Assembly: GCF_019203985.1 (NCBI RefSeq)
Contig: NZ_JAGSPD010000001.1
Location: forward strand, 248,001 to 312,000
DNA: 64,000 nt
Direction of reading: 5' to 3'
Source: Winogradskyella luteola
GTDB lineage: Bacteria > Bacteroidota > Bacteroidia > Flavobacteriales > Flavobacteriaceae
In this document: positions 1-64,000 of the stretch, in pieces
Layout: every line of letters starts with the position of its first letter
Numbering within the stretch: position 1 is the first letter of the stretch
Notes under the pieces: generated by a model
Told to the model about the DNA's origin: nothing
The model's database searches: none
What the model saw: only the letters and a program-made list of their open reading frames with translations
Translations under genes and position numbers: made by a program

Positions 1-510
1 GAAACTAAACGTCTAATCCTTAGGCCCGTTACTATGGATGATGCACAGGATCTATTTGAAATGGATTCTAACCCTAAAGTCCATCTATATCTAGGCAATA
101 ATCCCATTAAATCGATTGACCAGTCTAAAGCTATGATTAAAGATATTCTTTCGCAGTATGAGAAATTTAGAATCGGTAGATTTGGTGTCATAGAAAAAAT
201 TACTAATGAATTCTTAGGTTGGTCTGGTTTAAAGTATGAAAGAGAACTTAGAAAAGAATTCAATTACTATGATTTAGGTTATAGACTCAAAGAAGAGTTT
301 TGGGGATATGGTTATGCCACGGAATCTGCCATAGCTTCCCTAGAGTTTGGTTTTAAAGACTTAAAACTCAAAGAAATCTGCGCAGCAGCTGATGTTGATC
401 ATATCGCTTCCAATACTATCCTAAAAAAGATAGGCATGCAACCTTCGGGGACTTTCACCTGCGAAGCCGACTCATGTAATTGGTACACTTTGAAAAACCC
501 TTACATATAA
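1..510 (+). CDS. GNAT family N-acetyltransferase, 5' end outside the window
   Basis: The reading frame is open from the first base, so the gene begins upstream; 169 residues are visible. The first residues (ETKRLILRP) are the usual opening of a RimJ/RimL-type GNAT protein, which normally starts only a few residues earlier. The segment GYRLKEEFWGYGYATE near residue 90 is the acetyl-CoA pyrophosphate-binding motif A, followed by a SNTILKKIGM segment typical of the family. Proteins of this type transfer acetyl from acetyl-CoA to an amino group of a protein or small molecule; the substrate cannot be told. An internal ATG at 34 would remove the first beta strand, so I do not take it as the start. 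A terminator follows at once. Confidence 0.8.
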   Translation, partial: ETKRLILRPVTMDDAQDLFEMDSNPKVHLYLGNNPIKSIDQSKAMIKDILSQYEKFRIGRFGVIEKITNEFLGWSGLKYERELRKEFNYYDLGYRLKEEFWGYGYATESAIASLEFGFKDLKLKEICAAADVDHIASNTILKKIGMQPSGTFTCEADSCNWYTLKNPYI

Positions 511-511
511 C

Positions 512-535
512 AAAACCCCTTTTTCAAGAGGTTTT
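512..535. terminator. Rho-independent terminator between convergent genes
   Basis: A 9-bp stem AAAACCCCT / AGAGGTTTT with one mismatch and a 6-base loop. It is A-rich on the left and T-rich on the right, so it can serve both the GNAT gene and the convergent TonB gene. Confidence 0.6.
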
Positions 536-571
536 ATTATCAATCAAGTTAGCCGAATGCATATTGAAGTG

Positions 572-1303
572 TTATTCATTTCTCAATTTAAAATTGATAG
601 GTATACTATAAGGAACCCCAACAGCTCTGTCACGTTGTTTACCTGGTTTCATTTCCGGAAGTAAGCTAATAATACGTTCTGCCTCGGTTTCCAATAAGTT
701 ATCCGGCCCTCTAGTTTTAATTTTTGTGACCTTACCAGTTTTATCAATTAAGAAGTACACAAATACCTTACCTTGTATATTCATTTCTCTAGCGGTTTCT
801 GGGTATCTAAAGTGCTTCTGCAAATGCTCTTTCATTTTTTGTTCAAAACAAGCCTTTAATTCAGCATTATTACCTGTACAACCAGGAAACTGTGGTACTC
901 TCTCAATTACCGTAAAAGGAACTTCAATATCTTCCTCTACTTTTGCTACCCCTACATCCTCTATGCCAACTACTTCTGCACGTACTTCTATAACATCATC
1001 TTGACCTATTTCTGTACTTTCGACAAAAGTTTCTTCAATGTCTTCGACATCTTCAACAATAGTTATGGATTCTGTGACAACCTGCTTAGGTGGTGGAGGA
1101 AGCGGAATGTTAATCGTAGTGATAGGAATATCTTCCTCTATTTGCTCATTAACCATTAAAACATCTATTTTAGTGGCTTCTTTGTCGTAAGTCTTATGTT
1201 CTAATCCTACATACGTAAGAAGTAACATTACGTTTAAGCCAACAGCAAAATATAAACTGCTGTTTCGACCTACATTGGCTTTTGGGTTCTTCTTGAGTTC
1301 CAT
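572..1303 (-). CDS. TonB family energy-transducing protein
   Basis: A 243-residue protein with a cytoplasmic start rich in Lys/Arg, one membrane segment at about residues 17-34, a periplasmic linker and a C-terminal TonB domain from about residue 150 (FRYPETAREMNIQGKVFVYF, then GPDNLLETEAERI). The TonB domain docks on the TonB box of outer-membrane receptors and passes on energy from ExbB/ExbD. The linker holds a short PLPPPPK stretch but is otherwise strongly acidic rather than the usual Pro/Lys-rich rod. The cysteine pair in FPGCTGNNAELKACF is common in Bacteroidota TonB proteins. The gene lies on the same strand as the TonB-dependent receptor at 1542-3692, which suggests a functional pair, although 238 bases separate them. 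No ExbB/ExbD gene is in the window. Confidence 0.85.
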   Translation of the reverse strand: MELKKNPKANVGRNSSLYFAVGLNVMLLLTYVGLEHKTYDKEATKIDVLMVNEQIEEDIPITTINIPLPPPPKQVVTESITIVEDVEDIEETFVESTEIGQDDVIEVRAEVVGIEDVGVAKVEEDIEVPFTVIERVPQFPGCTGNNAELKACFEQKMKEHLQKHFRYPETAREMNIQGKVFVYFLIDKTGKVTKIKTRGPDNLLETEAERIISLLPEMKPGKQRDRAVGVPYSIPINFKLRNE

Positions 1304-1541
1304 GACGTTTAATTTTATATTATAAAGTTACTCATCATTAAGCTGAAAAAGCATGACATTTATCATGTTTAACTGAAAACCAACTAACTACACTGATTTC
1401 AGAGGGTTCTTGTTGTATTTTGTGCTCCTAAAGTTATCTCAGATGAAAAGTGCTATTAATAATTTTTCTGGCTAATAGTACTTGAGTTATTTAACGTGTT
1501 TTTTTAGTTGGAGCTACTGAAGGCTACACATTATGCACAAA

Positions 1542-3692
1542 CTATAAATTATCTAACTGATTGTCTGTACCATCTTCACTAATCGTCCAAAAGAAGCCTA
1601 CAAAAAAGAATTGATCTGTAGCTGGGCGCAAAGCTCGTCTGTTAAACTGCCCATTTATATCTGGTGTGTTGGTATACTGGTAACCATTAACATTTTTAAT
1701 ACCAAGTACATTGTTAACCGAGAAGTATAATATTTTCTGTTGATCTAGTAGATAAGCCCAATTGAGACTTAGACTGTTAAAAGCTTTGGTACGCTCGCTT
1801 AAAAACTTGTTGGTATTAGGATTGGTATAAGGTCGCCCAGAAGAGTATCCATAAGCCAAACCTATTTGACTTTTCCAACTATCAATCCAATACTTGCCTA
1901 CAACTGAGAAATTGTGTTTAGTAGCGAAATTAGGTTGGGCAGAATTTTCAAAATTTCTATGGTTGCGCTGTGTGTCTAAATACGAATAGCTTATCCAATA
2001 ATCTAAATTTTTAACACCTGTATTATCACGCCAAAATATATCGATACCCTGAGCATAACCATCACCTGACGAATCAAAGTTGCTTTCAAAACTTGTAAAT
2101 TCAGTATCAAACTTTACTAGGTTATCATAATCTTTTCTATAAGCTTCAGCTCTAAATATCTTACCATTATTAACATATTGATAGTTGAGAATATAATGCG
2201 ATGTTTTTTGTGCTTTAAGATCTTGTTCAAACTTTAAAATAGAACTGTTTGGGTTTTGAAAAAAGTTACCGTAGGCCAACGACACCTGTCCATTCTTTGA
2301 GGTTTTATAAGCCAAAGCAGCTCTAGGAGCGAAATCAGCTGTGCTAAATATTGAGCTATAATCTGCTCTCATCCCTATTTTTAATGCCAGGTCTTTTGAG
2401 AAAATTAAATCAGCTTCGGCAAAACCTGCGGTAATGTTATTTTTAAAACCATAAATTTCGTCAACAGTATCGTCTTTAAAGTTTTCATCAAAATCTGTGA
2501 TGAATTGCTCTGCGCCGAAATTCAACTTAAACCTGCTGCTGAATCGTTTTTTTAACTTCAATTTAAAATGAGCTGAGTTTTCTTTATCTTCAATATCACT
2601 TGTATTGATTCCTACTTCATTTTTAGCATGGGTATAAATTAATCCTGTATTAAGAGTCCAACCATTGCCCAAAACACCTTTATACGATGTATTTAAGTAA
2701 AAATTATCATTGTTCAATTTAAAATTTACACCGTCTTCAAAATTAATATCCTCTTGGGTTACTTCTAAGTTTGTAACATCAAATGCTGCATAAAATTTTA
2801 GCATACCGTTGTTTAGTCGCTTTCTATAAACTGTTTCACCTTGCGCAGCCTGAAAAGGTCTTTCCCAATTGTTGCGATTATTGAATATTTCGAAGTAAGG
2901 CCCTAAATTAATATAGGAAGCATTGAAACTGAGTGATGACTTTTCCCATTTTTGAGTGTTACCCAATGTAGCACCAACTGTCATGATGCCAATATCTGTT
3001 TTTTCTTGGTCTGGTTCATCAACAGTATTCAACAATAAAACACTCGATAAAGCTTGCCCAAATTCTGACGAATAGCCACCTGTGGAAAAGGTAATACCAT
3101 CGAACAAAAATGGAGAATAGCGTCCTCGTGTTGGAATATTATTTGGTGTTGGTGAGTATGGCGTAAAAACACGAATGCCATCAATGAAAATTTGTGTTTC
3201 CCCTGCATCACCACCTCTAACAAATAATCGTCCGTCTTCTGCAACATTAGAGGTTCCTGGCAAGGTTTGCAAAGCCCCTACAAAATCACCCAAGGCACTA
3301 GCAGTCGTAACAACATCTAAAGGTTTTAAAACTGAAACTTTACTGTTATCGTTAGCTTCAAATGTACCTGCGCTCAATACTACAGTATCTAGGGATTCTA
3401 CATCTTCACGCAATTTTACAACAAGATTGGATAGTTTTGAAACCTCATCGACAATGGTTTTGGTTTCAAACGATAGAAACGAAATGATTAAGGATTGTCT
3501 GCCATTTTCTTCTGTAGTAAAGCTAAATTTGCCTTTGTCATCTGTGGTTGCCCCATCGTAAGTACCGTCGAGATAAACATTGGCTCCTATTATCGGTTCA
3601 TTTTTGGCATCGACTACCTTTCCGGTAATGATAGTTTGGGAGTAGCTTAAGGTGATGAAAAATAAGCTGATGATTGTAATTAACTTGTTCAT
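1542..3692 (-). CDS. TonB-dependent receptor with carboxypeptidase-like regulatory domain
   Basis: 716 residues. A signal peptide (about residues 1-18) is followed by a carboxypeptidase-regulatory-like beta-sandwich (GKVVDAKNEPIIGANVYLDG to about residue 95). Next comes a plug domain (about 115-220) with LFVRGGDAGETQIFIDG, and then a 22-strand-type barrel ending in FFFVGFFWTISED. Outer-membrane receptors of this class import large or scarce substrates at the cost of TonB energy. The substrate is unknown; there is no SusD-like partner next to it, so a polysaccharide-utilisation role is not supported. The protein is on the short side for the family. The barrel does not end with the usual aromatic last residue; a short tail (DGTDNQLDNL) follows it. 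Confidence 0.85.
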   Translation of the reverse strand: MNKLITIISLFFITLSYSQTIITGKVVDAKNEPIIGANVYLDGTYDGATTDDKGKFSFTTEENGRQSLIISFLSFETKTIVDEVSKLSNLVVKLREDVESLDTVVLSAGTFEANDNSKVSVLKPLDVVTTASALGDFVGALQTLPGTSNVAEDGRLFVRGGDAGETQIFIDGIRVFTPYSPTPNNIPTRGRYSPFLFDGITFSTGGYSSEFGQALSSVLLLNTVDEPDQEKTDIGIMTVGATLGNTQKWEKSSLSFNASYINLGPYFEIFNNRNNWERPFQAAQGETVYRKRLNNGMLKFYAAFDVTNLEVTQEDINFEDGVNFKLNNDNFYLNTSYKGVLGNGWTLNTGLIYTHAKNEVGINTSDIEDKENSAHFKLKLKKRFSSRFKLNFGAEQFITDFDENFKDDTVDEIYGFKNNITAGFAEADLIFSKDLALKIGMRADYSSIFSTADFAPRAALAYKTSKNGQVSLAYGNFFQNPNSSILKFEQDLKAQKTSHYILNYQYVNNGKIFRAEAYRKDYDNLVKFDTEFTSFESNFDSSGDGYAQGIDIFWRDNTGVKNLDYWISYSYLDTQRNHRNFENSAQPNFATKHNFSVVGKYWIDSWKSQIGLAYGYSSGRPYTNPNTNKFLSERTKAFNSLSLNWAYLLDQQKILYFSVNNVLGIKNVNGYQYTNTPDINGQFNRRALRPATDQFFFVGFFWTISEDGTDNQLDNL

Positions 3693-3816
3693 TTTTTAAT
3701 TTTATTATTCCAAGCCTAGGCAAAGGATTGTTGGTTTTGTGGAGCAAACTTCTACATTATACCATGTCTAAAAAACTCTATTTTACCGAACTGTAAAATT
3801 TAAATGATGAATTGAA

Positions 3817-3824
3817 TATCTTTG
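3817..3824 (+). promoter_or_regulatory. Bacteroidota -7 promoter element (TATCTTTG)
   Basis: Exact match to TAnnTTTG, 29 bases before the ATG at 3854. No clear -33 TTG is seen. It overlaps the region that an extended TTG start at 3812 would use, which argues for the ATG. Confidence 0.5.
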
Positions 3825-3853
3825 GTTGCAATGACCATTTGAAAAAACAAATT

Positions 3854-4528
3854 ATGCTCACTCAAATAGAGAAACAGTTTTCAGTTCTATTTTTTATAAT
3901 CGTTCTGCTCGAACTTATTACGGGAAGTACAGCATCCTTACAATATGTGCATTACATGGTAAAGCCAGCTATTGTAGTTAGTCTTATATTTTTATTTTTA
4001 AAAACTTCTGGGCAACTTTCAAAATCCATAAAACGAATTACACTTTTAGCCTTGCTCTTTTCGTTGCTTGGGGATGTATTGCTAATGTTGGTTGATAGGT
4101 CTCCCCTCTTTTTTACTTTTGGTTTGGTTGCTTTTCTACTGGCCCATGTGATGTATATCTTGGTATTTGTAAAACATGGAAATAAAAAGAAATCTGTATT
4201 GGGGTTTATAGTATTGCTTTTTATATATGCCTCGGGCTTATTTTATTTTTTAAAAGATGGTTTGGGAGATATGCTTATTCCTGTGATTGTATATATGGTT
4301 GTAATTTTAACTATGGCAACAACAGCATTTTTAAGACAGGGAAACACAGATCGATTAAGCTATCTTTTTGTTTTTGCAGGTGCTATATGTTTTATGATTT
4401 CTGATAGCATATTGGCACTCAACAAATTTTATCAACCCATTCCGCTATCGTATATCAGTATAATGGTTACATATGCTTTAGCCCAATATTTAATTATATT
4501 GGGAATTTTAAAGCAAAAAAAGAAGTGA
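3854..4528 (+). CDS. YhhN family membrane protein (lysoplasmalogenase-like)
   Basis: 224 residues from ATG 3854; the frame is open back to a TTG at 3812, but that codon lies upstream of the TATCTTTG promoter element. The protein is almost wholly hydrophobic with seven to eight membrane segments. The family signatures are visible: an early VKPAIVV segment, FSLLGDVLLML in the third helix, LLAHVMYI in the fourth, and AGAICFMISDSILAL near the C-terminus, with the conserved acidic residues (GD, SDS) inside the membrane. YhhN/TMEM86 proteins include enzymes that hydrolyse the vinyl-ether bond of lysoplasmalogens, but most bacterial members are uncharacterised. It converges on the dehydrogenase gene with only two bases between the stop codons. 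Confidence 0.8.
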   Translation: MLTQIEKQFSVLFFIIVLLELITGSTASLQYVHYMVKPAIVVSLIFLFLKTSGQLSKSIKRITLLALLFSLLGDVLLMLVDRSPLFFTFGLVAFLLAHVMYILVFVKHGNKKKSVLGFIVLLFIYASGLFYFLKDGLGDMLIPVIVYMVVILTMATTAFLRQGNTDRLSYLFVFAGAICFMISDSILALNKFYQPIPLSYISIMVTYALAQYLIILGILKQKKK

Positions 4529-4530
4529 AA

Positions 4531-5802
4531 TCACTTTTTAAAAGGTCTAATGATTAGCCTTGCAGCTTTATCAAAATTGATATAGTTATAGGTCCAGTTA
4601 AAGAGTACCACAACACTATTTCTAAAACCAACCAAAGACATTAGGTGAACAAACATCCAAATGAACCAAGCAAAGAAACCACCAAATTTGTAATGTTTTA
4701 AATCCACAACGGCTTTATTACGCCCAATTGTTGCCATTGATCCCTTGTCTTTATATTCAAAAGGGGTCATGGGTTGCTTCTTTATAAGTCGCAATAGATT
4801 TTTGCCCAACAATACTCCTTGTTGAATGGCAGGCTGGGCAACTTGCGGATGACCTTTGGAATATGCTTCGGTTTCCATAAGTGCAATATCACCAATAGCA
4901 AATATATTGTTGTAGCCCTCAACCTGATTAAAACGATTAACACGATAACGGTTTGCATTTTCCATTAAAGCATCAGCTTGCAAGCCTTTTATCGGTGCAC
5001 CAGTAACACCTGCTGCCCAAATTAAAGTTTCGGATTGCAGTTCCAAATCTGAATTTGTGGTTACATTTAAACCATCATAATCCTTTACATACGTATTGCA
5101 ATGCACTTTAACACCCAAAGCCTCTAAAAATCGTTGTGCCTTATTTGATGCTTGTGAACTCATAGGAGGCAATACCCTATCGGCTCCCTCCAAAAGATGG
5201 ATATGCATATCTTTTGAGTCCAAATCTTGGTAATCCCTAGGTAAAATATGATTTTTAAGCTCCGCAATAGCACCAGCCAGCTCAACGCCTGTTGGTCCTC
5301 CACCAACAATAACAAAATTTAAATAAGCTTCACGCTTTTTTCTGGCATCAGCGATTGCAGCTTTTTCAAAATTTTGTAAAATAAGACTTCTTATGTCCAA
5401 GGCTTGAGAAACAGTTTTCATTGGCATGCTATTGGACTCAATCGTTTTATTACCAAAAAAATTGGTTTTAGTGCCCGTGGCTATGACCAAATAATCATAA
5501 CTCAAGTTTCCTATATTGGTAATAATTTCGTTTTGCTCTGGCTCAATCATTTTTACTTCCGCCAAACGAAAAAAAGAAGTTTTATGCTTCTTAATGATTT
5601 TTCGCAGTGGATAGGCTATAGAATCAGGTTCTAATCCTGAACTTGACACTTGATAAAGTAATGGTTGAAATGTGTGGTAGTTATGCTTGTCTATTAAAAC
5701 AACCTGAATATTTTTATTCGCTAATTTTTTAGACAAACTTACACCTGCAAAACCTCCGCCAATAATTACAATTCTTGGCAGATTAGACTTAGGAATATTC
5801 AT
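4531..5802 (-). CDS. NAD(P)/FAD-dependent oxidoreductase, type II NADH dehydrogenase-like
   Basis: 423 residues from the ATG at 5802. The FAD dinucleotide motif IVIIGGGFAGVSLSKKL is at about residues 11-27, the NAD(P) motif FVIVGGGPTGVELAGAIAEL near 160, and the ATG-containing FAD loop YLVIATGTKTNFFG near 105. NNIFAIGDIALM and QPAIQQGVLLGKNL near 300-330 complete the NDH-2 pattern. The C-terminus has hydrophobic, amphipathic segments (FFAWFIWMFVHLMSLVGF) of the kind that attach NDH-2 to the membrane. Known members oxidise NADH and pass electrons to quinone without pumping protons. A longer TTG start at 5829 falls inside the TATCTTTG promoter element, so I reject it. Confidence 0.85.
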   Translation of the reverse strand: MNIPKSNLPRIVIIGGGFAGVSLSKKLANKNIQVVLIDKHNYHTFQPLLYQVSSSGLEPDSIAYPLRKIIKKHKTSFFRLAEVKMIEPEQNEIITNIGNLSYDYLVIATGTKTNFFGNKTIESNSMPMKTVSQALDIRSLILQNFEKAAIADARKKREAYLNFVIVGGGPTGVELAGAIAELKNHILPRDYQDLDSKDMHIHLLEGADRVLPPMSSQASNKAQRFLEALGVKVHCNTYVKDYDGLNVTTNSDLELQSETLIWAAGVTGAPIKGLQADALMENANRYRVNRFNQVEGYNNIFAIGDIALMETEAYSKGHPQVAQPAIQQGVLLGKNLLRLIKKQPMTPFEYKDKGSMATIGRNKAVVDLKHYKFGGFFAWFIWMFVHLMSLVGFRNSVVVLFNWTYNYINFDKAARLIIRPFKK

Positions 5803-5826
5803 TTGGGATAAATAAAATTTCTTACA

Positions 5827-5834
5827 CAAAGATA
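5827..5834 (-). promoter_or_regulatory. -7 promoter element (TATCTTTG on the minus strand) of the NDH-2-like gene
   Basis: CAAAGATA on the plus strand is an exact TAnnTTTG on the minus strand, 24 bases ahead of the ATG at 5802. This leaves a leader of roughly 18 bases. No convincing -33 element. Confidence 0.5.
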
Positions 5835-5874
5835 CGCATTACCAACACCAAAATTTTATTTTTGAACAATTATG

Positions 5875-5891
5875 TAACATAACTTATGTTA
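5875..5891. promoter_or_regulatory. Perfect inverted repeat between divergent genes
   Basis: TAACATAA-C-TTATGTTA, a perfect 8-bp inverted repeat around one base. It sits between the NDH-2-like gene and the sigma factor gene, about 35 bases before the latter. An operator is possible, but no cognate regulator is identified. Confidence 0.3.
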
Positions 5892-5925
5892 TAACTACTA
5901 ATTTGGTAACCAACCATTATATCGA

Positions 5926-6420
5926 TTGAACAAAGAACTCGAACATAGTTTTGTTGAACAGTTGCAAAAGCATCAAAACATTATACATAAGGTATGTCGT
6001 TTATATACCAATAATGCAGATGCGCATAACGATTTGTTTCAGGAAATAACGATTCAGTTGTGGCGTGCATACCCTAAATTTAGAGGAGACTCTAAATTTA
6101 GTACATGGATGTATCGTGTTGGTTTGAATACAGCGATTACACTGTACAGAAAGTCTAAGCGACGTGTTAACACGCAAGAGTTTGACAGTGTTGAGTTTAA
6201 AATAAAAGCTGAAGAGTATGATGATACCGAAGAGCAACAGCTAAAGCTCTTGTACAAAGCAGTACATCAACTAAATGATATTGAAAAAGCCCTGGTATTC
6301 TTGTATTTAGAAGACAAAGACTACAGAGAAATTAGCACGACTTTGGGTATAACGGAAGTGAATGCTCGTGTAAAAATGAATCGTGTAAAAAAGAAATTAA
6401 AAACCATATTAAATCCGTAA
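5926..6420 (+). CDS. ECF-type RNA polymerase sigma factor
   Basis: 164 residues. Region 2 (YTNNADAHNDLFQEITIQLWRAYPKFRG, about residues 26-53) and region 4 (IEKALVFLYLEDKDYREISTTLGI, with the HTH ending NARVKMNRVKKKLK) are both clear. The only start that keeps the first helix is TTG at 5926, giving MNKELEHSFVEQL; the next Met would delete region 2. The following gene, five bases away, encodes a membrane protein with an N-terminal cytoplasmic part, the position in which an anti-sigma factor is usually found. Group IV sigma factors redirect RNA polymerase to envelope-stress or related regulons; the signal is unknown. Confidence 0.85.
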   Translation: MNKELEHSFVEQLQKHQNIIHKVCRLYTNNADAHNDLFQEITIQLWRAYPKFRGDSKFSTWMYRVGLNTAITLYRKSKRRVNTQEFDSVEFKIKAEEYDDTEEQQLKLLYKAVHQLNDIEKALVFLYLEDKDYREISTTLGITEVNARVKMNRVKKKLKTILNP

Positions 6421-6424
6421 GGTT

Positions 6425-7057
6425 ATGGATGAATTAGAATTGTTAAAGAAAGATTGGAAGAATACCGAGACTAAATTTGAAAGCTACTCGGATTCTGAAA
6501 TTTACCCAATGATGCACAAAAAATCGTCTTCAATTGTAAAGACCTTATTTTACATTAGTATTGGCGAATTAGTATTTTGGATTTTAGCCAGTATATTGCC
6601 TTATTTATTGTCTTCTACTTTTCGGGAGAAATTAGACAAAAGTTATGAAAACCCATTGTTTTTAGGGCTCAGCATATTCAGTTATGCAGTTATATTGTTA
6701 TTTATTTACTTATTGTTTAAATCTTATAAATCCATTTCCACTACGGATAGTGCAAAACGATTAATGGAAAGTATATTGAGAACAAGAAAAGTGATTAAAT
6801 ACTATGTGCTATTTAATTTATCGATGATATTTCTTTCAATACCTCTATCTTTTTATTTTGAATATCAAGAAAATCCTGAATTTCATAAAGTCATCACGGA
6901 AGCAACTACAACCCAAATGCTCTTTGTTTACGGAATAATCATATTAGTAGGAGCTGTGTTTTTAATAATAATTTGGCTCTTTTACAGACTTATTTACGGT
7001 ATTCTTTTAAAACGTCTAAACAGGAACTACGATGAATTGAAAAAGTTAGAAGTCTAG
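6425..7057 (+). CDS. Membrane protein, probable anti-sigma partner
   Basis: 210 residues with about 45 soluble N-terminal residues (MDELELLKKDWKNTE), two membrane segments near residues 38-62 and 75-97, and two more near 120-142 and 160-188. Homologues in flavobacteria are often labelled beta-carotene monooxygenase, which I think is wrong because no iron-ligand histidine pattern is present. Being translated directly after an ECF sigma factor, and having a soluble N-terminus ahead of membrane helices, fits a role as the sigma factor's inhibitor. There is no zinc-binding HxxxCxxC anti-sigma motif, so this rests on position only. Confidence 0.5.
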   Translation: MDELELLKKDWKNTETKFESYSDSEIYPMMHKKSSSIVKTLFYISIGELVFWILASILPYLLSSTFREKLDKSYENPLFLGLSIFSYAVILLFIYLLFKSYKSISTTDSAKRLMESILRTRKVIKYYVLFNLSMIFLSIPLSFYFEYQENPEFHKVITEATTTQMLFVYGIIILVGAVFLIIIWLFYRLIYGILLKRLNRNYDELKKLEV

Positions 7058-7157
7058 GAAGTTACCGTTTATTGCACATTATCGAAATGACATGATTTCG
7101 ATTTTAAAAATCGTCAGCCCAGAATTCTTAATTTAAATTATATCAAACTTTAGATTG

Positions 7158-7967
7158 TTACCAATCTCTTAGTTCTTTATTTAAACGCTCCTTCTCCTCT
7201 AATTCTTCTTGTGGAATTACCTTTAAAAATGATGGATGTTGCTCTATGGCATATTCAATTTTTTCAACGATATCTGCAATAGATTCATTTTCATAATCTA
7301 TTTCCAAAGGTTGTTTTACTTCAAAAGATTGATAGATATTTTTCTTTTTAATTCTTAGGCCTTTTTTATCAAACGAACGTCTAAAACCATCAATCACTAT
7401 AGGTACAACCAAAGGTTTATAGGTTTTTATAATATGAGCCGTTCCTTTTCTAATAGGTTTAAAAGGTGTTGTTGTACCTTGTGGAAAGGTTACTACCCAT
7501 CCATCGTCCAAGGCTTTTTTAATTGCGGTAATATCACTCATTTTTACCTGACGATTCACATCTTTACCTTGAGAACGCCAAGTACGCTCAATACTAATAG
7601 AGCCTGTGTAGGCGAAAATTTTAGGAATAAGACCAGATTTCATGGTTTCCTTGGCCGCTACATAGTACATGTTCAGCTTCGGATTCCAGAGATAACCTAC
7701 ATTTTTAATGCTATCCAAACGACCACTCAAACTTGCATTGAATACATGGAACATAGCAATAACATCCGCAAAATAGGTCTGGTGATTAGATATAAACAAC
7801 ACATTGGTATCTGGTAGATTTTTAATGATTTCAGAGCCTTCGATCTGTAAATCATTAAAACCTCTAAAACGGCGATGTGTTAACAACCCCAAGATTCTAA
7901 TCAACCATTTTTTTACCCAAAGGATATGTCCGAAAGGATTTTTTTTAAATAATCCCATAGTTAGCAT
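7158..7967 (-). CDS. 1-acyl-sn-glycerol-3-phosphate acyltransferase (PlsC-like)
   Basis: 269 residues. The catalytic motif NHxxxxD is present as SNHQTYFADV near residue 60. Motif III reads FPQGTTTP near residue 160, with Gln where E. coli-type PlsC has Glu (FPEGT). A third conserved block (VVPIVIDGFRRSF) follows. Such enzymes acylate lysophosphatidate at the membrane in phospholipid synthesis. The Gln form is, from memory, common in a Bacteroidota subgroup of lysophospholipid acyltransferases, so the acyl acceptor may differ. The start could also be the ATG at 7958 (MGLFKKN); both lie downstream of a good promoter at 7985-8014. Confidence 0.8.
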   Translation of the reverse strand: MLTMGLFKKNPFGHILWVKKWLIRILGLLTHRRFRGFNDLQIEGSEIIKNLPDTNVLFISNHQTYFADVIAMFHVFNASLSGRLDSIKNVGYLWNPKLNMYYVAAKETMKSGLIPKIFAYTGSISIERTWRSQGKDVNRQVKMSDITAIKKALDDGWVVTFPQGTTTPFKPIRKGTAHIIKTYKPLVVPIVIDGFRRSFDKKGLRIKKKNIYQSFEVKQPLEIDYENESIADIVEKIEYAIEQHPSFLKVIPQEELEEKERLNKELRDW

Positions 7968-7984
7968 TCAATTTTAGTCAATTA

Positions 7985-8014
7985 CAAAAGTAACAAATAA
8001 GGAACGTTACAAAA
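7985..8014 (-). promoter_or_regulatory. Promoter of the PlsC-like gene (-33 and -7)
   Basis: On the minus strand TTTTG, a 17-base spacer, then TACTTTTG, which matches the Bacteroidota TTTG / TAnnTTTG pattern at both elements. It overlaps the end of the Nudix gene, so the two genes need not form an operon. Confidence 0.6.
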
Positions 8015-8648
8015 CTTGTTTTAACAAGTCTTTCACTTCACCAAGCATCATAGCGGTAGCTCCCCAAACAATATGTCCATTCAATTTAAAAGCTGGCACA
8101 TCTACTTCAACATTAAAAGAAGTTGGTACTCTAGTAGTTGTGGTATTTTTATGATATAAAAAATCTTGAAGTTTTACTTCGATTATGGCTTCCACTTCCT
8201 CATCTTGCTTTACAAACTTAGGAGTTATCTCAGAAACTGCCACAAAAGGATGTACCATAAAGTTACTTGGCGGAATGTATAATGGAGACATGGTTTTAAT
8301 TACATGTACCATATGCTCTGGCACTCCGACCTCTTCTTCTGTTTCTCGAATAGCGGTTATCATTAAACTTTCATCTTCATCTTCAAACTTTCCTCCCGGA
8401 AAGCCAACCTGCGCAGAGTGTACGCCTTTATAAGTTTTACGCAGAATTAAGACCAGGTAGGTTTCTCCTTCAGTATTTGGATAAAATAAAACCAAAACAC
8501 CTGCTTTTTTTGCATTTTTGGCTTTCTCTTTCATTTTTTCGGCTAATTGCAAACGATATGGGGGAGACATTTTAGCATGTGATATTTCGCCAAAAAGGTT
8601 GAGATTCTTTATTTTTACTACAGATTCTAAAAACGTTTTAAATAGCAT
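8007..8648 (-). CDS. Nudix hydrolase, CoA pyrophosphatase-like
   Basis: 213 residues. The Nudix box is clear at about residues 85-109 (GGKFEDEDESLMITAIRETE, then EEVGVP). GVHSAQVGFPGG just before it and the later MSPLYIPPSNFMVHPFVA match the NudL/coenzyme A diphosphatase branch (UPF0035-type motif). These Mg-dependent enzymes cleave CoA or acyl-CoA into 3',5'-ADP and phosphopantetheine. The start codon is only two bases from the start codon of the divergent cyclophilin gene, so its promoter must lie inside that gene. Confidence 0.85.
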   Translation of the reverse strand: MLFKTFLESVVKIKNLNLFGEISHAKMSPPYRLQLAEKMKEKAKNAKKAGVLVLFYPNTEGETYLVLILRKTYKGVHSAQVGFPGGKFEDEDESLMITAIRETEEEVGVPEHMVHVIKTMSPLYIPPSNFMVHPFVAVSEITPKFVKQDEEVEAIIEVKLQDFLYHKNTTTTRVPTSFNVEVDVPAFKLNGHIVWGATAMMLGEVKDLLKQVL

Positions 8649-8650
8649 TT

Positions 8651-9352
8651 ATGAGATTTAGGTGGGTTGTAATTATGGTTTTATTTTTATGGAATTGTGA
8701 AGATAAACAAACTTCAAAACAAACAAATACCTCTACCACAAAAGATTCTATAGGTGATAAATCTAAAGTTGTTAATGAAAAGCAACCCAAACCAGAATTC
8801 CCAATACTTACGGATAGCAATGCCATGGAATTCTTTTTGGATTATGAAAAAGAGCATAAAGAGAATAAGGTATGTATGTTTACAGATTTTGGCAACATCG
8901 ATATTCTGCTCTACGATAAAACCAAATTTCATAGAGCTAATTTTATTTATCTCACCAAACGCAAGTATTTTAATGGCACACAATTTTATCGCGTGGTTAA
9001 AGATTTTGTTATACAAGGAGGCAGTAGTGACGGGTTGGATTTATACAAAAAACGACGAAAAATAGGGAGATATCTCTTACCTCCAGATACCAAACGTGGT
9101 TATACCCACAAACGCGGCGCAATCTCTATGCCAAGTAGCGAAATAGAAAACGCGTATAAATTGGCATCCCCATTTCAGTTTTTTATTGTTGTTAATAGCC
9201 AAAGAGCAAAGCATTTAGATGGAGAATACACCATCTTTGGAGAAGTTATCAATGGCATGGATGTCGTTGATAAAATCAACGCTGTAGAGACTGACGATGG
9301 AGATTGGCCTTTGCAAAATGTGTATATCAAGAAAGTAGAAATTATAAAATAA
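8651..9352 (+). CDS. Cyclophilin-type peptidyl-prolyl cis-trans isomerase, lipoprotein
   Basis: 233 residues. A short lipoprotein signal (MRFRWVVIMVLFLWNC, lipid on Cys16) is followed by a polar, Thr/Lys-rich spacer and a cyclophilin domain from about residue 70. Domain marks are FGNIDILLYDKTKFHRANFI, FNGTQFYRVVKDFVIQGGS and SPFQFFIVVN. The catalytic Arg/Phe of FYRVV and the GG of QGGS are present. It should catalyse proline isomerisation during protein folding at the periplasmic membrane face. The Trp usual in human cyclophilin A is absent, as in many bacterial forms. It is divergent from the Nudix gene with a two-base gap. Confidence 0.85.
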   Translation: MRFRWVVIMVLFLWNCEDKQTSKQTNTSTTKDSIGDKSKVVNEKQPKPEFPILTDSNAMEFFLDYEKEHKENKVCMFTDFGNIDILLYDKTKFHRANFIYLTKRKYFNGTQFYRVVKDFVIQGGSSDGLDLYKKRRKIGRYLLPPDTKRGYTHKRGAISMPSSEIENAYKLASPFQFFIVVNSQRAKHLDGEYTIFGEVINGMDVVDKINAVETDDGDWPLQNVYIKKVEIIK

Positions 9353-9413
9353 TTATGATTTTACTTTTCATTTTTTAATATCTTGTCTATCTAACTTTCG
9401 TAACCAATATATC

Positions 9414-11552
9414 ATGATTTCTAAAGCACTCAAAACTACAGTACTTTGCAGTACTATCTTATTTGCCAGTTGTAAAGAAGAACCAAAGACAACCGAAATT
9501 CCCTTGATGACCGATAATTTACTTTTGCAAGAATGGGAAGGTCCTTACCAAGGTGTACCTGCTTTTGACAAAATGGATGTGGCCTATGTAAAAGAAGCTG
9601 TAGAAAAAGGCATGAAACATCAACTAAAACAAATTGATGCCATTGCAAATAATGAAAATGATCCGACTTTTGAAAACACCATCGTTGCTATGGAAAGTGC
9701 AGGAAAACCACTAAACCGTGTATTTACGTACTATGGCATTATGAGTAGTAATATGTCTTCCCCAGAGTTTAGAGAGGTGCAAGTGGAATTGGCTCCAAAA
9801 CTTTCTGAGTTTCGATCCAAAATCACCCAGAACGAAAAATTATTTCAACGTATCAAAGCAGTCTATGATGCTTCACAGAAAAAACCGCTTGAGCCCCAAG
9901 CTCAACGTGTCGTTGATTTAATCTATAAGCAGTTTGAAATGAATGGCGCCAATCTCGACATAAAAAAGAAAAAGCGCTATGCAGAAATTAATAAGGAATT
10001 GTCTACACTTTACACCAAATTTTCCAACAATGTATTGCATGATGAAGAAAATTATGTAACCTATTTAACAGAAGATCAGCTTGGAGGTTTATCTGAAGGC
10101 TTTACAAAATCTGCTGCCAAAATAGCGACAGATAAAGGTCACGAAGGTAAATATGCTATCACCAACACACGTTCGTCAATGGATCCGTTCCTTACCTACT
10201 CTACCAATCGTGAGCTACGTAAAAAAGTTTGGGAAAACTATTACTCTAGAGGGGATAATGGAGACGATTACGACAACAATAAAATTATCGCTGAGATTTT
10301 AAAGCTACGAAAAGAGCGTGTTGGTTTAATGGGCTATGATAATTATGCCCAATGGAGATTACAAGATCGTATGGCTAAGCATCCTGAAAATGCTATGGAT
10401 TTAATGTTAAAAGTATGGCCAGCAGCTACAGCAAGAGTAAAAGAGGAAGTTGCCGATATGCAAGCTATAGCTAACGAACTTGGAGATGAAATTACTATAG
10501 AACCTTGGGACTATCGTTATTATGCAGAAAAAGTTAGGAAGAAAAAATACGATTTAGATAGTGATGAAGTAAAGCAATATCTACAATTAGATAAACTCAC
10601 CGAGGCCATGTTCTTTGTAGCGGGCGAATTATTCAATTATAACTTTACACCTGTAGAAGATGGTTCAGTACCTGTGTTTCATGAAGATGTAAAGGTTTGG
10701 GAAGTAACCGATAAAAATTCTGAAAAACACATTGGCCTTTGGTATCTAGATCCTTATGCACGCGAAGGCAAACGTTCTGGAGCCTGGGCAACAACCTACA
10801 GAGATTATACGTCTTTTGAAGGAGAGACAAATGTACTGGCATCCAATAATTCAAACTTTGTTAAGCCTGCGCCAGGAGAAGCTGTATTAGTATCTTGGGA
10901 TGATGCCACAACGTTTTTTCATGAGTTTGGACATGCATTACACTTTTTTGCGGCCGATGTTAAATATCCTACATTACAAGGCGGAGTTAGAGATTATACA
11001 GAGTTTCAGTCGCAATTATTAGAACGTTGGTTATCCACAGATAAAGTAATTAATCAATTTTTAGTACACCACGAGACAGGAAAACCTATTCCCGCTAAGT
11101 TGGTCGAAAAAATTAAAAGAGCATCAACATTTAACCAAGGTTTTGGTACTACAGAGTATTTGGCCTCTGCCTTAATTGATATGAAACTACATTTAGCGGA
11201 TCCTACAGATATTGATATTGATAAGTTTGAACGTGAAACTTTAGATGAATTAGGTATGCCAAAAGAATTGCCTATGCGCCATAGAACACCTCATTTTGGA
11301 CATGTCTTTTCAGGTGAAGGCTATGCAACGGCATATTATGGTTACATGTGGGCAGATGTTTTAACAAGTGATGCCGCTGAAGCTTTTAAGGAAGCGTCAG
11401 GAGGTTTTTACGATAAAGAACTAGCAGATAAATTAGTGAAGTATTTATTTGCACCACGTAATGCTATGGATCCTGCGGAAGCCTATAAAAAGTTTAGAGG
11501 TAGGGATGCAAAAATTGAAGCTTTAATGCGCGATCGTGGGTTTACCAAATGA
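9414..11552 (+). CDS. M3 family metallopeptidase (peptidyl-dipeptidase Dcp-like), lipoprotein
   Basis: 712 residues. The signal MISKALKTTVLCSTILFASC ends in a lipobox with Cys20. The zinc motif HEFGHALH is at about residue 503, with the third ligand and the catalytic surroundings in GEGYATAYYGYMWADV near 640. The length and the QSQLLERW block match the Dcp branch, which removes dipeptides from the C-terminus of peptides. E. coli Dcp is cytoplasmic; this one has a lipoprotein signal, so it should act in the periplasm or on the outer membrane. It converges on the TRIC gene with 17 bases between. Confidence 0.9.
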   Translation: MISKALKTTVLCSTILFASCKEEPKTTEIPLMTDNLLLQEWEGPYQGVPAFDKMDVAYVKEAVEKGMKHQLKQIDAIANNENDPTFENTIVAMESAGKPLNRVFTYYGIMSSNMSSPEFREVQVELAPKLSEFRSKITQNEKLFQRIKAVYDASQKKPLEPQAQRVVDLIYKQFEMNGANLDIKKKKRYAEINKELSTLYTKFSNNVLHDEENYVTYLTEDQLGGLSEGFTKSAAKIATDKGHEGKYAITNTRSSMDPFLTYSTNRELRKKVWENYYSRGDNGDDYDNNKIIAEILKLRKERVGLMGYDNYAQWRLQDRMAKHPENAMDLMLKVWPAATARVKEEVADMQAIANELGDEITIEPWDYRYYAEKVRKKKYDLDSDEVKQYLQLDKLTEAMFFVAGELFNYNFTPVEDGSVPVFHEDVKVWEVTDKNSEKHIGLWYLDPYAREGKRSGAWATTYRDYTSFEGETNVLASNNSNFVKPAPGEAVLVSWDDATTFFHEFGHALHFFAADVKYPTLQGGVRDYTEFQSQLLERWLSTDKVINQFLVHHETGKPIPAKLVEKIKRASTFNQGFGTTEYLASALIDMKLHLADPTDIDIDKFERETLDELGMPKELPMRHRTPHFGHVFSGEGYATAYYGYMWADVLTSDAAEAFKEASGGFYDKELADKLVKYLFAPRNAMDPAEAYKKFRGRDAKIEALMRDRGFTK

Positions 11553-11569
11553 AAAAGAGTGAGATACTT

Positions 11570-12190
11570 TTAAATATCTGATTTATCACTCCTATACAAA
11601 CTGGGCAGACTAATCTTAAACTTTACAGCTAGCAAACGAATAAGTATAACTATTAAGCCTGCAATGACAAAAAGATAATTTCGGTCTTCCAAAAAATGCC
11701 GTAATAAGAAATAGGTTAGTCCGCCCAAAATACAGGCAGTGGCATACACTTCCTTTCTGAATATAACAGGAATTTCATTACAGAGAATATCACGTATCAC
11801 ACCACCAAAACAAGCGGTCATGGTTCCTAATGCGATACAAATAATAGGATGCAAGCCTGCAACCAACCCAGTTTCTATTCCCACCACAGTATAGAGTCCT
11901 ATACCTATTGTATCAAATAAAAACAACGAGCGACGCAAGTGTTTTAAATAATTTCTAAATACCACAGCAAATACTGCCGAACCTATAATAACGTAAACAA
12001 AGGTCATATTCCGCATCCACGATACAGGTTCTACACCAACCATAATATCACGCAGGGTCCCACCACCAACTGCTGTTACAAATGCTATTATGAGAACGCC
12101 AAACGGATCCATTCGTTTGTTCATGGCGACTAAAACTCCAGAAATAGCAAAGGCTATGGTTCCTAATATATCTAAGGTTTGAAAAAACAT
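11570..12190 (-). CDS. Trimeric intracellular cation channel (TRIC) family protein
   Basis: 206 residues made of two repeats of three helices plus a seventh. Each repeat carries the family's glycine-rich kink and charged partner: AVGGGTLRDIMVG near residue 40 and ACFGGVIRDILCNE near residue 128. Prokaryotic TRIC proteins (YadS/UPF0126) form potassium-permeable homotrimers in the inner membrane; the physiological role in bacteria is unsettled. The start codon overlaps the stop of the RDD gene by one base (TAATG), so the two are translationally coupled. Confidence 0.85.
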   Translation of the reverse strand: MFFQTLDILGTIAFAISGVLVAMNKRMDPFGVLIIAFVTAVGGGTLRDIMVGVEPVSWMRNMTFVYVIIGSAVFAVVFRNYLKHLRRSLFLFDTIGIGLYTVVGIETGLVAGLHPIICIALGTMTACFGGVIRDILCNEIPVIFRKEVYATACILGGLTYFLLRHFLEDRNYLFVIAGLIVILIRLLAVKFKISLPSLYRSDKSDI

Positions 12191-12915
12191 TACATATTTT
12201 GAGTATAGTAATTATAATCTTTTAAAATGGTATCTATAAACTGAATGTCATATAACTTTGTTTCTATACCCAACGTATCACAAATCTTTTTCTTCAAAAT
12301 CGTTAAGGTTTTAAAATCGTTATTCTTTTTAGAAATAGTGAAGGCCTCTTTTATTATTCTAACATCCTTATCTGTAAGTTGCGTAACATTACTAAAAACA
12401 GGTTGGTAGTCATCATTAATATCTTCAAGGATTGTACTCGATATTTTATGCTTTTTCTTTACGCTAATTACCACTGTGCCAGCTGCAGAATCACCAACAC
12501 GTTGCTTTTTGTCCGATAATAAAATACTTAATATGCCAATAGATGAAAAGAAAAACCAAATATCTATGATTCTCAACATCCAACGAACTAAAAAATTGTA
12601 CCATTGTGTTGGAGAACCATCCAAACGCACCACTTTAATTTTCATTATCATTTTTCCAATAGTTTGCCCACTGAAGATAATATGGCATAATACAGAATAA
12701 AACAAAGCCGGTAACGTAAATAGGCCTAAAAAACCTCGTCTTGTCCAACCATCCGCATCAAATATTTCAGATAGGTTTACAAGATTTTCCATAATGGTCA
12801 TGTAGGTTATCAAAATGATACCATCAATTAAGAAAGCTACCATACGTTCACCCAAACCTATTAGCTTATAGTCTAGGTTAACATTTTGTGCTGTGTTAAT
12901 TGCTAATTTGCCCAT
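12190..12915 (-). CDS. RDD family membrane protein
   Basis: 241 residues. The RDD domain covers about residues 18-155: GERMVAFLIDGIILITY, then GQTIGKMIMKIKVVRLDG and LLSDKKQRVGDSAAGTVVI, with three membrane helices. A soluble, Lys-rich C-terminal part of about 80 residues of unknown fold follows. RDD proteins are poorly defined; some act in cation transport. The gene is divergent from the SpoIIM-led operon with only 34 bases between the start codons. RDD genes usually accompany this MoxR/DUF58 gene set, so it likely belongs to the same system. Confidence 0.85.
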   Translation of the reverse strand: MGKLAINTAQNVNLDYKLIGLGERMVAFLIDGIILITYMTIMENLVNLSEIFDADGWTRRGFLGLFTLPALFYSVLCHIIFSGQTIGKMIMKIKVVRLDGSPTQWYNFLVRWMLRIIDIWFFFSSIGILSILLSDKKQRVGDSAAGTVVISVKKKHKISSTILEDINDDYQPVFSNVTQLTDKDVRIIKEAFTISKKNNDFKTLTILKKKICDTLGIETKLYDIQFIDTILKDYNYYTQNM

Positions 12916-12949
12916 GGAAATGTATATTCGTTTTAAATTAAAGTGATTT

Positions 12950-13957
12950 ATGCGCGAAGCGTCTTTCGTGAAGCAAAATAAGGAAAAATGGATTGGTTTT
13001 GAAAACGCATTAGATAATAATGCAAAAATAAATCCAGACGACTTAGCTTCTTATTACATACAACTTACCAACGACCTATCTTATGCCCAAACCTACTATC
13101 CTGGCAGTAAGACTTTGTTATATTTAAATTCTTTAGCTTCCCAAGCGCATCAAAAAATTTACATTACCAAGAAGGAATCTAAAAATAAGATTATTTCGTT
13201 TTGGAGAGATGAGTTCCCCCTATTCTTCAAACAATATCACAAAACATTACTATATAGTTTTCTCATTTTTATGACTGCTGTTGTTATTGGTACTGTTTCA
13301 ACCTTAAATGATGACTCCTTCCTTAGACTAATTCTAGGTGATGCTTACGTAAATATGACTATTGAAAATATTGAAAAAGGCGAACCTATGGCCGTGTATA
13401 AAAGTGGTAGTAATATTGGTACATTTTTGGGTATTACCATTAATAATATTAGAGTGGCAATCGTTGCATTTGCTCTTGGTGTCTTTTTTAGTGTAGGTAC
13501 AGTTTGGGTTCTATTTAGCAATGGTATAATGCTAGGTGCTTTCATTACGTTTTTTTATAACTATGGCATTTTAGAAAAAACCTCAACCGTTTGGTTACAT
13601 GGTACTATTGAGATTTCTGTAATAGTCATTGCTGGCTGTGCAGGTTTGGTAATGGGCAATAGTTTTTTATTTCCTAAGACTTACTCTAGGCGTGTTGCCT
13701 TTATGAGAGGTGCCAAAGACGGGCTTAAAATTGTAGTCAGTACCATTCCTTTTTTCATTATCGCAGGATTTATTGAAGGTTTTATTACTCGTTATGGTGA
13801 ACAAATGCCATGGTTTTTAGCTTACGGCATTATTTTTATTTCTCTTTTTATCATCATTTATTATTATATCATATATCCTATATTATTAAACAAGGCAGTA
13901 AATAATGAATTTACCAAAACAAATTCTAAATTAATCCCCAAACCTAATGTATTGTGA
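12950..13957 (+). CDS. Stage II sporulation protein M family (SpoIIM/DUF95) membrane protein
   Basis: 335 residues. A soluble N-terminus of about 95 residues (MREASFVKQNKEKWIGFE) precedes five membrane segments. The SpoIIM-type core is visible in NIGTFLGITINNIRVAIVAF, ALGVFFSVGTVWVLFSNGIM, LHGTIEISVIVIAGCAG and IIAGFIEGFITRY. In spore formers SpoIIM takes part in peptidoglycan remodelling; non-sporulating Bacteroidota keep this homologue in MoxR operons, where its role is unknown. It is the first gene of an operon in which the next start codon overlaps its stop (GTGA). Confidence 0.85.
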   Translation: MREASFVKQNKEKWIGFENALDNNAKINPDDLASYYIQLTNDLSYAQTYYPGSKTLLYLNSLASQAHQKIYITKKESKNKIISFWRDEFPLFFKQYHKTLLYSFLIFMTAVVIGTVSTLNDDSFLRLILGDAYVNMTIENIEKGEPMAVYKSGSNIGTFLGITINNIRVAIVAFALGVFFSVGTVWVLFSNGIMLGAFITFFYNYGILEKTSTVWLHGTIEISVIVIAGCAGLVMGNSFLFPKTYSRRVAFMRGAKDGLKIVVSTIPFFIIAGFIEGFITRYGEQMPWFLAYGIIFISLFIIIYYYIIYPILLNKAVNNEFTKTNSKLIPKPNVL

Positions 13958-14874
13958 ACGAAAATTATATTGAACTAAGAACAAGAAGTACGTTTGGAGA
14001 TATTATTAATACCTACTTTTTATTTCTAAAACATAATTTTAAAGCTTACACTAATCTATATCTAAAATATAATGCAGTAAGCATTATTTTAACGCTCATC
14101 AGTTCCTATCTATTGGTTACAGGTTTTATGGGACTAGCAAGTCGTGATTTTAGATTCGGCATGGGAAACAACATAGCTTCTGACAGCTATCTCATTGCAG
14201 GAGCTATTATCCTTTTTTTGATTGTTTTTATCACATCTTTAATTAATTATAGTTTTTCTAGTGCTTATATTGCTGAGTACGTTAAAAACGATGGTACGAT
14301 TGTATCCAAAAATATTCGGAAAAGCATATTAAATAATATTGGTACAATTATTATATTCATTCTTATTGGAGGACTTTTATACATTGTCTATATTGTTATT
14401 TCTGGTTTATTGGCATTTATCCCATTATTGGGAATGCTTGTTCAATATGGTTTAAGCTTTACAATGACAGCTATATTCGGATTAACATTTATGTCTATTT
14501 TTTCAGGCAAGAAAGGGTTTGGAGAAGCAATTTCTGAGGGTTTTGATTTCACGTTTTCTAATTTTTGGAAAGTTATATTATACGGTTTAGTAATAGGCAT
14601 ACTCAATCTTATGATTACTTTTTTAATTGTATCCATTCCTAGTTTTATTCTTGGTATTTACACCTATTTTTCTGTAGAAAGTAACGTTGACCTCAAAACC
14701 AGTACTTTTGCAACATTGATGTTTACTTTTGGATTTGCTGCGTTTTTATTGTCTTTTATCTATACGCAAGCCCTGTCGCAATTATCTTACGGAATTCTTT
14801 ACCATAACCTATACGAAGTGAAACATAATGTATTTCTTCAGAAGAAAATAGATCAAATTGGTATTAATGAGTGA
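13954..14874 (+). CDS. Conserved integral membrane protein of the MoxR operon
   Basis: 306 residues from a GTG that overlaps the SpoIIM stop by four bases. The N-terminal ELRTRSTFGDIINTYFLFLK segment, seen at the start of many flavobacterial proteins at this locus, precedes six membrane helices. I recognise it by position and topology, not by a named catalytic domain. It may form a complex with the SpoIIM and RDD proteins, but nothing in the sequence shows a reaction. Confidence 0.7.
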   Translation: MNENYIELRTRSTFGDIINTYFLFLKHNFKAYTNLYLKYNAVSIILTLISSYLLVTGFMGLASRDFRFGMGNNIASDSYLIAGAIILFLIVFITSLINYSFSSAYIAEYVKNDGTIVSKNIRKSILNNIGTIIIFILIGGLLYIVYIVISGLLAFIPLLGMLVQYGLSFTMTAIFGLTFMSIFSGKKGFGEAISEGFDFTFSNFWKVILYGLVIGILNLMITFLIVSIPSFILGIYTYFSVESNVDLKTSTFATLMFTFGFAAFLLSFIYTQALSQLSYGILYHNLYEVKHNVFLQKKIDQIGINE

Positions 14875-15595
14875 ATTAAAGCTAAAACATATTAATACCT
14901 GTATTATAACATTTTTAAGTTCATTTGTTTTAAAAGCTCAAGATAGTGTTGTAAAACGTGATTCTTCAAATCTCGATGTTACTTACTTTAAGGAAAACTT
15001 CAAAGATAATTACGCTGGGGATGATTTCAACTATTCTATTAATGATACAGGGGGCATCAATTTAATACAACGTATCCTAAGATCCTTCTTTAATTGGTTG
15101 GGAGATGTTTTTGGGTTTAATATTGATTGGTTGGATTATCAAACCATGGAATATATAATTTATGGCTTATTAGGAATTATAGTACTTTACTTGCTAATAA
15201 AATTCTTATTGCAAAACCCTGTAAGTTCAGTATTTAAAACTGAAGACAAAGCTATTGAGGGCTTTAGCTATGTAGAAGAACATATAGAGAAAGTTGATTT
15301 TGACAAGCTGATAAAAAAAGCCCTAAAGGATAATAATTATAGATTAGCGACACGCTACATGTACCTTAAGTCCTTAAAGGTTTTAGCCAATAAAAAAACG
15401 ATTGAGTGGCACTACGACAAGACAAATTCAGATTATCTTAATGAAATAAAGGATTCCAAATTAAAAGCCTTATTTAAAAGAGTTTCTTACATTTATGACT
15501 ATGTGTGGTATGGAGAATTTCCTATAGATGAAGTAAATTTCAATAAAAATAAAGACGATTTCAACCAACTTATAAAAACGACCCAACATGGATAA
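14867..15595 (+). CDS. DUF4129 domain-containing membrane protein
   Basis: 242 residues from ATG 14867, which overlaps the previous gene's stop; the frame is open to a TTG at 14858, but the ATG gives a normal signal-like N-terminus. A lumenal stretch is followed by one membrane helix near residues 92-112, then the DUF4129 helical region (YRLATRYMYLKSLKVL, residues about 160-190). DUF4129 proteins accompany MoxR/DUF58 genes widely, and some actinobacterial transglutaminase-like proteins carry the domain. It likely bridges the membrane part and the cytoplasmic ATPase part of the system. Confidence 0.75.
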   Translation: MSELKLKHINTCIITFLSSFVLKAQDSVVKRDSSNLDVTYFKENFKDNYAGDDFNYSINDTGGINLIQRILRSFFNWLGDVFGFNIDWLDYQTMEYIIYGLLGIIVLYLLIKFLLQNPVSSVFKTEDKAIEGFSYVEEHIEKVDFDKLIKKALKDNNYRLATRYMYLKSLKVLANKKTIEWHYDKTNSDYLNEIKDSKLKALFKRVSYIYDYVWYGEFPIDEVNFNKNKDDFNQLIKTTQHG

Positions 15596-16790
15596 GCGTT
15601 CAAAAATAGCGCTCTATATTATTGGTGCGGTAATTGTTCTTATGATGATTGCAGAAGTCACCAAACCCAAAGCTATTAATTGGCGCGACTCCTACTCTGC
15701 TGCTGACAAAATTCCTTTAGGTTGTTATATTCTTTTTAATGAGTTAAATACATTTTCTGAAGGCAAAGTTTTAACTTCAGAACGTTCCATATATGAATAC
15801 TTAAAAGATATTGACACTACAACTTCAAAATCCTTAGTATTCATTAATAACTACATCAGTTTAGATAGTGAAGAATCTAAAGCTATTATGGACTTTGCTG
15901 AAAAAGGAAATACCGTTTTTATGAGTGGTAATTATTTTTATGGTAATGTCATAGACTCATTAAATGTTGCCATAGAAAGACAATACACTAATCTCTACAA
16001 GAAAGCATCAAATCATAATTTTACGAGTCCAAGTCTTCAAAAAAACAACCGTCTGTTTAAAGATGTCATCGAGAATAGTCACTTTAGCTCCGTTGATACC
16101 CTAAAAACTACAGTTTTAGGTACTGTGACAACAAAAAATGAAGATGATGTAGATGAAACACATCCGAATTATATAAAAGTTAATGTTGGTGAAAAAGGTG
16201 GACAATTTCTATTACACACCAATCCCTTTGCTTTTACAAATTATCATCTCATGGCAGACAAAGAAGATTATGCTGCCACAGTTTTATCTTATCTACCAAA
16301 ACAACAAATTATTTGGGATAATAATTATAAAAGTGGTCGAAAAGTAGTCACTAGCCCATTGCGTTACATACTTCAAAATAGAGCCTTAAAATGGGCTTTC
16401 TATATTAGTATGTTTAGTCTTATCTTATTTGTGGTTTTTAGAGGAAAACGTACACAACGTATTATTCCTGTTATCAATAAGCTAGAAAATGCCACAGTAG
16501 ATTTTACAAAAACCATTGGTGAACTGTATTATCAACATGGGGATTTTAAAAATATTATCGAAAAGAAAATTCAGTACTTTTTAGAGTTTGTACGTAGAAA
16601 CTACTACTTAGACACCAATCAACTCAACCAAAACTTTATTGATAAATTAGCAGTTAAGTCAAGTAACTCTAAAGAAGACTCCAAGGCATTGGTAGATTAC
16701 TTGGTTTTTCTAAAATATAAAACTAACCATACAGAACAAGAACTTATAGAACTCAATAAAAAAATAGAACACTTTACAAAACATACATAA
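15588..16790 (+). CDS. DUF4350 domain-containing protein
   Basis: 400 residues, overlapping the DUF4129 gene by eight bases. The N-terminal helix (about residues 7-24) and the IPLGCYILFNELNTF start of a Rossmann-like DUF4350 domain (about 38-235) place most of it outside the membrane. A second helix near 268-285 leads to a helical C-terminal tail of about 110 residues inside the cell. DUF4350 resembles the glutamine-amidotransferase-like domain seen in gliding and TldD-type proteins, but no catalytic triad is evident. Its operon position between DUF4129 and MoxR is standard for Bacteroidota. Confidence 0.75.
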   Translation: MDKRSKIALYIIGAVIVLMMIAEVTKPKAINWRDSYSAADKIPLGCYILFNELNTFSEGKVLTSERSIYEYLKDIDTTTSKSLVFINNYISLDSEESKAIMDFAEKGNTVFMSGNYFYGNVIDSLNVAIERQYTNLYKKASNHNFTSPSLQKNNRLFKDVIENSHFSSVDTLKTTVLGTVTTKNEDDVDETHPNYIKVNVGEKGGQFLLHTNPFAFTNYHLMADKEDYAATVLSYLPKQQIIWDNNYKSGRKVVTSPLRYILQNRALKWAFYISMFSLILFVVFRGKRTQRIIPVINKLENATVDFTKTIGELYYQHGDFKNIIEKKIQYFLEFVRRNYYLDTNQLNQNFIDKLAVKSSNSKEDSKALVDYLVFLKYKTNHTEQELIELNKKIEHFTKHT

Positions 16791-16792
16791 TA

Positions 16793-17854
16793 ATGGAAGA
16801 ACAAGACATATCATCTTCGGAGAATTTAGAGAATTCGAACCCTAATACAGACACACCAAGTAATGAAGCTAATGAGCGAGCTGTTGAAGATTTTAAAAGT
16901 AGAATAGACCTTAAACCGCTTCAAGATAGTGTTGAGCAAATAAAGCAAGAAATTGCAAAATTTATTGTTGGGCAAAATGAAATGATAGAGTTATTGATTA
17001 TTTCTATTCTCACTAATGGCCATTCTTTAATAGAAGGTGTTCCTGGTGTTGCAAAAACAGTAACAGCCAAGTTATTGGCTAAAACCATGGATGTTGATTT
17101 TAGTAGAATTCAATTTACACCAGACTTGATGCCAAGTGATATTTTAGGAACTTCGATTTTTAATGTTAAGACTAACGAGTTTGAATATAAAAGAGGTCCT
17201 ATCTTTTCTAATATTATCTTAATTGATGAAATTAACAGGGCACCAGCAAAAACTCAAGCCGCTTTATTTGAGGTCATGGCAGAGCGTCAAATTACTATGG
17301 ATGGCACACGTTACGATATGGAATTACCATTTTTGGTATTCGCCACACAAAACCCAATAGAGCAAGAGGGGACATATCGTTTACCAGAAGCACAATTGGA
17401 TCGCTTTTTGTTTAAAATAGAAGTAGATTATCCATCACTTGAAGATGAAGTTCAGATTTTAGTAGATAACCATCATAGACAAGACACTATGGACTTTAAT
17501 ACTATAGCACCTGTGCTATCATCTGATGCTATTAAGAAATATCAAGATTTAATAAAGCAAATCGTTGTAGAGGACAACCTTTTAAATTATATCGCTTCCA
17601 TTGTAAACAATACCCGTAATAATGCTAATCTTTATCTAGGAGCATCACCAAGAGCGTCCATTGCCATCTTAAATGCTGCAAAGGCCAATGCTGCAATTAA
17701 TGGAAGAGATTTTGTAACACCAGATGATATAAAGCGTTGTACAAAAGCTGTTCTTAAACATCGTTTAGTTTTAACCCCAGAACGAGAAATGGAAGCTTTC
17801 ACTGTAGATAAAGTTGTAGATCAGATACTTGAAACCATTGAGATTCCAAGATAG
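16793..17854 (+). CDS. MoxR family AAA+ ATPase
   Basis: 353 residues. An acidic, low-complexity N-terminus (about 30 residues) precedes the AAA+ core: Walker A GVPGVAKT near residue 87, Walker B IILIDEINRAPAKTQ near 143, sensor 1 FATQNPIEQEGTY near 185, and the sensor-2 Arg in GASPRASIAIL near 283. MoxR ATPases act as chaperones that mature or assemble partner complexes, often through a von Willebrand A protein. Here no vWA gene follows within the operon. The DUF58 gene begins on the last base of its stop codon. Confidence 0.92.
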   Translation: MEEQDISSSENLENSNPNTDTPSNEANERAVEDFKSRIDLKPLQDSVEQIKQEIAKFIVGQNEMIELLIISILTNGHSLIEGVPGVAKTVTAKLLAKTMDVDFSRIQFTPDLMPSDILGTSIFNVKTNEFEYKRGPIFSNIILIDEINRAPAKTQAALFEVMAERQITMDGTRYDMELPFLVFATQNPIEQEGTYRLPEAQLDRFLFKIEVDYPSLEDEVQILVDNHHRQDTMDFNTIAPVLSSDAIKKYQDLIKQIVVEDNLLNYIASIVNNTRNNANLYLGASPRASIAILNAAKANAAINGRDFVTPDDIKRCTKAVLKHRLVLTPEREMEAFTVDKVVDQILETIEIPR

Positions 17855-19185
17855 TGAAACTCTTTTTTAGATATACCTATTTAACCTTTCGGTTTTTTGT
17901 TTTCGCAATAGTCTTTGTGGCACTATTTGTCTTTTCTTACATTTACCCAGGCTTACTAAATATAGTTACTTCACTATTTTTTGTCGCTATAGGTTTAGTG
18001 ATAGTAGATGTCATTCTATTATTCAAGCAAATAGGAATTACAGCTTCAAGGGTGTTGCCAGAAAAACTGAGTAATGGAGATGATAATCCTATTGAGTTAA
18101 CACTTCAGAATCATTACAATTTCAAAACCGATGTGTTATTAATCGACGAATTACCATTTCAATACCAAAAGCGTGATTTTCAAATTAACACACAACTTAA
18201 CAAACATCAAGAAAAAAGAATAACTTACACACTAAGACCTCTGGAGCGCGGTGAATACTATTTTGGCTACTTAAACGTCTATATCAACTCACCCATTGGT
18301 TTAGTGACAAGACGTTATCAGTTTGCTAAAGATGCCATGGTACCAAATTATCCTTCATTCTTACAACTTAGAAAATATATGCTTATTGCATTTTCTAATA
18401 AACTGTTTGAGTATGGATTAAAGAAAATTCGTCGTATTGGTCATACAATGGAATTTGAGCAGATTAAGGATTACGTTACTGGTGATGATATTAGAAACAT
18501 TAATTGGAAAGCCACAGCCAAGCGCAATCACCTAATGGTTAATCAATTTCAAGATGAACGCTCACAACCCATATATAGCGTTATTGATAAAGGAAGGGCA
18601 ATGAAAATGCCCTTTGAAGGTTTAAGTCTTTTGGATTATGCCATTAACGCCACACTCGTTATCAGTAATGTAGCATTGAAAAAGCAAGATAAAGCTGGTA
18701 TGTTTACCTTCTCCAGGAAGGTTGAAAATAAAGTTGCCGCAGAACGTAGGCCTTCTCAAATGCACAAAATTCTAGAAACATTATACAATGTGAATACGGA
18801 TTTTGCCGAATCAGATTTTTCGAGACTTTATATAGATGTAAAACGAAGTATTACGCAACGCAGCTTACTTCTGCTTTATACTAATTTTGAAACTCTAGAT
18901 GCCCTACATCGTCAACTCCCTTATTTACAAGCTATGGCTAAAAACCATCTTTTGGTTGTTATATTTTTTGAGAATACAGAATTAGAAAAGCTAACCAATG
19001 TTGAAGCCCATAATACTTTCGAGATTTTTCAAAAGACCATTGCCGAAAAGTTTATGTACGAAAAGAAACTTATCGTAAACGAGTTACAGAAGCATGGTAT
19101 TCAATCTATTTTGACCGCCCCAGAAAACTTAACGATTAATACCATTAACAAGTATCTAGAAATTAAAGCCAGAGGATTGATTTAA
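17854..19185 (+). CDS. DUF58 domain-containing protein
   Basis: 443 residues from a GTG that overlaps the moxR stop by one base. Two membrane helices (about residues 10-55) are followed by a beta-rich domain and the DUF58 signature GDDIRNINWKATAKRNHLMV near residue 210. After it comes a vWA-like fold of which the metal-site motif is not evident. DUF58 proteins are constant partners of MoxR ATPases. The C-terminal NTINKYLEIKARGLI is typical for the Bacteroidota form. It is the last gene of the six-gene operon that starts at 12950. Confidence 0.88.
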   Translation: MKLFFRYTYLTFRFFVFAIVFVALFVFSYIYPGLLNIVTSLFFVAIGLVIVDVILLFKQIGITASRVLPEKLSNGDDNPIELTLQNHYNFKTDVLLIDELPFQYQKRDFQINTQLNKHQEKRITYTLRPLERGEYYFGYLNVYINSPIGLVTRRYQFAKDAMVPNYPSFLQLRKYMLIAFSNKLFEYGLKKIRRIGHTMEFEQIKDYVTGDDIRNINWKATAKRNHLMVNQFQDERSQPIYSVIDKGRAMKMPFEGLSLLDYAINATLVISNVALKKQDKAGMFTFSRKVENKVAAERRPSQMHKILETLYNVNTDFAESDFSRLYIDVKRSITQRSLLLLYTNFETLDALHRQLPYLQAMAKNHLLVVIFFENTELEKLTNVEAHNTFEIFQKTIAEKFMYEKKLIVNELQKHGIQSILTAPENLTINTINKYLEIKARGLI

Positions 19186-19339
19186 TTAAAAAATTAAAAC
19201 TACAATTCATCCCATTTAAATCACAGTTCGGTAATTACATTTATTATTTCCTGATAGCTTATTGGATATTTGAATCATCAATTCGGCAACCAAAAAAGTC
19301 TTGTTGGATAAAGATAAATAACCATTAAAACAAAAAATT

Positions 19340-19759
19340 ATGAAGAATGCATTTTTAACTTTCGCTTTAGCTTTAACTACTTTATTCGGATTTTCTCAAG
19401 AAGAAAAAGGCATCATTATTACCGTTACCATCGATAACGTAAAAAATGACACTGGTAAAGTGCTAATGTCATTACACAGTTCGGAAACATTTATGAAAGG
19501 AAAGGGCATACAGAATGCCGAAACAAAGATAAAAGATGGAAAGGTCGTCATTACTTTCAAAGATGTTGCACCGGGAGAATATGCAATAATGGCTTTACAT
19601 GATGAAAACGAGAACCAACGTATGGATTTTAGAGAGAATGGTATGCCATTAGAATCTTACGGAATGTCTAATAATGTAATGTCTTTTGGTCCACCACAAT
19701 ATGACGATGCCAAGTTTAAAGTAGAAGATAAAGATTTGGAAATGATTATCCGCTTCTAG
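19340..19759 (+). CDS. DUF2141 domain-containing secreted protein
   Basis: 139 residues with a clear signal peptide (cleavage after FGFS, about residue 20). DUF2141 covers the rest: a beta-sandwich with GKVLMSLHSSETF near residue 42 and the block PGEYAIMALHDENENQRMDF near 84-103, followed by P.ESYGMSNN. The domain is common in Bacteroidota exported proteins and its function is unknown. It stands alone between two terminated units. Confidence 0.85.
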   Translation: MKNAFLTFALALTTLFGFSQEEKGIIITVTIDNVKNDTGKVLMSLHSSETFMKGKGIQNAETKIKDGKVVITFKDVAPGEYAIMALHDENENQRMDFRENGMPLESYGMSNNVMSFGPPQYDDAKFKVEDKDLEMIIRF

Positions 19760-19789
19760 CAATTATATTATCCAATCAGAAAAATAAAG

Positions 19790-19827
19790 GACTGAGTATA
19801 TTCTACACAGAATTACTCAGTCTTTTT
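19790..19827. terminator. Bidirectional terminator
   Basis: GACTGAGTA pairs perfectly with TACTCAGTC, and ATTC / GAAT extends the stem inside. A T-run follows on the plus strand and an A-run precedes it. It serves the DUF2141 gene and the convergent receptor gene. Confidence 0.75.
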
Positions 19828-19848
19828 ACTGCCAACAGAATATCGTAT

Positions 19849-22149
19849 TTACCAATAAAGTCTAAACATAAAGTTTGGGGTAATACCAATAGCGTAACGT
19901 TCTAAAAGCTCAACAGAATCGTTTAAGCTGTTATTCCCTCTATACTCCCTTGATATTAAATTTTCTCTATTGTAAAGGTTGCGTACCGAAACACCTATTT
20001 TACCCCTTAGCTTATTACGTTTTGATATTTTAAAGCTATACGTAGAAGATAAATCTAGGCGGTGATAAATGGGTAATTCTGCAGTGTTAATGCCTTCATC
20101 AAAACTATAGATTCCATCCGTTTCATTAGCTATGGTAAACGGTCTACCCGTTTGCCATTTCCAACCCAAAGCTATTTTAAAACCATCTAACTTATAACTC
20201 AATGCTGTTGATACAGCATGTGTAACATTAGATTTAGATTTAAAGGATTTGCTATCATTGAGATTTTCAAAGCGGCTTCGTGCACGATTGTACGAATAGC
20301 TTAACCAAGTTGTAAATCCATTGAATCGCTTTCTTAAAAAAGCATCTACCCCAAAAATATTCTGATCGCCATTATTAAAACCGCCTCCATCAGGGTTTAA
20401 AAAACCTAATGACAACGCTGTGATATTTTTTAGTTTTTTGTAATACGCATCTGCATCAATACTCCAACCTTTTTTTGAATATATGAATCCTGCTGAAACA
20501 TGTTTACTATTGATTATTGGAAAATCGTTATTGTTTGCTAAGCGCCAAACCCTATTTTCTAAAGATAGATCGCTAAAAACAGTCTCATCAATTTCGCTAA
20601 TAATTTGGTTTTTAATTTCTGCACTAGCCTGAAGCTTAAGGTGAGTACTGAGCTCTTTAAAAATAATTAACCTTGGCTCTAATCGTGCCGCATCTAACTC
20701 TTGAAAATAAGTGCCTCTTAAACCAAAAGAAAAATCGAACAATCTAGGGTTCTTGTAGTCAAAGTTACCATATAAACTATGCGATTGTACTATTTCCTGT
20801 TCGGTATCTAAGACAATTCTTAAATCTGCAGTATTCACAAAAGCATAGGATACATCCTTTAGTGTATATTGATACCCAAAGGTGTAATTATTCTTATATG
20901 ATGCATTGTAATTGATTTCTGTAGAAATACCCGAATCGAATATGGCATTTCGTTTTTCGAAATCTGAGATTTGCTCATTATTTTCTGAAGTAATAAAATT
21001 ATAATTGAACGCATAATCCGAGAAAAAAGCTTGTGTATTCTGACTTAGCTTTTCATTCCATTTATGATTCCACCCCAGGCCATACCCTTTGTTTTCGATT
21101 GTCATAATATCGTTAAAGGATCTGTTGTTTTCATCATTGCTAGACGTATAATCGAGTTGATTGTCTATGGCGATCAAACTGGCAAAAAATGTATTGTTGT
21201 TATTAAGTTTATAATTTAATTTTACATTGTAATCTAAAAATGAAAAATCATTATCCCCATTCTCATCCTGACCAATTTTAGTACTATCAAATACTTTGTC
21301 TGACAATTGGCTGAATGTAAATGTTTCAAAAACATCTGTGTAACTTCGTCTCAGTGATGCTTGTAAACTGAGCTTGTCTTTAATGAGGGGTAAGTCTAAA
21401 ATAGCATCTGCATTTACACCATTGATACCCATTTCGGCTTTTAAATCATTATCAATAATAGAACTAGACCTTATATCAGTAACACTAGACAAACGTTCAC
21501 CGTATCTGGCATGAGAACCTTTATTAATAAACTTAATCTCTGAAGTTACATTAGGGTTTAATGGAGATATCATACCAAACAAATGTCCTTTATGATATAT
21601 ATTGATACCATCCCAAATCAATCGGTTTTGATCCGAGGCACCACCACGAACAAAAAAGCTTGATGCGGTTTCATTTGGACTTAAAACTCCGGGCAATAAC
21701 TGAATACTCTCTAAAACATCCGATTCTATTAGACCTGGTAAAATACCCAATCGCAATGGGTATAATTTATAAGCACCATCACTGTTTTTCTCAATACCTT
21801 TTGCTAAATAGCTTCTAACGACAATTTTATCTAAAGCTTCAGTTATAACATTTTCATCATTAGATAAACTAACAATTATGTATCTATTATTTAAGACGCT
21901 GTAGTAAAGACCGCTAGTATTTTTTAACTCATTGAGGACTTCTGATAAAGTTCTTTTTTTTCGATCTAATGTTATGTTTTTACCTCTGATATAATTGTCT
22001 TTGTAAGAGAACAGAACTTGATAGACCTCTTCAATATTCTCTAGTGCATCGTGTAAGGGCACATCTTTAAACTCAATGTAAAAAGCCTCTTCTTGAGAAA
22101 AGGCTAGTGTAGGAAGTAACATTAAGACAAAGATATAAATCAACCTCAT
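19849..22149 (-). CDS. TonB-dependent receptor with N-terminal STN domain
   Basis: 766 residues. The signal peptide (about 1-18) is followed by a secretin/TonB short N-terminal (STN) domain (FKDVPLHDALENIEEVYQVL to about residue 95), then a plug (residues 125-230, with SSFFVRGGASDQNRLIWDG) and a beta-barrel ending in NFMFRLYW, whose terminal aromatic is the normal barrel-assembly signal. The STN domain normally contacts a FecR-type anti-sigma factor, and exactly such a gene overlaps its start by four bases. This makes the receptor both transporter and sensor. The ligand is not known. Confidence 0.88.
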   Translation of the reverse strand: MRLIYIFVLMLLPTLAFSQEEAFYIEFKDVPLHDALENIEEVYQVLFSYKDNYIRGKNITLDRKKRTLSEVLNELKNTSGLYYSVLNNRYIIVSLSNDENVITEALDKIVVRSYLAKGIEKNSDGAYKLYPLRLGILPGLIESDVLESIQLLPGVLSPNETASSFFVRGGASDQNRLIWDGINIYHKGHLFGMISPLNPNVTSEIKFINKGSHARYGERLSSVTDIRSSSIIDNDLKAEMGINGVNADAILDLPLIKDKLSLQASLRRSYTDVFETFTFSQLSDKVFDSTKIGQDENGDNDFSFLDYNVKLNYKLNNNNTFFASLIAIDNQLDYTSSNDENNRSFNDIMTIENKGYGLGWNHKWNEKLSQNTQAFFSDYAFNYNFITSENNEQISDFEKRNAIFDSGISTEINYNASYKNNYTFGYQYTLKDVSYAFVNTADLRIVLDTEQEIVQSHSLYGNFDYKNPRLFDFSFGLRGTYFQELDAARLEPRLIIFKELSTHLKLQASAEIKNQIISEIDETVFSDLSLENRVWRLANNNDFPIINSKHVSAGFIYSKKGWSIDADAYYKKLKNITALSLGFLNPDGGGFNNGDQNIFGVDAFLRKRFNGFTTWLSYSYNRARSRFENLNDSKSFKSKSNVTHAVSTALSYKLDGFKIALGWKWQTGRPFTIANETDGIYSFDEGINTAELPIYHRLDLSSTYSFKISKRNKLRGKIGVSVRNLYNRENLISREYRGNNSLNDSVELLERYAIGITPNFMFRLYW

Positions 22150-23072
22150 TCCTTATACCTAAGTTTAATGTTACGTTTTTCTTTTTCAGTATATGTTATA
22201 TTAAGTGTTTCAAAAACAGTCTTTAAGGCAAGGTCTAAGTTATTATGAGGAAAACTACCTGTATATATATCTTCTTGGTTTATGGCCTTTGTGTCAAAAC
22301 TAATTTCATATTGATCCTCTAAAGCTCTTATAACATAACGCACAGGTACACTTTTAAACGTGCTTTCTCCATCTATCCAAGTTGGTTTTTTAAAAAAATT
22401 CTTAGTCTCCTCTGATGGGTAACCATTTACTTTTCTAACGGCATCATTTGGCAAGAGTATATGCTCAGATTCTAAGATTTTTACACCTACCTTGCCTTCA
22501 TAGCATACTACATCAAAAAAATTGTTCTTAGAAATCACATTAAACTGTGTACCCAAAACCTTTACAGATCCATTATTAGTTTCTACAGTAAACGTTTTAC
22601 CTTTTGCTACTTTAAAATAAGCCTCACCATCAAGGCTCAATACCCTTTCATTTCCCCACTGGCTTTCATTATATGAAACTTTAGATTTTGAATTTAAAAT
22701 AACTTCAGAACCGTCTAAAAGAACAACGGACTTACTTTCGCCAAAACCTGTTTCAACTGTAATATCATTATTATTTAAAAACATAAACAAGCCAAATAAC
22801 AAAACAATAGATGCCGCAATGCCAATGCCCCAATTAACATAAAGTGGTTTAACTTTTTGCTTTTTACTGGCTATTCTATTTTGAATTTTGGCAAAGTTAC
22901 CATCAACAGAAGAATTAAGCCTTTCAGAGACTTCAATACCTTTTCTTATCTTTAAATAATAATTAAAGTCCTCTTCACTAACCAGGTTCTTCAATTCATT
23001 ATCTGAAAGTTCCCCATCTAGCCATTGAGCTAAAAAGCTATCTGAATCGTTATTTGTATTAAATGTTTTCAT
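22146..23072 (-). CDS. FecR family anti-sigma/sigma regulator
   Basis: 308 residues. A cytoplasmic N-terminus of about 85 residues (FLAQWLDGELSDNELKNLVS is the sigma-binding part) precedes one membrane helix near 85-104. The periplasmic FecR domain (SKVSYNESQWGNERVLSLDG, then GEAYFKVAKGKTFTVET) follows, with a C-terminal STN-like DUF4974 part (STFKSVPVRYVIRALEDQYE). It relays the receptor state to the sigma factor. The start is 55 bases past the sigma factor's stop and the stop overlaps the receptor's start, so all three form one unit. Confidence 0.88.
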   Translation of the reverse strand: MKTFNTNNDSDSFLAQWLDGELSDNELKNLVSEEDFNYYLKIRKGIEVSERLNSSVDGNFAKIQNRIASKKQKVKPLYVNWGIGIAASIVLLFGLFMFLNNNDITVETGFGESKSVVLLDGSEVILNSKSKVSYNESQWGNERVLSLDGEAYFKVAKGKTFTVETNNGSVKVLGTQFNVISKNNFFDVVCYEGKVGVKILESEHILLPNDAVRKVNGYPSEETKNFFKKPTWIDGESTFKSVPVRYVIRALEDQYEISFDTKAINQEDIYTGSFPHNNLDLALKTVFETLNITYTEKEKRNIKLRYKE

Positions 23073-23127
23073 ACTTCTATATAGTTAATACAACTTAATG
23101 GGAAAAAACCCTACTTGTATTTTTAAA

Positions 23128-23640
23128 TTAAACATTTCCTATTTCTTTTCGCATTACAACCAAAGCTTGATGCATACGTTTTTCTACAGCTTTTACAGAA
23201 ATATTCAATTGCAGAGCAATCTCCTTATATTTTTTCTTTTCTATTCTATTCATCAAAAAAACTTCGCGTTGCTTTTCTGGTAGACTGGCAATTGTTGTTT
23301 CTAACTTTTGCATAAACTCTTTTTCTAGCATAATAAATTCTGGCGATTCATTGGTACGCTCTTTCATATTATGCTTATTAAAGTTTTGCACTACTTTTTG
23401 ATGCTTAACAGCATTCAAAAACATGTTATTGGCAATACTATATATATAACTCTTTACTTTATTGTAATCAACATTACTGCAATTATCCCAAAGTTTAACA
23501 AAGACGTCTTGCAATATATCCTCAGCTTTATCTAAATCTTGCGTCTTAAAAAACAAAAAACGCCTAATCTCTTTTGCATAAGTATTATAAATGGTCTCAA
23601 AGGTTTTTGAGTGACAGATATTACGATTATCTTTAGCCAT
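23128..23640 (-). CDS. FecI-like ECF sigma factor
   Basis: 170 residues. Region 2 (FETIYNTYAKEIRRFLFFKT, then DKAEDILQDVFVKLWDN) and region 4 (LPEKQREVFLMNRIEKKKYK, then EIALQLNISVKAVEKRMHQA) match the Bacteroidota FecI-like family. It leads the cassette with FecR and the STN receptor and is divergent from the acidic lipoprotein at 23774. In characterised systems, ligand binding by the receptor frees the sigma factor, which then transcribes target genes near or within the cassette. Confidence 0.88.
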   Translation of the reverse strand: MAKDNRNICHSKTFETIYNTYAKEIRRFLFFKTQDLDKAEDILQDVFVKLWDNCSNVDYNKVKSYIYSIANNMFLNAVKHQKVVQNFNKHNMKERTNESPEFIMLEKEFMQKLETTIASLPEKQREVFLMNRIEKKKYKEIALQLNISVKAVEKRMHQALVVMRKEIGNV

Positions 23641-23663
23641 TAATGGTTTTGAAGTTGATATGC

Positions 23664-23671
23664 CAAAACTA
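23664..23671 (-). promoter_or_regulatory. -7 promoter element (TAGTTTTG on the minus strand) of the sigma factor gene
   Basis: Exact TAnnTTTG on the minus strand, 24 bases ahead of the ATG at 23640. No clear -33 element. Confidence 0.45.
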
Positions 23672-23773
23672 TGAAAAAAAAAACTTGAGAAAAAAGTAGG
23701 GTTTTTATTTTACAGGTTGTCTTACTATTGATTAGCCTCGATAAACTAATTTTAAACCTAAAAATTATTTGAA

Positions 23774-25138
23774 ATGAAAAATTTAAAATTTACCTTCTTT
23801 AGCATGTTCATGGCACTGTTTTTAGTAACTGCCTGTACCAATAACGAACCTGTAGGAGAAGAAGAACAACAAACTGAGGAAAGTCAATCCATAACAGCTT
23901 CTTTAAATCAGTTAAGCACTCTGTTTAATGACAACGGAAACATAGAGCTATCTAACAATCCAGCTGGTAATATTGTTCTAGATTTCTGTTTTGACTTTGT
24001 ATATCCATTAACATTATCGTATAACAACGGATCTACGGTAACTATTCAAGATTTAGATAATTTAGTTGATGTAATGCTATCTTCAACAGATGAATTATAT
24101 ATCGATGGGATTTCTTTTCCTTTTGATGTAGAAACATTTAATGACGATACTGATTCTATAGAAATCGAAACTATTGAAGATGAGGAGGAGTTCATCGATC
24201 TATTAGAAGATTGTGATTTTGATGAAGATGATGATGAATGTTATGAAGAATATGATCCTGTTTGTGTAGAAGTGACAAGCCCTAATGGTGAAACATTTAT
24301 AGTAACCTATCCAAATGAATGTTATGCAGAATGGGACGGATTTGGTGATGATGACTTTTTAGATGATTGTGGAAGTGATTATTACGTTGGTGGTTTTGAG
24401 TGTTTTTCATTTAATTTCCCAATATCGGTTGTTACTGAAGATGGTGAAATGATCACTATTAATTCTGAAGAAGAATTGAGCACTGAATTATATGATGTCT
24501 ATGTGTTTGATTTTGTTTATCCTTTTGCGGTAACAGTTTATGAAGACGAGGATGATGACGAAGAAGACATTGTAATTATTAATAGTGCAGAAGATTTTGA
24601 AGATGTATTAGAAGATTGCTACGATGACTATTATGATGATGACTATGAAGAATGCGAAGAATGTGAAGACGAACCTGTTAATCCAGTTTGTGTTGAATAT
24701 ACGACAGCAGCTGGCGAAACTATTGTAACTGCTTTCCCAAATATGTGCTTTGCAGAATGTGAAGGGTTTGCTGAAGATGATGTAGTTGATTGCGGAAACG
24801 GTAATAATCCTCAAACCTGTACTCTAGAAGATATTGAAAATAATCTAGTACAATGTGAATGGTATTTTTATACCAGTTTAGTTCCTGAATCTGAAGAAAA
24901 CGAGGCAGAATTTACTTCTGATGGTGTTGTAGTAGTGTATTTAGAAAATGCTCCTTTAACTGGTACATGGGAGTTATCAAATAATGCTCTATCTAATGAA
25001 GTAACTATGTCTTTTGTATTTACCGAGCCGCTTGACACTATAGCCAACCTTGATTGGACCGTCATTCAGTGTAATGAAGAATACATTTTGTTAGAATCTG
25101 GTAATGAATATTTAGTTTTAGAAGGAAATTGTGATTAG
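23774..25138 (+). CDS. Highly acidic repeat lipoprotein with Kazal-like segments
   Basis: 454 residues. The signal MKNLKFTFFSMFMALFLVTAC gives lipidation at Cys21. The mature protein is built of repeats. A beta-type unit, FDFVYPLTLSYNNGSTVTIQ, recurs in variant form near residues 75, 212 and 246, each time followed by an Asp/Glu run ending in L.DC. Two Cys-containing segments follow such units: DPVCVEVTSPNGETFIVTYP, NEC near 161, and NPVCVEYTTAAGETIVTAFP, NMC near 303. These resemble degenerate Kazal protease-inhibitor loops (PVC...NGxxYxNxC). A lipocalin-like C-terminus of about 100 residues completes it. The long acidic tracts could bind calcium. It faces the FecI/FecR/receptor cassette, so it may be that sigma factor's target, but this is not shown. 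No named function. Confidence 0.65.
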   Translation: MKNLKFTFFSMFMALFLVTACTNNEPVGEEEQQTEESQSITASLNQLSTLFNDNGNIELSNNPAGNIVLDFCFDFVYPLTLSYNNGSTVTIQDLDNLVDVMLSSTDELYIDGISFPFDVETFNDDTDSIEIETIEDEEEFIDLLEDCDFDEDDDECYEEYDPVCVEVTSPNGETFIVTYPNECYAEWDGFGDDDFLDDCGSDYYVGGFECFSFNFPISVVTEDGEMITINSEEELSTELYDVYVFDFVYPFAVTVYEDEDDDEEDIVIINSAEDFEDVLEDCYDDYYDDDYEECEECEDEPVNPVCVEYTTAAGETIVTAFPNMCFAECEGFAEDDVVDCGNGNNPQTCTLEDIENNLVQCEWYFYTSLVPESEENEAEFTSDGVVVVYLENAPLTGTWELSNNALSNEVTMSFVFTEPLDTIANLDWTVIQCNEEYILLESGNEYLVLEGNCD

Positions 25139-25191
25139 TATAATAATTTAAAACAATTTCTTACAAACATAATCGATAAGTTGATTGATTT

Positions 25192-25224
25192 AAAAACCTT
25201 CAGAGTAATTCTGGAGGTTTTTTA
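25192..25224 (+). terminator. Rho-independent terminator
   Basis: A 12-bp stem AAAACCTTCAGA / TCTGGAGGTTTT with one U-G pair, loop GTAAT, then a T-run. It ends the acidic lipoprotein transcript before oxyR. Confidence 0.75.
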
Positions 25225-25314
25225 ATTTAAATAATAAAAGTTCAAAACACTTTATCACTAATAGATAGTTTTTGTAAATAGTTTTTTGTAATTTTATAGT
25301 CTAAATCAATTAAA

Positions 25315-26253
25315 ATGACGATTACACAACTCAAATACGCTCTAGCCATTGCTGAGCATCAAAATTTTACTAAGGCTGCAGAGAAGTGTTTTGTAACACA
25401 GCCTACTCTTAGTACACAAATACAAAAACTTGAAGATGAGCTCGATGTTATAATTTTTGACAGAGGAAAAAAACCTATAGAGCTTACAGATGTAGGACGA
25501 AAAATAGTGTTTCAGGCAAGAAATATCGTTAATGAAGCCGAACGAATTCAAGATATAGTAGACCAACAAAAAGGCTTTATAGGAGGGGAATTTCGTTTAG
25601 GCATTATACCCACCGTAATGCCAACACTTCTGCCTATGTTCCTAAAAAACTTTATAAAAGCATATCCTAAAGTAAAACTAAAGATTGAAGAGCTAACTAC
25701 AGAAGAAATTCTAACACGAATCAGCGATGGTCATTTAGATGCAGCCATAGCAGCAACACCTCTAGAGAGCGATAATATTAAGGAACGTGTATTATATTAT
25801 GAACCCTTTGTGGCTTACATACCAGATAACCACAGGCTAAAAGACAAAAAAACCATTGAAATTGAAGATCTTGAAATTGAAGATATGCTTTTACTTGAAG
25901 ATGGGCATTGCTTTAGAGACGGTGTCATTAATCTATGCAAAACTTTTAAAGACCAAATTGACGATAGCTTTCAATTAGAAAGTGGTAGTATAGAAACCCT
26001 GATAAAATTATCTAACGAAGGAATGGGAATGACGCTTCTTCCCTACTTACATACTTTGGACATAAAGGAAAAACTGAATCCTAATCTTAGACATTTTGCA
26101 GAGCCTTCACCTGCTAGAGAAGTAAGCATAATTTTCCATAAAAGCGAATTAAAGATGCAGATTATTGATGCGCTTCATAATTCTATATCTGGCATTATAA
26201 GGGGAGCAATCGCATTCAGTAATGTTGAAATTATAAGTCCTTTACCTAAATAA
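25315..26253 (+). CDS. oxyR: OxyR, LysR-type peroxide-sensing regulator
   Basis: 312 residues. The winged HTH is at residues 1-60 (YALAIAEHQNFTKAAEKCFV, QPTLSTQIQKLEDEL). The regulatory domain carries the redox pair of OxyR: LLLEDGHCFRDGVINLCKTF, with eight residues between the two cysteines at about 204 and 213, the same spacing as Cys199 and Cys208 of E. coli OxyR. Oxidation by hydrogen peroxide forms a disulphide and activates catalase/peroxidase and iron-storage genes. None of those targets is next to it; the gene stands alone between two terminators. Confidence 0.9.
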   Translation: MTITQLKYALAIAEHQNFTKAAEKCFVTQPTLSTQIQKLEDELDVIIFDRGKKPIELTDVGRKIVFQARNIVNEAERIQDIVDQQKGFIGGEFRLGIIPTVMPTLLPMFLKNFIKAYPKVKLKIEELTTEEILTRISDGHLDAAIAATPLESDNIKERVLYYEPFVAYIPDNHRLKDKKTIEIEDLEIEDMLLLEDGHCFRDGVINLCKTFKDQIDDSFQLESGSIETLIKLSNEGMGMTLLPYLHTLDIKEKLNPNLRHFAEPSPAREVSIIFHKSELKMQIIDALHNSISGIIRGAIAFSNVEIISPLPK

Positions 26254-26321
26254 AAGAAACGGCCTAAAAGTGAACTAATTTGCCATTCAAAGCATAATAA
26301 TACTATTTCAGACCGTTTCTT
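26254..26321. terminator. Possible terminator between convergent genes
   Basis: AAGAAACGGCCT and AGACCGTTTCTT can pair over 12 bases with one mismatch, but the loop is about 44 bases long. It lies between oxyR and the outer-membrane protein gene. Confidence 0.35.
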
Positions 26322-26326
26322 AATGT

Positions 26327-27325
26327 TTATAAAGCAAAATTTACATAAACTGAGAATCGTTGTTTAGATTCTACATTATCCCCAAACAAACTTTGATGAA
26401 CTGGTAACGTATAACTAGCTCCAAAAATAAACTTCTCTATCGCCAACTCAGACCCAAAAGAAGCATTCAGAATATTACCATCTGTATCTTGTAGGGTTTC
26501 ATCATATTGTGTTATAGAATCATATACATCACCAGACAAACCAACAAATGGCATAATATTCATTTTATCACTAAGAAACACAGTATATAAGTTTACCGAA
26601 TAGCTAAACTGATCACCAAATTGGTATTCGTTCTTATTCTCTCCTTTAAGATAGTAGCTCATCAAAGTATTTACACCGATCTTATCACCACCATAATTGT
26701 AGCCTAATGAAAAAATTCCATCAAAGCTCCCTGTACCAACCTGAAAACCCGGATTTACGTTATCGGCAAGTTCCTCTTCAAACTTTCCCGTTGGTAATTT
26801 TACGCCCAATCCGAATTGTAAGGAATGACCCGATGGTTCTTTAGGTGAATTGTAATCTACTAATGTAGAGTCAGATGACTTCTTTTTATAAAATTGAAGT
26901 CTATACCAACCAATGGCACTTATATCTCCAAGACCATTAAGATTGTCTTTATTACCTTGAAAATTTCTAGTTAAATCTTGATAAGGCACATTCGCCGTTA
27001 CAAAAAATGTATCATTTATTGGTACTTGAGCCCAAAGCTGATAGGTATTAAATACTTCTTCACTCTTAGGCGAGTTTTCAAAAATACCATTCCGTGATTC
27101 AAAATCTTGATAGATATAGCGTACACCAACAAAGTTAGCATTGCTTAATGTTCCAAATCCAAAACTTCCGCTACTTGTAGAACAACCACAAAGATCGCAA
27201 AACCAAGCTTCTGGATTAAAATCATGGCAGCATTTGTATTTTGTATTTTTAGCACTTACAGTAATACTGACAAATAAAAGAGCAAATGCAACAACTAAGG
27301 GCTTAAAATCCTGAAAAACGTTCAT
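26327..27325 (-). CDS. Cys-rich N-terminus outer-membrane protein of the MbnP/MbnH module
   Basis: 332 residues with a signal peptide (to about SVSA, residue 25). The mature N-terminus is rich in Cys: KYKCCHDF and then WFCDLCGCSTSS at about residues 42-53. The rest is beta-rich with aromatic girdles (NANFVGVRYIYQDFES, FGLGVKLPTGKFEE) and ends in YVNFAL, as expected for an outer-membrane barrel of the 'transporter' type. CDxCGC-headed barrels of this kind are recurrent neighbours of MbnP-like genes in Bacteroidota. Here the gene overlaps the di-haem enzyme gene by 23 bases. Cys clusters next to a copper-binding protein suggest metal capture at the surface; that is inference. Confidence 0.65.
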   Translation of the reverse strand: MNVFQDFKPLVVAFALLFVSITVSAKNTKYKCCHDFNPEAWFCDLCGCSTSSGSFGFGTLSNANFVGVRYIYQDFESRNGIFENSPKSEEVFNTYQLWAQVPINDTFFVTANVPYQDLTRNFQGNKDNLNGLGDISAIGWYRLQFYKKKSSDSTLVDYNSPKEPSGHSLQFGLGVKLPTGKFEEELADNVNPGFQVGTGSFDGIFSLGYNYGGDKIGVNTLMSYYLKGENKNEYQFGDQFSYSVNLYTVFLSDKMNIMPFVGLSGDVYDSITQYDETLQDTDGNILNASFGSELAIEKFIFGASYTLPVHQSLFGDNVESKQRFSVYVNFAL

Positions 27326-28355
27326 CTTCTAAAAATTCGTAATCGGTTAAAGTTCTTAAAAAAGCTATAATGCTTTCTTTTTCGTATTCATTGAGTGTAA
27401 TGCCATACGTACCATCTTCTCGTAGAAACTCATCATCTACATTACCATTATCTACCATGCCAGAATCGTAAAAATCCAATACTACCTCTAAGGTTGAAAA
27501 TCTGCCATCGTGCATGTACGGATAGGTTTTCTCAATGTTCCTAAGACTTGGTACTTTAAATTTATATAAGTCATCAGGGTTTTCTAGAACATCAAAACGT
27601 CCTTTATCATTAAGCTGTGGATTTATTGGTAAACCATTATTTCTAAAACTATGGTCTGTAAACAAATCTGTTGCATGGCAAGACGAACATTTATTCTGAA
27701 ATGTATTTAAACCATCCAACTCAATTGTAGTTAAAGTTACATTTCCTTCAGCTCTTACATATTTATCGTATTTTGAATTTGAGGAAATCATAACCACCAT
27801 AAACTGGGACAACGCCTTTAGTATATTTTCGGTATTGACTTCGCCATCTTCAAAAGCTTTGGTAAATTGATCTTGATAATAACTATCTGATCTTAGCTTT
27901 TCTACAACATTACTCAAACTTTCTCCCATTTCTAACTCACTCGTTATTGGAATTATAGGTTGCAAGTCTAAGTGTGACGCAGCTCCGTCCCACATAAAAG
28001 AATTTTGAAAAGCCAAATTTTGAATAGGTTGTGCATTTCGCTTACCTATACCTCCATTGACACCATGACTGAGGTTATGACCATGATGTGTAAAAGCAAA
28101 AGCTTGCTCATGACAAAAAGCGCAATCTATAGCATTGTTAGAAGATAGTCTTCCTTCGTAAAATAAATTCTTACCCAGTCCAAAACCTGCTTCAGTAACA
28201 GGATTATTCTCAAGATTATAATTTATTTCTGGAAAGTTAGAGGGCAACTCCACTTCCATCTGTACTGATTCATATTTTGCCAATTTCGAATTATCAGAAC
28301 ACGAAAAAACAAACAAGATAGCCAATAGTATTAAGCTAAATTTTCTCATAATCAA
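27303..28355 (-). CDS. Di-haem cytochrome c peroxidase/MauG family enzyme (MbnH-like)
   Basis: 350 residues. Signal with lipobox FVFSC (Cys19). Two CXXCH haem sites are visible: CAFCHE near residue 78 and CSSCHA near 223. The first is followed by the peroxidase/MauG block (QPIQNLAFQNSFMWDGAASH) and the second by KFKVPSLRNIEKTYPYMHDG. In the family, di-haem enzymes either reduce peroxide or, as MauG and MbnH, oxidise a protein residue; MbnH turns a Trp of MbnP into kynurenine. An MbnP gene lies directly upstream on the same strand, so the MbnH role is favoured over plain peroxidase. Confidence 0.85.
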   Translation of the reverse strand: MIMRKFSLILLAILFVFSCSDNSKLAKYESVQMEVELPSNFPEINYNLENNPVTEAGFGLGKNLFYEGRLSSNNAIDCAFCHEQAFAFTHHGHNLSHGVNGGIGKRNAQPIQNLAFQNSFMWDGAASHLDLQPIIPITSELEMGESLSNVVEKLRSDSYYQDQFTKAFEDGEVNTENILKALSQFMVVMISSNSKYDKYVRAEGNVTLTTIELDGLNTFQNKCSSCHATDLFTDHSFRNNGLPINPQLNDKGRFDVLENPDDLYKFKVPSLRNIEKTYPYMHDGRFSTLEVVLDFYDSGMVDNGNVDDEFLREDGTYGITLNEYEKESIIAFLRTLTDYEFLEDERFSGF

Positions 28356-28487
28356 TAATTTATTTTAACATCCCAAGGATCATCGAATGTTATGCTGAGT
28401 GCAGTAAAACCAAAGTACAACGCATATCGTATACCTTGACTGCACCCAGCAAAACAAACTAAATCCTAAAAGATCTATTACTATTGA

Positions 28488-29288
28488 TTAATCGTTATGA
28501 ACATGATGAACCTCAAACATGGTCTGCACATTTGCAGCTACTACTGGTGTTGTATTTGCATCAGTATGTACTTGATCGTAACCATCTGCAAAGTTTATTT
28601 CGGAAGCTCCATTAAACACTTTCGCAATATCTGCTTTAATATGAATTTCTGGAGTTTTGTCCTCTCTAACCAATATAGTATTAGGTAAACTCATGGTTAT
28701 TTCCCTATAGTTATCTAATGAGGCACCAACGCTTCCCATATGAATGTTTAGTGGCTCATCACTAACATTGGCAGTAGAAAACGTGCCATCGAATCTCACA
28801 AATTTATAGCCAGAGGCCCAAGACCACATCATACCTTCTTCTGATGCTAAATCCAAAAAGTCTCCTTGACCTTCAGCACCCAATGCAAAACGTTCTTGAT
28901 CTACACCCAATCCAAAAGTGATTTCAGTATAGTTTGCAGCATCAACATCGGTTAAAACAACCCAGATTTCTCCAGCATTATTTCCATCTGCTTCATTTAC
29001 AATAAATATATTGTCTTCTTCGGGATACATAAATTCATTCCCTTCATTATCCTTAACTCTTATATTGCTTACAATATATTTAAGTGTTGTTAATTGAAAT
29101 GATTCGTCGTTAGATTTATTATAGGTTGTACCAAAGATAAAATCCTGGTCACCCACAGCATTATCAAACTTCAATATTAAATCGCCTTTTTGGCCTGTTA
29201 AGTCTTTGTTATTACTGTCATCATCAGATGAGCAACTTGTAATTATAGCGCACACGAGTAGCGCAAATGTATATTTTAGTAATTTCAT
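28488..29288 (-). CDS. MbnP family copper-binding lipoprotein
   Basis: 266 residues. Lipobox ITSC (about residue 19) and a Ser/Asp-rich linker precede the MbnP domain: GDLILKFDNAVGDQDFIFG, FQLTTLKYIVSNI, then the MMWSWASGYKFVRFDG motif near 153-168. In this family one Trp of that region becomes kynurenine through MbnH and helps bind copper. Candidate histidine ligands are in LNIHMGS, EIHIKAD and the C-terminal EVHHVHND. It is followed 132 bases on by the MbnH-like gene. Homologues in methanotrophs occur with methanobactin genes; none of those is here. Confidence 0.8.
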   Translation of the reverse strand: MKLLKYTFALLVCAIITSCSSDDDSNNKDLTGQKGDLILKFDNAVGDQDFIFGTTYNKSNDESFQLTTLKYIVSNIRVKDNEGNEFMYPEEDNIFIVNEADGNNAGEIWVVLTDVDAANYTEITFGLGVDQERFALGAEGQGDFLDLASEEGMMWSWASGYKFVRFDGTFSTANVSDEPLNIHMGSVGASLDNYREITMSLPNTILVREDKTPEIHIKADIAKVFNGASEINFADGYDQVHTDANTTPVVAANVQTMFEVHHVHND

Positions 29289-29353
29289 TTGTATTAATTT
29301 TATTTTGTTGTAAAGTGTTTTTTAGGTTGAAAAACCTAACCAGAAAAATAAAA

Positions 29354-29737
29354 TTATGCTATTGGAGGTTTAAAATGAAGATACACAAAATTAAATGTAT
29401 AATTTGGAACATATGATACCATATTCTCCCTGTCAGTGTAGAAGATTTTTGCATTTAAGTTGACCGTAGAAAACTTTTCTGAAAATACAGGGAAAAATGA
29501 ATCGTACAAACTCAATATAGCTTTTCCTTCATCATCTGCTGTAGTCGTAGTTGTTAATTGCTTAGCTAAATGACATTTTCCATTACACTGAAGTTCTGGC
29601 TTGTCCTTATTAACACAATATGTTTCAATAATGTAATCTATATTTAACTGATAATAAAGTACATTACCGACGAAGTAAATCGGACGTATGGCAAATGATA
29701 AAAGTAATATGAAAATTACTATGCTTTTCAACTTCAA
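29354..29737 (-). CDS. Small CNGKC-motif protein preceding mbnP
   Basis: 127 residues with one N-terminal hydrophobic segment (about 5-28) serving as signal or anchor. The conserved part is IDYIIETYCVNKDKPELQCN followed by GKCHLAKQL near residue 35-60: three cysteines and a histidine in a spacing that looks like a metal site. I know the pattern as a recurring small protein beside metal-uptake genes in Bacteroidota, with no assigned function. It is first in the MbnP/MbnH gene run and starts directly after a promoter-like element. Confidence 0.6.
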   Translation of the reverse strand: MKLKSIVIFILLLSFAIRPIYFVGNVLYYQLNIDYIIETYCVNKDKPELQCNGKCHLAKQLTTTTTADDEGKAILSLYDSFFPVFSEKFSTVNLNAKIFYTDRENMVSYVPNYTFNFVYLHFKPPIA

Positions 29738-29745
29738 ATTTTAGG

Positions 29746-29753
29746 CAAAGATA
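29746..29753 (-). promoter_or_regulatory. -7 promoter element (TATCTTTG) before the MbnP/MbnH gene run
   Basis: Exact TAnnTTTG on the minus strand, nine bases before the ATG at 29737. Transcription would start nearly at the ATG, so the message would be almost leaderless. No -33 element found. Confidence 0.35.
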
Positions 29754-29768
29754 AGTTTAGGAATTAAA

Positions 29769-29792
29769 AAAAGCGACTAAAAAGTCGCTTTT
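29769..29792 (-). terminator. Rho-independent terminator
   Basis: Perfect 10-bp stem AAAAGCGACT / AGTCGCTTTT with an AAAA loop. It follows the 65-residue gene on the minus strand and isolates it from the copper module. Confidence 0.85.
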
Positions 29793-29794
29793 CT

Positions 29795-29992
29795 CTATGC
29801 TTTTAAATAAATTAAACATTGATTCAATTCTGGGTTTTGATTGATTAGAGACTGAATAAAAATTCTTAATTCCTCTAGTTCGTGGGGCAGCAAACGCTTT
29901 ACTGCTTTTTGCACTTCTTTACAGAATAATGTCGCATCAAAACTAACCTTGCTAAGTATAGTTTTGGTATACTCATACATTGCTCTCGCCAT
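29795..29992 (-). CDS. Conserved flavobacterial 65-residue protein
   Basis: 65 residues starting MARAMYEYTKTILSKVSFD and containing KRLLPHELEELRIFIQSL. I recognise the sequence as a small cytosolic protein found nearly unchanged across Flavobacteriia, of unknown function. No signal peptide or membrane segment; mostly helical. It is a single-gene unit closed by a strong terminator. Confidence 0.8.
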   Translation of the reverse strand: MARAMYEYTKTILSKVSFDATLFCKEVQKAVKRLLPHELEELRIFIQSLINQNPELNQCLIYLKA

Positions 29993-30211
29993 AGGTAATT
30001 TTAAGTTTAAGGTTTAACAAAAAGTAAATTTTTCTCTATAGGCTATTGTTTCAATTGAATCCCTAAGATAGAAAAAAAACAAATTTTATTTAAAGAATCA
30101 CATAAAGTTTAACAGCTTATTATGTTAAAAGTTATAATTACCCGTTGAAGGTTGTTTTAAGACAAAGGTTATTCCCACAACATAACGTACTGATTTACTT
30201 ATATTTAAAAA

Positions 30212-31039
30212 CTAAAACCGATTATCACCATCTAACAAATCTCCTAGACCGCCAAGAATACTACCTTCACCCTTAGAGTTACCGCCAGATTTTGGTGCTG
30301 ATGCCAATACACGACCAGCCAATCTACTAAATGGTAAAGATTGTATATACACTTTTCCAGGTCCGCGTAGCCTCGCAAAGAATAAACCCTCTCCTCCAAA
30401 GATGGAGTTTTTGATACCTCCAACAAATTCAATATCATAATCTACACCTTGGGTAAACCCTACCAAACAACCCGTATCTACCCTTAGGGTTTCGCCGGTT
30501 TGTAATGTTTTTTCTGCCATAGTACCACCTGCATGTACAAATGCCATACCATCACCTTCTAACTTTTGCATTATAAAACCTTCGCCACCAAAAAGACCCC
30601 TTCCTAGTTTCTTAGAAAACTCGATACCAACACTAACACCTTTAGCGGCACATAGAAAGGCATCTTTTTGGCAAATAAACTTACCTTTGAATTCATTTAA
30701 ATCAATAGGTATAATCTTACCTGGATATGGTGAGGCAAAAGATACATTTCGTTTTCCGGTAAGATCATTGTAAAAAGCAGTCATAAACAAACTCTCGCCT
30801 GTTAAGATACGTTTACCTGCTCCTAATATTTTACCTAAGAAGCCTTTATCTTTTTTAGATCCATCACCAAAAATGGTATCCATTTTTATACCATCATCCA
30901 TCATCATAAAACTGCCCGATTCTGCAATAACCGCTTCTTGTGGGTCGAGCTCAATTTCTACATATTGCATTTCCTCACCGTAAATACGGTAATCTATTTC
31001 GTGGGAGTTTCTGTCACTAAAATCTGGTAATTTTTCCAT
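30212..31039 (-). CDS. AIM24/TIGR00266 family protein
   Basis: 275 residues of glycine-rich beta structure. The family blocks are present: [20 protein letters not shown] near residue 25, LFMTAFYND near 95, [20 protein letters not shown] near 145, and [20 protein letters not shown] near 190. The related mitochondrial Aim24 affects inner-membrane organisation; bacterial members have no settled function. The C-terminus ends in a Gly/Asp-rich tail ([14 protein letters not shown]). It stands alone. Confidence 0.85.
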
Positions 31040-31161
31040 AATATATTTTGGTTTGGTACTGAACTATGCTCAGTATAAATTGATTCAATTATAAGTTGTG
31101 CTACATTACATTTTGTTACAATTAATAAAAAATTGCCTGTTTCGACTGTACCCAGTAAAAT

Positions 31162-31617
31162 TTAACTTTTAATTTTCAAAGTCCATTCAAAATTAAAAGA
31201 GGATACCTCTACTCCATCTTTATTCATTCCGTTAGAGCTTAACCATACGGTTTGTCCTTCACCTGTTTCAATGGCTCTAGCGATGGCTTCGTCAATTTTT
31301 ATACCTTCGTCACAACTAAAGGTAATTCTGCCCGTAGCTTTTTTAGTAAATGAAGCATTATTATTAGCCACCAACATAGACACTTTTTTACCACTTTCTC
31401 TAATCTTTTTCATCACCAAAGCACCAGTTGTCAACTCAGCAGCCATACCTTGAACCGCCCAAAACATAGAGTTAAATGGATTTTGATTTATCCATCGGTG
31501 TTTTACGGACACTACGCAAGAGATATCGTCTATATGCTTGGTTCTTACACCTGTAAGATAAGCTGCAGGTAGCTTAAACATTAGAAATGTATTGAGTCTT
31601 GATGGTGAAATCTTCAT
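31162..31617 (-). CDS. DUF4442 domain protein (hot-dog fold, thioesterase-like)
   Basis: 151 residues. The sequence NPFNSMFWAVQGMAAELTTG near residue 46 is the central helix block of DUF4442, followed by beta strands ATGRITFSCDEG and a C-terminal SSFNFEWTLKIK. DUF4442 belongs to the hot-dog superfamily with acyl-CoA thioesterases such as PaaI/YiiD; the substrate is not predictable. No signal peptide. Confidence 0.8.
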   Translation of the reverse strand: MKISPSRLNTFLMFKLPAAYLTGVRTKHIDDISCVVSVKHRWINQNPFNSMFWAVQGMAAELTTGALVMKKIRESGKKVSMLVANNNASFTKKATGRITFSCDEGIKIDEAIARAIETGEGQTVWLSSNGMNKDGVEVSSFNFEWTLKIKS

Positions 31618-31727
31618 ATTAAATAGTTATAATTTCCACTAAAATAATTGAAATTTTCCAACTCAGCTAATGTTAATAAAATGTTAATTTTTAGTACTAT
31701 GCGTAACATAATACCTTTTAAAAGACA

Positions 31728-31735
31728 TATATTTG
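31728..31735 (+). promoter_or_regulatory. -7 promoter element (TATATTTG) of the DUF4870 gene
   Basis: Exact TAnnTTTG, 27 bases before the ATG at 31763. It covers the alternative TTG start at 31733, which supports the ATG. Confidence 0.5.
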
Positions 31736-31762
31736 TATAAGCAACTATTATATACTTTTAAA

Positions 31763-32209
31763 ATGGTAGACAATCATCATAAAAATTTAGCAACATTTAT
31801 ACATCTTTCGACATTTTCAAGATTTCTGATTCCTTTCGGAAACTTTATAGGGCCAATAGTATTATGGGCTGCAAATAAAGACAAGTCAGAATTTGTAGAC
31901 CAGCATGGTAAGCAAGCTATAAATTTTCAAATCAGTGTATTACTCTACGCTATTGTTATCGGTACGATTAGCGTTCCGTTTTTCATCTTTAAATTATTTG
32001 ATGGCATGGATGTTATAAACTTTCATGGGCTTCACGATTTTCACATCAATGTAGGCGAACCTTCTCCTCTATTATATATAGGAGGTGGACTTGGAGCTTT
32101 GGCAATTATTGCATTTATCATAGAACTGGCACTTATTGTAAAAGCTAGCTTGTCTGCCAGGGATGGTAACCTATATAAATATCCATTGACCATCAATTTT
32201 CTAAAATAA
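31763..32209 (+). CDS. DUF4870 domain-containing membrane protein
   Basis: 148 residues from ATG 31763. Typical DUF4870 layout: a first segment with HLSTFSRFLIPFGNFIGPIVLW, the FVDQHGKQAINFQIS turn near residue 45, then two further membrane helices. The family occurs across bacteria without a known role, often next to PadR/PspC genes as here. The PadR gene follows 59 bases later, so the two may be co-transcribed. Confidence 0.8.
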   Translation: MVDNHHKNLATFIHLSTFSRFLIPFGNFIGPIVLWAANKDKSEFVDQHGKQAINFQISVLLYAIVIGTISVPFFIFKLFDGMDVINFHGLHDFHINVGEPSPLLYIGGGLGALAIIAFIIELALIVKASLSARDGNLYKYPLTINFLK

Positions 32210-32233
32210 CATTCATCAATAATCAATCAAAAA

Positions 32234-32272
32234 ATGAACAGTTTAATCGAATTTAAGACTCTTAAAACATGA
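32234..32272 (+). other. Possible 12-codon leader ORF overlapping the padR start
   Basis: ATG at 32234 opens a frame MNSLIEFKTLKT whose TGA overlaps the ATG of the PadR gene (ATGA). The arrangement would allow translational coupling. It is too short to judge by composition. Confidence 0.25.
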
Positions 32273-32610
32273 AGATAGAAAACACAAAAGCACAAATGCG
32301 TAAAGGAGTGCTGGAATATTGCATCTTATCCATCTTAAAAGATGAAGATGCCTATGTTGCAGAAATTCTGGGCACACTAAAAGACGCTAAAATGCTTGTT
32401 GTAGAAGGAACCATATATCCACTATTAACAAGATTAAAGAATGCTGGGTTACTCAACTACCGTTGGGAAGAATCCACATCTGGACCGCCAAGAAAATATT
32501 ATGGCCTTACCGAAACAGGAAAACTGTTTCTTAAAGAGTTAAACACCACTTGGAGTGAATTACAAAATGCAGTTAACCTAGTAACACGTACAAAAACAAC
32601 AAAAAAATGA
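32269..32610 (+). CDS. PadR family transcriptional regulator
   Basis: 113 residues. The winged HTH has the PadR pattern: KGVLEYCILSILKDEDAYVA near residue 11, EGTIYPLLTRLKNAGLLNYR near 48, and the wing ESTSGPPRKYYGLTETGK. The protein is short, without the extra C-terminal dimer helix of larger PadR proteins. PadR proteins repress nearby genes and respond to small molecules or envelope-active compounds. It overlaps the PspC gene by four bases, so it most likely controls its own operon. Confidence 0.9.
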   Translation: MKIENTKAQMRKGVLEYCILSILKDEDAYVAEILGTLKDAKMLVVEGTIYPLLTRLKNAGLLNYRWEESTSGPPRKYYGLTETGKLFLKELNTTWSELQNAVNLVTRTKTTKK

Positions 32611-34382
32611 ATAAAACAGTCAATATAAATTTAGCAGGTATATTCTTCCATATAGACGAAGATGCATATCTTAAATTATCACGCTATCTTGAGGCTATAA
32701 AACGTTCATTTACAGACTCTCAAGGTCGTTCAGAAATTATAGCAGATATAGAAGCTCGTATCGCTGAGTTATTCTCAGAGCGTATACAAAACGAAAAACA
32801 AGTTGTAGGTGTTAAATTGGTTGATGAAGTCATCACTATAATGGGGCAACCAGAAGACTATCTTGTAGATGATGAAATCTTTGAAGACGAACCACTTACA
32901 AGAACATCTTACGATTCTAGATCTACAAAAAAACTATATAGAGATACTGACAACTCTTATATAGGTGGTGTAGCAGCAGGTTTAAGTCATTATCTAGGTA
33001 TTGAATCCATTTGGATGCGACTCATATGGTTACTATTAGCCATAGGGTCTGGAGGCACATTCATATTCATATATCTCATATTTTGGGCTCTTGTCCCAGA
33101 AGCTAAAACCACAGCCGAAAAACTGATGATGACTGGAGATGCAGTGAATATCAGTAACATTGAAAAAAAAATTAAAGACGGCATTGATTCGGTCTCAGAA
33201 ACCGTAAAAAATGTTGATTTTAAAAAACACGGTGAAAAGCTAAAGGAGGGTTTTGATACCGTCTCAGACAACATTTCTGACACGGTAAAAAACGTTGATT
33301 TTCAGAAGCAAGGGAATAAGCTAAAATCGAGTTCACAAACATTTTTCGAATCTATCGGAAGCATTATCATGTTCTTCCTTAAAGTTATCGCCAAGTTTAT
33401 TGGAATTATATTAATTATAGTTGGTATTAGTACTCTACTAAGTTTAATTGTTGCATTCTTTACGGTTGGAGTTACCGATGTGGTTTATTTTCCCGGAATG
33501 GATTTTATAGACGCAGCAAATGCAGCAGACATACCTAAATGGTTGATGTCAATGTTATTATTCTTTGCCATGGGAATACCTTTCTTTTTTGTATTCTATC
33601 TGGGATTGAAAATTTTGGTAAACAACTTAAAATCAATAGGTAATGTAGCAAAATTCACTTTATTAGGTCTATGGTTAATAGCAATCATTGGATTGGTGAT
33701 TATAGGATTTAAGCAAGCAACCGAACATGCTTTTGATGCCAAAACTACGATAAAGGAACAATTAAACATCACAGAAAACGACACCTTAAGGCTAAGCATG
33801 TCTAACGACACTTACAACGACTACTATTACAGACGAAACAACCATTATAAATTAATTGAAGATGAAAATGGTCGTATTATTAAGTCCACAGATATAAGAC
33901 TTGTTGTTAGGTCTACCAAAGATTCATTAGCGTCGATCGTATTAGAAAAACAAGCACGAGGTAGTAGCTATAATGCTGCAAAATCGAGAGCGCAGAACAT
34001 CAATTACAATTATGAGTTAAGCAATGGCAAACTCTTGTTAGATCCTTATTTAACAACGGATATTGAAAATAAATTTAGTGATCAAGAAGTCTTAGTGATG
34101 CTTTATTTACCAGAAGGCACAGTTCTTTATGCAGATGATAATACATATAGTTTTCATCGAAACTCAAGCTATTTCAATGATATTTTAAATAATGGTATGG
34201 AAGAACACTACCTAAAGATAATTGAAGATGATACCGAATGTCTGGATTGTGAAGAGAAATTAAATGAAAATGAAGATGATTTTGAAACCTCAGCAGAAAA
34301 ATTGTCGTCCAATGAAGAAAAACCAGAAGTTAGGCTTAAAATAGATGAGGATGGTGTAGATCTAAAGGTCAACGACAATTGA
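32607..34382 (+). CDS. PspC domain-containing membrane protein
   Basis: 591 residues. The N-terminal cytosolic part (about 1-95) has IDEDAYLKLSRYLEAIKRSF and a DIEARIAELFSER block. A PspC domain spans about 108-168 (KKLYRDTDNSYIGGVAAGLS, then the helix to FWALVPEAK). A tandem repeat follows near 195-235: SVSETVKNVDFKKHG and NISDTVKNVDFQKQG. Three to four membrane helices (about 250-370) and a beta-rich, acidic C-terminal domain complete it. PspC proteins sense membrane stress. It is co-translated with PadR and followed by NTF2-like and GIN-domain genes. Confidence 0.88.
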   Translation: MNKTVNINLAGIFFHIDEDAYLKLSRYLEAIKRSFTDSQGRSEIIADIEARIAELFSERIQNEKQVVGVKLVDEVITIMGQPEDYLVDDEIFEDEPLTRTSYDSRSTKKLYRDTDNSYIGGVAAGLSHYLGIESIWMRLIWLLLAIGSGGTFIFIYLIFWALVPEAKTTAEKLMMTGDAVNISNIEKKIKDGIDSVSETVKNVDFKKHGEKLKEGFDTVSDNISDTVKNVDFQKQGNKLKSSSQTFFESIGSIIMFFLKVIAKFIGIILIIVGISTLLSLIVAFFTVGVTDVVYFPGMDFIDAANAADIPKWLMSMLLFFAMGIPFFFVFYLGLKILVNNLKSIGNVAKFTLLGLWLIAIIGLVIIGFKQATEHAFDAKTTIKEQLNITENDTLRLSMSNDTYNDYYYRRNNHYKLIEDENGRIIKSTDIRLVVRSTKDSLASIVLEKQARGSSYNAAKSRAQNINYNYELSNGKLLLDPYLTTDIENKFSDQEVLVMLYLPEGTVLYADDNTYSFHRNSSYFNDILNNGMEEHYLKIIEDDTECLDCEEKLNENEDDFETSAEKLSSNEEKPEVRLKIDEDGVDLKVNDN

Positions 34383-34466
34383 AGCCTAAAAAATGACAGT
34401 TCAGTAGAATAAAATCTAAATCAATCAAAAAGCTACAGACATTTGTAGTGTAATCATCAATCAAAA

Positions 34467-35306
34467 ATGAATCAATCAAAACTAAATCAATTAATCTATA
34501 CCAAACTTGCTTTGGTATCAAAATCACTTATGCTGAGCCTTATCGGATTCCTTATGGTTTCTGGTATTGCTTCAGCACAAGTAAACAAAAACTCTCAGAT
34601 TTTTAAAACACTTAAAGTTAAAGACAGTATCCTTTTTAAAATAGGATTCAACAAATGTGAAGTTGAAAAAAGTGCAGCGTTAATGTTCGACGATTTAGAA
34701 TTCTACCACGATAAAGGTGGAATTACTAATTCTAAAGAGGAATTTGTAAAAACAATGAAAAATGGAATTTGTAGAGAAAACAATCCTGAAAAAGTTTACC
34801 GATTCCTTGTTGAAGAAAGCTTAGAGATTTTTCCGATGTACAATAACGGAAAGCTTTACGGTGCATTACAAAATGGCAAGCATTTCTTTTCAACTGATAA
34901 AAACATGACTTATAACAAAACTGATAACTATGCTTTGTTTTCGCATTTGTGGATCATTGAAAATGATAAATGGAAATTAAAGCGTGTTATAAGTTATAAT
35001 CATGTAGCAAAGGAGACTAAAAATAATACTGTTAAGTATACTGTGCCTAAAGATATTTTAGAAACTTATTCTGGAAAATACATGGCAAAAACTGGTAAAG
35101 CAACAATTTCTGTAAAGAACAATACTTTGCAACTTAATGCAGGTGAAATGGTAGTTGTATTAAATGCTAAGTCAGAAAATATATTTGCTCATCCAAAAGC
35201 ACCATTAACTTTCGAATTTGTGAAAAATACCAAAGGAAAAATAATCAAAATGATTGTTAGGGAAAACGGTAAGATTGCTGAAGAAGTAAAAAAAATAGAG
35301 AACTAA
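34467..35306 (+). CDS. NTF2-like (DUF4440/SnoaL-type) exported protein
   Basis: 279 residues. A signal peptide with a long, charged n-region ends at about GIASA (residue 37). An NTF2-like domain of about 110 residues follows (DSILFKIGFNKCEVEKSAAL, then HDKGGITNSKEEFVKTMKNG and SHLWIIENDKWKLKRVISYN). A beta-rich C-terminal domain is seen from residue 190 (ETYSGKYMAKTGKATISVKN), as in DUF3471-type tails of serine hydrolases. NTF2-like domains bind small molecules or form enzymes; no catalytic pair is certain here. Probably in the PadR/PspC unit. Confidence 0.7.
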   Translation: MNQSKLNQLIYTKLALVSKSLMLSLIGFLMVSGIASAQVNKNSQIFKTLKVKDSILFKIGFNKCEVEKSAALMFDDLEFYHDKGGITNSKEEFVKTMKNGICRENNPEKVYRFLVEESLEIFPMYNNGKLYGALQNGKHFFSTDKNMTYNKTDNYALFSHLWIIENDKWKLKRVISYNHVAKETKNNTVKYTVPKDILETYSGKYMAKTGKATISVKNNTLQLNAGEMVVVLNAKSENIFAHPKAPLTFEFVKNTKGKIIKMIVRENGKIAEEVKKIEN

Positions 35307-35387
35307 ATATCAATTAAAATAAATCATCCTGAAACATTTACACTAAGTATAGTACAAATAAGTTTTCAGGTTAAAAAATTAGAAATC

Positions 35388-36110
35388 ATGAGTACATTAA
35401 CAAGAGTAGTAGTCACAAGCATTTTAAGCATCTTAATGCTATCCTGTAATTTTCCTCTTGGAGCAGGAATTGACGGCAACAGAGACGTGGTCACTGTAGA
35501 CAGAAGCATATCTAGTGACTTTGAGTCCATAAAAGTGAGTCAAGGTTTAGATCTTTACATCACACAAGGTAACGAGGTTACATTAAATGTTGAAGCCGAT
35601 GAAAACCTTCACGAACTCATTATGACTGAAGTGGAAAATGGCACCTTAACTATTTATACAACAGAAAACATAAGAAGAGCAGCTTCGAGAAAGATTAACC
35701 TTAGTATTACTGATATTTCAGCAATTAAAGCTACAAGCGGTAGCGATGTGTTTTCTACAAATACTATAGAAGTTGATGATCTAGAACTAAATACAACAAG
35801 TGGAGCAGATATGAAGTTAGACGTAAAGACCAAAACATTAAATGCCCACTCTACAAGCGGAAGTGATATAAGACTTAGCGGAACTACGACTTTATTGATT
35901 GCAGAGGCAACAAGTGGAAGTGATATTAAAGCATCTAATTTAAAAGCTGAAACCTCTAAAGTAAAAGCTACAAGTGGTGCTGATATTTCTGTTAATACAT
36001 CTAAAGAGTTAACAGCCAGAGCAACAAGTGGCGCTGACATAAGGTATTCTGGTAGCCCTGAAAAAGTAGATAAATCCGACAGTTCTTCTGGTAGTGTAAG
36101 GGAAAATTAA
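35388..36110 (+). CDS. Head GIN domain (DUF2807) lipoprotein
   Basis: 240 residues. Lipobox ILMLSC (Cys20). The DUF2807 domain starts near residue 40 (ISSDFESIKVSQGLDLYITQ). A run of short repeats, each around 20 residues and centred on the core TSGSD or TSGAD, occurs six times between about residues 118 and 222. Such repeats stack as a right-handed beta-solenoid. Head GIN proteins are common in Bacteroidota and carry no known enzymatic role. The next gene encodes a second member. Confidence 0.85.
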   Translation: MSTLTRVVVTSILSILMLSCNFPLGAGIDGNRDVVTVDRSISSDFESIKVSQGLDLYITQGNEVTLNVEADENLHELIMTEVENGTLTIYTTENIRRAASRKINLSITDISAIKATSGSDVFSTNTIEVDDLELNTTSGADMKLDVKTKTLNAHSTSGSDIRLSGTTTLLIAEATSGSDIKASNLKAETSKVKATSGADISVNTSKELTARATSGADIRYSGSPEKVDKSDSSSGSVREN

Positions 36111-36178
36111 ATATAGACAAATCCGCAACTATTACATTCATTTTTTACCTAATAACAATTTAATAACCAATCAGTTGT

Positions 36179-36218
36179 AAACCGTTTCAAATTCTTTGTG
36201 GAGTTTGGGACGGTTTTT
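36179..36218 (+). terminator. Rho-independent terminator after the first GIN gene
   Basis: Sixteen consecutive pairs AAACCGTTTCAAATTC / GAGTTTGGGACGGTTT, three of them U-G, around a TTTGTG loop and followed by T-residues. Confidence 0.75.
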
Positions 36219-36221
36219 GTA

Positions 36222-36229
36222 TATCTTTG
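36222..36229 (+). promoter_or_regulatory. -7 promoter element (TATCTTTG) of the second GIN gene
   Basis: Exact TAnnTTTG immediately after the terminator, 69 bases before the ATG at 36298. A TTTG 23 bases upstream, in the terminator loop, could be the -33 element. Confidence 0.5.
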
Positions 36230-36297
36230 TTTAACAGCTCTAAAAGTGACATAATTATTTGATTTGTGTCTTATTAATAGTGAAATAAAGAAAATAC

Positions 36298-37128
36298 ATG
36301 AAAAAATTATTACTTATTCTAGTCGCAATTATGGTTGCTGCACCAACTATAATAGCACAAGAGAAAATAAAGGGTGATAGAAATGTAACCATGAAGCAAA
36401 CGTATATTGATGATTTTGAAACGATTGTTGTTGATGGTAGTTTTTCTATCGAAGTGGTTTATAACAGTAAACCTTCCGTAAGCGTTGAAGCTGATGACAA
36501 TCTGCACGAAGTCATTCAGTTTGATGTCGTTGATGGCGTACTAATGTTTGTAGAAACCATGCGTATCACTTCAAAAAAGAAGCTCAATATTACAGTGAAT
36601 TACGGTGATGCCCTCAAGCATATTGAAACCAAAGGTGATGGTGAGATTAGGTCATTAACTTCAATGGAACTTGGTGATGCGACTTTAACCACATCGGATA
36701 ACTCAAGAGCCTATTTGAATATTAGAGCAAAAAATTTTGTTTATAAAAGTTCGGGGAAATCTAAAACACGTTTAAACCTTACCGCAGATTCCACTAAGGT
36801 TGAGCTTAGTGATAACAGTAAATTAGATGCTCTAGTAAATAGTAAAGTGGCAGACTTTGACCTGTACTTACGTTCCGACGCCGTTATTGAGGGCAAAGCG
36901 AATAATTCTGTAATTCGATTAGACAGCTCTACAAATTTTAACAGTCCGAAATTCGATGTTAATACTGTTGATGCAATTTTAGAAGATAATAGCGATTTAA
37001 CGATAGCATCAACCGAGAGTATAACTATTGCTGCTTCTGGTGATAGCGAAATTTATCTTTATGGAAGTCCGGCTATAACCATCACAAAGTTTGAAGATAC
37101 TGCAAAGCTTCAAAAGAAAAAGAGATAA
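36298..37128 (+). CDS. Head GIN domain (DUF2807) exported protein
   Basis: 276 residues with a cleavable signal peptide (APTIIAQ, about residue 21). DUF2807 begins at DDFETIVVDGSFSIEVVYNS. The solenoid turns are less regular than in the neighbour and use SSGKSKT, SDNSK and DNSD cores rather than TSGxD. It has its own promoter after a strong terminator, so it may be expressed apart from the PadR unit. Function unknown. Confidence 0.82.
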   Translation: MKKLLLILVAIMVAAPTIIAQEKIKGDRNVTMKQTYIDDFETIVVDGSFSIEVVYNSKPSVSVEADDNLHEVIQFDVVDGVLMFVETMRITSKKKLNITVNYGDALKHIETKGDGEIRSLTSMELGDATLTTSDNSRAYLNIRAKNFVYKSSGKSKTRLNLTADSTKVELSDNSKLDALVNSKVADFDLYLRSDAVIEGKANNSVIRLDSSTNFNSPKFDVNTVDAILEDNSDLTIASTESITIAASGDSEIYLYGSPAITITKFEDTAKLQKKKR

Positions 37129-37157
37129 ATCAAACAAAAACAGTCTATACATAACAC

Positions 37158-37191
37158 AACAAAAGCCGAAGTTAAAACTTCGGCTTTTGTT
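37158..37191. terminator. Bidirectional terminator
   Basis: Perfect 16-bp stem AACAAAAGCCGAAGTT / AACTTCGGCTTTTGTT between the convergent GIN and trxB genes, with T-runs on both strands. Confidence 0.9.
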
Positions 37192-37208
37192 GTTTTTATA
37201 CCTCACCG

Positions 37209-38192
37209 TTAATTATAGGTAGACGTTGCTACTTCAAAATCTGCATCCTTAGCGGCTAAATAACGCTCTGCATCTAAAGCTGCCATGCAACCTGTTCCTG
37301 CAGCAGTAATTGCTTGTCTGTAAACATGATCTGCAGCATCTCCACTTACAAACACACCATCTACATTGGTTTTACTCGTACCTGGCTTAGCATTAATGAT
37401 ATAGCCTGTTTCGTCTAAATCTAAATAATCTTTAAAAATATCTGTATTAGGCTTGTGACCAATAGCAACGAAAAATCCCGTAGCTGGTATCTCAAACTTT
37501 TCATCAGTTAGATTATTAAATACTCTAACTCCCGTAACGACTTGTCCATCTCCTAATACCTCATCAGTTTCGGTATTGTATAAAATTTCTATGTTTTCGG
37601 TATTCTTCACACGGTTAGCCATAATCTTTGATGCTCTAAATTCATCACGTCTTACAAGCATGGTTACTTTTTTACAAAGTTTAGATAAATAATGGGCTTC
37701 TTCACAAGCGGAATCACCTGCTCCAACAATAACAACTTCTTGGTTTCTGTAGAAGAAACCATCACAGACAGCACATGCAGAAACGCCACCTCCAAGTTTT
37801 AGATATTTTTGCTCAGATGGCAATCCCAAATATTTTGCAGATGCACCAGTAGAAATAATAATTGTAGATGCGTGTATTTCGGTTTCACCATTTACCCAAA
37901 CTTTATGAATATCTCCAGAGAAATCTACTTTGGTAATCCAACCATGACGTACATCCGTACCAAATCGCTCAGCTTGTTTTTGTAGTTGAGTCATCATCTC
38001 TGGTCCAGTAATTCCATCAGGATATCCCGGAAAATTCTCAACATCATTAGTTGTGGTTAATTGACCACCAGGTTGCTCACCTTGGTAAAGTACAGGAGCC
38101 ATGTTAGCTCTAGATGCATAAATAGCAGCTGTATAACCAGCAGGTCCAGAGCCTATTATTAAACATTTTACTTTTTCAATTGTATCTGACAT
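37209..38192 (-). CDS. trxB: Thioredoxin-disulfide reductase
   Basis: 327 residues from the ATG at 38192. FAD motif CLIIGSGPAGYTAAIYASRA near residue 10, redox centre CAVCDG near 137, NADPH motif VVIVGAGDSACEEAHYLSKL near 155, and C-terminal FAD loop GVFVSGDAADHVYRQAITAA near 285. It reduces thioredoxin with NADPH in the cytosol. The frame is open to a TTG at 38216, but that codon is part of the TACTTTTG promoter element. The usual genes beside trxB are not seen here. Confidence 0.95.
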   Translation of the reverse strand: MSDTIEKVKCLIIGSGPAGYTAAIYASRANMAPVLYQGEQPGGQLTTTNDVENFPGYPDGITGPEMMTQLQKQAERFGTDVRHGWITKVDFSGDIHKVWVNGETEIHASTIIISTGASAKYLGLPSEQKYLKLGGGVSACAVCDGFFYRNQEVVIVGAGDSACEEAHYLSKLCKKVTMLVRRDEFRASKIMANRVKNTENIEILYNTETDEVLGDGQVVTGVRVFNNLTDEKFEIPATGFFVAIGHKPNTDIFKDYLDLDETGYIINAKPGTSKTNVDGVFVSGDAADHVYRQAITAAGTGCMAALDAERYLAAKDADFEVATSTYN

Positions 38193-38213
38193 ATCTTGTA
38201 TTTTATCACACAA

Positions 38214-38221
38214 CAAAAGTA
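38214..38221 (-). promoter_or_regulatory. -7 promoter element (TACTTTTG on the minus strand) of trxB
   Basis: Exact TAnnTTTG, 22 bases before the ATG at 38192. Confidence 0.5.
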
Positions 38222-38351
38222 GGTTTTTTGGTTAAATCCTTACACAGAAGTTATTAACACTAACTATCACACCATAAAAATTGTTAATTGCTTTATTTTC
38301 TCAATTTAATTTATTAATTTTTAAGTGTTTAATAGCAAAATCTAACCTATC

Positions 38352-38834
38352 ATGAAATCTAAAATTCTAATTTTAAGTATAGCATTGTTATTAGTTTTAG
38401 CATGCAAAAATGAATCAAAAAGTAATATTGAGTTTGTAGATGTTGAGTCTACAGAACTCAAAAATGACACTAGCAGTCTCAAAGGCACATGGGAACTTAC
38501 TGGGTTCTATAATTACAAGGATAACATTGTTGTGGACTCATTTGAAATGAATCCAGAATTTAGACAACTTAAAATGTATACAGACACTAAAGTGATGTGG
38601 TGCAAACACAGACCTGCAGATTCTTCGGAATGGTTTGGCTATGGTACATATAACTATGAAGATGATAGGCTTATCGAAATCTTGGATTTTGGCTCTGCTG
38701 TAATGGATGAGGTGATTGCAGAAAAGAAGGAATTTACATTTGAATTAACATTATCTCCTAATAAGTTTCAGCAAATAGAAATGGATGAAGATGGCAACAG
38801 AATTTATTCAGAAAATTATGTAAGAGTAGAATAA
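38352..38834 (+). CDS. Lipocalin-like lipoprotein of unknown function
   Basis: 160 residues. The signal LLLVLAC gives lipidation at Cys18. The sequence SSLKGTWELTGFYNYKD near residue 43 is the first strand of a lipocalin/DUF4488-like barrel; charged beta strands follow to EDGNRIYSENYVRVE. Single gene with its own terminator. I cannot name a ligand. Confidence 0.6.
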   Translation: MKSKILILSIALLLVLACKNESKSNIEFVDVESTELKNDTSSLKGTWELTGFYNYKDNIVVDSFEMNPEFRQLKMYTDTKVMWCKHRPADSSEWFGYGTYNYEDDRLIEILDFGSAVMDEVIAEKKEFTFELTLSPNKFQQIEMDEDGNRIYSENYVRVE

Positions 38835-38841
38835 AAGAAGA

Positions 38842-38871
38842 AAAGCGAATTCATAAGAGGAAATTCGCTTT
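38842..38871 (+). terminator. Rho-independent terminator
   Basis: Perfect 10-bp stem AAAGCGAATT / AATTCGCTTT with a 10-base loop, directly after the lipoprotein gene. Confidence 0.7.
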
Positions 38872-39088
38872 ATCTACTAGGGTAACCAACCCTCTACTAA
38901 ACTAATAAAAATTGTGAATTTTTACTGCTACTAACTAAATTCAAATCAAAAATACAGTATAGCCGCAGTTGTAAATTGCTCTATAGCATCTAAAGTTTGC
39001 TCTATTAATTTTTTGACATCTAATTTAATTCAGTAACTAATATTTTGAATTTTAAAGCATATCTTTATGGCAAATACATTATAAGAAT

Positions 39089-40120
39089 ATGTATAAGTCT
39101 GTGACCCTAAAAGCTGACAATGGAGTTGAGATCATTAAACTTCTATCAGAAAATATCAACTCTTCCATTGAGAAAGAGAACAACGAATACTGTGTTTCCA
39201 TAACGGATGAACTCGGCTCTGGCCATGTTAAAGCCATAAACTTTGACAATGGTGTATCGGTCATAGAAGCAGACATGCTGGTTAACAAGTCCTTTAGAAT
39301 TCAATTTAAAAAAGATAAGCTCAACCCATTAGTGTTATTGTTTAACACCGAATCTGCTGTTGTGCATTCGGACACCTCAGAAGATAAAAAAAATACTATC
39401 GAGCGTTTTGAGAGTTTAATGTTCTCTAATGACATGAAGGACTACAATTCGCTTATGATCTCTAAGGGTAAACCTACTAGCTTCATAAAAATATTCATCA
39501 ACAGAAAAGAATTTGAAAAAAAATTAGATGAGTTTGTTGATAATATGAGTATCGACCTAGAATCATTGTTCAAAGATGTAAATGGTGTCAATTTTTTTAA
39601 TTATAAAGGTCATTATACATTGGACATTTCTGAGGCAATTGATGCTATTAAAAATTGTGAAACCGAAGGATTGGTAAGATCTCTGTTTATCGAAGCCAAA
39701 ACTTACGAAATTCTAACACTCCACTTTCAGCAATACACAGATGATCTTAATGATCCTGAAAAAAGGCAAATCTTAAGAAGATCTACCATTGATAAGATCG
39801 AAGAGGCTGCCACACTTATAAAAGACGACTTGGCTACAAACTTTAGTGTCAATCAATTGGCAAAAAAAGTGGGGGTCAATCAAAATACTCTTCAATCGGG
39901 TTTTAGACATTTGTTTAGCAGTTCCGTTAGTGACTACATAAGAGAAAAGCGTATTGCCAAAGCCAAAGAACTTATTGAATCCACAGATTTAAATATTACT
40001 GAAATTACGTATGCCGTAGGTATAAATTCCCGAAGTTATTTCTCCAAACTTTTTAAAGAAAAATACAAGTTAACTCCTAACGAATATCTAAAGCAGGTTA
40101 GGAAAGACCGCTCTGCTTAG
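39089..40120 (+). CDS. AraC family regulator, paralogue 1
   Basis: 343 residues. The C-terminal 100 residues hold the double HTH of AraC proteins (FSVNQLAKKVGVNQNTLQSG, then the second helix pair with INSRSYFSKLFKEKYKLTPN). The N-terminal 230 residues contain GSGHVKAINFDNGVSVIEAD, which is shared in pattern with the three other AraC proteins of this region and resembles the PchR-type sensor half. It is the first of four paralogues within 9.2 kb. No ligand or target can be read from the sequence. The protein is longer than minimal AraC regulators and lacks a cupin signature. Confidence 0.85.
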   Translation: MYKSVTLKADNGVEIIKLLSENINSSIEKENNEYCVSITDELGSGHVKAINFDNGVSVIEADMLVNKSFRIQFKKDKLNPLVLLFNTESAVVHSDTSEDKKNTIERFESLMFSNDMKDYNSLMISKGKPTSFIKIFINRKEFEKKLDEFVDNMSIDLESLFKDVNGVNFFNYKGHYTLDISEAIDAIKNCETEGLVRSLFIEAKTYEILTLHFQQYTDDLNDPEKRQILRRSTIDKIEEAATLIKDDLATNFSVNQLAKKVGVNQNTLQSGFRHLFSSSVSDYIREKRIAKAKELIESTDLNITEITYAVGINSRSYFSKLFKEKYKLTPNEYLKQVRKDRSA

Positions 40121-40285
40121 ACGAACTAATCTACTGATTTTCAATAACTTTAACCATTGTTTAACAATATAAGGTATAGGGTAAACAAAAACAGCGCAAT
40201 TATGTTAGTCTTTGTTTCAATATTGTTAATGTAAAACCACTCCATTTATTTCTTTTGTAGCACAAAAATAATTTAATACCACTCA

Positions 40286-40293
40286 TAATTTTG
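40286..40293 (+). promoter_or_regulatory. -7 promoter element (TAATTTTG) of AraC paralogue 2
   Basis: Exact TAnnTTTG, 27 bases before the ATG at 40320. A TTTTG 28 bases upstream is rather distant for a -33 element. Confidence 0.45.
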
Positions 40294-40319
40294 AGTTTAT
40301 TTATTAGGGGAATTAGAGC

Positions 40320-41369
40320 ATGAAAGAAATAAACGTTGATTTATCATTTAACCAACCCATAATTGAGCAAATTAACAGTAGTTTAAAAGGTAAAACTGAA
40401 AAATCCTATAATGAGCATACTTTAAACTTTGACAGCAGTATTGGTAAAGGTACCATTAGAAATATCATTTTTGAATGGGGAATTTCCTTGTTGGATTATG
40501 ACGTACACTTTAATGAAGATGTTAAATTTGTATTTAAGCTATCGGACTCAAATCCAATAGAATTTTTATTTGTCTCTGAAGGTAATCTGTCATACACCTC
40601 AGAACGCTCTGGCAAAGACAGTAATCTTTTAAAGTTGCAGCGTTACCAAAATATAATTTTATCAAATCTACCGAACTCCAATAATACATTTATCTTCCCA
40701 AAAGGAGAAGATATCAAATTGAATGTCATTCAAATTTTGGGTAATGAATATTCAAACAAATCGAATAACTATATAGATACGCTGCAAAAGTCATTACGCT
40801 CAATTATAAGCGGACAAGAGCAGTATCTTCCATACAAGCATTTGGGCAATTTCAATCTAAAATTGGCTGATATTGTAGAAAGCCTAAATGCTGAGGGTAA
40901 TGATGGTATTGTACGATTTCTTAATATTGAAGGGCAATTAAACCTTATACTTGCCTTACAAATTCTTGAGCATAAAAGTTATGAAAATAAATTAACGCTA
41001 CCGAACTCGCTCTCTAAAGTTGATTTGTCTAAAACCAAGGAGGTTAGTAAATACATCAATGACAATTTACAAGAAACAAATACTGTAGCAGAATTGGCCT
41101 CTATGCATGGATTTAGCCCTAAGAAAATGCAGACAGGGTTTAAACTTTTATACGGTAAATCCGTTAATGAATATATTAGATTAAAGAAATTAGAGCTTGC
41201 TAGAGAACTCATTGAGGATACAGATTATTCAATATCCGAAATTGTCTACCAAATTGGTTACAAGAGCAGAAGTTATTTTTCTAAGATTTTTTTCGAAAAA
41301 TATAATATTCTCCCCATAGATTACAAAGAGAAGGTGAAATCGGAGAAGGTCACTTCAGAGAAAGGATAG
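40320..41369 (+). CDS. AraC family regulator, paralogue 2
   Basis: 349 residues. The double HTH lies at about 240-340 (NTVAELASMHGFSPKKMQTG, then YKSRSYFSKIFFEKYNILPI). The N-terminal sensor half includes GKGTIRNIIFEWGISLLDYD, aligning with GKITFIPFDWGVNLLDFN of paralogue 4. It ends in a charged repeat (KVKSEKVTSEKG) that runs 20 bases into the convergent SRAP-fold gene. This and paralogue 4 appear to be the closest pair by eye. Confidence 0.85.
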   Translation: MKEINVDLSFNQPIIEQINSSLKGKTEKSYNEHTLNFDSSIGKGTIRNIIFEWGISLLDYDVHFNEDVKFVFKLSDSNPIEFLFVSEGNLSYTSERSGKDSNLLKLQRYQNIILSNLPNSNNTFIFPKGEDIKLNVIQILGNEYSNKSNNYIDTLQKSLRSIISGQEQYLPYKHLGNFNLKLADIVESLNAEGNDGIVRFLNIEGQLNLILALQILEHKSYENKLTLPNSLSKVDLSKTKEVSKYINDNLQETNTVAELASMHGFSPKKMQTGFKLLYGKSVNEYIRLKKLELARELIEDTDYSISEIVYQIGYKSRSYFSKIFFEKYNILPIDYKEKVKSEKVTSEKG

Positions 41370-42054
41370 GTAAATCTTCGTAATGTGCTTTCTTTAAAAT
41401 ATCATCAAAAATGATGTTGTTTTTATAAAACTCTTTAGATATAGTATGAGCCTTTAATTCTAATCTATTAAGTGATTTGAAGTCATCTTTTGTAAAATCA
41501 TTTTCGGGGTTTAACCATTGTATATAATGCTTTGTACTTAAAGCTATGGGGAATTCTTTGCCCAAGTTGTGTACTTCGTTGAGTTCGTTCTCCAAAGCAG
41601 ATGTAATGATACTTACCGATAAAAAGCCATCATTTAGCTCAGAGTAAACACCAGCGATGGCAAAAGGCATATGGTTTTTTTCGTAAACATAGAAAGGATA
41701 TACCTTACCATTATATACATAAGACGTAAAAAAGCCTGTTACTATGATTGCACAGCGCTGCTTATTCAGCAATGAATTTACCCAATTGAGCGTATCTATT
41801 TCTTCTATAGAGATATTTAAAGTGTTGGTTAGGTTTTGAAAACTCTCCCAACCTTCCTTAAAATTTTGAGGTAACAATCCCCAAATAGCATAGTTAATGG
41901 TGCTAGGCTCACTCATCGTGATGATCGGCAACGATTTTTCCGATAAACCGTTAATTAATTGAGAGGTCTCATAAAGCAATGGAAATTTAAAACTGGCATC
42001 AAAAGCATCCTCAATGGCTGGCAAATGGGCTGTATTTGATAATTTATAAAACAT
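41350..42054 (-). CDS. SRAP-fold protein (HMCES/YedK-like) lacking catalytic residues
   Basis: 234 residues. The SRAP fold is recognisable from the YAIWGLLPQNFKEGW block near 55, the strand RCAIIVTGFFTSYVYNGKVY near 100, FAIAGVY, SIITSALENELNEVHN near 155 and FPIALSTKHYIQWL. In active YedK/HMCES the residue after the initiator Met is Cys, which traps abasic DNA; here it is Phe (MFYKLSN). The Glu of the G-[FY]-E-W motif is replaced (GFFTSY). The Asn of the NAR-like segment (TLNISIEE) and the His (EVHN) are retained. The protein is therefore probably unable to form the DNA-protein crosslink. Its neighbours are AraC regulators, not SOS genes. Confidence 0.75.
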   Translation of the reverse strand: MFYKLSNTAHLPAIEDAFDASFKFPLLYETSQLINGLSEKSLPIITMSEPSTINYAIWGLLPQNFKEGWESFQNLTNTLNISIEEIDTLNWVNSLLNKQRCAIIVTGFFTSYVYNGKVYPFYVYEKNHMPFAIAGVYSELNDGFLSVSIITSALENELNEVHNLGKEFPIALSTKHYIQWLNPENDFTKDDFKSLNRLELKAHTISKEFYKNNIIFDDILKKAHYEDLPILSLK

Positions 42055-42276
42055 TCCTTTTTTCTTTGCAAGGAAGTGATTTTTAACATGTTGTATTATC
42101 TTATATACACTAAAAAGTACCCCAAAAAAAAAATTAACAAATCATTAGTAACATTACATTAACGCATTTAGGGGCGTAATAGCGTTAAACAAATATCTTA
42201 TTATGTCAAACTTATATAATCTATAAATTAATTTTACATAACAGGAAAAACCATTTTTCTGTTTAATAATAATAAG

Positions 42277-43323
42277 ATGAATCATTCTGTATTTTCTTTA
42301 TCCAAAACGCTTGAAACTATAGAGTTAGATCACTTACGTGGGAGTGAGCTTAAATCACATATATATGATTTTAACATCCCAAATCAACTCGGCAAAGGTA
42401 TTATAAGGTTTTTAAAACTAGATCTCGGATTTAGAGTTGTGGTCTTGGATTGTATACTTAAAACTAACGTACAGTTAAATCTTTACAATACCAATAAGAA
42501 ATTTCTATACTTTGCCTACTGTACAGAAGGACATGTGTATCATAAATTTAGTAATGAAGTAAAAATTTCAAATATTGAAGAGCTTAGTTTATCTATTGTG
42601 GGTAGCAATAAGGATAAAGACAGTAGTCTTCTTTTAAAACACAACAGGCCTATTAAGCTTCACCTTGTCTGTATAGACCAAAGTGTGTTTTTTAAAGAAT
42701 TTATTCCCATAATACCTTTGGAAAAGCAGGCCGTTTCTAAAACAGACGAATTAATAAAAGCCCTGGATAAACTAAATGATTATGTATATAATTGTGCTAT
42801 AAACTTGAAATTTGCCGAGCAACTACGTGCACTAAGACCTCTTGAGGTCGCAGATGAATTTATAGAATTACTTGATATAAAAAGTTATTATCTACATGTG
42901 TTATCATCTTATCTAAACGAATTCTACAAAGAACTTTATGTAGAAAGATCATCGTCCAAGTTAAATACCTATGAGCTACAACAAATTAGAAAAGCTTCAG
43001 AATTTATAACAGACAACCTTGAACACCAGCATAGCATAAAATCGCTTTGCTTGCAGTCTGGACTTTCACCAGCCAAACTACAAGAAGGTTTTAAATCCAT
43101 GCATGGTACAACAGTTTCGGACTTTATACGCAACAAAAGATTAGAAAAAGCCGAAACATTATTTCTTACAACAGATCACAACGTTTCTGAAGTTGTGTAT
43201 ATGGTCGGTATTACAAGCAGAAGTTATTTTTGTAAAATTTTTAAAGCAAAATATGGGTGTAGTCCTAGCTATTTTAGAAAAAGCGAGCCCAAGCAAACCA
43301 AAGGCTTAAAAATTGAGCGCTAA
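42277..43323 (+). CDS. AraC family regulator, paralogue 3
   Basis: 348 residues. C-terminal double HTH at about 240-340 (HSIKSLCLQSGLSPAKLQEG, then ITSRSYFCKIFKAKYGCSPS). The N-terminal half carries the related pattern GKGIIRFLKLDLGFRVVVLD but is the most divergent of the four and unusually rich in Cys (residues in LVCIDQ, YCTEG and VYNCAI). Cysteines in a sensor half could allow redox sensing, but no conserved pair is evident. Divergent from the SRAP-fold gene over a 222-base gap. Confidence 0.85.
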   Translation: MNHSVFSLSKTLETIELDHLRGSELKSHIYDFNIPNQLGKGIIRFLKLDLGFRVVVLDCILKTNVQLNLYNTNKKFLYFAYCTEGHVYHKFSNEVKISNIEELSLSIVGSNKDKDSSLLLKHNRPIKLHLVCIDQSVFFKEFIPIIPLEKQAVSKTDELIKALDKLNDYVYNCAINLKFAEQLRALRPLEVADEFIELLDIKSYYLHVLSSYLNEFYKELYVERSSSKLNTYELQQIRKASEFITDNLEHQHSIKSLCLQSGLSPAKLQEGFKSMHGTTVSDFIRNKRLEKAETLFLTTDHNVSEVVYMVGITSRSYFCKIFKAKYGCSPSYFRKSEPKQTKGLKIER

Positions 43324-43339
43324 AAAAACGAGCTTCTAA

Positions 43340-43504
43340 TTAATTATCTTTCACTACAATTTTTAATAAAGATAGTGCAGATAGCACAATAAACACAAAG
43401 AATAAAACTTTGGCAATACCTACTGAAGCCCCAGCCATACCACCAAATCCTAAAATACCAGATATTGTGGCAATAATAACAAATGTAATTGTCCAGCGTA
43501 ACAT
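43340..43504 (-). CDS. DUF1328 small membrane protein
   Basis: 54 residues from the ATG at 43504: [20 protein letters not shown], then [20 protein letters not shown], which is DUF1328 almost end to end (two membrane helices). The frame is open for 28 more codons upstream, but that extension contains the promoter element at 43538-43545 and is absent from the family. DUF1328 proteins (E. coli YtjA) are induced in stationary phase and osmotic stress. Here it fits the stress-type gene set on both sides. Confidence 0.88.
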
Positions 43505-43537
43505 AATCTCTAATTTTAAGTTATGAGATTTGGCTTT

Positions 43538-43545
43538 CAAACCTA
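43538..43545 (-). promoter_or_regulatory. -7 promoter element (TAGGTTTG on the minus strand) of the DUF1328 gene
   Basis: Exact TAnnTTTG, 34 bases before the ATG at 43504. It supports the short form of the protein. Confidence 0.45.
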
Positions 43546-43628
43546 TAATCTTAAAGTTAGACTTAACTAGATAGGGGGTCTTGCTCAATTAGCAAAATTA
43601 ATAACACATAAAAAAAATCAAATAAAAA

Positions 43629-43650
43629 GGACGCTCATATCCGAGCGTCC
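43629..43650 (-). terminator. Rho-independent terminator of the four-helix-bundle gene
   Basis: Perfect 8-bp stem GGACGCTC / GAGCGTCC with a 6-base loop; on the minus strand it is followed by CTTTTTATT. Confidence 0.8.
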
Positions 43651-43679
43651 AAAGTTAACCTAAATCCTCTAGTAAAATA

Positions 43680-44129
43680 CTAGTGTAAATCTTCTAGTGA
43701 ACGGATTTTAGACAATCCACTTTCAATGGTGTTTTTTTGAGCTTCTAAAATAGATTTAGTGCTTGTTGGTAGGCTTGTTTCGCTAAGCACTTCATTATAT
43801 TCGCTTACGGCAGATTTTTCACCTCTAATGGCTTCCTCTAACATAGATTCTGCGTTATCGCTAGAAAATAGATTCTTAACATCCATCCATCCTCTATGTA
43901 ATTTACCAGCAACACTGCCTCCTTTGTCCACATCTTGGTTAAAAGCCTTTATTTCCTGTTTTAATTCGTGTCCAAAGTTATAGCGTTCTTGAGCTTTGTT
44001 ATCAAAGTATGATTTTAAATATGGGTTCTCAACATTTTCTGACGCTTTTTTAAATCCTTTCTCTGCGTCGTAGGTTTTCTCTAATAAATCATTAAGCTTA
44101 TTGCCTACTTCTTCTGTGTAAGTATTCAT
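43680..44129 (-). CDS. PA2169 family four-helix-bundle protein (DUF2383-like)
   Basis: 149 residues, all helical. KLNDLLEKTYDAEKGFKKAS, then KAQERYNFGHELKQEIKAF and AIRGEKSAVSEYNEVLSE carry the spaced Glu/His/Asp residues of the ferritin-like PA2169 family, known from stress and desiccation gene sets. A di-metal site is possible, since Glu residues occur at matching helix positions, but metal binding is inferred. Closed by a strong terminator. A short inverted repeat lies upstream at 44191-44213. Confidence 0.8.
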   Translation of the reverse strand: MNTYTEEVGNKLNDLLEKTYDAEKGFKKASENVENPYLKSYFDNKAQERYNFGHELKQEIKAFNQDVDKGGSVAGKLHRGWMDVKNLFSSDNAESMLEEAIRGEKSAVSEYNEVLSETSLPTSTKSILEAQKNTIESGLSKIRSLEDLH

Positions 44130-44190
44130 TATTTATAGTATTTTTTAGTTGTAAGTAATTTGCTTTTAAGATGCTTACTTTTTTACATCT

Positions 44191-44213
44191 AAGTACAACT
44201 TAAAAGTTGACTT
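44191..44213. promoter_or_regulatory. Inverted repeat upstream of the four-helix-bundle gene
   Basis: CAACTT-AA-AAGTTG flanked by AAGT(A) and ACTT, giving a 10-bp inverted repeat with one bulged base. It lies between the topoisomerase gene's end and the start at 44129, about 60 bases ahead of that start. A regulator site is possible. Confidence 0.25.
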
Positions 44214-44278
44214 ATGTAAATTTAGCATAAGAAATTCTGGAGTATTAATTCAAAACCTTTAGATATTAACCCTAAAAA

Positions 44279-45355
44279 TTAGACTACAGGTTTATAGGTT
44301 TCTATTAGGTTTAACATTGATGATTCCGAGGCTGCAAGACCTTCATTTTGTTCAGAATTATGGTAAGAAAAAAAAGGCTCAATTGAGCCATCGAGATAAC
44401 TTTCGTTTATCATCGGGTGAACGTAATATTTTCTTAAAACATTTCTGGTGTTGCCCAATGCATGAGATGCAGTATCGATTGCTTTTAAGATATTTTTTTG
44501 GGCAACAGACTCATCTTTTGCTATTCCGAGTTCTTTTAGGGTTTCAAAACAAATTTTGCTTGCTCCCCAAGTTCTAAAGTCCTTGGCCGTAAAAAGCTCA
44601 CCCGATATATCATGGATGTAATCATTAACCATGGTGCTATCCACAACATGCTTCTCACCATGTTTATCAAAATATTTAAACAATTCCCAGCCAGGTATTT
44701 CCTCGCATTGCTGAACCAACCTTATCAGTTTTTTATTTCTAAGGGTGACACTGTGTTCTTTTCCTCGTTTACCTATAAACTCAAACTTTAATCGGTCTTT
44801 GTAAATATCGAGATGTTTGGACCTTAAGGTCGAAAGACCGTAAGTATGATTGTTTTTTGCATAATAGGAATTCCCAATTCTTATATGTGTTTCCTCCAAT
44901 AATCTTAAGATAAGTGCCAACACTTTAGATTTGTTCCACACTTTAGATTCTAAATCTTGTTCTACTCTACTCCGCAATTTTGGAAGACGCATACCAAATG
45001 TATACATCTTATAAAATTTGGTCCTGTTTCTTAGTAGGCTCCAGTTGGAGTGGTATTTGTATTGTTTCCTGCCTTTTTCATCTCTACCAATAGCTTGGAT
45101 ATGTGCATTGTCTTTGGATGCAATCCTAACATCTTGCCAAGCAGGTGGGATTACAAGCTTATCAATTCTAGAAATTACTTTTTTGGATGTTATGGGTTTC
45201 TTTTTGTAGACGTAGACAAATTGATCTTTATCTCTGAGTCTTTCTATATTGAGAATACGATCTGTGGCATATACCAAATCAAAACTATCGATAAAGTTTT
45301 CGGGTTCGTTATACAAACGTTTCGCGAAATCTAAATCGATAGTTCTCTTCTTCAT
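44279..45355 (-). CDS. DNA topoisomerase IB (poxvirus-type)
   Basis: 358 residues. The N-terminal DNA-clamp domain covers about 25-100 (IDKLVIPPAWQDVRIASKDN). The catalytic domain shows each expected residue: Arg in EETHIRIGNSYYAKNNHTYG near 155, Lys in FIGKRGKEH near 195, Arg in KDFRTWGAS near 260, His in ASHALGNT near 295 and Tyr in RKYYVHP near 307. The enzyme relaxes supercoils through a 3'-phosphotyrosyl intermediate without ATP. Bacterial copies are accessory to topoisomerase I and gyrase and often sit in stress islands. The hemerythrin gene ends 18 bases upstream. Confidence 0.92.
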   Translation of the reverse strand: MKKRTIDLDFAKRLYNEPENFIDSFDLVYATDRILNIERLRDKDQFVYVYKKKPITSKKVISRIDKLVIPPAWQDVRIASKDNAHIQAIGRDEKGRKQYKYHSNWSLLRNRTKFYKMYTFGMRLPKLRSRVEQDLESKVWNKSKVLALILRLLEETHIRIGNSYYAKNNHTYGLSTLRSKHLDIYKDRLKFEFIGKRGKEHSVTLRNKKLIRLVQQCEEIPGWELFKYFDKHGEKHVVDSTMVNDYIHDISGELFTAKDFRTWGASKICFETLKELGIAKDESVAQKNILKAIDTASHALGNTRNVLRKYYVHPMINESYLDGSIEPFFSYHNSEQNEGLAASESSMLNLIETYKPVV

Positions 45356-45373
45356 AGTATTTAGTCTAAAAAT

Positions 45374-45808
45374 CTATCTATGCTCTTGCATATAGTCATT
45401 GTATTTGTTGGCCAAGTCTTCTTTTTGTTTCTCCGTAAATGCTTTACCCGCCAATTGAAAAAACTTATGCTCCTCATCTTCTAGATGATGCTCAACTTTT
45501 TCCTTAAGATTCTTGGCTATTTTTAACCAAGCAGAAGAGTCTTGCTCTGTATCTTCGAGTTTTGCAACGAGCTCATCAATCTCATGATGCTCCGCAATAC
45601 CATGCCTCGCATGTTCTTGCATCATATCCACAGGTATTAGAGGTTTATAAAAATGACGTTCTTCACCGTTGGCATGTATTTCTAGCTCGTGCTTCAATTT
45701 TTTAAAAAGTGAGTATCTCACTTTTGTATCACCAGAAGTTTCAACTATTTTATCCAATAAGTCTCTTTGGATGTCGTGATCTTTTCTAATAGCTTCAAAT
45801 ATATTCAT
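45374..45808 (-). CDS. Hemerythrin domain protein
   Basis: 144 residues, the length of a single four-helix HHE domain. Iron ligands are visible: KDHDIQRD near residue 9, HELEIHANGEERHFY near 38-54, HHEIDELV near 72 and VEHHLEDEEHKFF near 110. Such proteins bind a di-iron centre that reacts with oxygen or NO and contributes to stress survival. It lies between a topoisomerase gene and a lipoprotein gene on the same strand with gaps under 20 bases, so the three likely form an operon. Confidence 0.88.
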   Translation of the reverse strand: MNIFEAIRKDHDIQRDLLDKIVETSGDTKVRYSLFKKLKHELEIHANGEERHFYKPLIPVDMMQEHARHGIAEHHEIDELVAKLEDTEQDSSAWLKIAKNLKEKVEHHLEDEEHKFFQLAGKAFTEKQKEDLANKYNDYMQEHR

Positions 45809-45826
45809 GAGAGATTATAATTGAGA

Positions 45827-46417
45827 TTAGTCTGAATAAATTGAAGTGTATCCGTCACCCAATGCAGACTTTAAATCCTCCATGGACTTAAAATATCTAT
45901 GCTGAGTATTAAAAACTCTATCTGGTCTTTCTCCAATGATATAATGCTTAACGTTTAAATCTGGTGCGTTAAGTGTTATTTGGTCAGAAACTCTCATCTT
46001 CTTATCATCAATAGATTGATCAGTGGCCTCTAATTCGGAAATAACATACAGATTGTTGCCTTTAGCCCAGATTTCTTTAATTTCTATATCATGCTCCATA
46101 CCACTTACCTCAGCTTCGACCATAAGTGTTCGTTCTTCTTTTTCACCATACTTATCATCAGAATCGTTGGGCATATCAACATCGATATAAGGCACTTCGA
46201 TCTCCTCTTCTTCCATTACAATAACCACTTTAGGAATTTCAACTTTTTTGGTTGTGGTGCCTACATTTACATCTGCCCATTCTACATCAAAGGTCGGTAA
46301 CTGACCTTCCTCGACATCTACATCAACTTCCGGAAGCTCAGCTTCTTTTTTCTGATTAATATCGCAACTTACTACTAAAGTTCCTATCAAAAGGAAACAT
46401 AATATTCTTTTCATCAT
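45827..46417 (-). CDS. Acidic lipoprotein of the stress gene run
   Basis: 196 residues. Lipobox LVVSC (Cys19). The following region is very acidic with repeated valine-rich strands (LPEVDVDVEEGQLPTFDVEW, EIPKVVIVMEEEEIEVPYID); the second half is a mixed domain (VYVISELEATDQ-like segment and GDGYTSIYSD end). I recall homologues only as hypothetical proteins next to topoisomerase IB/hemerythrin genes in flavobacteria. The 18-base gap to the hemerythrin gene places it first in that three-gene run. Confidence 0.6.
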   Translation of the reverse strand: MMKRILCFLLIGTLVVSCDINQKKEAELPEVDVDVEEGQLPTFDVEWADVNVGTTTKKVEIPKVVIVMEEEEIEVPYIDVDMPNDSDDKYGEKEERTLMVEAEVSGMEHDIEIKEIWAKGNNLYVISELEATDQSIDDKKMRVSDQITLNAPDLNVKHYIIGERPDRVFNTQHRYFKSMEDLKSALGDGYTSIYSD

Positions 46418-46613
46418 AATGTTATTTGTTTGGTTATTAATTTTGATTCAATGCGAAAGTAATGACCATCACCAAATAAGATTAGCTCTAATCATTTAAA
46501 AATTAGCCTAAACAATATCATTGCTTTAAACACCATAAAATATTCACAATTTTTACATAAAATCTCAACGAGCATGGTTTTGTTTGTCTAATTTTACTAA
46601 AAACTATTAAACG

Positions 46614-47207
46614 ATGTTGATTTGTATTCCAGATATTAGTGGATTTACCAAATTTATGAGTGAAGCTGAGAATGATTTAAGTTCTAAGGTTATTCCCTCG
46701 TTGCTGAATAATATCATATATTCTAACGATATCGGACTTAAAGTTTCTGAAATTGAAGGTGATGCCGTACTATTCTATAAAAAAGGTGGTTTACCGTCAA
46801 TAAAGGATTTAATTGACCAATGCATTAATTTCTACAAACAGTTTCATGAACAGTTGAATAGCTTAGATGATAAGTACTCTTACTTAAATGACGGAGAACC
46901 CTTATCAAAAACACTAGGCCTTAAAATTATTCTCCATTACGGTAAAGATGTCGATGCTGTTAACATTGGAAAACACATAAAGCTAATGGGAGAAGATGTT
47001 ATTGTAGCACATAAACTGTTGAAAAATACTATCAATAAAGACGAGTATGTACTGCTAACAGAATCGCTCATGGATCAATACAGCCCCACAGATTTAGATA
47101 AAAGAATATTTTGGTCTAACACAAAATTAGGTGATGAAAATTACAAGCACATAGGTGAAATTAATTATGCTTACGTCAATTTAAAACCTTTAAGAGATAT
47201 TAAATAA
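46614..47207 (+). CDS. DUF2652 protein (nucleotide-cyclase-like fold)
   Basis: 197 residues. PDISGFTKFMSEAEN near residue 5 and KVSEIEGDAVLFYKKGG near 43 are the two metal-site-like blocks of class III adenylyl cyclases; LGLKIILHYGKDVDAVNIGK near 100 and HIKLMGEDVIVAHKLLKNT near 124 follow. The first and second Asp (PDIS and EGDA) are in place for metal binding, but the transition-state Asn/Arg pair is not evident, so cyclase activity is doubtful. The AraC paralogue 4 gene starts 14 bases downstream, suggesting a signalling pair. Confidence 0.75.
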   Translation: MLICIPDISGFTKFMSEAENDLSSKVIPSLLNNIIYSNDIGLKVSEIEGDAVLFYKKGGLPSIKDLIDQCINFYKQFHEQLNSLDDKYSYLNDGEPLSKTLGLKIILHYGKDVDAVNIGKHIKLMGEDVIVAHKLLKNTINKDEYVLLTESLMDQYSPTDLDKRIFWSNTKLGDENYKHIGEINYAYVNLKPLRDIK

Positions 47208-47221
47208 CACCAAAAAACATT

Positions 47222-48256
47222 ATGATAGAAATAGCAATTAACCCGACTAACACTAGAGATATTGTTACACATATCAGTGAATACCTAAATGGGTCTATCA
47301 TAGAACGTTGGGGCGAAGCTGTAATGACAGTTGACAATGAGAATGCCCAAGGAAAAATAACTTTTATTCCGTTTGATTGGGGTGTTAATCTTTTGGATTT
47401 CAATATTACTTTTAGAAAAGAGTTTGTGCTAAGAATAGAAGCAGAAGAGTTTAATCCTGTGAGATTTGTATATAATCTCGAAGGCTACTTTCTACATAGA
47501 TTTGGTGTACAGAACACTGAGTATAGAACCGAACAATTTCAATCTGTAATTTTTACGAATAAAACAAATGGAGTCAATTTTATGCACTTCCCAAAAGGTG
47601 TAAGGCTAAAAACCAATGTTATTCAAATTGTTAGGAAAGAATTCTTAAAGAAAAGAACCAGTAATGTATCTACCTTGAATAAAAAACTATATGAAGTGTT
47701 TGTAGATACTGATCACGAAAACAGATTTGTACACTATGGCGAGTTGAATTTAAAAATGGCTGATTTGGTAAAATCCATTCATAACATAAAATCCAAAGGC
47801 ATGCTCAGGATTTTAAAGGTTGAAGCTAAAATTTATGAAATCCTCTCATTGCACATACAGCAGCATGACAAGTCAACAAATGGAAAGAGATTACCAAAAT
47901 CACTCACCAAATCCGAACTGAAAATAATAAAAAAAGTAAGTGATGTTATAAGAAAAGAACCTTCTCAACAGTACACCTTAGATAAAATATCTTTAGATTA
48001 TGGCTTATCTCAAGCAAAATTACAAGAAGGCTTTAAATTTTTGTACACAAGAACTGTTACCGAATTTATAAGACACGTAAGAATAGAGCTTGCAAGGGAT
48101 TTGATGAGAAACTCTGATTTAAATATCTCGCAAATTGTTTACACCATAGGCTTTACCAGCAGAAGTTATTTTTCGAAAATATTTAAAGAAAAATATGGTA
48201 TTTCGCCAAATGAATTTAAAAAGCAAATTGTGTCTAAAGTATCTGTTGCTGCTTAA
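47222..48256 (+). CDS. AraC family regulator, paralogue 4
   Basis: 344 residues. Double HTH at about 235-335 (YTLDKISLDYGLSQAKLQEG, then FTSRSYFSKIFKEKYGISPN). The N-terminal sensor half has GKITFIPFDWGVNLLDFNIT, matching the pattern of paralogues 1 to 3. It shares a transcription unit with the DUF2652 gene. Its stop codon is one base from that of the convergent DUF6327 gene, so a transcript could run into the opposite strand. Confidence 0.87.
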   Translation: MIEIAINPTNTRDIVTHISEYLNGSIIERWGEAVMTVDNENAQGKITFIPFDWGVNLLDFNITFRKEFVLRIEAEEFNPVRFVYNLEGYFLHRFGVQNTEYRTEQFQSVIFTNKTNGVNFMHFPKGVRLKTNVIQIVRKEFLKKRTSNVSTLNKKLYEVFVDTDHENRFVHYGELNLKMADLVKSIHNIKSKGMLRILKVEAKIYEILSLHIQQHDKSTNGKRLPKSLTKSELKIIKKVSDVIRKEPSQQYTLDKISLDYGLSQAKLQEGFKFLYTRTVTEFIRHVRIELARDLMRNSDLNISQIVYTIGFTSRSYFSKIFKEKYGISPNEFKKQIVSKVSVAA

Positions 48257-48257
48257 A

Positions 48258-48464
48258 TCATCGTTTGAATATAATTCTTCGAATCAACGCTATTAGTCCA
48301 TATTTACCGGTGAGCTTTAATGCAGAACCAACCCAATTAATAGGCTTAAGATCCTCTTTGTATTCGTTTTTTACAAGTTTAAGCTCCTCCCAAGCGATGT
48401 CACGCTCTAGCTTTAGTCGCTTTAGGTCGTTTTCTATATCCTCAAAAGTTGAGTAGGTTTTCAT
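48258..48464 (-). CDS. DUF6327 family small protein
   Basis: 68 residues: KTYSTFEDIENDLKRLKLER, then a helical IAWEELKLVKNEYKEDLKP and a hydrophobic tail WVGSALKLTGKYGLIALIRR. I recognise it as the small third member of a YtxH/holin-like/DUF6327 trio found in flavobacterial stress loci. It begins two bases from the stop of the holin-like gene. Function unknown. Confidence 0.7.
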   Translation of the reverse strand: MKTYSTFEDIENDLKRLKLERDIAWEELKLVKNEYKEDLKPINWVGSALKLTGKYGLIALIRRIIFKR

Positions 48465-48465
48465 A

Positions 48466-48813
48466 TTAATCGAAGAATTTTGAGCTAAAGGTTTTAATGA
48501 TTAACTTATTGATTTTAGACCTTAGAATATATATAATTAAGGCAATGCCCATAAAAATAATGCCGACTGCCAAATAGCCCAACATTATACTATTAAAAAC
48601 ATTACCAAGTTTAATCGCTAATGCCACTGCTAAAAAAATGATACCAAAAAAAGCAAACCCGCCAATAACCAAGACCTTTGATAGTATACTAAAAGATAAA
48701 GTAAGCTGCTGAAAGATTTTAAGTTTAATATATTGGTGAGACGTTTTTATGTAACGCTCACCAATACCAGATGCTTTGTCTGTTGTAGTATTTAAATCGT
48801 CAAATACACTCAT
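48466..48813 (-). CDS. Phage holin family-like (DUF1469) membrane protein
   Basis: 115 residues. A helical N-terminus (DDLNTTTDKASGIGERYIKT) is followed by two membrane helices (VLVIGGFAFFGIIFLAVALA and MLGYLAVGIIFMGIALIIYI). The family name 'holin' is historical; this chromosomal form with YtxH next to it is not a prophage gene. It overlaps the YtxH gene stop by one base, so the two are co-translated. Confidence 0.78.
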   Translation of the reverse strand: MSVFDDLNTTTDKASGIGERYIKTSHQYIKLKIFQQLTLSFSILSKVLVIGGFAFFGIIFLAVALAIKLGNVFNSIMLGYLAVGIIFMGIALIIYILRSKINKLIIKTFSSKFFD

Positions 48814-49148
48814 TAATTAGCTTTTTTCTGAAGATTCTTATTCTTCAATTTCAATTCTTTAAGCTTGGCTTCAAGTGTTGTAATTACATCTTCAGCTTTA
48901 TAACTTGCATTAGAAACGATAGATTCTACCTGATGATCTAAATTTTCCTTGTGGGTAGATATTTTGTCACCAACGGCATCTCTAAGTTCTGAAGCTTTCA
49001 CCTTAGCCTTAGCTTTTGCCAATGCAGCCTCATCTGCAATTCTTTGACGTGTAACGCTACCTTTATCTGGAGCAAACAATATTCCTAGGGTTGCTCCAAT
49101 TGCTGTACCAGCTAAAATTCCTAAAACTGTATTTCCATTATTACTCAT
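48813..49148 (-). CDS. YtxH domain-containing protein
   Basis: 111 residues. GNTVLGILAGTAIGATLGIL at the N-terminus is the YtxH glycine-rich membrane segment, followed by FAPDKGSVTRQRI and a long coiled-coil-like helix (ADEAALAKAKAKVKASELRD, then ITTLEAKLKELKLKNKNLQK). YtxH proteins are general-stress-induced in Bacillus. It leads the three-gene minus-strand unit with the holin-like and DUF6327 genes. Confidence 0.85.
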   Translation of the reverse strand: MSNNGNTVLGILAGTAIGATLGILFAPDKGSVTRQRIADEAALAKAKAKVKASELRDAVGDKISTHKENLDHQVESIVSNASYKAEDVITTLEAKLKELKLKNKNLQKKAN

Positions 49149-49311
49149 AGTCTTATATGTTATTTTTTAATTTCCTGTTACAAATATGCTTCATTACTAT
49201 GGATTTGCTTAACTCGTTAGATAAATATCTTAACTTAAATAAAGTTGAATTATTAATAACGTTTTACTAGAATGAATCAAAATAAATAGGTATTGGATTA
49301 ATTATAAAACA

Positions 49312-50724
49312 ATGAAGACGGTATCTTTGGTAGAAACCAATAAATTTAATATGTCCAAAGGTTCAAAAACTATAGAAACTATCAACCCATGTAATGGAGA
49401 ATCACTAAAGACTTATCCATATCAAACGGATTCAGAAATTAATGACAAATTAAAATTAGCTGATACAATCTTTGCAGATTGGAAAACCAAATCAATAAAT
49501 GAGAGAACAGAGTTATTGGACAGCCTTTATAACAATTTAAGTCATTCAAAAGAAAAGCTCAGTGAACTCATTACGTTAGAAATGGGAAAGCCCATAACGG
49601 AGAGTAAAGCAGAAATTGATAAATGCCTGCTTCTAATCCAATTTTATAAAAAAAACGCAGAACAATTTCTAGCTGATGTGTTAATTGAAACAGAAGCTCA
49701 CGAAAGTTATATCAGTTATGATCCATTGGGTTGCATCTTAGCCGTAATGCCATGGAACTATCCTTTTTGGCAAGTGTTTAGATTTGCAATTCCAACATTA
49801 ACAGCAGGTAATGTCGCATTGCTAAAGCACGCCTCAAATGTAACGGGCTGTGCGCTTGCTATTGAAGAATTATTTTTGGATTCAGGTTTTCCCAAAGGTG
49901 CTTTCCAAACTTTATTGACCAACCATGATACCATCGAAAAAATTATTGGTAATACTATTGTAAAGGCCGTAACCCTAACCGGGAGTGAAAAAGCAGGCAA
50001 AAGTATAGCAGCTACTGCTGGTAAACATCTTAAAAAAACACTTCTGGAACTAGGCGGAAATAATGCCTGCATCATTTTAAAAGATGCAGATTTAGATAAG
50101 TATTTAGACACTATCGTTAAAGCCAGAATGCAGAATTCTGGACAGAGCTGCATTGCCGCAAAACGCTTCTTGGTCGAAGAAACTATTTATGATGAGTTTT
50201 TAGAGAAGTTCACAGAAAAAATAAAAGCTCTAAATTATAACAATCCTTTAGATGACAAAACAAATATGTCCTGTTTAGCAAGACCAGATTTAGCGGAAAC
50301 TTTGGAGCAACAAGTATCCAAATCCATTGACAAAGGTGCCAAAGTACATTATGGCAACACCAGAGACAAGGCTTATTATCAACCTACCATATTAACAAAT
50401 ATCTCAGAAGATATGGATGTATTTAAAGAGGAAACTTTTGGACCGTTAGCACCGATTATGAAGGTTAAAAATTTAGACGAAGCCATTAAATTGGCTTCAA
50501 AATCAAGTTTTGGACTCGGTACAATGATTTTTACCGAAGATTATAAAACAGCTTCAAAAAAAGTTCTGGATATTGAAGATGGAGCATACTTTATAAACGA
50601 ATTGGTAAAATCTGATCCTAGACTTCCTTTTGGAGGTACAAAGGCCTCTGGTTACGGAAGGGAACTATCTAAAGAAGGCATACTAGAGTTTGTAAATAAA
50701 AAAACAGTATTTATTAATAAATAA
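49312..50724 (+). CDS. NAD(P)-dependent aldehyde dehydrogenase (succinate-semialdehyde type)
   Basis: 470 residues. The Rossmann domain and catalytic core are complete: MPWNYPFWQVFRFAIPTLTA near residue 148, NAD-site TLTGSEKAGKSIAATAGKH near 223, catalytic Glu in LLELGGNNACIIL near 245, and catalytic Cys in NSGQSCIAAKRFLVEE near 280. The C-terminal RLPFGGTKASGYGRELSKEG is typical of the GabD/Sad branch. Substrate may be succinate semialdehyde or another small aldehyde. The ATG at 49351 (MSKGSKTIETIN) is an equally likely start. A 50-residue membrane protein gene follows 11 bases later. Confidence 0.88.
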   Translation: MKTVSLVETNKFNMSKGSKTIETINPCNGESLKTYPYQTDSEINDKLKLADTIFADWKTKSINERTELLDSLYNNLSHSKEKLSELITLEMGKPITESKAEIDKCLLLIQFYKKNAEQFLADVLIETEAHESYISYDPLGCILAVMPWNYPFWQVFRFAIPTLTAGNVALLKHASNVTGCALAIEELFLDSGFPKGAFQTLLTNHDTIEKIIGNTIVKAVTLTGSEKAGKSIAATAGKHLKKTLLELGGNNACIILKDADLDKYLDTIVKARMQNSGQSCIAAKRFLVEETIYDEFLEKFTEKIKALNYNNPLDDKTNMSCLARPDLAETLEQQVSKSIDKGAKVHYGNTRDKAYYQPTILTNISEDMDVFKEETFGPLAPIMKVKNLDEAIKLASKSSFGLGTMIFTEDYKTASKKVLDIEDGAYFINELVKSDPRLPFGGTKASGYGRELSKEGILEFVNKKTVFINK

Positions 50725-50735
50725 AATTAAATATT

Positions 50736-50888
50736 ATGAAATTTGTAAAAGAAGAAGAAGAGGAAAGAGGTGATTATATATTACAGAAAGATACCAAAAC
50801 CAAAGTTGGTGCAACGTTTATTATTGTAACGTTGATCATTTTAATAATTGCTGTAGTAATTTCAGGAATATTTTTTGAGTGGTACTAA
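50736..50888 (+). CDS. Small single-span membrane protein
   Basis: 50 residues (MKFVKEEEEERGDYILQKDT, then a membrane helix of about 22 residues ending in FFEWY). The N-terminus is strongly charged and would lie in the cytosol. It begins 11 bases after the aldehyde dehydrogenase stop, so it is probably co-transcribed. I have no family name. The clear charged/hydrophobic layout and the tight spacing argue for a real gene. Confidence 0.55.
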   Translation: MKFVKEEEEERGDYILQKDTKTKVGATFIIVTLIILIIAVVISGIFFEWY

Positions 50889-50979
50889 CACCATAAATGT
50901 AAAAACGCACAATCCTATTCAGTAATACAATAAAGTGATATAGACAAAATATCACCTCTTGGCTTATCAAAAAAAGCAA

Positions 50980-51019
50980 AAAGATCCTCTTATGAAATAA
51001 AATTTCTACGAGAATCTTT
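50980..51019 (-). terminator. Terminator of the tRNA-Pro transcript
   Basis: AAAGATTCTC / GAGGATCTTT on the minus strand with one mismatch and a 20-base loop, followed by a T-rich run (TTTTTGCTTTTTTT). It lies 15 bases after the tRNA 3' end. Confidence 0.55.
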
Positions 51020-51033
51020 CTACTTTTAATTTG

Positions 51034-51108
51034 TCGGGGTGGCAGGATTCGAACCTGCGACCTCCGCGTCCCAAACGCGGCGCGATAACCGGGCTACGCT
51101 ACACCCCG
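51034..51108 (-). tRNA. tRNA-Pro (anticodon UGG)
   Basis: 75 bases on the minus strand. A perfect 7-bp acceptor stem CGGGGTG / CACCCCG with discriminator A, anticodon stem CCGCG / CGCGG around the loop TTTGGGA (anticodon TGG), and T-arm GCAGG-TTCGAAT-CCTGC. No CCA is encoded. The first ten bases also carry the last codons and the stop codon of the GIY-YIG gene. Confidence 0.95.
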
Positions 51109-51110
51109 AA
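51059..51110. repeat. 52-bp direct repeat, copy in the intact tRNA-Pro
   Basis: Covers the acceptor 5' strand, D-arm and anticodon arm of the tRNA. Matches 51381-51432 at 50 of 52 positions. Confidence 0.85.
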
Positions 51111-51341
51111 ACAGTTATCAATATATCGTTTTGCTCCTCTCTTTTTGATCTTCTTTTCCAGTAGCATAGCCTCTGAACGATCATTTACCTCAATCTGCAA
51201 AATGACTTTCCATGGTATTCCTATTCTTGTTGAAGGAACTTTTCCTTGGTTATGTCTTTCCAATCTTTTTTCGATATCTGAAGTTTGACCTACATAATAT
51301 CTAGAACGTTTTTCACTAAAAAGTATATACACTGTAAACAC
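51099..51341 (-). CDS. GIY-YIG nuclease family protein, tRNA-associated
   Basis: 80 residues. The family's name motif is present as VYILF ... YYVGQTSDIEKRLERHN (positions 4-30), with the catalytic Arg in KRLERH and Glu in MLLEKKIKKRGAKRYI. Single-domain proteins of this kind are related to the nuclease half of UvrC and to homing endonucleases. The ORF reads into the tRNA-Pro gene: codons TTC GGG GTG TAG span the tRNA's first ten bases, so the stop codon is bases 8-10 of the tRNA. A decayed tRNA-Pro lies 13 bases upstream. Whether the nuclease cuts the tRNA gene, as homing endonucleases do, is inference. Confidence 0.8.
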   Translation of the reverse strand: MFTVYILFSEKRSRYYVGQTSDIEKRLERHNQGKVPSTRIGIPWKVILQIEVNDRSEAMLLEKKIKKRGAKRYIDNCFGV

Positions 51342-51353
51342 AATCTTACTTCT

Positions 51354-51430
51354 ATGGGGTGGTCACGCCATCAGCGTGACGACCTCCGCGTGCCAAACGC
51401 GGCGCGATAACCGGGCTACGCTACACACCG
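51354..51430 (-). pseudogene. Decayed tRNA-Pro copy with replaced T-arm
   Basis: The D-arm and anticodon arm are intact (loop TTTGGCA, still anticodon TGG but with C at position 37). The acceptor stem CGGTGTG / CACCCCA has two mismatches. The T-arm is gone; in its place is a perfect 7-bp hairpin, GTCACGC-TGATG-GCGTGAC, without TTC. It should not be accepted by translation factors. Confidence 0.75.
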
Positions 51431-51432
51431 AA
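51381..51432. repeat. 52-bp direct repeat, copy in the decayed tRNA
   Basis: Matches 51059-51110 with two mismatches, at an offset of 322 bases. The GIY-YIG ORF lies between the two copies. Confidence 0.85.
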
Positions 51433-51532
51433 GATATAGTTGTCATTTTAGGACTGCAAATATAGAATTTTTCTTTACAATCCAACAACATTTTTTTAAC
51501 TTTAAAAATTGATTCACTACCCATTTATAATC

Positions 51533-52633
51533 ATGAAATTAAGACTTCCTATTCTCGGATTAATCCTAATAAGCATATTAACTTGTGCTCAAGATAAGAA
51601 TCCCATCAACACTAAAAATGACCATGAAATTATAGTGCCAGATTTAGACATTCCTTGGGCATTTACATTTCTCCCCGACGGTTCAATGCTAATAAATGAA
51701 AAAGAAGGCAGACTCATTCATTTTAAAAACCATAAGAAAACTGAAATTTCTGGCTTACCTGAAATCTATGTAAGAGGCCAAGGCGGATTAATGGACATAC
51801 TTCTTCACCCTAATTATGAAGACAATGGTTGGATATACTTTTCGTATGCATCTTCAAAAGGTGAAGGAAACGGTGGAAACACAACCATTGCAAGAGCCAA
51901 ATTAAAAAATAACACACTTATTAATTTTGAAGTACTATATAAGGCCGAGCCAAATTCTAGAAGAGGGCAACACTTTGGGTCGCGTTTAGTTTTTGATACG
52001 GATGGCTATTTATTTTTTACCATTGGTGATCGTGGTGATAGAGATACCAATCCACAAGACCTAACTAGAGATTGTGGCAAAGTATATCGACTTAATGCTG
52101 ATGGTACAATTCCAGAAGACAATCCCTTTATAGATACCCCTAAAACTAAAAAGGCAATTTATTCGTACGGACACAGAAATCCGCAAGGTATGGCGCTTCA
52201 TCCTAAAACAGGAGACATTTGGACTCACGAACATGGTCCAAAGGGCGGAGATGAAATTAATATTATAGCGGCTGGTAAAAACTATGGCTGGCCAGTCATT
52301 AGCTATGGCGTAAATTATAGCGGAACAAAATTTACTGACATCACAGAAAAAAAAGGTATGGAACAACCACTTCATTATTGGACACCTTCAATTGCACCAA
52401 GCGGTATGGCTTTTATCAATAGCAACAAATATGGTAATTGGAATGGTAACCTCTTGGTCGGATCATTAAAATTTCAATATCTAGACATGTGTACCATAAA
52501 AGACAATAAAGTGATAAAGGAAGAACGCTTATTAAATGAATTAGGAAGAGTAAGATGTATTGAACAGGGTCCTAGTGGTTATATTTATGTTGGTATTGAA
52601 AATTTAGGCATTGTAAAACTTATAAAGAAATGA
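51533..52633 (+). CDS. PQQ-dependent aldose sugar dehydrogenase, lipoprotein-like
   Basis: 366 residues from ATG 51533 (the TTG at 51509 is a less likely start). Signal LISILTC suggests lipidation, with Thr before Cys. The six-bladed propeller shows the soluble-glucose-dehydrogenase pattern: IPWAFTFLPDGSMLINEKEG, the active-site His in RGQHFGSRLVFDTDGYLFFT near residue 140, and SYGHRNPQGMALHPKTGDIW near 205, then THEHGPKGGDEIN. Members oxidise aldose sugars with PQQ in the periplasm and hand electrons to a cytochrome. A c-type cytochrome gene overlaps its stop by four bases. No PQQ synthesis genes are in the window. Confidence 0.88.
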   Translation: MKLRLPILGLILISILTCAQDKNPINTKNDHEIIVPDLDIPWAFTFLPDGSMLINEKEGRLIHFKNHKKTEISGLPEIYVRGQGGLMDILLHPNYEDNGWIYFSYASSKGEGNGGNTTIARAKLKNNTLINFEVLYKAEPNSRRGQHFGSRLVFDTDGYLFFTIGDRGDRDTNPQDLTRDCGKVYRLNADGTIPEDNPFIDTPKTKKAIYSYGHRNPQGMALHPKTGDIWTHEHGPKGGDEINIIAAGKNYGWPVISYGVNYSGTKFTDITEKKGMEQPLHYWTPSIAPSGMAFINSNKYGNWNGNLLVGSLKFQYLDMCTIKDNKVIKEERLLNELGRVRCIEQGPSGYIYVGIENLGIVKLIKK

Positions 52634-53091
52634 TAAAAGTATCTAAATATATATTACTGTTGTTAATAATAGTATCCTGTAATTCAAAAGAAAAGAAAAC
52701 TAATACAGTAGATTATCCTGAGAAAACATCATTAACACAAACAGACCCAAAACTAAAAACAAGTATGGAACGCGGTAAGTTGGTTTATGACGATATGTGT
52801 ATTACATGCCATATGGCAAATGGCAAAGGTGTTCCAAAAGCGTTTCCTCCATTGGCAGATGCAGACTACTTAAGAGATAATCAAAATAAAAGTATTTTAG
52901 GAGTTAAAAACGGAATGTCTGGCAAAATAATTGTCAATGGAATTACCTATAATAGCGTTATGACACCTCTAGGGCTTTCTAATGAAGAGGTTGCAGATGT
53001 TATGAATTATATTAACAACAGTTGGGGAAATAACTACGGAAAATTCTTGACTGCCCAAGAAGTGACAAATATCATTAAAAAACAAGAGTAA
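52630..53091 (+). CDS. c-type cytochrome, lipoprotein
   Basis: 153 residues. Lipobox IIVSC (about Cys16). One haem site CITCHMANGKG near residue 56, axial Met likely in NSVMTPLGLSNEEV near 112, and the C-terminal helix EEVADVMNYINNSWGN typical of class I cytochromes. The overlapping ATGA start makes it co-translated with the sugar dehydrogenase, so it is the probable electron acceptor of that enzyme. Confidence 0.88.
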   Translation: MIKVSKYILLLLIIVSCNSKEKKTNTVDYPEKTSLTQTDPKLKTSMERGKLVYDDMCITCHMANGKGVPKAFPPLADADYLRDNQNKSILGVKNGMSGKIIVNGITYNSVMTPLGLSNEEVADVMNYINNSWGNNYGKFLTAQEVTNIIKKQE

Positions 53092-53096
53092 TTAGC

Positions 53097-53104
53097 TAAC
53101 TTTG
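53097..53104 (+). promoter_or_regulatory. -7 promoter element (TAACTTTG) of udk
   Basis: Exact TAnnTTTG, 27 bases before the ATG at 53131, right after the cytochrome stop. No -33 element found. Confidence 0.5.
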
Positions 53105-53130
53105 TAGAACTAACTTAATCTAAAGATATA

Positions 53131-53736
53131 ATGCTAATTATAGGAATCGCTGGCGGAACAGGATGTGGTAAAACTACGGTAGTCAATACTATTCTAAACG
53201 AATTACCCGAGGGAGAAGTCGGTATCATTTCTCAAGATTCTTACTATAAAGATACCTCCCATCTCAGCTACGACGAACGTGTAAAAATCAATTTTGACCA
53301 TCCACGTTCCATAGATTTTGAATTGCTGGAAAAACACCTCAAAGAGCTTAAAAAAGGAAATTCCATAGACCAACCCATCTACTCCTTTGTAAAACATAAT
53401 CGTACAGGTGATACCATTTCTACAAAACCAAGAAAGGTCATGATTGTAGAAGGCATTTTAATTCTAACAAATCCAGAAATTAGAGAACTTTTTGATATTA
53501 AGATATTTGTTCATGCGGATTCAGACGAGCGATTAATCCGTCGACTAAAACGTGATATTTCTGAGCGAGGACGAGACATTGACGAAGTACTGACAAGATA
53601 TCAAAACACCTTAAAACCCATGCACCATCAATTTATTGAACCCATGAAAGAATATGCAGATATTATAATTCCAAACAACAAGTACAACACAGTTGCCGTA
53701 GACATCGTCAAAACCATAATCAACGAACGTTTATAA
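53131..53736 (+). CDS. udk: Uridine kinase
   Basis: 201 residues. P-loop GIAGGTGCGKTT at residues 5-16; the nucleoside-binding SQDSYYKD near 35 and NFDHPRSIDFELL near 52; the lid RRLKRDISERGRDIDEVLTR near 135. The enzyme phosphorylates uridine and cytidine with ATP or GTP in pyrimidine salvage. The FtsB-like gene starts at its stop codon (one-base overlap TAATG), and the operon continues into methylmalonyl-CoA mutase. Confidence 0.93.
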   Translation: MLIIGIAGGTGCGKTTVVNTILNELPEGEVGIISQDSYYKDTSHLSYDERVKINFDHPRSIDFELLEKHLKELKKGNSIDQPIYSFVKHNRTGDTISTKPRKVMIVEGILILTNPEIRELFDIKIFVHADSDERLIRRLKRDISERGRDIDEVLTRYQNTLKPMHHQFIEPMKEYADIIIPNNKYNTVAVDIVKTIINERL

Positions 53737-54062
53737 TGGGAATTTTCGATAATAAATACTTTAAGCCTTTCAAGAATATTTATCTGGTAATATTAGTATT
53801 ATTCGTTATCTGGATGCTATTCTCTGATGCACATTCACTACTATTTCACCACGAACTAAATACAGAAATAGATGAGTTGGAATACCAAAAAGAGCATTAT
53901 AACAATGAAATAGAAAAAGATAAAAAAGCCATTAAAGAACTGAGTACAGAAGATGGTATTGAGCGTACAGCACGCGAAAATTACAACATGAAAAAATCTG
54001 ATGAAGATATTTTTATAATTGAATACGAAGATAGCATAGCCAAACAAAAACAAGATGAGTAG
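53736..54062 (+). CDS. FtsB/DivIC family septum formation protein
   Basis: 108 residues. A short cytosolic start, one membrane helix (IYLVILVLFVIWMLFSDAHS, about 15-34), then a periplasmic coiled coil (HHELNTEIDELEYQKEHYNN) and the conserved end DGIERTARENYNMKKSDEDI. This is the FtsB/DivIC pattern, the FtsL-FtsQ partner at the division site. The uridine kinase-divIC-mutA order is common in Flavobacteriaceae. It overlaps the mutA gene by eight bases. Confidence 0.85.
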   Translation: MGIFDNKYFKPFKNIYLVILVLFVIWMLFSDAHSLLFHHELNTEIDELEYQKEHYNNEIEKDKKAIKELSTEDGIERTARENYNMKKSDEDIFIIEYEDSIAKQKQDE

Positions 54063-55434
54063 ATCTTTATTTAGCCAATTTGAAAGCGTATCCGCAAAAG
54101 CCTGGAAACAAAAAATTCAGGCAGATTTAAAAGGTGCAGATTATAACGACACTTTAATCTGGAAAACCAATGAAGGTATTGATGTAAAACCCTTTTACCA
54201 TTCAGATGATTTTGAGGATTTTCCCAATACCTCTAACAGTAAAGCAACACAATGGAAAATTGCTCAAACCATTGAAGTTTCAGATGCTAAAACAGCCAAT
54301 ATTAAAGCATTGAATGCTATCGAACGTGGTGCAGAAAGTATCCTATTTCATATTAAAACAGAAGACATTTCTATTGAAGATTTATTTCAAAATATTGATG
54401 TTGAAAAAATTCCTGTTGAAATTAAATGCGATTTTCTCTCTCATGAATTCATAAACAAAATTAAGAATGTCACTCTGGGCACAGCCGAAGAGTCTCGTGT
54501 CAACATACACGTCGACATTATAGGCAACCTAGCCAAAACAGGTAACTGGTACAATGACCTCAAGGACGACCATACAAAACTTGAGACCATTATAAAGCAA
54601 ACCAATCAGCTTTCTGTAAATTTAAGCCTATACCAAAATGCTGGAGCAACGATTGTGCAACAGCTCGCTTATGGCTTAGCACAAGTTAATGAATATCTAA
54701 ATCATTTAGAAGGAATCAACGATTGGTCACTGAACGAAGTCGAAGTGACTTTTAACACCTCAATTGGCTCAAACTACTTTTTCGAAGTCGCAAAACTCAG
54801 AGCCTTACGTCAATTATGGATAACGTTAGCATCAGAGTATAACGCTAATACCAAATGTAAAATATTGGCTAAACCAACCAAACGCAACAAAACCATTTAC
54901 GATTACAACGTTAATATGTTGAGAACAACAACAGAATGTATGAGTGCAATTCTTGGTGGGGCAGACACTATTTGTAATTTACCATACGATTTACTCTACC
55001 ACAAACCCAATGAATTTGGAGACCGCATTGCAAGAAATCAATTATTGGTTTTGAAAAAAGAAAGTTATTTCGATAAGGTTAATAATCCAGCAGATGGTGC
55101 ATATTATATTGAGAGTTTAACCCAACAATTGGCAGAAAAAGCATTGGGTCTATTTAAAGATATTGAAGCAAATGGAGGCTTTCTAAACCAGTTGAAAGAA
55201 GGAACAATTCAACGAAAAATTAAAGAAAGTGCTAAGAAAGAGCAAGCCGATTTCGATACTGAAAAACTAATACTTTTGGGCACAAACAGACATCCAAATC
55301 CTGCTGATAAAATGAAAAATGAATTAGAAATCAGTCCTTTTCTTGAGAAAGAAAAACGAAAAACACTTATTGAACCTATTATTCAAAAAAGATTATCTGA
55401 AAAATTGGAAATCAATAGATTAAATAAAGAGTGA
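54055..55434 (+). CDS. mutA: Methylmalonyl-CoA mutase small subunit
   Basis: 459 residues. TIM-barrel-type mutase domain with no B12-binding domain: [20 protein letters not shown] near residue 15, [20 protein letters not shown] near 200, and [20 protein letters not shown] near 285, followed by [20 protein letters not shown]. The subunit is non-catalytic and pairs with the large subunit. The enzyme interconverts methylmalonyl-CoA and succinyl-CoA for propionate metabolism. It is shorter than the small subunits of Propionibacterium but normal for Bacteroidota. Confidence 0.88.
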
Positions 55435-55487
55435 AATCTACTATAGATAAAACCTATAATAGATATTTTATTCAAAAAAAACAAAAA

Positions 55488-57611
55488 ATGACTAGAAAGA
55501 ACGTTCAACATATCAAACTAAAGTCGAAAGCCAAAAATCAAAAACCAATGGCTTATAGCAATTTCCATACAGCTGAAGATATTGATGTAAAATCTACGTA
55601 TTCAAAAGAGGACATTGAAAATTTAGAACACTTGGATTTTGTTGCAGGCATTGCACCCAATCTCCGTGGCCCATACTCAACAATGTATGTAAGAAGACCT
55701 TGGACCATAAGACAGTATGCTGGCTTCTCAACAGCCGAAGAAAGTAATGCCTTTTACAGACGTAATTTAGCCGCAGGGCAAAAAGGCCTGTCTGTTGCTT
55801 TCGATTTAGCAACACATAGAGGTTACGACTCGGATCACGAACGCGTTGTTGGTGATGTCGGTAAAGCTGGAGTTGCCATCGACTCAGTTGAAGATATGAA
55901 AACCCTTTTCGATCAAATTCCGCTGGATAAAATGTCCGTGTCCATGACCATGAACGGTGCCGTACTCCCAATAATGGCATTTTATATTGTGGCCGCAGAA
56001 GAGCAAGGAGTAAAGCCAGAACAGTTGGCAGGTACAATTCAGAATGATATTCTCAAAGAATTTATGGTGCGTAATACCTACATTTACCCACCCACTCCAT
56101 CGATGAAAATTATTTCAGATATTTTTGAATACACCAGTAAGTATATGCCTAGATTCAATAGTATTAGTATTTCTGGTTATCATATGCAAGAAGCAGGAGC
56201 CACATGCGATATTGAACTGGCATATACACTTGCAGACGGGTTAGAGTATATTAGAAAAGGGCTTGAAGCTGGTATGGACATCGACACTTTTGCTCCTCGC
56301 CTATCCTTCTTTTGGGCCATTGGAATGAACCACTTTATGGAAATAGCAAAAATGCGAGCGGCACGAATGCTATGGGCAAAACTGGTGAAGCAATTCAACC
56401 CAAAAAACCCAAAATCCTTAGCTTTGAGAACCCATTGCCAAACCTCTGGCTGGAGTTTAACTGAGCAAGATCCTTTCAACAATGTGGCAAGAACCTGTAT
56501 TGAGGCTGCGGCAGCAGCTTTTGGAGGCACACAAAGTTTGCACACCAATGCTTTGGACGAAGCCATTGCATTACCTACGGATTTTTCAGCACGGATAGCA
56601 CGTAATACGCAAATTTATCTACAGCAAGAAACACATATCACCAAAACAGTCGATCCTTGGGCTGGCAGTTACTATGTAGAAAATCTAACCAATGCTATTA
56701 CCGAGAAAGCCTGGAAATTAATTGAGGAAGTTGAAGAACTTGGTGGCATGACTAAAGCCATAGAAGCAGGAATACCAAAACTAAGAATTGAAGAAGCTGC
56801 AGCACGCAAGCAAGCACGAATTGATTCTGGTCAAGACATTATTGTTGGCGTTAACAAATATCAACTCGAAGAAGAAGACCCTCTTCACATTTTAGAAGTC
56901 GACAACCAAACCGTAAGACATCAACAAATAGAACGCTTAAACCGAATAAAGTCTACTAGAAATACTGAAGACGTTACTTCGGCACTATCAAAATTGACAA
57001 AAGCTGCGAAAACAGGTGAAAATAATTTGTTAGCTTTAGCCGTAGATGCGGCTCGCAAACGCGCCACTTTAGGTGAAATCAGTGATGCCTTAGAAGCAGA
57101 ATTTGGACGTTACAAAGCACAAATAAAATCATTTAGCGGAGTGTACAGTAAAGAAATAAAAGACGATAAAAGCTTTAAAAAAGCAAGAGAATTGGCTGAC
57201 CAATTTGCAGAGCAAGATGGTAGAAGACCACGTATTATGATTGCCAAAATGGGACAAGATGGACATGACAGAGGCGCTAAAGTCGTAGCAACGGGTTATG
57301 CCGATGTTGGTTTTGATGTGGATATAGGGCCATTGTTTCAAACACCGAAAGAAGCGGCTAAGCAGGCTGTGGAAAACGATGTTCATATTTTGGGCGTTTC
57401 ATCTTTGGCGGCCGGACATAAAACTTTGGTACCCCAAGTCATTGAGGAATTAAAAACCTATGGCAGAGACGACATTATGGTCATTGTTGGCGGAGTCATC
57501 CCAAAACAAGATTACCAGTATTTGTTTGACGCTGGTGCTGTTGCCGTTTTTGGCCCAGGCACTAAAATTAGTGATGCTGCTATTCAGATTTTAGAGATTT
57601 TGATTGATTAA
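55488..57611 (+). CDS. mutB: Methylmalonyl-CoA mutase large subunit
   Basis: 707 residues from ATG 55488 ([11 protein letters not shown] matches the family's start); a GTG at 55431 that overlaps the mutA stop would add 19 residues and cannot be excluded. The barrel carries [20 protein letters not shown] near 75, [17 protein letters not shown] near 105 and the substrate-site [20 protein letters not shown] near 310. The C-terminal cobalamin domain has the base-off motif [11 protein letters not shown] near residue 589 with its coordinating His. Catalytic half of the mutase. Confidence 0.92.
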
Positions 57612-57858
57612 TATACAATAGAAGCAACTATTTCAACATTAATACCTCTTAATTCACTAGCTCATACCTTTATATAAGAACTTTTGCAATTATTAAATCC
57701 AATATAATAACATTCTCACCCACAATATCCAACTAAAAATTTAGTTAAAATAATGTTATTCCTTTTTACAACGATTTATAATACTTAAATTGGAGGAATT
57801 TCTTATAGAATCCGTCTAAACGAATTCTTCAATTATTAATCGATAAAACCATCAATCA

Positions 57859-60717
57859 ATGACAACAAAACTTTCTCAAGTATTTAAAACATTTTTTGTT
57901 TGTATTTTGCTAGTTACCTTTACAGCTAATGCACAGACCGCAACTTTAGAAAAACAGACTACTGGTGCCGTACCTTCTGATGCACTACCAATTACTCCAG
58001 AAGTGAAAATTGGCAAACTATCTAACGGACTTACTTACTACATTCAAAATAACGGAAAACCAGAGGATAAAGTAGAATTACGTTTAGCGCTTAAAGCAGG
58101 CTCTATAGTAGAAACCGAAGACCAACGTGGTTTAGCTCATTTTATGGAGCACATGAATTTTAATGGCACAAAAAACTTTAAGAAAAATGAGTTGGTAGAT
58201 TACCTCCAAGGTATTGGTGTTGAGTTTGGTGCCGACCTTAATGCTTATACAGGTTTCGACCAAACGGTTTACATCCTTCCGATTCCTAGTGATGATCCAG
58301 AAAAATTAGATAAAGGATTTCAAATCCTCCAAGATTGGGCAGGTAATGCACTACTGACAGATGAAGACATTGATGATGAGCGTGGAGTGGTTATCGAAGA
58401 ATACAGAACGCGCTTAGGAGCTGCCACAAGAATGCAATCTCGATATTTAGATAAAATCGCGTACAAATCTAAATATGCCGATCGTTTACCCATCGGAACT
58501 AAAGAAAATCTTGAAAACTTTAAGTACGAAAGTATCCGTAACTTTCAAAGAGATTGGTACAGACCCAACCTTATGGCTGTTATTGCCGTGGGTGATCTAG
58601 ATGTTGAAACTTTAGAAAAGAAAATAAAAGAAAATTTTAGTAGTTTAAAAAACCCTGAAAATCCAAAATCAAGAGAAGAGTTTTATTCACAAAGTCATGA
58701 AGGTACTTTTGTTGCCATTGAATGGGATGAAGAAGCCACAGGAAGTCAGGTTCAGATTTTTTATAAAGACAAAGGCAAGCCAAAAAAGACCAAAACTGTA
58801 GCAGATTATCAGCACAACATGGTTGAAGGGCTTTTTTCTCAGATGATTAATAACCGATTAAGAGAATACAGCAATAAACCCAATCCACCATTTATTTATG
58901 GATTTTCGTATCATGGAGGCACCATTGGTAATCAAGATGCCTACCAGTCTTTTGCACAAACCAATGAAACAGGCCAACTAGAAGCACTTAGAGTATTGTT
59001 AGAAGAAAATGAACGTGTAAAACGCTTTGGTTTTAAAGCCTCAGAATTAGAGCGCGCCAAAAAGGACTATTTGGCAAGATTAGAACGTCAGTTTAAAGAT
59101 AAGGACAAGCGTGAGTCCGAAAGAATTGTTGGCCGTTATGTACAGCACTTTTTACAAGAAAGTCCGATTCCCGGAATCGATTGGAGCTACGCTTTTGCTC
59201 AAAAAGAATTACCAAAAATAAAGTTGGAAGATGTTAATGGTCTAATTTCAGATTTTTTACATGACGACAATCGTTTGGTTATACTTACAGGCCCGAAAAA
59301 AGAAGGTCTTACAAAAGTAACCGAACAAGAAGTTATTGACTTATTAGAAGATGTTAAAAAAGCAGATGTTAAAGACTATGAAGATGAAGCGGTTAGAGAG
59401 GAATTGATGCCTATTAAACCTAAAAAGGGAAGTATTGCCAAAAAGGAAGTCAATAACGAAGGTAAGATCAATGAAACTACAACACTCACACTAAGCAATG
59501 GTGCTAAAGTCACCTATAAGAAAACAGATTTCAAAAATGATGAAGTATTAATGGAGGCTTTTAGCTACGGTGGTACATCATTATATACTACCGAAGAATT
59601 ACTGGAAACCTCAAGTGCCAACAGAGGTTTGTTTGAAGCTGGTATTGATGGTATTGACAAAAATGAAATGACAAAAATGACGTCTGGAAAAATCGTTAGG
59701 GTAAGACCTTTTATTGGAGGTAATTCTGAAGGTTTTACAGGTTCTGCATCACCTAAGGATATGGAGATGATGTTTCAAATGATTCATCTGTACTTCACTA
59801 AATTAGATAAAGATCCCGAGGCTTTTGCTTCATTTATAAGTAAGCAAAAAGCATTTTTGGGTAATATTTTATCTAATCCAAATATCGCATTCTCAATTGC
59901 TTATGGAGAATTTATTAGCGAAGGGAATCCAAGATATACAGGCTTCCCTGATGAAGAAGCTTTAGATAACGCCAACTACGATATGGCTTATGAGAAATAT
60001 AAAGAGCGGTTTGCAAATGCAGGAGATTTCCATTTCTACTTTGTAGGTAATGTAGATGAAGATAAAATTAAGGATTATGCAGAAACCTACATTGCTTCTT
60101 TGCCAAGTAGTGATAAAAAGGAAATGTATAAAGTATATGACTTCAGACCTAAATTTGGGTCACACGAGTTTACTTACTATAAAGGTACTGAGCCTAAAAG
60201 TCAGGTGAGACTCACATTTTCTGGCGAAACAGAATACAATAAGGACGAAGCAAGAGCAATGAATGCTTTAGGTGAAATTTTAAGTATCAAACTTATCGAA
60301 AAATTAAGAGAAGAAGAAGGTGGTGTCTATGGTGCTGGTGCAAGAGGTTCTATCAGTAAATTACCATATAGTCGCTATAACTTTAGTATCTCATTTCCTT
60401 GTGCACCAGAAAATGTCGAAAAGTTAATTGCAGCATCTCTTGCTGAAGTTGAAAGTATTGTAAAAAATGGCCCTACAGAAACGGATTTAGACAAAGTAAA
60501 AAAGGCATTATTACTCTCAAGAAAAGAAGATTTAGAGCAAAATCGTTTTTGGTTATCGACCATTAAGGATGCGGATTACAACATGAACGATTTAGAAGGT
60601 GTAGTTAATTATGAAGCTAATATCAATGCGTTAACAACTAAAGATATTCATAACGTGGCTAAGAAGTATTTAACTGATGGTTACATTAAAGCGGTTTTAA
60701 TGCCTGAAAAGGAATAA
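57859..60717 (+). CDS. M16 family zinc protease (insulinase-like), exported
   Basis: 952 residues with a signal peptide (ANAQ, about residue 26). Two M16 halves: the first has the zinc motif HFMEH near residue 94, with the further ligand Glu in VVIEEYRTRLGAA near 173. The second half (about 500-950) lacks HxxEH, as expected for the inactive partner half (LIEKLREEEGGVYGAGARGS near 820). This two-half arrangement within one chain matches pitrilysin-type proteins. It degrades peptides in the periplasm or at the outer membrane. Single gene followed by a terminator. Confidence 0.9.
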   Translation: MTTKLSQVFKTFFVCILLVTFTANAQTATLEKQTTGAVPSDALPITPEVKIGKLSNGLTYYIQNNGKPEDKVELRLALKAGSIVETEDQRGLAHFMEHMNFNGTKNFKKNELVDYLQGIGVEFGADLNAYTGFDQTVYILPIPSDDPEKLDKGFQILQDWAGNALLTDEDIDDERGVVIEEYRTRLGAATRMQSRYLDKIAYKSKYADRLPIGTKENLENFKYESIRNFQRDWYRPNLMAVIAVGDLDVETLEKKIKENFSSLKNPENPKSREEFYSQSHEGTFVAIEWDEEATGSQVQIFYKDKGKPKKTKTVADYQHNMVEGLFSQMINNRLREYSNKPNPPFIYGFSYHGGTIGNQDAYQSFAQTNETGQLEALRVLLEENERVKRFGFKASELERAKKDYLARLERQFKDKDKRESERIVGRYVQHFLQESPIPGIDWSYAFAQKELPKIKLEDVNGLISDFLHDDNRLVILTGPKKEGLTKVTEQEVIDLLEDVKKADVKDYEDEAVREELMPIKPKKGSIAKKEVNNEGKINETTTLTLSNGAKVTYKKTDFKNDEVLMEAFSYGGTSLYTTEELLETSSANRGLFEAGIDGIDKNEMTKMTSGKIVRVRPFIGGNSEGFTGSASPKDMEMMFQMIHLYFTKLDKDPEAFASFISKQKAFLGNILSNPNIAFSIAYGEFISEGNPRYTGFPDEEALDNANYDMAYEKYKERFANAGDFHFYFVGNVDEDKIKDYAETYIASLPSSDKKEMYKVYDFRPKFGSHEFTYYKGTEPKSQVRLTFSGETEYNKDEARAMNALGEILSIKLIEKLREEEGGVYGAGARGSISKLPYSRYNFSISFPCAPENVEKLIAASLAEVESIVKNGPTETDLDKVKKALLLSRKEDLEQNRFWLSTIKDADYNMNDLEGVVNYEANINALTTKDIHNVAKKYLTDGYIKAVLMPEKE

Positions 60718-60741
60718 ACCCATACATCAACATCTCAAAAC

Positions 60742-60773
60742 AAGCCATCTGAATGTAGAATTTTAGATGGCTT
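60742..60773 (+). terminator. Rho-independent terminator
   Basis: Perfect 9-bp stem AAGCCATCT / AGATGGCTT with a 14-base loop and a T-run, between the M16 gene and parA. Confidence 0.8.
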
Positions 60774-60859
60774 TTTTTGTTTACGCTATGTTAACAACTT
60801 CCGTTTTCAAAACCCATAATAAATCGTATTTTTAAACCCTTAATAAACCAAATTATTTA

Positions 60860-61627
60860 ATGGGTAAAATCATTGCAATAGCTAATCAAAAGGGAGGTGT
60901 TGGTAAAACAACGACTTCTGTAAACTTAGCAGCTTCTCTTGGAGCTTTAGAGAAGAAAGTCCTGCTTATAGATGCTGATCCACAGGCCAATGCGAGTTCT
61001 GGATTAGGTATTAATGTAGATGCTGTTGAAGTCGGTTCGTACCAAGTCTTAGAACATACCAAATCAGCAAAAGAAGCTATTGTAGCATCTAATGCGCCAA
61101 ATGTAGATGTAATCCCTGCACATATAGACCTTGTGGCGATTGAAATAGAATTGGTCGATAAAGATGATAGAGAGTACATGCTTAAAAAAGCTGTTTTAGA
61201 TTTAAAATCTGACTATGACTATATTTTAATTGACTGTGCCCCTTCTTTAGGCTTATTAACATTGAATGCTCTCACAGCATCGGATTCTGTAATTATTCCT
61301 ATTCAATGTGAGTATTTTGCACTCGAAGGTTTAGGCAAACTGTTAAATACTATTAAAAGTGTACAAAAAATACATAACGAAACGTTAGATATTGAAGGCA
61401 TGTTGTTGACGATGTTCGATTCGCGCTTACGATTATCAAATCAGGTGGTAGAAGAAGTTCAAAAACACTTTAGCGATATGGTGTTCGAAACAATTATTCA
61501 ACGTAATGTAAGATTGGGGGAAGCGCCAAGTTATGGAGAAAGCATCATTAACTATGATGTGAGCAGCAAAGGTGCAGCCAACTATTTAAGTTTGGCAAAA
61601 GAGCTTATAAAGAAAAATGAATTTTAA
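60860..61627 (+). CDS. parA: Chromosome-partitioning ATPase ParA (Soj)
   Basis: 255 residues. The deviant Walker A IANQKGGVGKTTTSVNLAAS is at residues 6-25, Walker A' LLIDADPQANASSGLG near 35, and Walker B DYILIDCAPSLGLLTLNAL near 118. Chromosomal ParA proteins of this length lack the extra N-terminal HTH of plasmid types. It binds DNA with ATP and moves ParB-parS complexes. parB follows with a one-base overlap. Confidence 0.93.
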   Translation: MGKIIAIANQKGGVGKTTTSVNLAASLGALEKKVLLIDADPQANASSGLGINVDAVEVGSYQVLEHTKSAKEAIVASNAPNVDVIPAHIDLVAIEIELVDKDDREYMLKKAVLDLKSDYDYILIDCAPSLGLLTLNALTASDSVIIPIQCEYFALEGLGKLLNTIKSVQKIHNETLDIEGMLLTMFDSRLRLSNQVVEEVQKHFSDMVFETIIQRNVRLGEAPSYGESIINYDVSSKGAANYLSLAKELIKKNEF

Positions 61628-62529
61628 TGGCGAAGGCAACTAAAAAACAAGCTTTGGGGCGAGGACTTTCAGCATTGTTGAAAGATCCAGAAAACGATAT
61701 AAAATCTGCAGAAGATAAGAATGCCGATAAAGTTGTTGGTAACATCGTAGAACTCGATATAGAAAGTATTGAAGTTAACCCATTTCAACCAAGAACCAAC
61801 TTTAACGAAGAATCCTTAAGGGAGTTAGCATCATCCATACGCGAGCTTGGTGTTATTCAACCTATAACAGTTAGAAAATTAGCATTTAATAAATATCAAC
61901 TTGTTTCTGGAGAGCGTCGTTTTAGAGCTTCAAAACTAATTGGTTTAGAAACGATTCCTGCTTATATCAGAATCGCCAACGACCAAGAATCGTTAGAAAT
62001 GGCATTGGTGGAGAACATTCAGCGCCAAGATTTAGATCCTATAGAAATTGCACTATCCTACCAACGCCTAATTGATGAAATTCAATTAACACAAGAACAA
62101 ATGAGTGAACGTGTTGGCAAAAAACGTTCTACGATTGCCAACTACTTACGATTGTTAAAACTAGACCCAATTATTCAAACTGGTATGCGAGATGGTTTTA
62201 TCTCAATGGGCCATGGCAGAGCTATGGTAAATATTGAAAGTCAGATCGATCAATTAGAGGTTTACGAAAAAATTATAAGTAATAAACTTTCCGTACGAGC
62301 TACAGAGCAGTTAGTAAAAAACTTAAATACAGAGGCAAGCCCAACTTCTCAAAGCGCACCAATCGAAGTCCCTAAACACATTAAAAAAGGTGTCAAGGAG
62401 TTTTCGGAATATTTTGGGCACAAGATTGATGTAAAAGTATCAAAAAACGGAAGCGGAAAAATCACTATTCCATTTCATTCGGAAGAAGATTTTAATAGAA
62501 TTAAAAAATTAGTGCAGCGTGCTAAATAA
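61627..62529 (+). CDS. parB: Chromosome-partitioning protein ParB (Spo0J/Noc family)
   Basis: 300 residues. N-terminal ParA-contact segment QALGRGLSALLKDPEND at 8-24, the CTPase/parS-loading core with FQPRTNF near 55 and the arginine box LVSGERRFRASKLIGLETIP near 92, then ENIQRQDLDPIEIALSYQRL near 128 and the HTH GKKRSTIANYLRLLKL near 163. Binds parS sites and spreads as a CTP-dependent clamp. No parS site is recognised in this window. Confidence 0.93.
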   Translation: MAKATKKQALGRGLSALLKDPENDIKSAEDKNADKVVGNIVELDIESIEVNPFQPRTNFNEESLRELASSIRELGVIQPITVRKLAFNKYQLVSGERRFRASKLIGLETIPAYIRIANDQESLEMALVENIQRQDLDPIEIALSYQRLIDEIQLTQEQMSERVGKKRSTIANYLRLLKLDPIIQTGMRDGFISMGHGRAMVNIESQIDQLEVYEKIISNKLSVRATEQLVKNLNTEASPTSQSAPIEVPKHIKKGVKEFSEYFGHKIDVKVSKNGSGKITIPFHSEEDFNRIKKLVQRAK

Positions 62530-63127
62530 GCGTCAATACTTTCTCTTACTGTTTCTATTTTCAATGGTTTTATCATTTTCTCAAGAAAAGAAAAATGATA
62601 GCACCGATATTGGTCTGGACAAAGAATTGGTAGTCATAGAAGAGCAAGCCATAGAACGAAAGCCAATTGATCCTTTGCGACCATCTAAAGCTGCATTCTA
62701 TTCAGCAATTTTACCTGGTGCAGGTCAGGCATACAATAAGAAATACTGGAAAATTCCAATAGTTTGGGGAGCTATAGGTACTGGGATTTATTTTTACGTT
62801 AGAAACGACAAACAGTTTGACCGCTACAGAGACGCCTACAAAAGACGTCTGGCAGGCTTTACGGACGACGAGTTTTCTGATGCTGATGGCAACCCACTTA
62901 TTTCTGATGATGGTTTAATTAGAGCGCAACAGCAGTTTAGGCGTAACAAGGAAATATCCTTGTTGGTAACCATTGGTTTGTATGCCCTAAACATTATTGA
63001 TGCCAATGTTGATGCCCATTTATTGCAGTTTAATGTTGATGAAAACCTAAGCCTTAGTCCGCATTACCAATACAATCAAATGGAAAATTCTTCAGATTTG
63101 GGCTTAACACTAAATTTTAAGTTTTAG
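62519..63127 (+). CDS. DUF5683 domain-containing protein
   Basis: 202 residues from a GTG that overlaps the parB end by 11 bases. Signal peptide or anchor (residues 5-21), then DPLRPSKAAFYSAILPGAGQ near 55, AYNKKYWKIPIVWGAIGTGI and a further helix near 145-160 (ISLLVTIGLYALNIIDANVD). DUF5683 always seems to sit between parB and dapB in Flavobacteriia; function unknown. The C-terminus has a beta-hairpin-like end (LTLNFKF). Confidence 0.8.
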   Translation: MLNKRQYFLLLFLFSMVLSFSQEKKNDSTDIGLDKELVVIEEQAIERKPIDPLRPSKAAFYSAILPGAGQAYNKKYWKIPIVWGAIGTGIYFYVRNDKQFDRYRDAYKRRLAGFTDDEFSDADGNPLISDDGLIRAQQQFRRNKEISLLVTIGLYALNIIDANVDAHLLQFNVDENLSLSPHYQYNQMENSSDLGLTLNFKF

Positions 63128-63128
63128 A

Positions 63129-63830
63129 ATGAGAATAGCTTTACTTGGTTACGGCAGAATGGGAAAAAGTATTGAGTCGATTGCTCTAGAAAGACACCAT
63201 ACCATTACCCTAAAAGCAACCAGCAACACTACGGTATTCGATTTTTCAAATACAGATGTGGCCATAGATTTTAGTTTACCATCAACAGCTATAAGTAATA
63301 TTAAAAAGGCTTTAGATGCAGGTATTCCCATAATTTCTGGCACTACAGGTTGGTTAGAGGATTATGATACAATTGTTGACTATTGCAGTTCTAAAAACGG
63401 CACGTTTTTATATGCTTCAAACTTTAGTTTAGGAGTTAATATTTTTTTTGAAATCAATAATAAGTTAAGTCAGTTGATGGCTAAAGTTGATGGTTACACT
63501 ACTCAAATTGAAGAAATTCATCATACAAAAAAACTAGATGCACCTAGTGGCACGGCTATTACTTTGGCTGAACAAATCATCGGTAACTCTGATTATAAAA
63601 ACTGGACTTTAGGCGAAGCTCAAAAAGATGAAATTCATATTGAAGCCAAGCGCATTCCAGAAGTTCCTGGAACTCATGAAATTACCTATAATTCTAAAAT
63701 CGACTCTATAAACATTAAGCATACAGCGCATAACAGACAAGGTTTTGCTTTAGGGGCTGTTATAGCAGCAGAATGGATTGCGAATAAAAAAGGCGTATTC
63801 ACTATGCGCGATGTGTTAAACATTGGTTAA
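63129..63830 (+). CDS. dapB: 4-hydroxy-tetrahydrodipicolinate reductase
   Basis: 233 residues, about 30 shorter than the E. coli enzyme but usual for Bacteroidota. Nucleotide motif LLGYGRMGKSIE at 4-15, GTTGWLEDYD near 74, SNFSLGVNIFFEINNKLSQL near 98 and the catalytic block HHTKKLDAPSGTA near 135-147. It reduces the dihydrodipicolinate precursor with NAD(P)H in lysine and diaminopimelate synthesis. Fourth gene of the parA-parB-DUF5683-dapB run. Confidence 0.95.
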   Translation: MRIALLGYGRMGKSIESIALERHHTITLKATSNTTVFDFSNTDVAIDFSLPSTAISNIKKALDAGIPIISGTTGWLEDYDTIVDYCSSKNGTFLYASNFSLGVNIFFEINNKLSQLMAKVDGYTTQIEEIHHTKKLDAPSGTAITLAEQIIGNSDYKNWTLGEAQKDEIHIEAKRIPEVPGTHEITYNSKIDSINIKHTAHNRQGFALGAVIAAEWIANKKGVFTMRDVLNIG

Positions 63831-63892
63831 CTTGCCCAAATTTTGAAACAAATTAGAATAATTTTCAACCTTTATAGATAAAACTTAACGAT

Positions 63893-64000
63893 ATGACTTG
63901 GACACAATGGTTTATATTTTTAATGATATTGCAAATTATTCATGGGCTCGGCACATGGAAACTTTACGTTAAGGCTGGCAGACAAGCTTGGGAAGCCTTT
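63893..64000 (+). CDS. lepB: Signal peptidase I, N-terminal fragment (runs off the window)
   Basis: The last 108 bases are an open frame of 36 codons: MTWTQWFIFLMILQIIHGLG, TWKLYVKAGRQAWEAF. This is the opening membrane segment of flavobacterial LepB, which normally follows dapB. The catalytic Ser/Lys part lies beyond the end. Confidence 0.8.
   Translation, partial: MTWTQWFIFLMILQIIHGLGTWKLYVKAGRQAWEAF

Follow-up and report, generated by a model that had tools for sequence, protein, structure and literature searches.

The short element beside the tRNA-Pro(UGG) gene of Winogradskyella luteola probably belongs to a family of minimal elements of the homing type, without introns and spread across the Bacteroidota, in which each lineage is specific to one tRNA gene that its nuclease would cut and in which copies would spread by homing. 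The unit of these elements, of about 300-490 bp, holds a single-domain GIY-YIG nuclease ORF and a copy of part of the target tRNA, usually broken by a palindrome. The observations behind this reading are the anatomy of the loci, their association with tRNAs and the strand on which they lie, the target specificity of each lineage, presence and absence among relatives, tandem arrays, purifying selection in diverged pairs, and a lower synonymous divergence than that of host genes. In the following, the window is the whole stretch of DNA that was analysed, with a length of 64,000 nucleotides.

On the minus strand of the window, a promoter-like TATATTTGCA (51455-51464) is followed by a second copy of tRNA-Pro (psi-tRNA), a hairpin, a scrap of acceptor stem, the nuclease ORF and the intact tRNA-Pro(UGG). 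The intact gene (51033-51108) is the one tRNA that ARAGORN reports in the window, as tRNA-Pro(TGG); it reaches 67.8 bits with Rfam RF00005, and in an Rfam scan of 50700-51700 tRNA is the sole family at its gathering score. The ORF (51099-51341) encodes 80 amino acids from a GTG start, and its TAG stop codon is formed by positions 8-10 of the intact tRNA-Pro, with an overlap of 10 bases between both genes. According to the Rfam scan and Pfam, it is a stand-alone GIY-YIG domain outside any intron or intein. The psi-tRNA keeps about 51 nt, corresponding to its 5' part (positions 1-51, at 51380-51430), and the copied stretch includes 2 nt upstream (51380-51432). After position 51, the place of the T-arm is taken by a perfect hairpin, GTCACGC-TGATG-GCGTGAC (51362-51380), behind which a remnant of the 3' strand of the acceptor stem is left (CACCCCA, 51355-51361). 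The hairpin pattern is found at one place in its own genome, which rules it out as a genome-wide repeat there; the identical stem sequence follows tRNA position 51 in other tRNA-Pro elements, such as L045, L063, L066 and L213.

The direct repeat formed by both tRNA copies (51058-51110 and 51380-51432) is 53 nt long and 96% identical, with a start-to-start distance of 322, within one base of what the preliminary description had claimed. This offset defines a 322-bp unit (51109-51430) made up of psi-tRNA, hairpin and ORF, in which no integrase is found and the GIY-YIG ORF is the sole recognised gene. The preliminary description also placed the ORF between an intact and a decayed tRNA-Pro and proposed that it had integrated together with a complete tRNA, leaving the old copy to decay. 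The order and the displacement of the old copy hold, as does the idea of a selfish element directed at a tRNA gene without intron or intein, which is well supported, with cleavage as its postulated step. In contrast, gradual decay is ruled out because one arm has been cleanly exchanged for a palindrome, as is also seen at other tRNAs. The duplication covers no more than a portion of the tRNA (here positions 1-51), and carrying this portion is enough for the element to restore the gene. The earlier interpretation of the locus is thus partly supported.

The protein matches the Pfam family PF01541 (GIY-YIG) with an E value of 2.4e-15 and 57 bits, the cut-off being 22.6. Residues Y5, Y16, G18, R26, H30 and E62, which we take to be those of the GIY-YIG catalytic motif, are invariant in alignments of 18 and of 20 sequences. 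An AlphaFold2 model of the window protein has a mean pLDDT of 94.6, and its top Foldseek ranks are occupied by UPF0213 (1zg2), SLX1, I-TevI and UvrC, with a best E value of 2.2e-3 and no match reaching 0.001. In a sequence-profile search of the PDB, the best matches are the UPF0213 proteins 1zg2 (E 6.7e-13) and 1ywl (E 6.6e-12), followed by SLX1. SLX1, I-TevI and UvrC are DNA nucleases. Two negative results count against the homing reading. First of all, the protein holds no domain beyond GIY-YIG, which weighs on the matter of target specificity. Second, no vehicle was found, since the window protein, as sole query, has no match in a phage collection of 50,697 records at E 1e-3 or in a plasmid collection; carriage by phages or plasmids is therefore unsupported.

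The mobility proposed in the preliminary description implied that relatives without the ORF should carry a single tRNA-Pro and that presence of the ORF should vary, and both expectations agree with the genus. Sixty genomes were searched with the neighbouring sugar-dehydrogenase gene, which gave matches in 38, and the best 30 loci (including that of the window) were taken. At 23 of these 30, the syntenic position holds one tRNA-Pro and neither an ORF nor a further tRNA copy. At L189 the tRNA-Pro lies 1.3 kb away, also without ORF, and five loci (L181 and L193-L196) show no tRNA inside the stretch examined; one of them, L195, belongs to G021, whose element sits further upstream (L045), next to the small gene that also flanks the window element. 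Beside this gene, Winogradskyella tangerina (L213) holds two identical 323-bp units, and consequently three states, with none, one or two units, exist at one locus among relatives. Within the genus, 15 of the 60 genomes have a match of at least 65 bits, in a patchy distribution.

When the window is aligned with ten empty sites, the 322-bp unit is missing from all ten, and the conserved promoter-like region runs straight into the psi-tRNA, which indicates that the psi-tRNA stands where the 5' end of the ancestral tRNA stood. The ten bases of TATATTTGCA are identical in all 11 aligned genomes, 10 of which lack the element. Nevertheless, the two tRNA parts could recombine with each other and so regenerate precisely the empty allele; for this reason the empty sites alone are no proof of gain or of the direction of change. 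In a tree built from the neighbouring gene, starred branches part the three species that bear the element (23 rows are without element and 5 are unscored), and G010, the nearest relative of the window genome in that tree, has no element. Synonymous-site differences of the ORF in the three species pairs are 0.34, 0.48 and 0.47, in comparison with 0.62-0.81 for three host genes (GSDH, cytochrome c and uridine kinase), estimates which for the ORF rest on 80 codons. The 95% intervals of ORF and host genes are separate for the pairs G000-G021 (G000 being the window genome) and G021-W. tangerina. In the pair G000-W. tangerina, there is overlap between the ORF and both GSDH and cytochrome c, and none between the ORF and uridine kinase. 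This lower divergence suggests transfer of the ORF between species, as far as so few codons can tell.

Similar ORFs are found well beyond the genus. A search with the single protein detected homologues in 31 of 60 genomes (its own included), many of them by tRNAs and some in tandem arrays. With the alignment of 18 sequences, 109 of 199 genomes of the family gave a match at E<=1e-12, a threshold that admits other GIY-YIG ORFs too, and a hand count among the matches listed yields at least 60 of the 199 with a match of at least 73 bits. A sample of 296 genomes from the phylum includes 121 with a match at E<=1e-18. From these searches, 157 loci that scored at least 65 with the HMM were obtained, chosen by score and not by tRNA, after removal of duplicates and without the window locus; three pairs that are more than 90% alike (L021/L159, L043/L048 and L125/L161) were kept because they are separate places.

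A tRNA lies within 400 bp at 134 of the 157 loci, on the strand of the ORF in 134 out of 134, with doubtful tRNA calls excluded (135 loci if they are included). The expectation by chance is about 1%, as calculated from 46 tRNAs in 3.5 Mb. Several of the 23 loci with no tRNA in range are arrays or lie at contig ends. In a first set of 33 low-scoring GIY-YIG loci, a tRNA was near only six, five of which are apparently broken members; the other 27 have none within 400 bp, and in this respect the window family would differ from proteins of the UPF0213/SLX1 type, if those loci encode such proteins. Related ORFs were also seen on contigs titled Chlorobiota, Deltaproteobacteria and Thermodesulfovibrionales (L218, L220 and L235), with L218 and L220 beside tRNAs, and these represent either a wider spread or misbinned contigs.

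The anatomy of the window recurs in this collection. At 119 of 137 testable loci, a part-copy of the neighbouring tRNA is present on the far side of the ORF at p<=0.005 with respect to shuffles. A part-copy score of at least 14 is reached at 107 of the 137, compared with 3 of 137 in the wrong-tRNA control and with 0 of 46 flanks of element-free tRNA-Pro genes. A further control with other tRNAs consisted of 10 windows, two of which were positive (a second tRNA-Gly in L048 and a tRNA-Pro in L109), which makes it a weak one, less reliable than the 46 element-free flanks. The far-side copy is absent at p<=0.005 in 18 of the 137 loci, including 5 of 7 His loci. These counts were obtained with the nearest tRNA, so that L022, L158, L043 and L065 were paired with a neighbour instead of the target (two scored as matches and two as misses), and L048 left the test through a 250-bp rule. 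The false tRNA-Gly of L044 and the SeC, Stop and Phe(aaa) calls were removed by hand, and L053, L057, L094, L119, L129, L156 and L227 were admitted below score 65. At L033, associated with tmRNA, a part-tmRNA was looked for and none was found. Since the layout of the window recurs in more than 100 loci, it is not a product of chance.

Two arrangements can be distinguished. The upstream type (59 loci) has the order seen in the window, with the 5' part of the psi-tRNA, hairpin, ORF and intact tRNA. The downstream type (78 loci), in which the elements follow tRNAs and the tRNA 3' part and terminator are duplicated, shows intact tRNA, terminator, ORF, hairpin, and a psi-tRNA 3' part with a copy of the terminator. 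Among 53 loci of the upstream type, the last tRNA position of the psi-copy is 22 in 21 cases, 51 in eight and 14 in six; in the downstream type, the copy starts at position 45 or 46 in 22 of 66. These breakpoints fall near the boundaries of tRNA arms and loops. Next to the ORF, 90 of 137 loci show a perfect stem of at least 7 bp that includes at least 4 G/C (some of these stems being terminators), against 2.2% of shuffles, and a stem of at least 7 is present in 85 of the 119 loci that have a part-tRNA. The ORF ends inside the tRNA in 34 of 54 loci of the upstream type, and in 23 of the 54 its stop codon is formed by tRNA positions 8-10.

Some of these psi-tRNAs can be mistaken for genes. ARAGORN calls tRNA-SeC(tca), suppressor tRNA(tta) or tRNA-Gly(tcc) on hairpin-bearing copies (L021 1414-1493, L071 1786-1862, L159 1713-1790, L074 1393-1461 and L044 2862-2940). 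True tRNA-SeC or suppressor tRNAs near some ORFs were considered and rejected in favour of hairpin-bearing psi-tRNAs, because the calls are sited where the psi-tRNA of tRNA-Val sits. Such calls in public genomes are likely to be false tRNA annotations. Part-tRNAs with a palindrome and no intervening ORF also occur, behind the intact tRNA-Pro in L045 and L213 and upstream of the intact tRNA in L022, L044 and L057; they are perhaps scars of lost elements. The window genome holds a second element (G000:C12:133011-133729, L044), in which tRNA-Arg(TCT) is followed by two ORFs at a distance of 353 bp from each other; it lies in a Ser-Pro-Arg tRNA cluster whose tRNA-Pro(TGG) is intact and element-free. 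Two weak partial tRNA matches are found near a large tRNA cluster of this genome (G000:C33:124843-124893 and 128044-128111).

Every lineage of the ORF keeps to one tRNA target. In a tree of 112 ORFs, 97 of which carry a tRNA label set by hand (15 rows are unlabelled), the target requires 23 changes, with a minimum of 14 and a shuffled mean of 72.5, and none of 200 shuffles is as low. Six broken ORFs (L053, L057, L077, L094, L119 and L129) were excluded from this tree, whose alignment is short and many of whose forks are unresolved. Contrary to the target, the label of the genus needs 52 changes, no better than the 52.8 expected by chance from shuffles (75 rows, 22 genera). This is by itself no proof of transfer, because one genus holds several target lineages. 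ORFs from the same genus with the same target often cluster, and spread beyond a genus may accordingly be rare.

This specificity bears on two other explanations. As tRNA genes are common integration sites, the ORF might be a passive passenger at insertion hot spots, where the nuclease would play no part in its own placement. This is very unlikely given that the ORF lineage predicts the tRNA target, that 119 of 137 loci hold a part-copy of the neighbouring tRNA and that the unit of the window has no other gene. The tie of each lineage to one tRNA would also suit a toxin and decoy pair at the RNA level, with the tRNA molecule as substrate of the nuclease and the psi-tRNA as decoy or antidote. 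Nevertheless, the retained part of the tRNA, its side (5' or 3') and the position of the hairpin vary between loci, and the nearest folds of known function are the DNA nucleases SLX1, I-TevI and UvrC, so that such a pair is very improbable.

Two or more full ORFs are present at 46 of the 157 loci, with a maximum of eight. Among genomes that consist of a single contig, G034 shows six units of 427 bp at tRNA-Asn, G561 five units of 315 bp, and G011 seven ORFs 378-381 bp apart near tRNA-Phe, the first of which is cut by an inserted sequence. In G034, G561, W. tangerina and others, adjacent ORFs of an array show 100% identity, and those of the eight-member array (L122) only 86-96%. In those arrays that were read together with their tRNA (L040, L041, L042, L213 and L228), one intact target tRNA is found, at one end. 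Values of dN/dS between 0.15 and 0.28 in 6 of 9 ORF pairs indicate purifying selection in diverged pairs; two close pairs gave 1.00 and 0.55, and one further pair is saturated in dS. As a separate observation, two arrays of G011 (L041 and L054) have their first GIY-YIG ORF directly bordered by a shared end sequence, apparently from an insertion sequence, and the same end sequence borders the start of a part-tRNA in G014 (L048).

According to the homing reading, the nuclease would cut the cognate tRNA gene on an element-free chromosome, and repair of the break would copy the palindrome, the ORF and the duplicated part of the tRNA from a chromosome that bears the element. An intact tRNA would then be rebuilt next to the ORF from the carried part, as the anatomy and the empty sites suggest for both steps. 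In carriers, repeated cutting of the intact tRNA, followed by misaligned repair on the psi-tRNA, may add units and generate tandem arrays in which the intact tRNA is kept. The palindrome would disrupt the target site of the psi-copy and thereby confine cutting to the intact tRNA. This is the weakest step, because the intact tRNA has not been altered and is expected to stay a target. The intact tRNA-Pro beside the window ORF is identical to that of several element-free relatives, the psi-copy being the one altered by the hairpin, and it should hence stay cleavable, unlike in classical homing.

The closest known parallel is SegB from phages T4/T6, likewise a GIY-YIG nuclease gene beside tRNAs with no intron. 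SegB of T6 cuts inside tRNA genes, with the motif RAWTSGAAC enhancing cutting, its nuclease activity is required for the tandem amplification of tRNA-Tyr together with segB, and it raises tRNA dosage for the phage under Septu attack (PMC13096335). The co-localisation survey in the same paper covers proteins of phages and archaeal viruses (PMC13096335). Free-standing endonucleases of T4 are reported to spread via break repair without an intron (PMC2988022). In contrast to SegB, for which no favoured tRNA isotype is reported (PMC13096335), the family of the window has one tRNA target per lineage, is chromosomal and single-domain (80 amino acids in the window), and carries a part-tRNA with a palindrome. 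The elements are best filed as a variant of free-standing homing endonuclease elements that, as far as anatomy tells, would work like SegB; in the phage records searched with it at E 1e-3, the window protein has no match. A literature search covering few subscription papers yielded no account of such an arrangement on bacterial chromosomes.

The precedent of SegB, the tandem arrays and the purifying selection in diverged pairs could also be taken to mean that the nuclease has been domesticated by hosts for a higher tRNA dosage, the effect that SegB has in T6. The arrays, however, multiply the ORF and a broken tRNA, with a single intact target tRNA in the five arrays named above, and the distribution is patchy (15 of 60 genomes in the genus), which renders this possibility highly improbable. 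A further likeness is to integrative elements that use tRNAs as attachment sites, which are flanked by a direct repeat of part of the tRNA and keep the tRNA intact. The unit of the window differs from them in that it lacks an integrase, and the elements in having units of about 0.3-0.5 kb and in repeating either the 5' or the 3' part.

If the homing reading is correct, a large share of the Bacteroidota (121 of 296 genomes at the threshold above, the association with tRNAs being known from the fetched loci) would carry selfish elements of about 0.3-0.5 kb on tRNA genes that are kept intact, and intronless homing would be extended from phages to bacterial chromosomes. It would offer a collection of natural enzymes that are each directed at a single tRNA gene, account for tandem part-tRNA arrays and false tRNA calls, make it testable how a single-domain nuclease of 80 residues gains its specificity, and provide a candidate agent for dispersed palindromes.

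Palindromes of the TCCCGA type are present in 61, 44, 35, 22 and 20 copies in G011, G017, G034, G012 and G021, and in 0-9 copies in the remaining 32 of the 37 genomes of the genus set, with 0-1 copies of a reversed control in all 37. These five palindrome-richest genomes all have ORFs of the tRNA type, and the five other element-bearing genomes of the set hold 3-8 palindromes. The numbers of palindromes and of elements per genome are correlated (Spearman 0.45, p 0.005, 37 genomes, kinship ignored), with element counts set by hand and palindromes inside fetched element loci removed. On the ORF tree, the class of palindrome requires 4 changes, against a mean of 17.8 and a minimum of 14 in 60 shuffles (55 rows), a result confounded with the tRNA target.

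These data raise the alternative that GIY-YIG proteins mobilise dispersed palindromes in the way of REP-associated transposases, the psi-tRNA hairpin being a copy that lies beside the gene. As in REP/RAYT systems, a small nuclease gene is accompanied by a short palindrome, with dispersed copies in some genomes. The palindrome class follows the ORF lineage, the five richest genomes carry the ORFs, and two of them (G017 and G021) have no Y1 transposase (PF01797) at E<=0.001, which leaves a REP transposase unsupported as the source of their palindromes. Despite this, the hairpin of the window stands at one place in its genome, which has 4 TCCCGA palindromes in spite of its two element loci. G048, from another family, holds 66 palindromes and three Y1 hits, yet no match to the window protein at E<=0.001. 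The correlation, moreover, ignores phylogeny, and palindrome class and target are confounded. The window ORF also differs from REP/RAYT systems in being GIY-YIG and not a Y1 (HUH) transposase, and its unit is built on a tRNA gene. On balance, this alternative appears quite unlikely. It is unlikely, too, that the unit of nuclease ORF and half a host tRNA is a categorically new minimal mobile element, in which an SLX1-like, structure-selective nuclease would recognise folded arms of tRNA genes and swap them for palindromes, with the same family both spreading on tRNA genes and seeding the dispersed palindromes of the Bacteroidota. Another palindrome, TCCCGATAGCTATCGGGA, is dispersed in 17, 9 and 21 copies in G011, G034 and G017, and some of the 15 copies that were read (L197-L211) seemingly lie within larger imperfect hairpins.
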